Position numbers and translations under genes: made by a program | Part shown: piece by piece, positions 1 to 28,467 of the stretch | Layout of the letters: each line of letters starts with the position of its first letter | How positions within the stretch are numbered: position 1 is the first letter of the stretch | Notes under the pieces: generated by a model | Database searches by the model: none | The model's input: only the letters and a program-made list of their open reading frames with translations | Told to the model about the DNA's origin: nothing | IMG/VR virus record: IMGVR_UViG_3300024346_010786 | Location: 1-28,467 of that record | Length of the DNA stretch: 28,467 bases | Source of the DNA: a virus | Strand: one strand, 5' to 3'

Positions 1-605
1 ATATGACACCGGGAGCACAAGCGATTTTGAGAAACTTAATGGAAACATTCAGTAAGCATTGTAGATTTATCTTAACCTGTAACTATATTGAGAAAATCAT
101 TGACCCTATTCAAAGTAGATGTCAATCTTTCGCAATCACTCCTCCGACTAAAAAGGATGTAGCAGTTCAGGTAGCAAAGATATTAGATGCTGAAAAGATT
201 AAGTATGAACCAAAGAATATGGCTGATGTGATTAATTCATATTATCCAGATATTAGAAGGATACTTAATACTTGTCAATTACAATCTGCAAAAGGTGAAT
301 TGAAAGTAGACCATAAAGTAATGGTTGAAGCAAACTTTGCAACTAAACTTATTGAACTTTTAAAATCAGAAGATGATAAGAGAAATATGTTTATGCAAAT
401 TAGACAAGCAGTAGCGGATAATAAATTAAATGATTATTCGGAAATGTATACTATGCTTTATGATAAAGTAGATGAGTATGCAAAAGGAAACGTAGCCAAT
501 ACAATTCTTACAATCGCTGAAGGATTATCAAAAGATGCTTTAGTAGTTGATAAAGAAATCGTATTTATGAGCACAATTATTCAAATTTTAAATATAATAA
601 AATAA
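1..605 (+). CDS. 44: Sliding-clamp loader large subunit, C-terminal part (T4 gp44-like), 5'-truncated
   Basis: This is the C-terminal two thirds or so of an AAA+ clamp-loader ATPase, which opens the sliding clamp and loads it at primer-template junctions for the phage DNA polymerase. The gene begins before the window; the ATG at 3 is internal. Visible in order are the sensor-1 strand (FILTCNY), the SRC motif carrying the arginine finger (QSRC, near residue 39 of the visible part), and a lid/collar region that follows T4 gp44 closely (YYPDIRRILNTCQ against gp44's NFPDFRKTI). The Walker A and B motifs must lie upstream. Its TAA overlaps the next ATG (TAATG), and the gp62-like partner lies one gene downstream, as in the T4 replication module. 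Family assignment is strong; gp44 rather than cellular RFC/DnaX is inferred from the neighbours. Confidence 0.9.
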   Translation, partial: MTPGAQAILRNLMETFSKHCRFILTCNYIEKIIDPIQSRCQSFAITPPTKKDVAVQVAKILDAEKIKYEPKNMADVINSYYPDIRRILNTCQLQSAKGELKVDHKVMVEANFATKLIELLKSEDDKRNMFMQIRQAVADNKLNDYSEMYTMLYDKVDEYAKGNVANTILTIAEGLSKDALVVDKEIVFMSTIIQILNIIK

Positions 606-847
606 TGGAACAACAAGCACAAATCCCAATGAATTTTTCATTGAACGATGCAAGAGATATCAATTGCGAATGTGGTAGTGGTGTATTTATGACAGGTATG
701 AAATTCAAAAAAGTATCCCGTTTAATTACAGGTGGAGCTAAAGATTCAATTATTCCTATTGAAGTATTTTTATGTACTCAATGTGGTAAAACATTGCAAG
801 AATTATTGCCAGAAGAATTGAGAGAAAAACAATCAATCGCAGAATAA
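605..847 (+). CDS. Small zinc-ribbon protein between clamp-loader subunits
   Basis: An 80-residue protein with two cysteine pairs, CxC at residues 21 and 23 and CxxC at 58 and 61 (CTQCG), spaced as in a zinc ribbon. A Lys/Arg-rich segment lies between them. I recall similar small proteins between gp44 and gp62 in T4-like cyanophages, but no function is known to me. TAATG overlaps at both ends couple it to the two clamp-loader genes, so a role at the replication fork, or in the regA-like regulatory position of T4, is a reasonable guess. The zinc-binding reading comes from the cysteines seen; the replication role is inference from position. Confidence 0.7.
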   Translation: MEQQAQIPMNFSLNDARDINCECGSGVFMTGMKFKKVSRLITGGAKDSIIPIEVFLCTQCGKTLQELLPEELREKQSIAE

Positions 848-1299
848 TGGCAGTTAAAAAGTTATTCGACCACATCAATGCAATAACTTCGGAACAAGAC
901 CCAAAGTATTTCGATAAATTGACAGAAGAGGATTTAAAATCATGGAGTAATTTTATGATAAATCGTTTTCTGTCAATGAAACCGGATTGGGTTGAATTAG
1001 TTGCAACCTTACTTCCTTTGACTCAAACGTTGCAACCAAAGGAAATGTACAAGTTATATATTAGCTTGATTCCAAAAGGAAAGCATTATTTAAAATACAT
1101 CAAAGGTAAGGGTGAAGATAAATATGAAGATTTCCTCATAGAACTTATGAAGAAAGATTACCTATGTTCAGAAAGACAAGCACTTGATTATATAGAAGTT
1201 CTTTATGCAAGTAGAGAAGGTAGAGAACATATGAAGTATGTATGTGAAAAGTATGGAGTAGATAAGAAACAAATTACTAAATTAAAACTAAAAATATAG
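847..1299 (+). CDS. 62: Clamp-loader small subunit (T4 gp62-like)
   Basis: A 150-residue all-alpha protein, somewhat shorter than T4 gp62 (187 residues). The segment YISLIPKGKHYLKYIK (about residues 74-89) matches the gp62 region with AAVPRGKRYGKWAK, and it is followed by a helical part with a KKDYLCSERQALDYI stretch comparable to gp62's C-terminal half. In T4, one gp62 with four gp44 subunits forms the clamp loader; gp62 has no ATPase site, and none is seen here. The gene starts in a TAATG overlap with the zinc-ribbon gene, and its own TAG overlaps the GTG of the next gene. Its place just after the gp44 homologue is the strongest support. Confidence 0.75.
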   Translation: MAVKKLFDHINAITSEQDPKYFDKLTEEDLKSWSNFMINRFLSMKPDWVELVATLLPLTQTLQPKEMYKLYISLIPKGKHYLKYIKGKGEDKYEDFLIELMKKDYLCSERQALDYIEVLYASREGREHMKYVCEKYGVDKKQITKLKLKI

Positions 1300-2150
1300 T
1301 GAATAAAAAATATTTGGTAACCAATGGGTGTTCATTTACAGAAGGACATTCATTGGGTAATGAAGGAGCTTGGCCTAAATTTTTAGGTGAAAAAATGAAT
1401 TTAGAAGTTATAAACCTTGCTAAAGGTGGTAGTGGTAATGATACTATAACCTGGAGAACAATTGAATTTTCAGAAACAAATAAAGATTTAGCAAAAGATT
1501 CATTATATGTAATTCAACTTACCGAATGTTTAAGATATCAAGTTTATTATGATAATTTAGTAGATGCGCCGCAAGAATGGCACGTTACTCCTGTATGCTT
1601 TCAAAGAACAATGGATTCCTATAAAACTGGCAATGGTGCATCAAAATGGATATACAAAAATAGAGATGAATTGGTTTATATTTATAGTAATATAACATTT
1701 TCATTATATAAAACATTACAAAATATTATTACTTTAACATCGTATTTTGAATCAAATGGATATCCATATATAATATTTGATGGAATAAATGACCACAAAC
1801 CATTTAAGCATGAAGGTTCATATTATTTAAAAGAATCAAACTCTGACAATGCAAATGAAGCATTTAAAATAACAACATCTTTAGATGTAATAGATGCACA
1901 TGATTATGATAAAAATATTACTCGTAGGGATAATGGATATTTTATAGATGAAAGGTTACTAAATACTATATTTAATAATCCTAAAATTTTTAAAGAAATT
2001 CCAGTATTATTAAAATATTTTGCAGAAAAAGGAGTATCTGAATACAATGATGTGGATTATTATTTTAAAGATAATGCAGGGCACCCAAATGTAGAAGCTT
2101 GTAATATTTGGGCCGATATTTTAAAAAAATATATCGAAAAAACAAATTAA
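1299..2150 (+). CDS. SGNH/GDSL-fold hydrolase-like protein
   Basis: A 283-residue protein starting at GTG inside the preceding stop (TAGTG). The N-terminus has a hydrophobic strand followed by TNGCSFTEG, a form of the GDS block I of SGNH hydrolases with Ser12 as the presumed nucleophile. A block-II-like NLAKGGSGND (about residues 39-48) and a C-terminal block with Asp258 and His262 (DNAGHPN) complete the usual set. SGNH enzymes cleave or transfer acyl groups, often on glycans. With a glycan cluster starting 1 kb downstream, sugar O-acetyl removal or addition is plausible, but the substrate is unknown. The Asp-His spacing is one residue longer than the classic DxxH, so catalysis is likely rather than certain. 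Confidence 0.65.
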   Translation: MNKKYLVTNGCSFTEGHSLGNEGAWPKFLGEKMNLEVINLAKGGSGNDTITWRTIEFSETNKDLAKDSLYVIQLTECLRYQVYYDNLVDAPQEWHVTPVCFQRTMDSYKTGNGASKWIYKNRDELVYIYSNITFSLYKTLQNIITLTSYFESNGYPYIIFDGINDHKPFKHEGSYYLKESNSDNANEAFKITTSLDVIDAHDYDKNITRRDNGYFIDERLLNTIFNNPKIFKEIPVLLKYFAEKGVSEYNDVDYYFKDNAGHPNVEACNIWADILKKYIEKTN

Positions 2151-2163
2151 AACTAAAGATATA

Positions 2164-2196
2164 ATTTGGTAAATCCAAATAAAAATCGTATATTTG
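2164..2196 (+). promoter_or_regulatory. Bacteroidota-type promoter with palindromic -33 region; near-leaderless start
   Basis: The -33 box TTTG lies at 2165-2168 and the -7 box TATATTTG at 2189-2196, with a 20-base spacer, matching the Bacteroidota consensus (TTTG and TAnnTTTG). The -33 box sits in a perfect inverted repeat, ATTTGG-TAAAT-CCAAAT, at 2164-2180. The next ATG is at 2201, only four bases after the -7 box, so the transcript would start at or within a few bases of the start codon. Confidence 0.8.
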
Positions 2197-2200
2197 TTCT

Positions 2201-3067
2201 ATGGCTAGAGTATCATTTTCACAATATAGCATGTGGAGCAGTTGCCCACATCAATATAAACTAAGTTACATAGATGATTTACGAGAATCATCATCCAATA
2301 TACATTCTGTATTTGGCTCCGCAATGCACGAAACGTTGCAAGAATATTTAAGTAGATGCCTTCGTATCTCCAAATCACAAGCTGATAAGGGAATGAATAC
2401 CAAGGCTTTCCTTAAAGAAAAAATGAGAGAGTTCTTTCTCAAAGAATCCAATGAAGGTAAAGACCCTATTTGTTCAAAAGAAGAATTGGTAGAATTTTTA
2501 GAAGATGGAAATCTCATCTTAGACTACTTTCAGAAATCCAAAAATTTTAATAATTTCTTTTCATTAAAGTATGATGAATTGGTTGCAATTGAGCAACCAA
2601 TTAATACTAAGATAGCTGAGCACGTTAATTTTTTAGGATTCATAGATTTAATCACTCGTAGTAAATTTGATGGTAAGTATAAAATTATAGATTTTAAAAC
2701 TTCAACCAGAGGATGGACTAAGTATCAAAAATCAGACCCAATAAAAAATACACAAATACTATTATATAAGAAATTCTACGCAGAAATGTTGAAGATTTCA
2801 GAAAATATGATTGAGGTTGAATTTATCATCTTAAAAAGAAAGGTAGCTGAAGTAGAAGATTATACAATACCACGTATTAGTAGACACGTACCGGCAAGTG
2901 GTAAACCATCTGTTAATAAAGCTTGGAAAGGATTTACTGAATTTGTAGAGAGTGTATTCAATACCGATGGTTCATATAGAACTGATGTTGAATATAGAAA
3001 GAATCCAACAAAACTTTGTGATTGGTGTGAGTTTTCACAAAGGGGATTATGTGATAAAAAAAATTAA
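2201..3067 (+). CDS. PD-(D/E)XK nuclease of RecB/Cas4 type with probable Fe-S cluster
   Basis: A 288-residue single-domain nuclease of the RecB-like PD-(D/E)XK superfamily. Visible motifs are the N-terminal SQYSMWSSCPHQYKLSY stretch, His43 (GSAMHETL), Asp149 (GFIDLI), and Asp164 with Lys166 (IIDFKTS), which form the metal-binding and catalytic set. Cys15 together with Cys273, Cys276 and Cys284 (CDWC followed by C) matches the one-plus-three arrangement that holds a [4Fe-4S] cluster in Cas4, AddB and Dna2. It probably works in phage DNA replication or recombination, or host DNA breakdown, as a 5' or 3' exonuclease. It has its own promoter immediately upstream. The cluster is inferred from cysteine placement; it would be a natural client for the IscU/IscA pair encoded further on. 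Confidence 0.85.
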   Translation: MARVSFSQYSMWSSCPHQYKLSYIDDLRESSSNIHSVFGSAMHETLQEYLSRCLRISKSQADKGMNTKAFLKEKMREFFLKESNEGKDPICSKEELVEFLEDGNLILDYFQKSKNFNNFFSLKYDELVAIEQPINTKIAEHVNFLGFIDLITRSKFDGKYKIIDFKTSTRGWTKYQKSDPIKNTQILLYKKFYAEMLKISENMIEVEFIILKRKVAEVEDYTIPRISRHVPASGKPSVNKAWKGFTEFVESVFNTDGSYRTDVEYRKNPTKLCDWCEFSQRGLCDKKN

Positions 3068-3094
3068 AAACAAAATATATATTTAAAAAGAGTT

Positions 3095-4477
3095 ATGGCA
3101 AAAAAGAAAATTCTGTTACTTTCAGATGATTTACGAATGACTAGCGGTATAGCCAATGTATCTAAACAATTGGTGCTAGGAACAGTTGATAAATATGATT
3201 GGGTTCAATTAGGAGCAGCAATTAAACATCCCGAAGCAGGGAAAATTTTAGATTTAAATGATAGTGTTAGAGAACAAACGGGTGTAAAAGATGCATTGGT
3301 TAAAATTTATCCATCTGATGGATATGGTAATGCGGATGTTATTCGTCAATTACTAATGATTGAAAAACCTGATGCGATTCTACACTTTACTGACCCTAGA
3401 TATTGGATTTGGTTATATGAAATGGAACACGAAGTTCGCCAATCAGTTCCCCTTTTCTTCTATCACATTTGGGATGATTTACCAGACCCAAAATATAATA
3501 GAAATTATTATGAAAGTTGTGATTGGATTGGGTGTATTTCAAAACAAACCTATGGTATTACTAAAAGAGTTTGGAGTTGGGATAAAGAAAAACATTGGAC
3601 ACCTCCAGCCGATTGGCAAGTAAGTTATGTACCACATGGTATTAATTCCGAATTATACAAACCAGTAGAAGTTCCACAAGATTTTAAACAAAGTATCTTT
3701 GGTGATAAAGAATATGAATTTGTTCTTTATTGGAATAATAGAAATATTCGTAGAAAACAACCAATTGATGTTATTCTTGCATTTGATAAATTTGTAGAAG
3801 CACTTACTCCTGAGCAAAGAAGTAAAGTATGTTTATTGATGCATACTCAGCCTGTTGAAGAACATGGTACTGATTTACCGAGAACAATTGCAGAATGTTG
3901 TTCTCCTGAAACAAATGTAATATTTGCACCAAATAAATATTCAGAAGAACAATTGAATTATCTTTATAATATTGCGGATGTTACAATTAACGTAGCATCA
4001 AACGAAGGATTTGGATTAGCAACTGCAGAATCAGTTATGGCTGGCACTCCTATTATTATTAATGTTACTGGTGGTTTGCAAGACCAATGCGGTTTTAGAG
4101 ATAAAGGTACGGGTAAATTACTTACAGCAGAAGATTATGTTGAAATTGGTTCATTACATGATAGACATAAAAAAGCAGGTGTAGTTTGGGGAGATTGGGT
4201 TACACCTATGTGGCCAGTTCGTTCAACAACGGGTTCAGTTCCTACTCCATATATTTTTGATGATAGAGTTGATTTCGAAGATATTACTCCATTAATTATG
4301 GATTGGTATAAGATGCCAAAAGAAGATAGAGAAGCTGCCGGATTAAAAGGTAGAAAGCATTATTTAGGAGATGGTAAATTAAGTAAAGAAGCAATGTGTG
4401 ATTCATTGGTAGAAGGTATGGATGGTGCATTTGCAAATTGGAAACCAAAACAAAAATTTAAATTAATAGAGTTATAG
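3095..4477 (+). CDS. GT-B glycosyltransferase (GT4-like)
   Basis: A 460-residue glycosyltransferase with the two-Rossmann GT-B layout. The N-terminal half begins LLLSDDLRMTSGIANVSKQL, typical of acceptor-binding domains, and the C-terminal half has the sugar-nucleotide signature NEGFGLATAESVMAGTP (about residues 303-319), whose EGFGL and following Glu contact the donor. No signal peptide or membrane segment is apparent, so it acts in the cytoplasm. It is the first gene of the glycan cluster and ends one base before the ATG of a second GT-B gene, suggesting that the two act on successive steps or as partners. A weak AT-rich TATATTTA precedes it at 3078, without a clear -33 box. Donor and acceptor cannot be told from sequence. 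Confidence 0.85.
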   Translation: MAKKKILLLSDDLRMTSGIANVSKQLVLGTVDKYDWVQLGAAIKHPEAGKILDLNDSVREQTGVKDALVKIYPSDGYGNADVIRQLLMIEKPDAILHFTDPRYWIWLYEMEHEVRQSVPLFFYHIWDDLPDPKYNRNYYESCDWIGCISKQTYGITKRVWSWDKEKHWTPPADWQVSYVPHGINSELYKPVEVPQDFKQSIFGDKEYEFVLYWNNRNIRRKQPIDVILAFDKFVEALTPEQRSKVCLLMHTQPVEEHGTDLPRTIAECCSPETNVIFAPNKYSEEQLNYLYNIADVTINVASNEGFGLATAESVMAGTPIIINVTGGLQDQCGFRDKGTGKLLTAEDYVEIGSLHDRHKKAGVVWGDWVTPMWPVRSTTGSVPTPYIFDDRVDFEDITPLIMDWYKMPKEDREAAGLKGRKHYLGDGKLSKEAMCDSLVEGMDGAFANWKPKQKFKLIEL

Positions 4478-4478
4478 T

Positions 4479-5747
4479 ATGAAACCAACATTAGTATTTC
4501 AAGCACCAGTAGCAACAAGAAGTGGATATGGTGACCACGCTAGAGATTTGTTGCATTCATTATATAAGTTAGATAAATTTGATATAAAGGTTATTAGTAC
4601 TCGTTGGGGGAATACCCCAATGGATGCTCTTAATTATGACAAACCATTTCATAAATGGATAGTAGATAGTATTATTCCAAAAATTGAACAAAAGCCAGAT
4701 ATATACATTCAGGTAACTGTACCAAATGAATTCCAACCATTGGGGTTTTATAACATTGGTATTACTGCAGCAATTGAAACAACGCATTCTCCATTGGATT
4801 GGATACATGGTTGTAATCGAATGGATTTAATTATAGTTCCATCGGAACATTCAAAAAAGAGTTTAGTAGATAGTGTTTATAATGAACAAGATAAACAATC
4901 TGGACAATTAATAGCTCAGCATAGAATTCAAAAACCAGTTGAGATTCTTTTCGAAGGATTTGATGAATTTGATTTTGGAACTGATGACGTAGTACATATT
5001 ACGGAATTGGATGCAATTAAAGAAGATTTTGCATTCTTATTCGTAGGACATTGGTTAAGAGGTGATTTAGGCGAAGATAGAAAGAATGTGGGAATGATGA
5101 TTAAAACATTCGCAATGGCATTCAAAAACGAAAAAGTAAAGCCGGCATTAGTTCTTAAAACATCATCAGCTGGATTTAGTATATTGGATAGGGAAGCTAT
5201 TATTTCTAAAATAAGAGAATGTTTAGGTAAGGATTATAAATCAGTTCCAGTTTATCTTTTACATGGTGATTTAACCCCATCAGAAATGAATGGATTATAC
5301 GAACATCCAAAAGTAAAAGCAATGTTAAACTTTACAAAAGGTGAAGGATTTGGTAGACCTCTATTAGAATTCAGTTTAACAGGAAAGCCTGTAATTGTAT
5401 CCAATTGGAGTGGGCATATTGATTTCTTAAAACAAGGAGCAGTATTATTGGAAGGTGAGTTAAAGCCGGTACACGAATCAGCAGCTGACCAATTCCTTTT
5501 AAAAGAAGCACAGTGGTTTAATGTAAATATTTCAAAAGCATTATCATCTATAAAAGATGTTTATAAAAATTATGATAAATATAAAACAGCATCTTTCCAA
5601 TTAGGTAAACAAAACAAACAAAATTTTAGTTTAGAAAAAATGACAAAATTGTTTGATAACATTTTAAATCAATATGGTATTTATACTAAAGTACAACCAA
5701 AGTTTCAACAACTTCAGTTACCTAAATTAAAAATGTTAAATAAATAA
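4479..5747 (+). CDS. GT-B glycosyltransferase (GT4-like), second copy
   Basis: A 422-residue GT-B glycosyltransferase. The N-terminus has the glycine/arginine loop VATRSGYGDHARDL (about residues 11-24), and the C-terminal domain has the donor-site signature KGEGFGRPLLEFSLTGKP (about residues 287-304) followed by SNWSGHIDFL. The overall plan resembles the upstream gene, but the two sequences are clearly different, so this is not a recent duplication. It sits in the same operon, with one base between the genes upstream and a TAATG overlap downstream. A short GC-rich inverted repeat, TTGGGG-N5-CCCCAA, lies inside the coding region at 4604-4620. A sugar-transfer role is clear; the glycan is not identifiable. 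Confidence 0.85.
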   Translation: MKPTLVFQAPVATRSGYGDHARDLLHSLYKLDKFDIKVISTRWGNTPMDALNYDKPFHKWIVDSIIPKIEQKPDIYIQVTVPNEFQPLGFYNIGITAAIETTHSPLDWIHGCNRMDLIIVPSEHSKKSLVDSVYNEQDKQSGQLIAQHRIQKPVEILFEGFDEFDFGTDDVVHITELDAIKEDFAFLFVGHWLRGDLGEDRKNVGMMIKTFAMAFKNEKVKPALVLKTSSAGFSILDREAIISKIRECLGKDYKSVPVYLLHGDLTPSEMNGLYEHPKVKAMLNFTKGEGFGRPLLEFSLTGKPVIVSNWSGHIDFLKQGAVLLEGELKPVHESAADQFLLKEAQWFNVNISKALSSIKDVYKNYDKYKTASFQLGKQNKQNFSLEKMTKLFDNILNQYGIYTKVQPKFQQLQLPKLKMLNK

Positions 5748-6220
5748 TGAGTAATTTTAACCCAATATATCGTAAATTTATAGATGATAAAAGTACAATT
5801 GCTCCGAACAAAATAACTAGGGGCAATTTTTACATGATAAAAGAATATACATATGTTGATGGTACTAAAGGTAGATTTACCGAAACAACTTCGCCCATAA
5901 TATACACATTATTTGTATCACAGCCAAAGAATATTATTCATTGTGTTAAAGTATCAAATGTTAATCCAAACGTGATTAAAAAATTCTTTGGTAAATTTGT
6001 AAATGAACAAACTGAAATGTTACAAATGAGGGGAGGAGCTAAAGATTTTTATTCAAAAATAGTTAGTAAAGTTCCAGTTGTAACAAACGATGCATATCGC
6101 ACATATCTTATAAGCGGATTAGGTAAAGTTTTAAAATTATCAATGGATGTAAATGAAATTACTCCGAAAACAATGAATGTAACAGGTATAGATTCCAAAT
6201 CTCAATTAAAAAATAGATAG
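5747..6220 (+). CDS. Conserved phage-type protein of unknown function
   Basis: A 157-residue protein that I cannot assign to a characterised family. It begins with an aromatic/basic stretch (NPIYRKFIDD), contains GNFYMIKEYTYVDGTKGRF, which looks like a beta-rich SH3-like barrel strand pair, and then has a helical centre and the segment AYRTYLISGLGKVLKLSMD. The plan of a small beta domain plus helical tail recalls unassigned proteins of T4-like marine phages. There is no signal peptide, membrane segment or cysteine pair. It sits between the two GT-B genes and the sugar epimerase, linked by TAATG overlap to the upstream gene, so it is co-transcribed with the glycan cluster, but this alone does not make it a glycan enzyme. 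Confidence 0.6.
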   Translation: MSNFNPIYRKFIDDKSTIAPNKITRGNFYMIKEYTYVDGTKGRFTETTSPIIYTLFVSQPKNIIHCVKVSNVNPNVIKKFFGKFVNEQTEMLQMRGGAKDFYSKIVSKVPVVTNDAYRTYLISGLGKVLKLSMDVNEITPKTMNVTGIDSKSQLKNR

Positions 6221-6222
6221 TT

Positions 6223-6657
6223 ATGACATCAAAAGAATTTGTCCTTTGGTTAAAAGGATTTACAGAGGGAGTACATGAGTTTAATATTACTCCAAAACAA
6301 TGGGATTTATTAAAAGATAAGTTGGCGGAAGTTAAAGATGAAACTCCAATAGGATTTCCATTTGGAGTTCCGAATACCGCACCAATGACAAACCCACTTA
6401 TTACACCATCCCCCACATATCCACATAGACCTTATGAAATTTATTGTGGAGATACTAATGGTACAACAATTACAACAACACCAGGTGTTAGTTCTATAAC
6501 AATAGCTAATCCACCATTTGGATTTGGAAGTACATCAACTACATATGGGTATCCAAGTGGGAGTAGTTGGCACTATACAAATAGTACATACAATCCACCA
6601 TATACAACTGGCGGAGAAGCAGATGATATTAAGAAAGAACCTCACAACGAAGATTAA
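6223..6657 (+). CDS. Phage protein with FVLWLKGF N-terminal motif and low-complexity tail
   Basis: A 144-residue protein. Its first 35 residues (EFVLWLKGFTEG then TPKQWDLLKDKLAEV) form two helices joined by a short loop, an N-terminal module I recognise from many short proteins of phages and prophages, without known function. The rest is a Pro/Thr/Ser/Gly/Tyr-rich tail (about residues 45-135) with repeated short aromatic-Gly-Ser patterns, ending in an acidic run, and is probably unstructured. The stop overlaps the ATG of the epimerase (TAATG). A possible role is binding of a partner by the helical module with a flexible linker; that is inference. Confidence 0.6.
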   Translation: MTSKEFVLWLKGFTEGVHEFNITPKQWDLLKDKLAEVKDETPIGFPFGVPNTAPMTNPLITPSPTYPHRPYEIYCGDTNGTTITTTPGVSSITIANPPFGFGSTSTTYGYPSGSSWHYTNSTYNPPYTTGGEADDIKKEPHNED

Positions 6658-7529
6658 TGAAAAAAGTATTGGTTACAGGGGGAGCAGGTTTTGTTGGACA
6701 TGCGCTTACATTGGAATTGCACAAACGAAATTATGAAGTAGATGTAATTGATAATCTTTCTATTGGTAATGAAGCAAAGGTATCACCATTTGTAAATTTT
6801 TTAGGTGGGGATATTAGAGGTATGGATAATATAAATGACAAACCATATACGCATATATTTCATTTAGCAGCACTAAGTAGAATACAACCATCATTTCAAA
6901 ATCCAACATTAACATTTTCCGTAAATGTAGATGGGACTAAGCAAGTAGTTGAATATGCATTTCAAAACAAATGCAAATTAATTTATGCAGGCTCATCATC
7001 CCGTCATCATAACCCAATGTTATCACCATATGCTATGAGTAAACATATGGGAGAGGAATGGATAAAGATGTTTAAAGGGGTATATGGGTTGAATGCGGAG
7101 ATAGTTCGTTTCTATAATGTGTATGGGCCTGGTGAGTTAGTGGACTCTCATATGGCGGCTGTGATAGGCAAATGGAGGAGTCAAGCTGAAAAGAATTATC
7201 CTATCACAATTGTTGGAGATGGTAATCAACGTAGAGATTTTACACATATTGATGATATTGTAGATGGATTGATTAGAATAGCCGAAAGTGATGAGAAGCA
7301 TGAAGATGCTTGGGAACTAGGAACAGGTAATAATTATTCTTTAAATGAAGTATATGAGATGTTTAAAGAAAAATTCAATTCTGTAAAAGTTTACATGTCA
7401 GAAGAAAAGGGAAATTATAGAGAAACAATTAGAATTAATGATGATGCCTTAAATAGATTAGGATGGCAACCTAAAGACCAATTAAAAGAATATATAAATG
7501 AAATTAAGTTACGCAATAACCGCCTGTAA
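6657..7529 (+). CDS. NAD-dependent sugar-nucleotide epimerase/dehydratase (extended SDR)
   Basis: A 290-residue extended short-chain dehydrogenase acting on nucleotide sugars. The Rossmann nucleotide-binding motif TGGAGFVG is at residues 7-14, the acidic residue binding the NAD ribose follows at VIDNLS, and the catalytic Tyr-x3-Lys pair is Tyr125 and Lys129 (YAMSK). The RFYNVYGPGE substrate-loop motif and RDFTHIDDIVDG are typical of the UDP-glucose 4-epimerase, GDP-mannose dehydratase and HldD branch. The length is slightly short for that group (300-340). In the context of the heptose genes downstream an epimerase of ADP- or GDP-heptose is possible, but a UDP-hexose 4-epimerase fits equally well. 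The 3' end overlaps the next glycosyltransferase by 32 bases. Confidence 0.85.
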   Translation: MKKVLVTGGAGFVGHALTLELHKRNYEVDVIDNLSIGNEAKVSPFVNFLGGDIRGMDNINDKPYTHIFHLAALSRIQPSFQNPTLTFSVNVDGTKQVVEYAFQNKCKLIYAGSSSRHHNPMLSPYAMSKHMGEEWIKMFKGVYGLNAEIVRFYNVYGPGELVDSHMAAVIGKWRSQAEKNYPITIVGDGNQRRDFTHIDDIVDGLIRIAESDEKHEDAWELGTGNNYSLNEVYEMFKEKFNSVKVYMSEEKGNYRETIRINDDALNRLGWQPKDQLKEYINEIKLRNNRL

Positions 7530-8121
7530 TGAGGTAGGAGAAACTATTAGATTAGTAAATCAGTTATTAAACTACAAAGAAGAAAATTCAGAAATAGTAG
7601 TCCTTTTAGATACACCAAAAGCTCCTATTGAATTAGTAGAGTATTTGGAACTCCAAGCAAATGCAGACCACATTACACTTATTGAGTCAGAATTTGATAA
7701 CGATTTTGCACAATGGAAAAATCTATTAAACTCACAATGTAAAGGTGAGTGGATATTTCAGTTAGATGCAGATGAGTATCTTATGCCAGATTTGATTGTA
7801 AATATGGAAGCATTATTGGAATCAAATGTAGATAAAGATATGATTGTTGTTCCGAGAATCAATACAGTAGAAGGATTAACTGAAGCACATATTCAAAAGT
7901 GGGGATGGAACGTAAATGAAAAAGGTTGGGTAAACTTTCCAGATGTCCAAACCCGTATTTATAAAAATTCTGATAAAATTGGATGGAGCGGTAAAGTACA
8001 TGAAAGAATAGTTGGATTTGAAAATTATACATCATTTCCAGCCGATGAAATTTATTGTATAAAACATCCTAAAACGATTGAAAGACAGGAGAAGCAAAAC
8101 AACTATTACGATACTTTATAA
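7498..8121 (+). CDS. Family 2 glycosyltransferase (GT-A)
   Basis: A 207-residue GT-A enzyme. It opens with LSYAITACNEVGETIRLVNQLL, the classic GT2 start (beta strand, then the NE dipeptide that contacts the uridine), and carries the DXD-type metal site in LDADEY (about residues 91-96). The tail has GWSGKVHERI, as seen in LPS core GT2 enzymes of the WaaE type. Those enzymes transfer glucose to heptose or act near it, so this may fit the heptose theme, though that is only suggestive. It is shorter than a full GT2 (about 250) but contains the whole catalytic core. It overlaps the epimerase by 32 bases and ends in a TAATG overlap. Confidence 0.8.
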   Translation: MKLSYAITACNEVGETIRLVNQLLNYKEENSEIVVLLDTPKAPIELVEYLELQANADHITLIESEFDNDFAQWKNLLNSQCKGEWIFQLDADEYLMPDLIVNMEALLESNVDKDMIVVPRINTVEGLTEAHIQKWGWNVNEKGWVNFPDVQTRIYKNSDKIGWSGKVHERIVGFENYTSFPADEIYCIKHPKTIERQEKQNNYYDTL

Positions 8122-8738
8122 TGGTACACATATATTACCACATATATGTAAGTGAAGGTGTTGACGAAATAATAAATGAGCAAATTTCTTTAATACAAAC
8201 TCATTTTGATTTTCCTTATATATTAAATGTAGGTATTGCTATTGGTGATGATAATAAATCAATATTACATTTATTTAAAAAATTTAATAATATAAGAGAT
8301 GTTAGAGCTAATGGAAATGAATTTGTTACATTAGATTTAATAGAAAAAGATATAGATAAATTTGGTGATTCCGATTATATTTTGTATCTTCATACGAAAG
8401 GCGCATCAAAACATAATAATCAAAATATTGTAACTTGGAGACATTTAATGAATTATTTTAATATAGAAAAATGTAAAGATGTATTGAAATTATTTGAAAA
8501 AACTGATTTTAATACATATGGTGTATTGTTTAATAAATTTTATATGGGTAATTTTTGGTGGGCAAAATCATCTTATTTAAAAACACTAAATATGAGTGAA
8601 ATAGATAAAAATAATAGATACAATGCGGAAGGTAATTATTTAAAATCAGGAGAAGATTGGAAACCATATTCAGTATACAATATTGAATCATCAAACCCAT
8701 ACGCATTTAATTTTAAAAGAGAAGAATATGCAAAATAA
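8121..8738 (+). CDS. Glycosyltransferase-like protein (HTKG / GNFWWA type)
   Basis: A 205-residue protein. It opens with a beta strand (VHIYYHIYV) and has DYILYLHTKGAS (about residues 87-98) in the place where GT-A enzymes carry their metal-site strand, and later YMGNFWWAKSSYL (about residues 143-155). The paired HTKG and GNFWW motifs recur in glycosyltransferase-like proteins of bacterial polysaccharide clusters and large phages, but I cannot name the family with certainty. It lies in the middle of the glycosyltransferase run and overlaps the next gene by 11 bases. The coding sequence is especially AT-rich, as are the other GT-A genes nearby. Confidence 0.65.
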   Translation: MVHIYYHIYVSEGVDEIINEQISLIQTHFDFPYILNVGIAIGDDNKSILHLFKKFNNIRDVRANGNEFVTLDLIEKDIDKFGDSDYILYLHTKGASKHNNQNIVTWRHLMNYFNIEKCKDVLKLFEKTDFNTYGVLFNKFYMGNFWWAKSSYLKTLNMSEIDKNNRYNAEGNYLKSGEDWKPYSVYNIESSNPYAFNFKREEYAK

Positions 8739-9600
8739 AATAACGTTTATATTTGATTACAAAGGAGAAAAATGGTGTATGCCATTAGCACTTCTTAATG
8801 AATTTAAAGAAAGAGGTTGGGATACTCAAATAGTTTCAATTTCAAATGGAGATGGGTTATTAAAAGAATATATCGAATCAGATGACCAACCAACTATTAT
8901 AATGTTTTTAGATTGGGGTAGATTTGATTCACCCTATTTAAATAAAGAATTGAAACCAAATTCATTTTGGATACAAGAGAGTGGGGATGACCCACAAAAC
9001 TTTGAAAGAAATTCACCAAAAGCAAATAGATTTCATTTCACTATAACACCTGATAAACAATGTGCCAAAGCATATATGGATATGGGTATAAATGCTGAAT
9101 GGATAAATCACTTCGCAGATACTGCAGTTCAATTCCCTATGAATTATGAATCACAATATGTAGCAGTTACAACTAGAGGACTTGGTAATTCTGCATTTTT
9201 AGATTATTTAACTGAATGGGCAGAAGGAGCGGTTGGAAATCGTAATGGATTAAATGCAGAGCAACATACTAAATTTTTGAATAGTGGGTTGATGGTTATT
9301 CAAAATAGTAGATGGAAAGAAATCACTCGTAGAATATTTGAAGGAATGGCTTGTGGAAAATTAGTTATAACGGATAGATTGCCAGCTGAAACAGGATTAT
9401 CAGAAATGTTTATAGAAGGTGAAGATATAATATATTACGATGAGATGTTTGATTGCATAGAGAAGATGAATTACTACAATGAAAATGAAGAGGAGAGAGA
9501 AAGAATTGCACATAATGGAATGATGAAAGTATTACACAACTACACTCAAATTCAAGTTGTAGATAAATTAATAGACAAATATAACTTATGGAAAAAATAA
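8728..9600 (+). CDS. Glycosyltransferase with GT-B-like C-terminal donor domain
   Basis: A 290-residue protein from the ATG at 8728; an in-frame start at 8683 is also open but lies deep inside the previous gene, so 8728 (11-base overlap) is preferred. The C-terminal region, KEITRRIFEGMACGKLVITDRLPAETGLSEMF with EGEDIIYYDE following, is the typical donor-binding end of GT-B enzymes, here of the CgeB/GT1-like type. The N-terminal half is short and has a first Rossmann strand (ITFIFDYKGEKW). The length is about 80 residues below a full GT-B enzyme, so the acceptor domain is reduced. It ends in a 13-base overlap with the methyltransferase gene. Confidence 0.75.
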   Translation: MQNKITFIFDYKGEKWCMPLALLNEFKERGWDTQIVSISNGDGLLKEYIESDDQPTIIMFLDWGRFDSPYLNKELKPNSFWIQESGDDPQNFERNSPKANRFHFTITPDKQCAKAYMDMGINAEWINHFADTAVQFPMNYESQYVAVTTRGLGNSAFLDYLTEWAEGAVGNRNGLNAEQHTKFLNSGLMVIQNSRWKEITRRIFEGMACGKLVITDRLPAETGLSEMFIEGEDIIYYDEMFDCIEKMNYYNENEEERERIAHNGMMKVLHNYTQIQVVDKLIDKYNLWKK

Positions 9601-10166
9601 CATTTAGTGAATTTTATGAATCATTCGATTTCAAAAGTGATAAGGGCACTACGCATGATTATATTAACGGATATTATTCGAATGAATTCACACCAATACG
9701 AACTAATAAATTAAAAATATTAGAAATAGGTGTTCATAGAGGACCATCGATGAAATTATTAAGAGATTGGTTTATAAATTCGGAAATAACAGGTATAGAC
9801 CCATTTGGTGATGGCTTGCCAGAAGGTATTGCTGATGAAATAAGAAGTATGGGAGATATAACTATTATTCAGAATGATGCATATACTCAAAATGTATTAG
9901 ATATGTTTGAAGATAATTCAATTGATTATTTAATAGATGATGGACCACACACATTAGATTCTCAATTATTTGCAATAGAATATTGGTTTAAAAAAGTAAA
10001 AGTGGGTGGAACAATGATTATAGAAGATATACAAAAGCTTGATACAGATACAGAAAAAATAGATGAATTGTGCTTTAAATTGGGATTAAGTTATGAAATA
10101 ATAGACTTGAGAAATAATAAAAATAGATATGATGATGTTCTTTTAATATTTAAAAAAAATGGATAA
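9588..10166 (+). CDS. Class I SAM-dependent methyltransferase
   Basis: A 192-residue class I methyltransferase. SAM-binding motif I is LKILEIGVHRGPS (about residues 42-54), the acidic motif II is GIDPFGDG, and the motif IV region is DYLIDDGPHTLDSQLFAIEYWF, followed by GGTMIIEDIQ. The IDDGPH sequence with a following Glu/Asp is shared with TylF-like sugar O-methyltransferases and cephalosporin-hydroxylase-like enzymes, which use a metal at this site. Methyl capping of a sugar hydroxyl would fit its place among glycosyltransferases. The starts and stops overlap both neighbours by 8 to 13 bases, so translation is probably coupled. Confidence 0.8.
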   Translation: MEKITFSEFYESFDFKSDKGTTHDYINGYYSNEFTPIRTNKLKILEIGVHRGPSMKLLRDWFINSEITGIDPFGDGLPEGIADEIRSMGDITIIQNDAYTQNVLDMFEDNSIDYLIDDGPHTLDSQLFAIEYWFKKVKVGGTMIIEDIQKLDTDTEKIDELCFKLGLSYEIIDLRNNKNRYDDVLLIFKKNG

Positions 10167-10797
10167 ATATACAGTCATAATACCAACACTTTGGAAGTCA
10201 AATAGAATTGGAAAACTATTATTTGATTTAATAAAATGTGAGTTTGTTGATGAAATCATATTAATAGATAATGCTGGTAAATTTTTTGAACATTTTGAAG
10301 CTTTGGATAAAGTTAAATTAGTTCAGATGGGTGAAAACATCTATGTTAATCCTGCTTGGAATTTAGGAATTAAACTTGCTAAAAACAATTGTGTAGCAAT
10401 ATTAAACGATGATATTAATTTTGACCCAAATATTTTCGGAGTAATAACCGAAGATGTTCTTTCTCAATATGGTATCATCGGAATGGGCGAAGGTAATTAT
10501 AAAGAACCCATTGATGAAGAAAGAGGACCTTGTATAGATGTTTGGAAATCTGGTATTAATGATTGGGGGTGGGGATGTTTTATTTTGTTACATAAAACGT
10601 ATTGGATTAATATTCCAGAAAATATCAAAATATGGTATGGTGATAATTTCATCAAAGATATAAATCCAGCTCCAAAGGGTATATTGAGAAACTTCAAAGT
10701 TGAAACTGAAATGAGTACAACTTCGGATGAGAAAGAATGGGATGAACGAAAACAACAAGACCAAGTTAACTTTTTAAAATTATTTGTACATGGATAA
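10159..10797 (+). CDS. Family 2-like glycosyltransferase (GT-A)
   Basis: A 212-residue GT-A enzyme. It starts with YTVIIPTLWKSNRIGKLLFDL and DEIILIDNAG, the first two strands of the nucleotide-binding half, then NPAWNLGIKLAKNNCVAILNDDINFD (about residues 70-95), where NDDI is the DXD-like metal site. NxxWNxGI is typical of rhamnosyl- and galactosyltransferases of the GT2 family, where the asparagine and glycine hold the sugar-nucleotide. The tail carries a tryptophan-rich acceptor region (WGWGCFILLH). The start overlaps the methyltransferase by 8 bases. Donor not identifiable. Confidence 0.75.
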   Translation: MDKYTVIIPTLWKSNRIGKLLFDLIKCEFVDEIILIDNAGKFFEHFEALDKVKLVQMGENIYVNPAWNLGIKLAKNNCVAILNDDINFDPNIFGVITEDVLSQYGIIGMGEGNYKEPIDEERGPCIDVWKSGINDWGWGCFILLHKTYWINIPENIKIWYGDNFIKDINPAPKGILRNFKVETEMSTTSDEKEWDERKQQDQVNFLKLFVHG

Positions 10798-11530
10798 ATT
10801 ACCAATTAGTATAGGAATACTTTCCTGGCACAGCGGACAGGTATTAGTAGATACATTAACTACCTATCATAACAATGGATTATTTGATATGGTAAACGAT
10901 GTGACCATTTTATTTCAGGAGGTAACACCACAAGATATTGAAATTGCATCTCATTTTGGTATCGATTGTATTGGTCTGCAAAAGAATATTGGAATTGGCC
11001 AAGCATTTATCAAACTTACTGAAAATGCAAAAGAGGATTATGTTTTAGTATTAGAACATGATTGGAATTTAATTGAAGATAAAGAAACTACATATAATAC
11101 ATTAAAGAGAAGTTATCAAGCAATTGAGATGGGATTAGATGTTGTTCGTTTAAGACATAGGAGAAATCCAGGTAATCCACATTTTTCATTTAGACACATA
11201 GGACAAGAATTAACTTACTATGATGATGAGATTGGTGCACAATCACCACATCTATTGGATTCACTACATTGGTGTGAACCTGATATCGAATTTGGTGATT
11301 ATATAAAAAAATCAGAAGATATGTTTTGGACTACTTCTCGATATGGTAATTGGACAAACAATCCTTGCTTATACAAAAAACAATTTTATTTAGATACCGT
11401 TAAACAATTTGCCGGTGATGGCATTGCATTAGAAGGTAATATTGGAAAATGGTGGGTTCAGCAAGAATATAAAGTGGGACATAACGAAGGATTGTTTATG
11501 CACAATGATTGGCAAAAATACGGAAAATAA
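10790..11530 (+). CDS. Family 2-like glycosyltransferase (GT-A)
   Basis: A 246-residue protein from the ATG at 10790; a TTG two codons earlier is also open, but the ATG is the better start and gives an 8-base overlap. It opens with LPISIGILSWHSGQVLVDTL, which is a GT2 first strand, and has KNIGIGQAFIKLTENAKEDYVLVLEHDWNLIED (about residues 66-98), where EHDW is the metal-site position. The tail is rich in aromatic and His residues. It is one of four consecutive GT-A-like genes (10159-13214) that resemble one another in plan but not closely in sequence. It ends in a TAATG overlap. Confidence 0.75.
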   Translation: MDKLPISIGILSWHSGQVLVDTLTTYHNNGLFDMVNDVTILFQEVTPQDIEIASHFGIDCIGLQKNIGIGQAFIKLTENAKEDYVLVLEHDWNLIEDKETTYNTLKRSYQAIEMGLDVVRLRHRRNPGNPHFSFRHIGQELTYYDDEIGAQSPHLLDSLHWCEPDIEFGDYIKKSEDMFWTTSRYGNWTNNPCLYKKQFYLDTVKQFAGDGIALEGNIGKWWVQQEYKVGHNEGLFMHNDWQKYGK

Positions 11531-12321
11531 TGAAATACACAATAGTAGGTTGTATAACTAAATACGGAATAGAACAAATTAAACCATTCGTTGAATCAAT
11601 TGAGCAAAGTGGATTCAAAGGTGAAAAATTAATGTTAGTATATGATATATCCAAAGAAACAATTGAATATTTGGATAGTAAGGGCTGGTTAATTGCACAA
11701 TCAGAAACACAACAGCATATTATACTTCAAAGATTTAGAGATATGTATGCTTTATTACAATCATATAATACCGATGTAGTAATTTGGGTAGATGTTAAGG
11801 ATATTATATTCCAAAAAGACCCAAAAATATGGTTAGATACTCATATGAATAAAGATATTCTTGCTTTTAGTGAATCATTGAAATTTAGAGATGAAGCTTG
11901 GGCAAGATTGAACGCAGGTACATCATTTCCTATGGAATGGGAATGGTTACAAAATGAAGAAATATATTGTGCCGGCACTATCGTTGGTAAGAAAGAAGCA
12001 ATTAGGGATTTATTTATTGACATTTATAGATGGAGTTTAACGACATCTAATCCAGAACAATTAGCAGACCAAGCCGCATATAATATTATTATACATTTGA
12101 ATCAATTCAAAGATAAAGTTCAATTTGTAAAACAACAAGAAGGATTTGCTGCACAATTACATTTGAAATTAAAGAAAGGTGATACACTACCTTATACTGA
12201 AATATTACCAAAAATAGATGGTAGTGAAGTTAAAAATGAAAAAGATGAACTATATACATTGGTACATCAATATGATAGAAACGAAGAACTTAAACAATTA
12301 ATAGAAAATAAATATAAATGA
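11530..12321 (+). CDS. GT-A-like nucleotide-sugar transferase
   Basis: A 263-residue protein from the ATG at 11530 that overlaps the previous stop; a TTG start at 11509 is open but less likely. It has the first strand YTIVGCITKYGIEQIKPFVESI, and VVIWVDVKDIIFQKDPKIWL (about residues 82-101), which aligns with the metal-site strand and helix of GT-A transferases that carry a D-x-x-D or D-x-D site (compare LDSDVVFLKDP). YCAGTIVGKKEAI near residue 150 is typical of the loop that closes over the sugar. The match is to fold rather than to a named family. It overlaps the next gene by four bases (ATGA). Confidence 0.7.
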   Translation: MKYTIVGCITKYGIEQIKPFVESIEQSGFKGEKLMLVYDISKETIEYLDSKGWLIAQSETQQHIILQRFRDMYALLQSYNTDVVIWVDVKDIIFQKDPKIWLDTHMNKDILAFSESLKFRDEAWARLNAGTSFPMEWEWLQNEEIYCAGTIVGKKEAIRDLFIDIYRWSLTTSNPEQLADQAAYNIIIHLNQFKDKVQFVKQQEGFAAQLHLKLKKGDTLPYTEILPKIDGSEVKNEKDELYTLVHQYDRNEELKQLIENKYK

Positions 12322-13214
12322 AAAAAATAGTTATTACATCATTTATCATGCCACATGAATTGGATGATTTGGAAAGGGTATTAGTAGATTTAAATAAAGC
12401 ATCTCAATATATCAAAGGAGAAAATTATTCATTTTATATCTCACTTTCAGTATCCGATTATCTAATAGATTGGAGTACATCTAAAGTTGATAAACAATTT
12501 TTTATAGATAGATTTAATTCTTTAAAACCATTGACTAATTGGGCAGGTAGTTCTGTAATGCAAATTAGAGAAGAAGTTATGGGAGCATTTCAATGTAAAA
12601 GATATGCACATAACGAAATTACAGATGCAACTCATTTTATTTGGTTAGATACCGATATATGTTTTGATGATAGAATATTACATTATATGGAATCTGGCAT
12701 TGATATGGTAGAAGATTCTAAAATTGAAAAATATTTTATTACACCAGAGATTGTAAAATATTGGGATACTACTTGGGATTGCTTAGTTAATGAAAATTTT
12801 ATGAATCATCCATTAGATTATTGTAAAACAAATAATCCATTCGTTGATTCAGGTGAAATAGGAGATGTTAAATTGGAAATAGTTACTAATAATGTTGTAG
12901 GGCAACCTAAAACAAAATTTGGAGCCGGTTGGTTTACACTTCTATCAAAATCACTATTAGATAGAATTCCATTACCAGAATCTATGGGAGCATATGGGCC
13001 TGATGATACATTTTTAATGTGGGGTATTGAAAAACTAAATCAAAAAGGTGAAAACATATATCAATTTAAATTAAAAAACTATATTGTTTGTGAAAATTAT
13101 ATTTATAAAGATAGAAAGCATTATGATTCTTTGATAAGTAGAATTGATAGAAAAGAAGAATTCAAAAAAACAGCATATTCTGTATTTCAAAATGAAATTG
13201 ATAAATTAAATTAA
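12318..13214 (+). CDS. GT-A-like glycosyltransferase
   Basis: A 298-residue protein beginning KKIVITSFIMPHELDDLERVL, with THFIWLDTDICFDDRILHYM (about residues 107-126) as the metal-site strand (DTD). KTKFGAGWFTLLSKSLLDRI and GAYGPDDTFLMWG (about residues 196-240) match the acceptor-side part of GT2/GT-A enzymes, where GPDD carries the likely catalytic base. This is the last glycosyltransferase of the main run and is followed after one base by the 2-oxoglutarate oxygenase. Donor and acceptor unknown. Confidence 0.75.
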   Translation: MKKIVITSFIMPHELDDLERVLVDLNKASQYIKGENYSFYISLSVSDYLIDWSTSKVDKQFFIDRFNSLKPLTNWAGSSVMQIREEVMGAFQCKRYAHNEITDATHFIWLDTDICFDDRILHYMESGIDMVEDSKIEKYFITPEIVKYWDTTWDCLVNENFMNHPLDYCKTNNPFVDSGEIGDVKLEIVTNNVVGQPKTKFGAGWFTLLSKSLLDRIPLPESMGAYGPDDTFLMWGIEKLNQKGENIYQFKLKNYIVCENYIYKDRKHYDSLISRIDRKEEFKKTAYSVFQNEIDKLN

Positions 13215-13215
13215 A

Positions 13216-13908
13216 ATGGAATTAGTAAAAAAACAATTGGAAGAAAACGGATACGCATATTTTAATATGAACGATTATGATATGTTTACAGATGATTTAA
13301 AAAATTATTCTAAATATATTTGTAATGAAAGCAATAATCTAAAAGAATATATTAATGGAATCCGAGTAGATGTAATAGCTAAGGATGAATTTAAACACGA
13401 ATTCGAAAGTGGAAAGATGCAAATTCAAAAAGAATTTCTTAATTTTGAAGAAGCTAAACTTGCTATGATTGAAGCTGATAGTAAAATGAATATAGATAAA
13501 CATTCATTTCAGAAATGGTTTTTTGGACATGGTACAAGTGTAAATGCAGAACTTCAATTATTAAGTTCTAAAATAGTAGAAAATATATACGATATAAGTT
13601 CAGATAAGTTAAATCACAATGCATCTATTACTTACTATGAACCCGGATGTTTTTTAAGAAAACATCAAGATGGATATACAGGTGGTAGAATATGTGTCGT
13701 ATTGATTTATTTAAATGATTCAGATTATAAACCAGAATGGGGTGGCAATTTAGTATTTAATGATGATAATACAATTGCACCATTATATGGTAATATTGCA
13801 GTTTTAGATTTTAAATCACATAACGCATTTCACGAAGTAAAAAAGGTAACAGGTGGATATGGTAGATATGCCTTTTTAGATTTTATATCTACTAACGATG
13901 TTAATTAA
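13216..13908 (+). CDS. 2-oxoglutarate/Fe(II) oxygenase (prolyl-4-hydroxylase-like)
   Basis: A 230-residue dioxygenase. The C-terminal half has the double-stranded beta-helix with the iron ligands His150, Asp152 (KHQDG) and His206 (AFHEV), and Arg217 (GGYGRYAF), which holds the 2-oxoglutarate carboxylate. YEPGCFLRKHQD and LIYLNDSDYKPEWGGNLVF are typical of the prolyl-4-hydroxylase branch. These enzymes hydroxylate proteins, nucleic acid bases or small molecules. In T4-like marine phages such genes are common with unknown targets. Its place at the end of the glycan operon allows hydroxylation of a residue to create a glycosylation site, but that is inference. The N-terminal 100 residues are helical and unassigned. 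Confidence 0.85.
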   Translation: MELVKKQLEENGYAYFNMNDYDMFTDDLKNYSKYICNESNNLKEYINGIRVDVIAKDEFKHEFESGKMQIQKEFLNFEEAKLAMIEADSKMNIDKHSFQKWFFGHGTSVNAELQLLSSKIVENIYDISSDKLNHNASITYYEPGCFLRKHQDGYTGGRICVVLIYLNDSDYKPEWGGNLVFNDDNTIAPLYGNIAVLDFKSHNAFHEVKKVTGGYGRYAFLDFISTNDVN

Positions 13909-13914
13909 ATAAAA

Positions 13915-13927
13915 TTAATATTTATAT
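13915..13927 (+). promoter_or_regulatory. AT-rich element shared with the 25835 gap, possible late promoter
   Basis: The 13-base sequence TTAATATTTATAT occurs here, 21 bases before an ATG, and identically at 25835-25847, 26 bases before another ATG. No TTTG box lies about 20 bases upstream of either, so this is not the main promoter type of the window. In AT-rich DNA a match of this kind can arise by chance. Confidence 0.25.
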
Positions 13928-13948
13928 CAGTATATACAATTATAAAAT

Positions 13949-14356
13949 ATGAAATTTGAAGTAACTAACCCAAAAGCTTGGAATGCTGTGAATGAAAAAA
14001 ACATTCCAATGAAACATAAAATCAAAGTTTATGAAAAATTGGGTGGAGCTTATCGTTTAGGAGAAAGTGGTGGTGAGCAAGTATTCAACAAAATGACTGA
14101 ATTACTTAAACATAGAATGGGAGAGAATGATGATAATTCTTCACCGGAAGAAACATTGGCAGGATTGAAAGATATGGCAATGGGCAATTTAGAAAGAATT
14201 GCTGATTATGCAAATATGATTGAAACCCGAATGAAAGAAGGACAGGAATTAGACTCTTGGATGTACTCTCAACTTACAGTTGCATTGGAAAATCTAAATT
14301 CAGTTCACGATGCAATGGATGGAGATGATGGTAAAAGAGAACCTTTTAAAATTTAA
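13949..14356 (+). CDS. Conserved phage protein, helical (LDSWMYSQLT motif)
   Basis: A 135-residue, almost wholly helical, acidic protein. The N-terminal part (KFEVTNPKAWNAVNEKNIP) is followed by a Gly-rich turn. The C-terminal half carries LDSWMYSQLTVALENLNSVHDAM (about residues 102-124), close to a motif (DSWVQSKLTxAxDYLxSVxDYM) that I recognise from unassigned proteins of T4-like and other myoviruses. No enzyme motif, signal peptide or membrane segment is seen. It follows a 40-base gap, which holds an AT-rich element, and starts a new group of genes after the glycan operon. A structural or DNA-packaging role is possible but not shown. Confidence 0.65.
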   Translation: MKFEVTNPKAWNAVNEKNIPMKHKIKVYEKLGGAYRLGESGGEQVFNKMTELLKHRMGENDDNSSPEETLAGLKDMAMGNLERIADYANMIETRMKEGQELDSWMYSQLTVALENLNSVHDAMDGDDGKREPFKI

Positions 14357-14362
14357 TAATTA

Positions 14363-14680
14363 ATGGAAAATTTGTATTCAGTTTTAATTACGGCAATTAC
14401 CGTATTAGGTGGGACAGGAGCTTGGAGATATTATGAAAAGAGAGCCCTAAGTAAAGAGAGAGATGATGATTTTATCAGACACGATTGTAAAGACCGCATC
14501 TCTAAATTAGAAGGATTGTTAGAAGCAGCTGCAAGAGAGAAAGATGAACTTCGTGGTATGGTATTAGAACTTACAAGAGAAGTAGCAGCATTGGGTGTTA
14601 AAGTTGAGTTCCTTACAAGAGAGAATGATAAGTTAGAAAAAGCACTTCCAAAAACAAAGAAGCAAATATTAAATGGCTAA
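14363..14680 (+). CDS. Small membrane-anchored coiled-coil protein
   Basis: A 105-residue protein with one N-terminal membrane helix (about residues 4-20, LYSVLITAITVLGGTGAW) and then a long charged region (about residues 25-95) with heptad-like spacing, predicted as a coiled coil. The topology, N-in anchor with a coiled-coil domain outside the membrane, is that of an inner-membrane spanin subunit or a similar lysis or membrane-scaffold protein, but no outer-membrane lipoprotein partner is visible next to it, so that role is only a possibility. Its end overlaps the Ntn-hydrolase gene by eight bases. Confidence 0.6.
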   Translation: MENLYSVLITAITVLGGTGAWRYYEKRALSKERDDDFIRHDCKDRISKLEGLLEAAAREKDELRGMVLELTREVAALGVKVEFLTRENDKLEKALPKTKKQILNG

Positions 14681-15494
14681 GATTTTACAAGAATGTATTA
14701 TTGTATCCAAAGAGGTTAATGATAAGTTCATTCTTGCTAAAAATAGGGATAGGGCTTATAATCCATCTTTAGAAATTATTCATACTATTATTGATGGTGT
14801 AGAAATTGCATATTTACATGATATAACTACTGATTGGAGTGAGGGTTTAAATGAAAACGGAATTGGTGTTGTAAATTCAGCACTATTAGTTGGACATGAT
14901 GAAGCCGAACATAAGATTGTAAAGAAGGGTGGTAAACCAGGACCCGATGGTGATAAGATGAGAAATATCATCAAACAACCTACCTTAGTAGATGCAGTAA
15001 GAGCTGCACTATCATATAAGGGAAAGAGTGGATTAGCTTTGAAAGGACATACATTTGTAGCATCTCCAAAACATATGGTTACTATTGAAACTACATCAAA
15101 GCATAAACCTGATGTTAAACTTCAAAATTCCGAATCACCTGTTGTTCGTACAAATCACGGACATATGTTCACCGATGCCGGATATACAAGCGGTGAGAAA
15201 TATCTAAGTTCAAAATTGAGGAAAATATCAGCTGAGAAATCGGTTGATAAGGTAGAAGATTGGAAAGAAATAGCATTGGCAATGAGAAAAGAATTTTTTC
15301 CAAAAAGACCTATGTTGAATATGAAAAGAGATACCGAAGAAATGTCTACATCATCTCAAACTGTAATGAATTTGACTGATAGAATATTACAAATTACATA
15401 TTTTAAGAATAAGGTTAAGGAATTTAAAGGAATTAAAAGTGATTTACCAAACGGATACGTTCCTAAAATTAAAATAGAAATAAAAGAAATCTAA
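14673..15494 (+). CDS. Ntn-type hydrolase (C45 / NRDE-like)
   Basis: A 273-residue protein whose N-terminal region fits N-terminal-nucleophile hydrolases. Cys8 (QECIIVSK) would be freed as the nucleophile by loss of the first seven residues, and LAKNRDRAYNP (about residues 22-32) is the NRD motif shared by the NRDE/TANGO2 and acyl-transferase C45 groups. Then come SEGLNENGIGVVNSAL (about residues 52-67) and VVRTNHG (about residues 153-159), also typical of these groups. Such enzymes cleave or transfer amide bonds of small acyl amines. The substrate is unknown. It lies between a membrane coiled-coil gene and the HAD phosphatase, with a TAATG overlap at its end. The family is fairly secure; maturation by self-cleavage is inferred. 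Confidence 0.7.
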   Translation: MAKILQECIIVSKEVNDKFILAKNRDRAYNPSLEIIHTIIDGVEIAYLHDITTDWSEGLNENGIGVVNSALLVGHDEAEHKIVKKGGKPGPDGDKMRNIIKQPTLVDAVRAALSYKGKSGLALKGHTFVASPKHMVTIETTSKHKPDVKLQNSESPVVRTNHGHMFTDAGYTSGEKYLSSKLRKISAEKSVDKVEDWKEIALAMRKEFFPKRPMLNMKRDTEEMSTSSQTVMNLTDRILQITYFKNKVKEFKGIKSDLPNGYVPKIKIEIKEI

Positions 15495-16330
15495 TGGTTA
15501 ATAGCTTTACATCAGGAATGTGGAATGGCATGAAAGTAGAATATGGTAAAGTATATTCAAACTTAAATGCTTTTGCATTTAAATCACTAAACGAAGCTGG
15601 TGAGAAGAAATTAAGAATATTTGATTTCGATGATACATTAGTTAAAACAAAATCTAATATATACATACAACATAAAGATAATAAAAAATCAACACTAACT
15701 CCTGGAGAATATGCAATATACGAACCAAAGGATGGTGACAAATTTGATTTTTCTGATTTTGAAAAAGTAAAGCAACCACAAGAAATTAAAGGTGTTACAC
15801 GATTACTTAAAAACATAGTAAGAGTAGGTGGTTCAGAAATAGTAATATTAACGGCAAGAAGCGCTTATAAACCAATTAAGGATTACTTATCCGATATTGG
15901 ATTAGACAAGTTATTTGTGGTAGCATTAGCCGATTCTGACCCACAAAAGAAAGCAGATTGGATTGAAGATAAAATCAAAGGTGGGGTGAAGGATGTATTC
16001 TTTATAGATGATTCCCACAAAAACGTTGCAGCTGTAAAAGCTCTTTCTAAAAAATATCCAAACATATCATTGAAAGTAAGACACGTTCAACATGATATAC
16101 CAGCGCCACCAAAACAATCCGATATGAAATCCCAAAACGATAAAGAATCAACTAAACGAGTTGAACCTAAAAAGAATGATATGAGTTTGAAATCTCTATT
16201 ACCTAAAGATTTAGATAAAAAAATAAAGAATCCAGATACAGGTAAAATGATTAAATTGAAAACAGCATTAGGATACGAAAAAGATACAAAGGCATATAAA
16301 GCAGCACAATTCTCATTAAAAAAGAAATAG
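15494..16330 (+). CDS. HAD-superfamily phosphatase with capsid-targeting-like leader
   Basis: A 278-residue HAD hydrolase. Motif I is IFDFDDTLV with Asp44 as nucleophile and Asp46 as acid/base; motif II is VILTAR; motif IV is VFFIDDS. Before motif I, residues 29-38 (FKSLNEAGEK) resemble the short xFxxxLxEA leaders of T4-type head proteins. The C-terminal third is a linker plus DTGKMIKLKTALGYEKDTKAYKAA, a module often attached to phage proteins of this kind. It is three bases upstream of a P-loop kinase gene, so the pair has the two activities of T4 polynucleotide kinase/phosphatase in split form. It lacks the zinc loop of GmhB, so it is probably not the missing heptose-bisphosphate phosphatase. 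Substrate unknown. Confidence 0.8.
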   Translation: MVNSFTSGMWNGMKVEYGKVYSNLNAFAFKSLNEAGEKKLRIFDFDDTLVKTKSNIYIQHKDNKKSTLTPGEYAIYEPKDGDKFDFSDFEKVKQPQEIKGVTRLLKNIVRVGGSEIVILTARSAYKPIKDYLSDIGLDKLFVVALADSDPQKKADWIEDKIKGGVKDVFFIDDSHKNVAAVKALSKKYPNISLKVRHVQHDIPAPPKQSDMKSQNDKESTKRVEPKKNDMSLKSLLPKDLDKKIKNPDTGKMIKLKTALGYEKDTKAYKAAQFSLKKK

Positions 16331-16333
16331 TTT

Positions 16334-16780
16334 ATGATATATTGGTTTACAGGTCAGCCAGGAAGTGGTAAAACTACTTTGGCAAAAAAGTTACAAATTT
16401 GGTTACAAACCGATAAAGCAAATTGGAGAAAATCCGTATTTCATATCGATGGAGACCAGTTAAGAGAATTATTCCCTAATACAGACTATTCAAAAGAAGG
16501 TAGACAGAAGAATATTCAAAAGGCAATTGATATTGCCAAATATTTGGATAATTGTGGAAATGATGTAGTCGTATCATTGGTTTCTCCATATAAGGAAATG
16601 AGAGAAACATTAAAATCAGATTCCAAAGTACAAGAAATATATTGCCACACTAAACAACAAAGAGGTAGAGAATCATTTTTTGCATTAGATTACGAACCAC
16701 CTACCGAATTTTATATTGATTTGGATACGTCCGATACTACCGATAATACATTTAAAAAATTACTGAAAATTCTTATTTGA
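16334..16780 (+). CDS. P-loop kinase, APS-kinase-like (CysC-like), short
   Basis: A 148-residue kinase. Walker A is GQPGSGKT at residues 7-14, and HIDGDQLRELFPNTDYSKEGRQKNIQ (about residues 37-62) matches the DGDxLR...FSxxDRxENI segment that defines adenylylsulfate kinases. The C-terminal YEPPTEFYIDLDTSDTT matches the CysC end (DPYEPPxxPxLxLDTS). CysC makes PAPS, the sulfate donor; PAPS use on a glycan would fit the neighbourhood, though no sulfotransferase is seen. At 148 residues it is shorter than CysC (about 170-200), with part of the lid missing, so another substrate, such as a nucleic acid 5' end, is possible. It lies three bases after the HAD gene. Confidence 0.75.
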   Translation: MIYWFTGQPGSGKTTLAKKLQIWLQTDKANWRKSVFHIDGDQLRELFPNTDYSKEGRQKNIQKAIDIAKYLDNCGNDVVVSLVSPYKEMRETLKSDSKVQEIYCHTKQQRGRESFFALDYEPPTEFYIDLDTSDTTDNTFKKLLKILI

Positions 16781-16813
16781 TATACTTATTGGTATAATTA
16801 AATAGTTATTAGT

Positions 16814-17389
16814 ATGGAAAATGAAGAAGAAGTAACGGGTTTCTTCCCCAATTTAGAAAACAGTAGAATAAGCAAACGGGGTTTGGGTGCTAAGCCATTG
16901 TTGGAATCTCAAATCAAAGCAGCACAATCAATATCAAAATCAGCATTCGAAGCAGCAAGAACATTAGGTGTTTCATATAACACATATAAGAAATATGCTA
17001 AGATGTATGGTATATTAGAGGATTTAAAAAATCCGTATGGTATCGGAATTGAGAAAGCTAAGAAAATCAAAAACAAAAAGTATCACATTGATGATATCAT
17101 TGCCGGCAAACACCTACACTATCCTTTGCATAAATTCAAAAATAAATTATTCGATAGTGGATATGTTCCAAAGGTATGTGGTAGCTGTGGATTTAGTGAG
17201 GAAAGAGTAACTGATGGTAAAATGCCATTATTAATTGATTTCTTAGATGGTAATTTAAATAATCGCAAATTGGATAATATTCGTCCTTTATGCTATAACT
17301 GTTTCTTCTTATTAGTAGGAGAACGAAACGTAAAAAATTGGTATGCAGATAATGGTGGAATCCCAGAAGAGGAAAATATACAGAAGTAA
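16814..17389 (+). CDS. HNH-like protein with HTH domain, catalytic histidines absent
   Basis: A 191-residue protein. Residues 34-66 (SKSAFEAARTLGVSYNTYKKYAK) form a helix-turn-helix, and residues 122-163 have the zinc-ribbon frame of an HNH nuclease: CGSC at 122-125 and CYNC at 160-163, enclosing LLIDFLDGNLNNRKLDNIRPL. In active HNH enzymes the segment reads HHIDGxxxNN and the last knuckle CPNCH. Here the histidine pair is replaced by Asp142 and Phe143 and the last histidine by Phe, so cleavage is unlikely. It may be a DNA-binding regulator or an inactive homing-type relic. It follows a 33-base gap, and its 3' end overlaps the heptose kinase by about 40 bases. Confidence 0.7.
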   Translation: MENEEEVTGFFPNLENSRISKRGLGAKPLLESQIKAAQSISKSAFEAARTLGVSYNTYKKYAKMYGILEDLKNPYGIGIEKAKKIKNKKYHIDDIIAGKHLHYPLHKFKNKLFDSGYVPKVCGSCGFSEERVTDGKMPLLIDFLDGNLNNRKLDNIRPLCYNCFFLLVGERNVKNWYADNGGIPEEENIQK

Positions 17390-18398
17390 AGTTCCGTTCA
17401 GAATTAGTTTTGGTGGTGGTGGTACTGATATGCCATCATATACACAAACTTATACAGGAGCAGTAATAAACACTACAATACGTTTATTCACACATACCTC
17501 CTTACAATTAAGAGATGATACTAAAGTTACATTCAAATGGATAAATAAGGATGAATTTGAGGAGCATGCGTTTGATAGTGAGTTAGATTGTTCATATGGA
17601 TTAAAGCTGTTCAAAGCAACCCATAATCACATTTGTAAACGATTTAAGATAGAACCAATTGGATACGATATTGTCTCGTATCAGGATGTACCAACGGGTA
17701 GTGGATTGGGCACATCATCTACCCTTATAGTTTCTCTTATTGGCGTTTATATTGAATTATTTAACTTACCATTGGGAGAATATGATATTGCTGAAATGGC
17801 AATTCAAATTGAAAGAGTGGAGTTAAAAGAAAATGGTGGTAAGCAAGACCAATATGCGGCAGCATTTGGTGGGTTCAATTATATGGAATTTAGAAACAAT
17901 GATGTGATAGTAAATCCTATCAGAATCAAAGATAAAGTTCAAGATGAATTGGAAAATAATATTTTACTATACTTTACAAATTTTACTCGTAACAGTTCTG
18001 ATGTATTAGCGGAGCAGATTAAAAAAATGGATAATAAAAATACAACATCAATTCTTTCATTGCATGCATTGACAGAGCAAGCAAAAATGATTAAAGATTG
18101 TTTGATTAGAGGAAACATAGATGGATTGGGTGAAATATTGGATTATGGGTTTCAGCAAAAGAAGATGTTAGCAAAAGGTATTAGTACACCTGAAATAGAG
18201 TTATTATATAAAACTGCATTGGAAGCCGGTGCAACTGGTGGAAAAATAAGTGGAGCTGGTGGTGGTGGATTTATGTTTTTCTATTGTCCAAATAATACAA
18301 AATACGATGTAATACAAGCATTGGATAAATTAAAAATGGGATACCATCAACCATTTACATGGAATAAATTGGGAATTAGGACTTGGCAAATTGAATAA
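17343..18398 (+). CDS. hddA: D-glycero-D-manno-heptose 7-phosphate kinase-like (GHMP kinase)
   Basis: A 351-residue GHMP-superfamily kinase. Motif 1 is PFRISFGGGGTD (about residues 18-29), motif 2, the ATP-binding loop, is PTGSGLGTSSTL (about 116-127), and motif 3 is GGKISGAGGGGF (about 299-310). Motif 1 and KQDQYAAAFGGFNYMEF are the forms found in HddA, which phosphorylates D,D-heptose 7-phosphate at C1 on the way to GDP-heptose. Galactokinase and mevalonate-kinase motif forms fit less well. The start is taken at 17343; an ATG at 17352 is also possible, and either way the gene overlaps the HNH-like gene. Together with gmhA at 19503 it indicates heptose synthesis. Other sugar 1-kinases (fucose-type) remain possible. 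Confidence 0.75.
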   Translation: MQIMVESQKRKIYRSKVPFRISFGGGGTDMPSYTQTYTGAVINTTIRLFTHTSLQLRDDTKVTFKWINKDEFEEHAFDSELDCSYGLKLFKATHNHICKRFKIEPIGYDIVSYQDVPTGSGLGTSSTLIVSLIGVYIELFNLPLGEYDIAEMAIQIERVELKENGGKQDQYAAAFGGFNYMEFRNNDVIVNPIRIKDKVQDELENNILLYFTNFTRNSSDVLAEQIKKMDNKNTTSILSLHALTEQAKMIKDCLIRGNIDGLGEILDYGFQQKKMLAKGISTPEIELLYKTALEAGATGGKISGAGGGGFMFFYCPNNTKYDVIQALDKLKMGYHQPFTWNKLGIRTWQIE

Positions 18399-18401
18399 AT
18401 A

Positions 18402-18433
18402 TTTGGTAATGTAAAGAATTTGTTGTATATTTA
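18402..18433 (+). promoter_or_regulatory. Promoter of the iscU-fdx-iscA-gmhA operon
   Basis: The -33 box TTTG (18402-18405) and the -7 box TATATTTA (18426-18433) are separated by 20 bases, as in the other promoters here. The last G of the -7 consensus is A, and the CCAAAT half of the palindrome seen at the other promoters is absent, so this one may be regulated differently. The iscU ATG follows after 17 bases. Confidence 0.65.
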
Positions 18434-18450
18434 TAGACAAATAAATTAAT

Positions 18451-18855
18451 ATGGCATACGGAGATAAAGTAATAGACCACTTCAATAATCCACGAAACGT
18501 AGGAACTTTGGATAAAAGTAAATCCAATGTAGGTACGGGTTTAGTGGGAGCACCAGAATGTGGTGATGTAATGAGATTACAAATAGAAGTTAATGATAAT
18601 ATCATAACTGATGCAAAATTCAAAACCTTTGGATGTGGTTCGGCAATCGCAGCTAGTTCTTTAGCAACTGAATGGTTGAAAGGAATGTCAATAGATGATG
18701 CAATCAAATTGGATAATATGGAATTGGTAGAGGAACTATCCCTACCACCAGTTAAGATACATTGTTCAGTATTAGCAGAAGATGCTATTAAAGAAGCAAT
18801 AAAAGATTATAGACAAAAGCAAGGATTACAGGAATTAATCCTTGAAGGAATCTAA
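18451..18855 (+). CDS. iscU: Fe-S cluster assembly scaffold IscU
   Basis: A 134-residue IscU of full length (bacterial IscU is about 128). It follows E. coli IscU along its whole length: VIDHxxNPRNVG near the start, the three cluster cysteines Cys37 (with Asp39, ECGD), Cys62 (FGCGSA) and Cys105 (with His104, IHCS), and the LPPVK sequence at 98-102 that is the recognition site for the chaperone HscA. IscU receives sulfur from IscS and iron, builds a [2Fe-2S] cluster and passes it on. IscS, HscA and HscB are not in the window, so host partners would be needed; the retained LPPVK implies that the host chaperone can be used. It leads the cassette with ferredoxin and IscA and has its own promoter. 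Confidence 0.95.
   Translation: MAYGDKVIDHFNNPRNVGTLDKSKSNVGTGLVGAPECGDVMRLQIEVNDNIITDAKFKTFGCGSAIAASSLATEWLKGMSIDDAIKLDNMELVEELSLPPVKIHCSVLAEDAIKEAIKDYRQKQGLQELILEGI
18821..18843 (+). other. Inverted repeat at the 3' end of iscU
   Basis: AAGGATTA at 18821-18828 and TAATCCTT at 18836-18843 form a perfect 8-base-pair stem with a 7-base loop, 12 bases before the end of iscU. No T-run follows, so it is not a terminator. It might tune translation or mRNA processing between iscU and the ferredoxin. Confidence 0.35.
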
Positions 18856-18874
18856 AAATAAAAAAATATAAATT

Positions 18875-19183
18875 ATGAGTTTTATCATTGGTAAGGCTTG
18901 TGTTGATTGTATGGATACCGCTTGTGCAAGTGCATGTCCAGTTGATTGTATTCACGGACCTATCGATATGGAAGGTTCGGGTGGTGAAATTGAAAGAGAT
19001 GGTAGAGCAGCATTTCCCGGTGGGCAAATGTATATCAATCCTGATACTTGTATAAATTGTGGAGCATGTGTTCCAGAATGTCCTGTTTCTGCTATCTATG
19101 AAGATGAGGATATTGCAATTGGAGCAGGTGATGAAGTATCAGTACATAAAAACTATGAATTCTTTGGTTTAAAATATGCATAA
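18875..19183 (+). CDS. Dicluster ferredoxin (FdxA-like), first copy
   Basis: A 102-residue ferredoxin with two cluster sites. The first has Cys9, Cys12, Cys17 and Cys21 before Pro (CxxCx4CxxxCP) plus Cys25, the same spacing as in the 7Fe ferredoxin of Azotobacter; the second has Cys59, Cys62, Cys65 and Cys69 before Pro (CxxCxxCxxxCP). A 33-residue stretch separates them. It is therefore a [4Fe-4S]/[3Fe-4S] or 2[4Fe-4S] electron carrier, unlike the [2Fe-2S] ferredoxin of the E. coli isc operon. Its place between iscU and iscA suggests that it supplies electrons for cluster assembly, or is itself a client. Its stop and the iscA ATG overlap (TAATG). A paralogue lies at 25521. Confidence 0.9.
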   Translation: MSFIIGKACVDCMDTACASACPVDCIHGPIDMEGSGGEIERDGRAAFPGGQMYINPDTCINCGACVPECPVSAIYEDEDIAIGAGDEVSVHKNYEFFGLKYA

Positions 19184-19506
19184 TGGTAACAGTATCAGAA
19201 ACAGCAGCAAAAAAATTAACATCACTTATTGAAGAAAGTGGGTTTAAAACTCCATTTGTCAGAGTATCCGTTAAGGGTGGTGGGTGTAGTGGTTTATCAT
19301 ATGACCTTTCATTTGATACCGAACAACAACCAGCAGATACTCTTGCAGAACATAATGGAGTAAAAATTTTAGTAGATAATAAATCGTTACTATACTTATT
19401 CGGCACTGAATTAGAATTTTCAGATGGATTAAATGGTAAAGGTTTTCAATTTATCAATCCCAACGCTAGCCGAACTTGCGGATGTGGGGAATCATTTGCT
19501 GTATGA
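19183..19506 (+). CDS. iscA: A-type Fe-S carrier IscA (HesB family)
   Basis: A 107-residue A-type carrier with the three family cysteines, Cys35 (GGGCSGLSY), Cys99 and Cys101 (CGCGESF), and the same length as E. coli IscA. These proteins accept clusters or iron and help make [4Fe-4S] clusters for target enzymes. HesB-like genes are known from marine phages, but here the carrier lies in a cassette with IscU and a ferredoxin. The stop overlaps the start of gmhA by four bases (ATGA), tying Fe-S assembly to sugar synthesis in one transcript. Whether the carrier is IscA, ErpA or SufA type cannot be settled from sequence; its position favours IscA. Confidence 0.93.
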   Translation: MVTVSETAAKKLTSLIEESGFKTPFVRVSVKGGGCSGLSYDLSFDTEQQPADTLAEHNGVKILVDNKSLLYLFGTELEFSDGLNGKGFQFINPNASRTCGCGESFAV

Positions 19507-20066
19507 TAGAAACTATAATTCAAAAATCAATAGATGTAAAGCAATCTATATTAAATGATATAAGATTACATAAAAATATACTAATCTCTGTTGATATAAT
19601 GTGTAAAGCATTCGAATCGGGTAATAGAGTTATGTTTTGTGGGAATGGCGGAAGCGCAGCTGATGCACAACATTTGGCAGCAGAATTATCTGGTAGATTT
19701 TATAAAAATAGAAAAGCATTACCATCCGATGCACTACATTGTAATACATCGTATTTAACGGCCGTAGCAAATGATTATAGTTATGATATGATATACTCTA
19801 GATTGGTAGATGGTACTATGAATAGTGGTGATGTTTTGGTTGGATTATCAACATCAGGTGATTCTAAAAATATCATAAACGCATTTAGAGTTGCAAATCA
19901 AAAAGAAATTATTACAATTGGATTAACTGGACATAGTGGTGGTAAAATGGGGGTATTATCAAATTGTTTAATAAATGTACCAAGTACGGATACTCCTAGA
20001 ATACAAGAAGCACATATAATGATAGGACACATAATATGTGAATTAGTAGAATCAAAATTATTTTAA
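19503..20066 (+). CDS. gmhA: Phosphoheptose isomerase (GmhA)
   Basis: A 187-residue SIS-domain isomerase from the ATG at 19503, in an ATGA overlap with iscA; an upstream start at 19476 would lie in the iscA frame shadow and is less likely. The motifs GNGGSAADAQHLAAELSGRF (about residues 47-66), STSGDSKNII and IGLTGHSGG are those of GmhA, which turns sedoheptulose 7-phosphate into D-glycero-D-manno-heptose 7-phosphate. The TPRIQEAHIMIGHIICE segment near the end contains the active-site Gln/Glu/His set of the family. Its product is the substrate of the HddA-like kinase at 17343. Identification is strong; the phosphosugar-isomerase relative DiaA is less likely given the neighbour. Confidence 0.88.
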   Translation: MIETIIQKSIDVKQSILNDIRLHKNILISVDIMCKAFESGNRVMFCGNGGSAADAQHLAAELSGRFYKNRKALPSDALHCNTSYLTAVANDYSYDMIYSRLVDGTMNSGDVLVGLSTSGDSKNIINAFRVANQKEIITIGLTGHSGGKMGVLSNCLINVPSTDTPRIQEAHIMIGHIICELVESKLF

Positions 20067-20067
20067 A

Positions 20068-20889
20068 ATGGAATTAAAAAATAAAAAAGGTGGAGATGAT
20101 TCAAAATTATGGATAATAGGGGATAGTTTTACAGGTATGGGAGCTTATCATAATTCTTGGCAATATCTTTTATATGAAAAATTCAAAGGAAAACACATTT
20201 ATATATCATCCAGAGGTAGTAGAGATATACAAACTATTTTTGACATATTTTTACAAAATTTATATAAAATAAAACCCGATGATTTTGTAATATTAATGTT
20301 ACCAACTTTGACTAGATTTCGATTACCATTAGAACACCCATTTATAGATGTTGAGTGGTCTAGCGATTTAGGTAGAGATAAAGAATATGGTGTTCATATG
20401 AATTCATTTATTGGCAATTCTGCATATGTATCACAAGCATCTGATATCCCATCCATTGAGGAGGAAGAGTTTCATAAAAAACAATTTACATTAGAATGGC
20501 CATTGAATCATTTTAATCCAAATATCTTTGAACCAAACTCATCTGATAAAGAACAAAATTTCGCTAATATAATGCAAATGATTAATTCTTCAAAAGCATT
20601 TGCTAATAATTGGAATTCAACATTAAAATCCATACAATCGTATGTACCATTTAAACTATTATATTATAGTTGGGCAAACGAATTAGATTCATCCATAGTA
20701 AATACCAGAAATGTAATAAAAAATAAATTAGATATGTGGTATACGTTGCACGATGAATATACTCAAACAAATGGTGAATTTGGTAAAAAAAATGATGTAC
20801 ACTGGAGCAAAGATATGAATATCAAATTTGCAGAACATATTATAAAAAGTTATTCAGAATATTTTAGTTATGGCAGTAAAGATATCTAA
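20068..20889 (+). CDS. SGNH-fold protein, AlgX/AlgJ-like ending
   Basis: A 273-residue protein with the SGNH block I GDSFTG (Ser20) after a hydrophobic strand (LWIIGDSF), a block-II-like SSRGSRDIQTIFD, and a C-terminal DVHWS (Asp243, His245). The DxHW form is that of the DHHW/AlgX-AlgJ group that O-acetylates exopolysaccharides, rather than the esterase DxxH form. The gene is very AT-rich and is the second SGNH protein in the window after the one at 1299, to which it is only distantly similar. It follows gmhA by one base, so it belongs to the same operon and may modify the glycan built by these enzymes. Activity is inferred. Confidence 0.65.
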   Translation: MELKNKKGGDDSKLWIIGDSFTGMGAYHNSWQYLLYEKFKGKHIYISSRGSRDIQTIFDIFLQNLYKIKPDDFVILMLPTLTRFRLPLEHPFIDVEWSSDLGRDKEYGVHMNSFIGNSAYVSQASDIPSIEEEEFHKKQFTLEWPLNHFNPNIFEPNSSDKEQNFANIMQMINSSKAFANNWNSTLKSIQSYVPFKLLYYSWANELDSSIVNTRNVIKNKLDMWYTLHDEYTQTNGEFGKKNDVHWSKDMNIKFAEHIIKSYSEYFSYGSKDI

Positions 20890-21073
20890 AGAAAATAATA
20901 ACAAAACGGATAAACCACGTAAATTTGAACACATCTACAAAGATGATGATGGGTGTGAATCAATTTGGAAATACGATTTGGATAAATTCCCAAATGGACC
21001 TATATCAGTAGAGAATAAGTATCCTATAAAGTATCTAAAAGAAATGGAACTTAGAAGAAAAAGAGGAAGATAA
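20870..21073 (+). CDS. Small basic phage protein of unknown function
   Basis: A 67-residue, highly charged protein overlapping the SGNH gene by 20 bases. It starts with a Lys/Asn-rich stretch, has an acidic/aromatic centre (HIYKDDDGCESIWKYDLDKF) and a basic end (MELRRKRGR). I do not recognise a family. The single cysteine has no partner, so metal binding is unlikely. Its stop codon is immediately followed by the next promoter, so it closes the operon that begins at iscU. Confidence 0.6.
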   Translation: MAVKISKENNNKTDKPRKFEHIYKDDDGCESIWKYDLDKFPNGPISVENKYPIKYLKEMELRRKRGR

Positions 21074-21105
21074 TTTGGTAAATCCAAAAATCTTTCTTAT
21101 ATTTG
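21073..21105 (+). promoter_or_regulatory. Promoter of the H1-like gene with palindromic -33 region
   Basis: TTTG at 21074-21077 and TATATTTG at 21098-21105 are separated by 20 bases. The -33 box lies in the inverted repeat ATTTGG-TAAAT-CCAAAA (21073-21089), one base short of perfect. The ATG at 21125 follows after 19 bases. The repeat begins on the last base of the upstream stop codon. Confidence 0.8.
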
Positions 21106-21124
21106 TATAATTAAAACAAACAAC

Positions 21125-21307
21125 ATGGCTAGTAAGAAAGCAGAATTGTTCGAACAAATGACCCAATTATGGGATACGTTTGTAGTAGAACACAACAAGA
21201 CAACCAAAGTATCTCAAAAGAATGCAAGAACTGCAATCGGTGACTTGAAAAAATTAGTTACAGATTATCGTCAGGCTTCAGTAGAAGAATCTAAGAGTAG
21301 TAATTAA
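21125..21307 (+). CDS. Histone H1-like (Hc1-type) small protein
   Basis: A 60-residue helical protein with a Lys-rich centre. The segment FEQMTQLWDTFVVEHNKTTKVSQKNARTAIGDLKKLVTDYRQ follows the short H1/Hc1-like proteins of Bacteroidota (FExxKxLxEAxxxxxxKGNKxAxxRxRKxLQxLKKLxxxxR), which are believed to bind DNA. A host-derived nucleoid protein in a phage could organise phage DNA or displace host proteins. It is a single-gene unit with a promoter (21073) and a terminator (21314), unusual in this otherwise operon-packed window, pointing to strong separate expression. The match is by pattern only. Confidence 0.65.
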   Translation: MASKKAELFEQMTQLWDTFVVEHNKTTKVSQKNARTAIGDLKKLVTDYRQASVEESKSSN

Positions 21308-21313
21308 AAAAAT

Positions 21314-21340
21314 AAAGGGAGATAAATTCTCCCTTTTTTT
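21314..21340 (+). terminator. Rho-independent terminator after the H1-like gene
   Basis: The arms AAAGGGAGA (21314-21322) and TCTCCCTTT (21328-21336) form a perfect 9-base-pair stem with a 5-base loop and are followed by further T residues (21337-21340). It separates the H1-like gene from the GroEL promoter, which begins on the next base. It is the only clear intrinsic terminator seen in the window. Confidence 0.9.
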
Positions 21341-21373
21341 ATTTGGTAAATTAAAATATTTTTCGTATATTTG
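21341..21373 (+). promoter_or_regulatory. groEL promoter
   Basis: TTTG at 21342-21345 and TATATTTG at 21366-21373, spacer 20 bases. The palindrome around the -33 box is partial here (ATTTGG-TAAAT-TAAAAT at 21341-21357). The GroEL ATG lies 29 bases after the -7 box, giving a leader of about 25 bases. No CIRCE-like (HrcA) inverted repeat is present, so heat-shock control of the host type is not indicated. Confidence 0.8.
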
Positions 21374-21387
21374 TGATAACAAAATAA

Positions 21388-23018
<1,631 letters not shown>

Positions 23019-23019
<1 letters not shown>

Positions 23020-23051
23020 TTTGGTAAATTCAAATAAAAGTAGTATATTTA
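23019..23051 (+). promoter_or_regulatory. Promoter downstream of groEL with palindromic -33 region
   Basis: TTTG at 23020-23023 and TATATTTA at 23044-23051, spacer 20 bases. The inverted repeat ATTTGG-TAAAT-TCAAAT (23019-23035) has one mismatch, and it starts on the last base of the groEL stop codon. The DUF4494-like ATG is 28 bases downstream of the -7 box. Confidence 0.75.
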
Positions 23052-23079
23052 TAAACAAACAAACAAAAAAAGAAAAGTT

Positions 23080-23286
23080 ATGGCAAAGTTTTATTCAGTA
23101 TGTGTAGCAATCGAAGTAGAAGATGCTAAAGGTAAAATCAAAAAACAAAAAGAAAACTATTTAGTAGATGCATTATCGGTAACGGAAGCAGAAGCTAAGT
23201 TAGTTAAGAAATTCGTAGCAGAAGCAGTTAAGCTTGAATACGAAGTGGTAAAGGTATCAGAAACAAATATCATTGAAGTATTTTAA
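23080..23286 (+). CDS. DUF4494-like small protein
   Basis: A 68-residue protein with the pattern of DUF4494 proteins of Bacteroidota and their phages: an N-terminal strand (FYSVCVAIEVEDAKGKIKKQKENYLVDALSVTEAEAKL) followed by a helix (VKKFVAEAVK) and a last strand ending NIIEVF. LVDALSxTEAEA is the most telling stretch. Function unknown. It is first in an operon driven by the promoter at 23019 and overlaps the next gene (TAATG). It supports the host assignment. Confidence 0.7.
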   Translation: MAKFYSVCVAIEVEDAKGKIKKQKENYLVDALSVTEAEAKLVKKFVAEAVKLEYEVVKVSETNIIEVF

Positions 23287-24488
23287 TGCATGATGTATTA
23301 ATTATAGCAAATGTAAAAGATTACAGCTACGCTCTTCTGCCTTATTTCCTTAAATACAAAATTAAGGAAGAGGATGAGAGTGTAGCTGAACCTTTCTATA
23401 TAGGAAAGATAGATAAAGCCGCAGTTACTGGGGTTTTTTCGTTTATATATAATGGTATAAATATTACCATAAAGTTTGAAGAACATATTGATTATAGTCG
23501 TGTTGGAATCAGAGAGCATATAAAAAATATATCTAAAAATTATGATAAAATTTTTGTACTAATAGAATATAATAGTAGAAATTTAGATATTGAATCATTT
23601 AATAATGTTGAAATTTTATATTTTAAAGTAGATGAAAATTACCATGAATCTCAATCATATATTGAAGATTTTTTATCAAAATTTAGAATAATATCAAGCG
23701 CATCTATAAATTTTAAACATTTAAACTTTTATCACGAACCAATAATAAATTTATTTGCATTTTATTATCAATTTGGTTTTAATCATGTATCTTTTAATAA
23801 ATTAAATGTAGATAAGCAAAATTTAATGGGGTTATATTATATTCCAAAATATAAAAATGTTAGGGATATAATGTATAACGAGATGTGTGATATATTTAAA
23901 AATAATGAATTGGATTCGCCAACTATATATGATACAAACGTAGATAAACCACAATTAATTGCAAAATATTTAGAATTAAATAATGGAAATTGGGGATTGA
24001 ATCATGCAGCAATGTATTCGGATTATTTATCATCAGTTTGTGCATTTATCTTTGATACATTAAATCATGTATCTGTTCAAGGACCAGCTGATGGAACAAA
24101 CAGATATTATATAAATGAGAAAGCTTTGAAAGCTATACTGTTTTCAAAATTAAATATTCCATTTATAATAGATACAAATCCACATAATCTACATATATTA
24201 AATGATTTAGGATTTTGGTTTTTAAATTCAGAATTTCATACATTTGACAAAACAAAAACAGAATCTCAAATGATTAAAGAAACTAGAGATTCAATTATAA
24301 AATCAATAGATTATCTTATTGATATTTATAAAAAGAATGATTGTAATTTAAACGATACACATACTGAATTGGTTAAATTATATGAATCAAAAATGCAAAA
24401 CAATTATAACACATTCATAAAATATTTATCAGAGCCAAAAGATGGTGATAAATTATTAAATTTTATTTTATATGGAAACGGAAATTAA
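23286..24488 (+). CDS. Large protein of unknown function with glycosyltransferase-like C-terminal part
   Basis: A 400-residue, very AT-rich and Asn/Tyr-rich protein. The first third has a beta-alpha start (MHDVLIIANVKDYSYALLPYFLKYKI). The last third has YINEKALKAILFSKLNIPFIIDTNPHNLHILNDLGFWF (about residues 276-313), matching a pattern (EKTxKPIxFxxPFIxxGxPxxLxxLRxLGF) that I know from phage and giant-virus proteins of the glycosyltransferase type, where the Glu and Lys act at the sugar-nucleotide site. The family is not established, so a sugar transferase is only a possibility. The 5' part of the coding sequence holds a long stem-loop (23324-23388). It overlaps the next gene by 17 bases. Confidence 0.6.
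   Translation: MHDVLIIANVKDYSYALLPYFLKYKIKEEDESVAEPFYIGKIDKAAVTGVFSFIYNGINITIKFEEHIDYSRVGIREHIKNISKNYDKIFVLIEYNSRNLDIESFNNVEILYFKVDENYHESQSYIEDFLSKFRIISSASINFKHLNFYHEPIINLFAFYYQFGFNHVSFNKLNVDKQNLMGLYYIPKYKNVRDIMYNEMCDIFKNNELDSPTIYDTNVDKPQLIAKYLELNNGNWGLNHAAMYSDYLSSVCAFIFDTLNHVSVQGPADGTNRYYINEKALKAILFSKLNIPFIIDTNPHNLHILNDLGFWFLNSEFHTFDKTKTESQMIKETRDSIIKSIDYLIDIYKKNDCNLNDTHTELVKLYESKMQNNYNTFIKYLSEPKDGDKLLNFILYGNGN
23324..23388 (+). other. Long nested stem-loop inside the 23286 gene
   Basis: The outer arms CAGCTACGCTCT (23324-23335) and AGAGTGTAGCTG (23377-23388) pair over 12 bases with one G-U pair; the inner arms TTCCTTAA (23346-23353) and TTAAGGAA (23362-23369) pair perfectly over 8 bases around an 8-base loop. 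Between them CCT (23340-23342) can pair with AGG (23371-23373). The structure lies about 40 bases into the gene and has no T-run, so it may act on translation, processing or attenuation of the operon mRNA. Confidence 0.45.
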
Positions 24489-24732
24489 AGAAGAAAAACA
24501 ATTAGTTCTTAAAAGAGTTCCACCGGGAGATAGATGGATATTCGCTAATGCCAAACCAGGGCATATTCAAGGTGATACGCATCAATCTCTTACCGATGCT
24601 TTGGAAGCTTGGTATCAATATGCAGGTGATACTAATTTTTATATTGAAGCACGTAAAGGAACTGTAGAAATAGTAAAACAAGCGGAAGTAGAAAAACCTG
24701 TAAAACGATTCTCATTATATGGCGAAGACTAA
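24472..24732 (+). CDS. Small protein of unknown function
   Basis: An 86-residue protein without a family I recognise. It has an alternating strand and helix layout: LVLKRVPPGDRWIFANAKPGH, then QSLTDALEAWYQYAGDTNFYIEARKGTVEIV (a helix followed by beta strands), and a charged end. The compact pattern with an Asp/Glu-rich tail is like a small alpha/beta regulator or phage accessory protein. It is translationally coupled to both neighbours, overlapping the large unknown gene by 17 bases and the nucleotidyltransferase by 14. Confidence 0.6.
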   Translation: METEIKEEKQLVLKRVPPGDRWIFANAKPGHIQGDTHQSLTDALEAWYQYAGDTNFYIEARKGTVEIVKQAEVEKPVKRFSLYGED

Positions 24733-25156
24733 AACTTTAGTAATTGCAAGTGGATATTTTAATCCATTACATAAAGGACATATTGAATACTTAAATCAAT
24801 CAAAAAAGCTTGGGGATTTCCTATTTGTAATAGTAAATAATGATTTACAAAGAGAACTCAAAGGTTCAACTGAATTTTTAAAAGAAGATGAACGTATGTT
24901 TATTGTTCAAAATTTAAAATCAGTAAATACAGTGATGATATCAGTAGATAAAACTAGAACGATTCATAATTCAATTGAATTTATTTATAATTGGAGAAGT
25001 TCTGAATTTGATAAAATATTATTTACTAATGGAGGAGACCAACTAACAGCTTCAATTGAAGAAAAAGAAGTATGTGATAAACTTGGTATTAAAATGGTAT
25101 TTGGATTGGGAGATAAAATACAATCATCTTCATGGTTACTAAAAGATAAAAAATGA
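24719..25156 (+). CDS. Cytidylyltransferase-like nucleotidyltransferase (HxGH)
   Basis: A 145-residue nucleotidyltransferase with the HxGH motif at His18-His21 (GYFNPLHKGHIEYL), LGDFLFVIVNND for nucleotide binding, and a C-terminal SSSWLL in the ISSTxx position. The family includes the ADP-heptose-forming domain of HldE, glycerol-3-phosphate cytidylyltransferase (TagD) and FAD synthetase. Given gmhA and the HddA-like kinase in the window, making ADP- or GDP-heptose from heptose 1-phosphate is an attractive role, but CDP-glycerol or another CDP-sugar fits the motifs as well. It overlaps the cupin gene by four bases (ATGA). Confidence 0.8.
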   Translation: MAKTKTLVIASGYFNPLHKGHIEYLNQSKKLGDFLFVIVNNDLQRELKGSTEFLKEDERMFIVQNLKSVNTVMISVDKTRTIHNSIEFIYNWRSSEFDKILFTNGGDQLTASIEEKEVCDKLGIKMVFGLGDKIQSSSWLLKDKK

Positions 25157-25524
25157 TAACAAAACCAAAAAAAGTAGAAAAAAAATGGGGGTATGAATTG
25201 TGGATTCACAACGACCCACAATATTGCGGAAAATTATTAGTTTTTCCAGAATCAGGAAATTATTTTTCCATGCATTACCATATGATTAAAAACGAAACTT
25301 GGTATGTCCAAAGTGGAAGCTTTGAATTTCATTATATTGATACTGAACATGCAAAGCGTGTTAGAAATATAATTAAAACAGGTGATGTTGTTTATATCCA
25401 AAAAGGATTACCACATCAATTAGTTGCAATGGAAGATAATTCAGTAGTATTTGAAGTATCTACTGAACATTTTGATAATGATTCGTATAGAATATATAGA
25501 GAATCTCATTTTGATTTAAAATGA
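25153..25524 (+). CDS. Cupin protein (mannose-6-phosphate isomerase type II-like)
   Basis: A 123-residue single-domain cupin. The opening VEKKWGYELWIHN is that of the isomerase domain of GDP-mannose pyrophosphorylase/phosphomannose isomerase proteins. The metal ligands His41, His43 (HYHMIKNE), Glu48 and His88 (PHQL) are all present, with GDVVYIQKGLPHQL as the second cupin motif. It may isomerise or bind a sugar phosphate feeding the nucleotidyltransferase that it overlaps (ATGA); small cupins of this kind recur in heptose and capsule clusters. The ferredoxin follows with another ATGA overlap. The substrate is not known. Confidence 0.8.
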   Translation: MITKPKKVEKKWGYELWIHNDPQYCGKLLVFPESGNYFSMHYHMIKNETWYVQSGSFEFHYIDTEHAKRVRNIIKTGDVVYIQKGLPHQLVAMEDNSVVFEVSTEHFDNDSYRIYRESHFDLK

Positions 25525-25838
25525 GTTTTATAATTGGTAAAAGTTGCGATGGATGTATAGATACAAGTTGTGTAAATGTATGCCCAGTTGATTGCATAAA
25601 TGGACCAATTATCATAGATGGTAGGGGTAAAGAAGTATTTGCTATGACCGATGAGGAAAAAATCGGTAAACAAATGTATATTAATCCTGATGTTTGTATA
25701 AATTGTGGAGCATGCATTCCTGAATGTCCTGTTGATGCAATTTATAGAGATGAAACAGAAGCTATTTATTTTAATGATGAAGAGTCCATTCAGAAAAATT
25801 ATAAATTCTATGGCCAAACATTTTCTAAAAATTTTTAA
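25521..25838 (+). CDS. Dicluster ferredoxin (FdxA-like), second copy
   Basis: A 105-residue ferredoxin whose nine cysteines fall at exactly the same positions as in the copy at 18875: 9, 12, 17, 21 and 25, then 59, 62, 65 and 69. The first 29 residues are nearly the same in both (SFIIGK, CPVDCI, GP). The linker between clusters and the C-terminal tail differ, so the copies have diverged, perhaps to serve different partners. It is the last gene of the 23080 operon, coupled to the cupin. No oxidoreductase partner lies adjacent. Which copy serves Fe-S assembly and which serves another enzyme cannot be told; the first is next to iscU. Confidence 0.9.
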   Translation: MSFIIGKSCDGCIDTSCVNVCPVDCINGPIIIDGRGKEVFAMTDEEKIGKQMYINPDVCINCGACIPECPVDAIYRDETEAIYFNDEESIQKNYKFYGQTFSKNF

Positions 25839-25847
25839 TATTTATAT
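25835..25847 (+). promoter_or_regulatory. AT-rich element, second copy, possible late promoter
   Basis: Identical to the 13-base TTAATATTTATAT at 13915, overlapping the ferredoxin stop codon, 26 bases before the ATG of the membrane protein. A weak TATATTTA (25843-25850) also lies here, but no TTTG is found at the right distance upstream. The promoter call is tentative. Confidence 0.25.
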
Positions 25848-25873
25848 TTAATTCTAAACAAAAACAAAAAACA

Positions 25874-26131
25874 ATGAGTACATTAGTATTAGTAGTAGTT
25901 ACATTGGCAGTAGCAGGTGCAATTACTTACATCCTTATGAAAAAAGGTACAATCGCAGACGCAAACAACAACAACATTCCAGATGCAATCGAGGAGAAAG
26001 TAGAGGAAGTTAAAGTTGTAGTTAAGAAGGCAAAAGCTAAAGTTGAGAAAGCTAAAGAAGTTGTAGCTGAAGTAAAAAAAGTAGCTGATAAAGTAAAGAA
26101 ACCAGCGGCTAAGAAATCAACAAAAAAGTAA
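25874..26131 (+). CDS. Membrane-anchored Lys/Ala-rich protein with Ca-binding-like loop
   Basis: An 85-residue protein with one N-terminal membrane helix (about residues 2-22, TLVLVVVTLAVAGAITYIL), then a short DANNNNIPDAIEE loop (about residues 29-41) shaped like a thrombospondin-type or EF-hand calcium loop, and a long Lys/Ala/Val-rich helix ending in basic residues. Similar proteins occur in Bacteroidota phages and genomes. The basic helical tail would lie on the side opposite the short N-terminus and could bind DNA or acidic cell-wall polymer. It opens the last gene group, near lysis and structural genes. No function known. Confidence 0.65.
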   Translation: MSTLVLVVVTLAVAGAITYILMKKGTIADANNNNIPDAIEEKVEEVKVVVKKAKAKVEKAKEVVAEVKKVADKVKKPAAKKSTKK

Positions 26132-26156
26132 GAGTAAAGTAAATCGGAAAATAACT

Positions 26157-26288
26157 ATGGCAAAAGCTAAAGGTGGCTCTTCTAATCCTCAAAAGGTTTC
26201 ATTTGGTAAAAAAACAACCGGTAAAGCAAAAAAAGGTTACGGTCCAAAAGAACAAAAACCAAAAAAATATAGAGGACAAGGTAGATAA
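26157..26288 (+). CDS. Very small basic phage protein (NPQKVSFGKK ... YRGQGR)
   Basis: A 43-residue ORF, too short for most gene calls. It starts MAKAKGGSSNPQKVSFGKK and ends KKYRGQGR, with a net charge well above +10. Short proteins with the same NPQK, FGKK and YRGQGR elements recur in phages of Bacteroidota, which together with the clean ATG and stop between two genes makes it a real gene in my view. The Lys/Gly make-up suggests nucleic-acid binding or a small virion or ribosome-associated role. The stop lies two bases before the next ATG. Confidence 0.75.
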   Translation: MAKAKGGSSNPQKVSFGKKTTGKAKKGYGPKEQKPKKYRGQGR

Positions 26289-26290
26289 AA

Positions 26291-27304
26291 ATGATAAAAT
26301 TAAAATCATTATTAAAAGAAGCAGAGGAAGTTGTAAAAAACAAAAAGACTGGTAATGTTTATGTGGTTCAAAGTTTTGACCCAGCTAAACATGATAAACC
26401 ATCTCCCGCTGATATCCAAAAAGCTAAACAAGCTAATGGAGGACAACTTCCTAAAGGAGAACCCCAACCAAAACAGGTTCCACAAAATACTGCCCCTCAA
26501 CCCCAAAAAGGACAAAAATTAGGTAGCAATGATTTTAAATCTTCTGCCGAAACTCCCAACGATAGTGGGATGCCAATGTTGAAGGATTTAATGCCTAACG
26601 CAACATTTGATAGAAAACCACTATCAGCAGTAACTCCAATAGAAAGACAACAAATTTCTACTGTTATTGATAAATTAGCAGAATTAGGTAATCAGGCAAA
26701 AAAGAATGGTGAAAAAGCACCTAACTTTAATTTATGCCAGGTTTCAATTCCAGGTACTAACTTATATTGTGATGGTAACAAAGGTATTGAAAGGGGGGAT
26801 ATGCCACAATTCAAAGGAACACCTCAACCAGGTTCACCTGCTGACAAACTTCCAAAGGATGAAAGTGGAGAAGCTGATACCGAAGAATTTTTCAAAGAAA
26901 TGTTGAATAAGCAAGGTATCAAAGTTTCAGAACCAACAGCAGTTCCACCAGACCGCTTAAAAGCAACACAAAGTGAGCTTGTAGGGGTTAAAGTTGCAGG
27001 AATGAGTAAAGTATTAGATGACCCAAATCACCCGGCATACGGAAAGATTACCGCACCTATTTATGTATCCAATGATGGGTACGTTTTAGATGGACATCAC
27101 CGTTGGGCAGCAGTTGTTGCACATAACGCAGCAAATCCAAAAAATCAAATTCCAATGAACGTTAGGGTTATTGATGAACCAATCGAACCATTGGTAAAAC
27201 GTTCAAACGCATTCGCAGAAAAAATGGGTATTAGAGCTAAGAAAGCAGATACAGGCGCAGATGGAGGACCTTCTCCAATAGCATCTCCCGAAAAAAAAAA
27301 GTAG
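26291..27304 (+). CDS. Phage protein with capsid-targeting-like leader and ParB-like (DGHHRWAA) domain
   Basis: A 337-residue protein. The N-terminus MIKLKSLLKEAEEV resembles the short leader (MKxxxxFLxEA) of T4-type internal head proteins, cleaved by the prohead protease. A long Pro/Gln/Lys-rich linker follows (about residues 45-105), then a segment with a Cys pair (NLCQVSIPGTNLYC, about residues 147-160), and a ParB-like domain with YVLDGHHRWAAV (about residues 259-270), the DGHHR motif of ParB/sulfiredoxin-fold domains, some of which bind DNA, hydrolyse nucleotides or bind substrates. The end runs into a 10-A tract (27291-27300) with the slippery A AAA AAG and a TAG stop; a -1 shift would join it to the next gene. 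Function unknown; packaging in the head is inferred. Confidence 0.7.
   Translation: MIKLKSLLKEAEEVVKNKKTGNVYVVQSFDPAKHDKPSPADIQKAKQANGGQLPKGEPQPKQVPQNTAPQPQKGQKLGSNDFKSSAETPNDSGMPMLKDLMPNATFDRKPLSAVTPIERQQISTVIDKLAELGNQAKKNGEKAPNFNLCQVSIPGTNLYCDGNKGIERGDMPQFKGTPQPGSPADKLPKDESGEADTEEFFKEMLNKQGIKVSEPTAVPPDRLKATQSELVGVKVAGMSKVLDDPNHPAYGKITAPIYVSNDGYVLDGHHRWAAVVAHNAANPKNQIPMNVRVIDEPIEPLVKRSNAFAEKMGIRAKKADTGADGGPSPIASPEKKK
27291..27304 (+). other. Candidate -1 frameshift site (A AAA AAG before TAG)
   Basis: In the frame of the upstream gene the last codons are GAA AAA AAA AAG TAG, so the heptamer A AAA AAG sits in the right phase for -1 slippage, as in dnaX, and the stop follows at once. In the -1 frame, reading continues GTA GAA GTG into the downstream gene. 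Ten consecutive A bases also favour transcriptional slippage. Sequencing error in the homopolymer cannot be excluded. Confidence 0.5.
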
Positions 27305-27306
27305 AA

Positions 27307-28095
27307 GTGGCAAGTATTAAAGGAAAAACATCTGGTAAAAAAATACAAACAACTGAATTACCGGGTGGAGGACAAGTATTTGGTACAATTCATAGAAACA
27401 CTAAAATGGTTGATGATATAATTGACCATATAAAAACTACAATACCACAAGAAAAGTGGAAAGATATTGTTTTTGTTGGTGAAGGTGGTTCAACTGGTAA
27501 TAATGGAGAAATTGTATTTCATGATGAAATGAAATATGCAGCACCAAAGTTTAAAGAATTGGGCGCGAGTATTGATACATGGGATGGTGATGAATTAGAT
27601 GTTCATAATGACCAATCCAAATTATATAAAAGGCAGATGGAAAAAACTGGTCTTAACCAATCACAGGTTAATGCTGGTAACTGGGCTAGTATGATTGGAC
27701 AAGGGGAGGGTACTGATACTATGAGTCCAAATGATTATTTGGATAATCTAGGTAAAGAATTTTTACAACAATCAGCTAAAGAAGCAGGATTTCAACCAAT
27801 AGAAAATTGGAATGAACCAACTGATAAAGATATAGATACATTATATAGATTATCATTCCCAGAAGATTATGGTGATAAGGAAACAAAGATAAATGATATT
27901 CAAGTTGCTTTTAATGAAATTAGAGATGAGAATATCATAGATAAAAATAAAGAATTAACTGCACAGGGTAAAATACCTATTATAGTTGCAGGAGAAAGTC
28001 ATGTTGAACTTGTTAAAAATATGATAAGTAAGACATCAAATATATCAGAATTTTCATTAAAATATATTCTCAAATCAATAAATAAAACATATTAA
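27307..28095 (+). CDS. TraB/GumN-like protein, possibly the -1 frame continuation of the previous gene
   Basis: A 262-residue ORF from GTG at 27307, three bases after the previous stop; there is no ATG nearby. Its central and end motifs recall the TraB/PrgY/GumN (Tiki) and ChaN-like superfamily: FVGEGGS near residue 57, IRDENIIDKNKEL (about 208-220) in the place of the family's RDxxM, and PIIVAGESHVELV (about 227-239) in the place of GxGHxxGL. Such proteins are metal-dependent hydrolases or binders, often of unknown role. The weak start and the open -1 frame suggest it may be made as a fusion with the ParB-like-domain protein. Family assignment is tentative. Confidence 0.55.
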   Translation: MASIKGKTSGKKIQTTELPGGGQVFGTIHRNTKMVDDIIDHIKTTIPQEKWKDIVFVGEGGSTGNNGEIVFHDEMKYAAPKFKELGASIDTWDGDELDVHNDQSKLYKRQMEKTGLNQSQVNAGNWASMIGQGEGTDTMSPNDYLDNLGKEFLQQSAKEAGFQPIENWNEPTDKDIDTLYRLSFPEDYGDKETKINDIQVAFNEIRDENIIDKNKELTAQGKIPIIVAGESHVELVKNMISKTSNISEFSLKYILKSINKTY

Positions 28096-28106
28096 ATTCA
28101 AAAATT

Positions 28107-28467
28107 ATGATACTTAAAAAAGGCGATAACAACGAAAATGTTAAGTTAATGCAACAAAAGCTGGGTATTGAACCAGCTGTAACGAACTTTGGACCAAAAA
28201 CTGAAGCAGCTGTAAAAGCTTGGCAAGCAGCAAATGGTTTAACCGCAGATGGTATAGTAGGACCAGCAACTTGGGCAAAGATTATGGGTGAAACAATATC
28301 CGTACCAACACCCGTAGCACCTACTCCAATCGTATCAGTAGGTGGATTAAAATTGGATAAGTTAAAAGGGCATATTCCTGATGCAGTAATCGCAATGATT
28401 CCTGATACGGCAGCTAAGTTCGAAATAAATACTCCATTAAGATTGGCGCATTTCTTAGCACAATGTG
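28107..28467 (+). CDS. Endolysin: peptidoglycan-binding domain plus GH19-like catalytic start (partial)
   Basis: The N-terminal 120 codons of a gene that continues beyond the window. Residues 1-52 form a PG_binding_1 domain (MILKKGDNNENVKLMQQKLG and NGLTADGIVGPATWAKIM). After a Pro/Val-rich linker, LDKLKGHIPDAVIAMIPDTA and EINTPLRLAHFLAQC match the first helices of GH19-type (chitinase-like) muramidases, whose catalytic glutamate would follow at once (the usual AQxxHES) outside the window. It breaks down peptidoglycan at the end of infection. No signal peptide is seen, so it depends on a holin or similar. The start ATG lies 11 bases after the TraB-like gene. Confidence 0.9.
   Translation, partial: MILKKGDNNENVKLMQQKLGIEPAVTNFGPKTEAAVKAWQAANGLTADGIVGPATWAKIMGETISVPTPVAPTPIVSVGGLKLDKLKGHIPDAVIAMIPDTAAKFEINTPLRLAHFLAQC

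Follow-up and report, generated by a model that had tools for sequence, protein, structure and literature searches.

Familiar cases of frameshifting include phage tail chaperones, coat proteins and dnaX. Ig-like domains are added to the coat and tail proteins of T3, A2 and Listeria phages either by a frameshift or in frame, and the dnaX gamma/tau gene occurs in both arrangements, with the slip leading to the short form or to the long form, including versions in which the site is followed at once by a stop (PMC5009743). Many heptamers give shifts above background in E. coli with no stimulator present, and A AAA AAG is among the most shift-prone motifs when stimulators are supplied (PMC4066793). 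Proteins packaged into the T4 head carry their own signals: the ten N-terminal residues of IPIII are enough for packaging, residues 4 and 7 being important for targeting and 8 and 10 for processing, and the gp21 protease cleaves after L/I-x-E (PMC9026906). Once delivered, T4 internal proteins act on host defences or cell physiology (PMC12373910). In the openly licensed literature that we searched, no frameshift extension of a head-packed, injected protein was found.

We analysed a viral record from IMG/VR of 28,467 bases (the window) in which a sequence-only reading had proposed a -1 frameshift between two ORFs. ORF1, encoding P1, ends with GAA AAA AAA AAG TAG, made up of a G at 27290, ten A's, a G at 27301 and the TAG, and this phasing places A AAA AAG in the -1 slip phase as the earlier reading had it. 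The downstream frame (ORF2, encoding P2) was said to be open across the site with only a weak GTG start, and this was confirmed: the open stretch of the -1 frame reaches from 27241 to its stop at 28095, and the GTG at 27307 is the sole start codon before codon 35. The predicted fusion of about 600 residues comes to 337 + 264 = 601. Apart from the A10 tract, no A or T run in the window reaches nine bases, and four are eight bases long. Outside the window the 18-mer CCNGAAAAAAAAAAGTAG was detected in just six viral contigs, each time at a -1 junction between long ORFs, so the A10 joint is more than chance. From the sequence, production of P1 and of a P1-P2 fusion by slippage is by far the best reading, and it is very probable that 27291-27304 is a programmed slip site yielding two products, whether the slip is made by the ribosome or by the polymerase. 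Most ribosomes translating ORF1 would halt at the TAG and release the 337-aa ParB-like protein, while a fraction would slip back one base on A AAA AAG, read on as GTA GAA... and produce the fusion of about 601 aa carrying P2. The fusion would be the minority product, and the efficiency of the slip would set the ratio of the two forms. The features of the locus are collected in Table 1.

Table 1. Features of the ORF1-ORF2 locus, in window coordinates.
Feature	Position	Strand	Evidence
ORF1 (P1), 337 aa, zero-frame product ending ...SPEKKK-stop	26291..27304	+	Relatives; purifying selection
Probable capsid-targeting leader MIKLKSLLKE (L4, L7, L8-x-E10), predicted gp21-type prohead protease cut after E10	26291..26320	+	Same pattern in relatives and stand-alone P2; T4 rule (PMC9026906); gp21 and gp23 in 8/8 large relatives
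ParB/sulfiredoxin-like fold, residues ~206-320, with invariant DGHHRWAA	26906..27250	+	Fold comparison; PHROG ParB-like, E 0.009
Overlap, -1 frame already open ahead of the zero-frame stop	27241..27304	+	Sequence
A10 tract	27291..27300	+	Kept in L019, L022, L029, L072, L244 and in the in-frame L010, L212, L241
Slippery heptamer A AAA AAG, zero-frame phase	27295..27301	+	Sequence; phase preference class-wide
Zero-frame stop TAG immediately 3' of the slip site (TAA in L244)	27302..27304	+	Sequence
ORF2 (P2), 264 codons in the -1 frame, read from GTA up to the stop once the -1 slip has occurred	27301..28095	+	AlphaFold2 mean pLDDT 91; dN/dS ~0.13-0.20 vs L019, L029, L030
GTG, the one codon nearby at which a separate P2 could start; not conserved, with ACT in L019	27307..27309	+	Sequence comparison
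First G-x-x-H motif of P2 (GTIH)	27382..27393	+	Invariant G28, H31
C-terminal AGESH motif of P2	27988..28002	+	Invariant A230, G231, H234

To compare the joint across related phages, a check that the sequence-only reading had called for, relatives were collected from viral contigs by protein search and by alignment search, two of each. These searches returned more than 150 loci, many of them the same contigs repeated, and the counts given here are of contigs rather than evolutionary events, with only obvious repeats removed. The close, small version of P1 was found in four states at its 3' end. P1 occurred without P2 in 24 contigs with a readable end, and A10 was present in none of them. In the second state P2 lies in the -1 frame after GAA AAA AAA AAG and an immediate stop; this arrangement is found in the window, L019, L022, L029 and L072, all with TAG, and in L244 with TAA. 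The P1 proteins of these five relatives are 57-64% identical to that of the window, at a dS of 1 to 2. In the third state P1 and P2 form one frame and GAA AAA AAA AAG is kept exactly while the bases 3' of the tract differ (L010, L212, L241/L242); a further in-frame P1-P2 gene, in L003, has A9 in a different phase. The fourth state is represented by L030, whose P1 is 87% identical to that of the window and ends with TAA without a tract, followed by P2 in the -1 frame with a GTG 5 nt past the stop. In more distant relatives a single ORF of about 1150-1950 aa contains both P1 and P2, and their order varies. Such ORFs (L027-L060, L174-L240) carry further sequence beside the two domains, and one type begins with what by eye looks like a nucleotidyltransferase domain. 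Other P1 contexts were also seen: in L526-L529, L531, L538 and L540 P1 is extended in frame by a different C-terminal stretch of 188 aa, behind which another ORF lies in the -1 frame, and in L006, L008, L014, L015 and L024 a recurring neighbour of about 257 aa (MYPVRGYYKPE... or similar) abuts the P1 stop.

A -1 slip in the in-frame fusions L010, L212 and L241, as read from the sequence, reads one to three codons and meets a stop within 2-4 codons. Slippage there gives the short form, so either arrangement of the one gene can yield both a short and a long form. The tract also appears to mark a point of exchange. In a codon-aligned comparison of L029 and L244 the P1 proteins are 98% identical but the P2 proteins only 46%, with the same tract at the joint, so the P2 module has been exchanged at or near the tract.

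The in-frame relatives bear on two further explanations. The earlier reading had raised the possibility that the ten A's were misread, in which case the true tract would be A11 or A8 and ORF1-ORF2 a single uninterrupted gene, and had taken an uninterrupted frame in related phages as the sign of such an error. Homopolymers are error-prone and uninterrupted fusions do exist in some relatives, as just described; these fusions, however, keep A10 and differ in the bases after the tract rather than in run length, and six contigs from different records share both the tract length and the immediate stop. Misreading is the least likely of the alternatives that we weighed, with a close to negligible probability. 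Replication slippage could instead make the tract a contingency locus that toggles the fusion on and off between generations. A10 tracts mutate readily, but A11 or A8 in the same context was seen in no relative, and the fused relatives differ 3' of an unchanged A10, making this explanation very improbable as well.

Sequence divergence was then used to evaluate the joint and the two genes. Both genes are under purifying selection: P1 gave a dN of 0.095 and a dS of 0.94 in the comparison of the window with L030, and P2 a dN of 0.17 and a dS of 1.33 in that with L019. Between several of these phages synonymous changes have nearly reached saturation, yet the four codons of the joint (GAA AAA AAA AAG) are invariant, which points to selection on the site. 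Given the residues EKKK and the codon use of the genes themselves, the chance of this exact codon string is about 0.10 per independent lineage (p). L022, L029 and L244 share a recent P1 ancestor, which reduces the eight lineages to an effective five or so. In L019 and L072 a TGA just 5' of the tract closes the -1 frame and a TAG just 3' of it closes the zero frame, which leaves 13 nt across the A tract as the sole point of entry to the -1 frame.

L019 is also informative about whether P2 is made as a separate protein by termination and reinitiation at GTG 27307. The first ATG, GTG or TTG of the -1 frame in L019 lies 35 codons downstream, past the first conserved GxxH motif, and these 35 start-less codons differ from those of the window by 14 synonymous and 7 nonsynonymous codon changes. 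A stretch of 35 conserved codons without a start implies that this part of P2 is translated from ORF1 or from a non-standard start. The GTG lies 2 nt past the stop in the window and in L029 and 5 nt past it in the tract-less L030, and the A-rich region 5' of GTG 27307 could act as a start region of the Bacteroidota type. Stand-alone P2 genes also exist. Yet the GTG is missing from L019, L022, L072 and L244, all of which have A10, and most stand-alone P2 proteins have a capsid-type leader of their own, which a P2 started at the GTG would not have. Separate synthesis of P2 is thus quite unlikely for the window, although the arrangement of L030, without a tract and with a GTG 5 nt after the stop, makes a separate P2 possible in some phages. 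Taken together, the same joint in diverged relatives, the lack of a downstream start in L019 and the retention of A10 in the in-frame fusions bear out the earlier proposal of a -1 shift fusing the two proteins.

To tell ribosomal from polymerase slippage, each codon phase was scanned in viral contigs for A10 with an in-frame TAG behind it, and repeats were removed. In the A AAA AAG phase 86 sites remained after removing repeats, and 49 G-A10-G-TAG sites end an ORF of at least 100 codons. Thirty sites in this phase join an ORF of at least 100 codons to a -1 frame with at least 100 open codons, compared to 2 for the +1 frame. Among the matches listed for the two other A10 phases, at least 120 each before repeats were removed, -1 joints made up 7/97 and 0/95; the patterns for these phases were shorter and looser and drew more background, so these fractions overstate the contrast somewhat. 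Members sharing the 18-mer or the A10 joint include portal-MuF pairs, a tail-chaperone-like pair (L077) and a cellular dnaX gene (L168), in which the joint reads CCN GAA AAA AAA AAG TAG as it does in the phage. Some of the cellular 18-mer matches (L166, L171, L172) may be chance occurrences.

These distributions bear on whether it is the RNA polymerase rather than the ribosome that slips. Polymerase slippage on A10 would produce mRNAs with 11 (or 8) A's that are read normally as the fusion, while mRNAs with 9 A's would end a few codons on, giving the same two products by a different mechanism. Runs of at least nine A's slip in many bacteria, with Thermus dnaX and IS elements as examples (PMC1088944, PMC5009743). 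Each of the six -1 joints has exactly ten A's, more than A AAA AAG requires, and the A10 of a portal-MuF pair in phage Peternella_1 sits in a different phase. However, polymerase slippage does not depend on codon phase, yet joints of A10 and a stop that have a long alternative frame favour the A AAA AAG phase among the matches listed, and within that phase the -1 frame outnumbers the +1 frame 30 to 2. Homologous IS elements also vary between 8 and 10 A's (PMC1088944), whereas the joints described here are invariant. Based on the class-wide bias in phase and direction, ribosomal slippage is favoured as considerably the more probable mechanism, short of proof, and polymerase slippage is rather unlikely while still carrying more weight than the other alternatives. 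In the window and its relatives the search for stimulators found neither a Shine-Dalgarno sequence suitably spaced upstream of the site nor a downstream RNA structure that was conserved. Folding the downstream RNA, as the earlier reading had suggested, revealed a low-energy fold in the 90 nt after the site in the window (z -3.6) that was not shared by the relatives (z -0.7 to 1.2).

About 15 viral gene families, and some cellular genes, have G-A10-G-TAG at a -1 joint (L061-L172). In eight contigs (L062, L064, L065, L070, L084, L120, L131, L160) a portal gene ends with GAA AAA AAA AAG TAG and a MuF head protein (PF04233) lies in the -1 frame. The portals belong to two unrelated families, Portal_Mu PF06074 (L065) and Phage_portal PF04860 (L084), with the others clustering with L065, and the joints look like frameshift fusions. 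In the cultured Winogradskyella phage Peternella_1 (L501, MT732475, ~2517-2549) the portal and head morphogenesis genes are annotated separately, and an A10 in phase 3 lets the -1 frame run from portal into MuF. A phage ORF that ends in A10-G and an immediate stop can be found by searching and points strongly to a -1 fusion, also for portal-MuF pairs that are now annotated as separate genes.

P1 begins with MIKLKSLLKE, with LxE at residues 8-10, and similar leaders were found in most relatives. The stand-alone P2 proteins begin with MIKLMDILLE and MIKLIDILKE. As judged from its sequence, the P1 leader fits the T4 capsid-targeting rule and cleavage is predicted. ORF1 is the only window ORF with the head-leader pattern, which was chosen after seeing ORF1. 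A gp21-type protease and a gp23-type capsid protein were identified in all eight large relatives (199-274 kb), the window itself being a 28-kb fragment, and the head-targeting-like leader of the earlier reading is upheld by these observations. Among the nearest cultured relatives of the capsid protein are T4-like Flavobacterium phages and one phage listed under Microcystis. Elsewhere in the window (18451-19506, 21403-23019 and 25521-25838) there are phage genes that include a GroEL-type chaperonin and, recognized only by eye, IscU-, IscA- and two ferredoxin-like proteins. The leader would direct both the short and the extended form into the prohead, where a gp21-type protease would cut after LKE. 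Both forms would then probably be packaged and injected with the DNA, and once injected would probably act on host defences or cell physiology as the T4 internal proteins do (PMC12373910). Two otherwise different proteins of 623-694 aa from the same phages (L502:976-3060, minus strand; L503:1041-2912, minus strand) share the stretch that follows the P1 leader, EDIVKNKKSGNIYxV...HDxPTxAEI, which is perhaps a common packaging module.

The ParB-like domain claimed for P1 was recovered by modelling. Residues 206-320 model as a ParB/sulfiredoxin fold, and the DGHHRWAA motif within it is invariant. Nearly all of the 17 fold matches listed are of the ParB, Noc, KorB, Srx or SerK type, with modest Z scores of 4.5-5.9, and the top Foldseek match is sulfiredoxin. 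Sequence matches are weak (PHROG ParB-like, E 0.009), and by weak profile matches the domain, with its DGHHR motif, is nearer to SerK/DUF1015. Among cultured phages P1 has distant matches only, at about 29% identity to F116-like phages. The modelled fold supports membership of P1 in the ParB/sulfiredoxin superfamily.

P2 also models well (AlphaFold2 mean pLDDT 91), and its GTIH, GEGG and AGESH motifs hold invariant positions. The TraB/GumN-like label that had been given to P2 was not established, the profile and fold evidence being weak. The TraB/PrgY/GumN profile (PF01963) did not match P2 of the window and reached E 0.052 in one of 15 relatives, and hhalign of P2 against true TraB proteins gave a probability of 7.5% over 55 columns around the C-terminal RD/RN...GxxH. 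No strong fold match was found in the PDB; the best match was 8b6h_DQ, a Tetrahymena respiratory-chain subunit (Z 8.7, rmsd 8.7, 184 aligned), and EreC gave a Z of 4.9. No TraB-named chain appeared among the Foldseek matches listed for P2, which does not count as evidence against TraB. Overall, Pfam, PHROGs, PDB sequence search, hhalign and Foldseek gave no firm support for a TraB identity. No match to P2 was found in cultured phages. Loosely inferred, P2 is possibly a hydrolase-like domain with GxxH motifs.

If the slip operates as proposed, its efficiency would set the dose of the extra domain delivered at infection. A broader interpretation can be drawn from L029 and L244, where near-identical P1 genes carry diverged P2 modules behind the same tract. 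T4-like phages may use the G-A10-G-stop cassette repeatedly as a joint for exchanging the effector-like C-terminal domains of an injected head protein, while making both a bare and an extended form in every case, whichever frame is the default. We put this forward tentatively, as an idea more likely to be wrong than right.

This kind of system is already known from dnaX, lambda G-GT and, for frameshift-added domains on phage proteins, the Ig-like extensions; the P1-P2 gene pair appears to be new. No T4 internal protein is, to our knowledge, extended by a frameshift. The packaging side of the locus resembles T4 IPI-III and Alt (PMC9026906) in the ten-residue leader with L/I-x-E at residues 8-10, and relatives of the window have gp21 and gp23. 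Phage polyvalent proteins, including DdrB-like ParB (PMC5512222), similarly place a ParB fold in late multidomain proteins thought to be injected, and in relatives of the window the ORFs of about 1150-1950 aa combine P1 with P2, each coming first in some of them; here, in contrast, the ParB-like domain has the DGHHR motif with its weak profile matches nearer to SerK/DUF1015, and the main text of PMC5512222 mentions neither TraB nor frameshifting. As in lambda-type tail assembly chaperone G/G-T (PMC5009743), a late phage gene would use a -1 slip to make a minor fusion product, but the gene is a different one and its role here would be dosage of a packaged protein rather than tail length. With dnaX the locus shares the heptamer A AAA AAG, a single gene that yields two forms, one short and one long, and the existence of both arrangements, represented here by L241, L212 and L010 against the window. 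E. coli dnaX has known stimulators. It differs from the phage joint in being a cellular gene, and no stimulators are conserved in the phage joint. Like the Ig-like extensions, P2 is an optional C-terminal domain that is added by frameshift or in frame depending on the phage and spread by recombination. Unlike them, it is a different domain on a probable injected internal protein rather than a shell or tail protein, and the slip tract persists in three of the in-frame versions.
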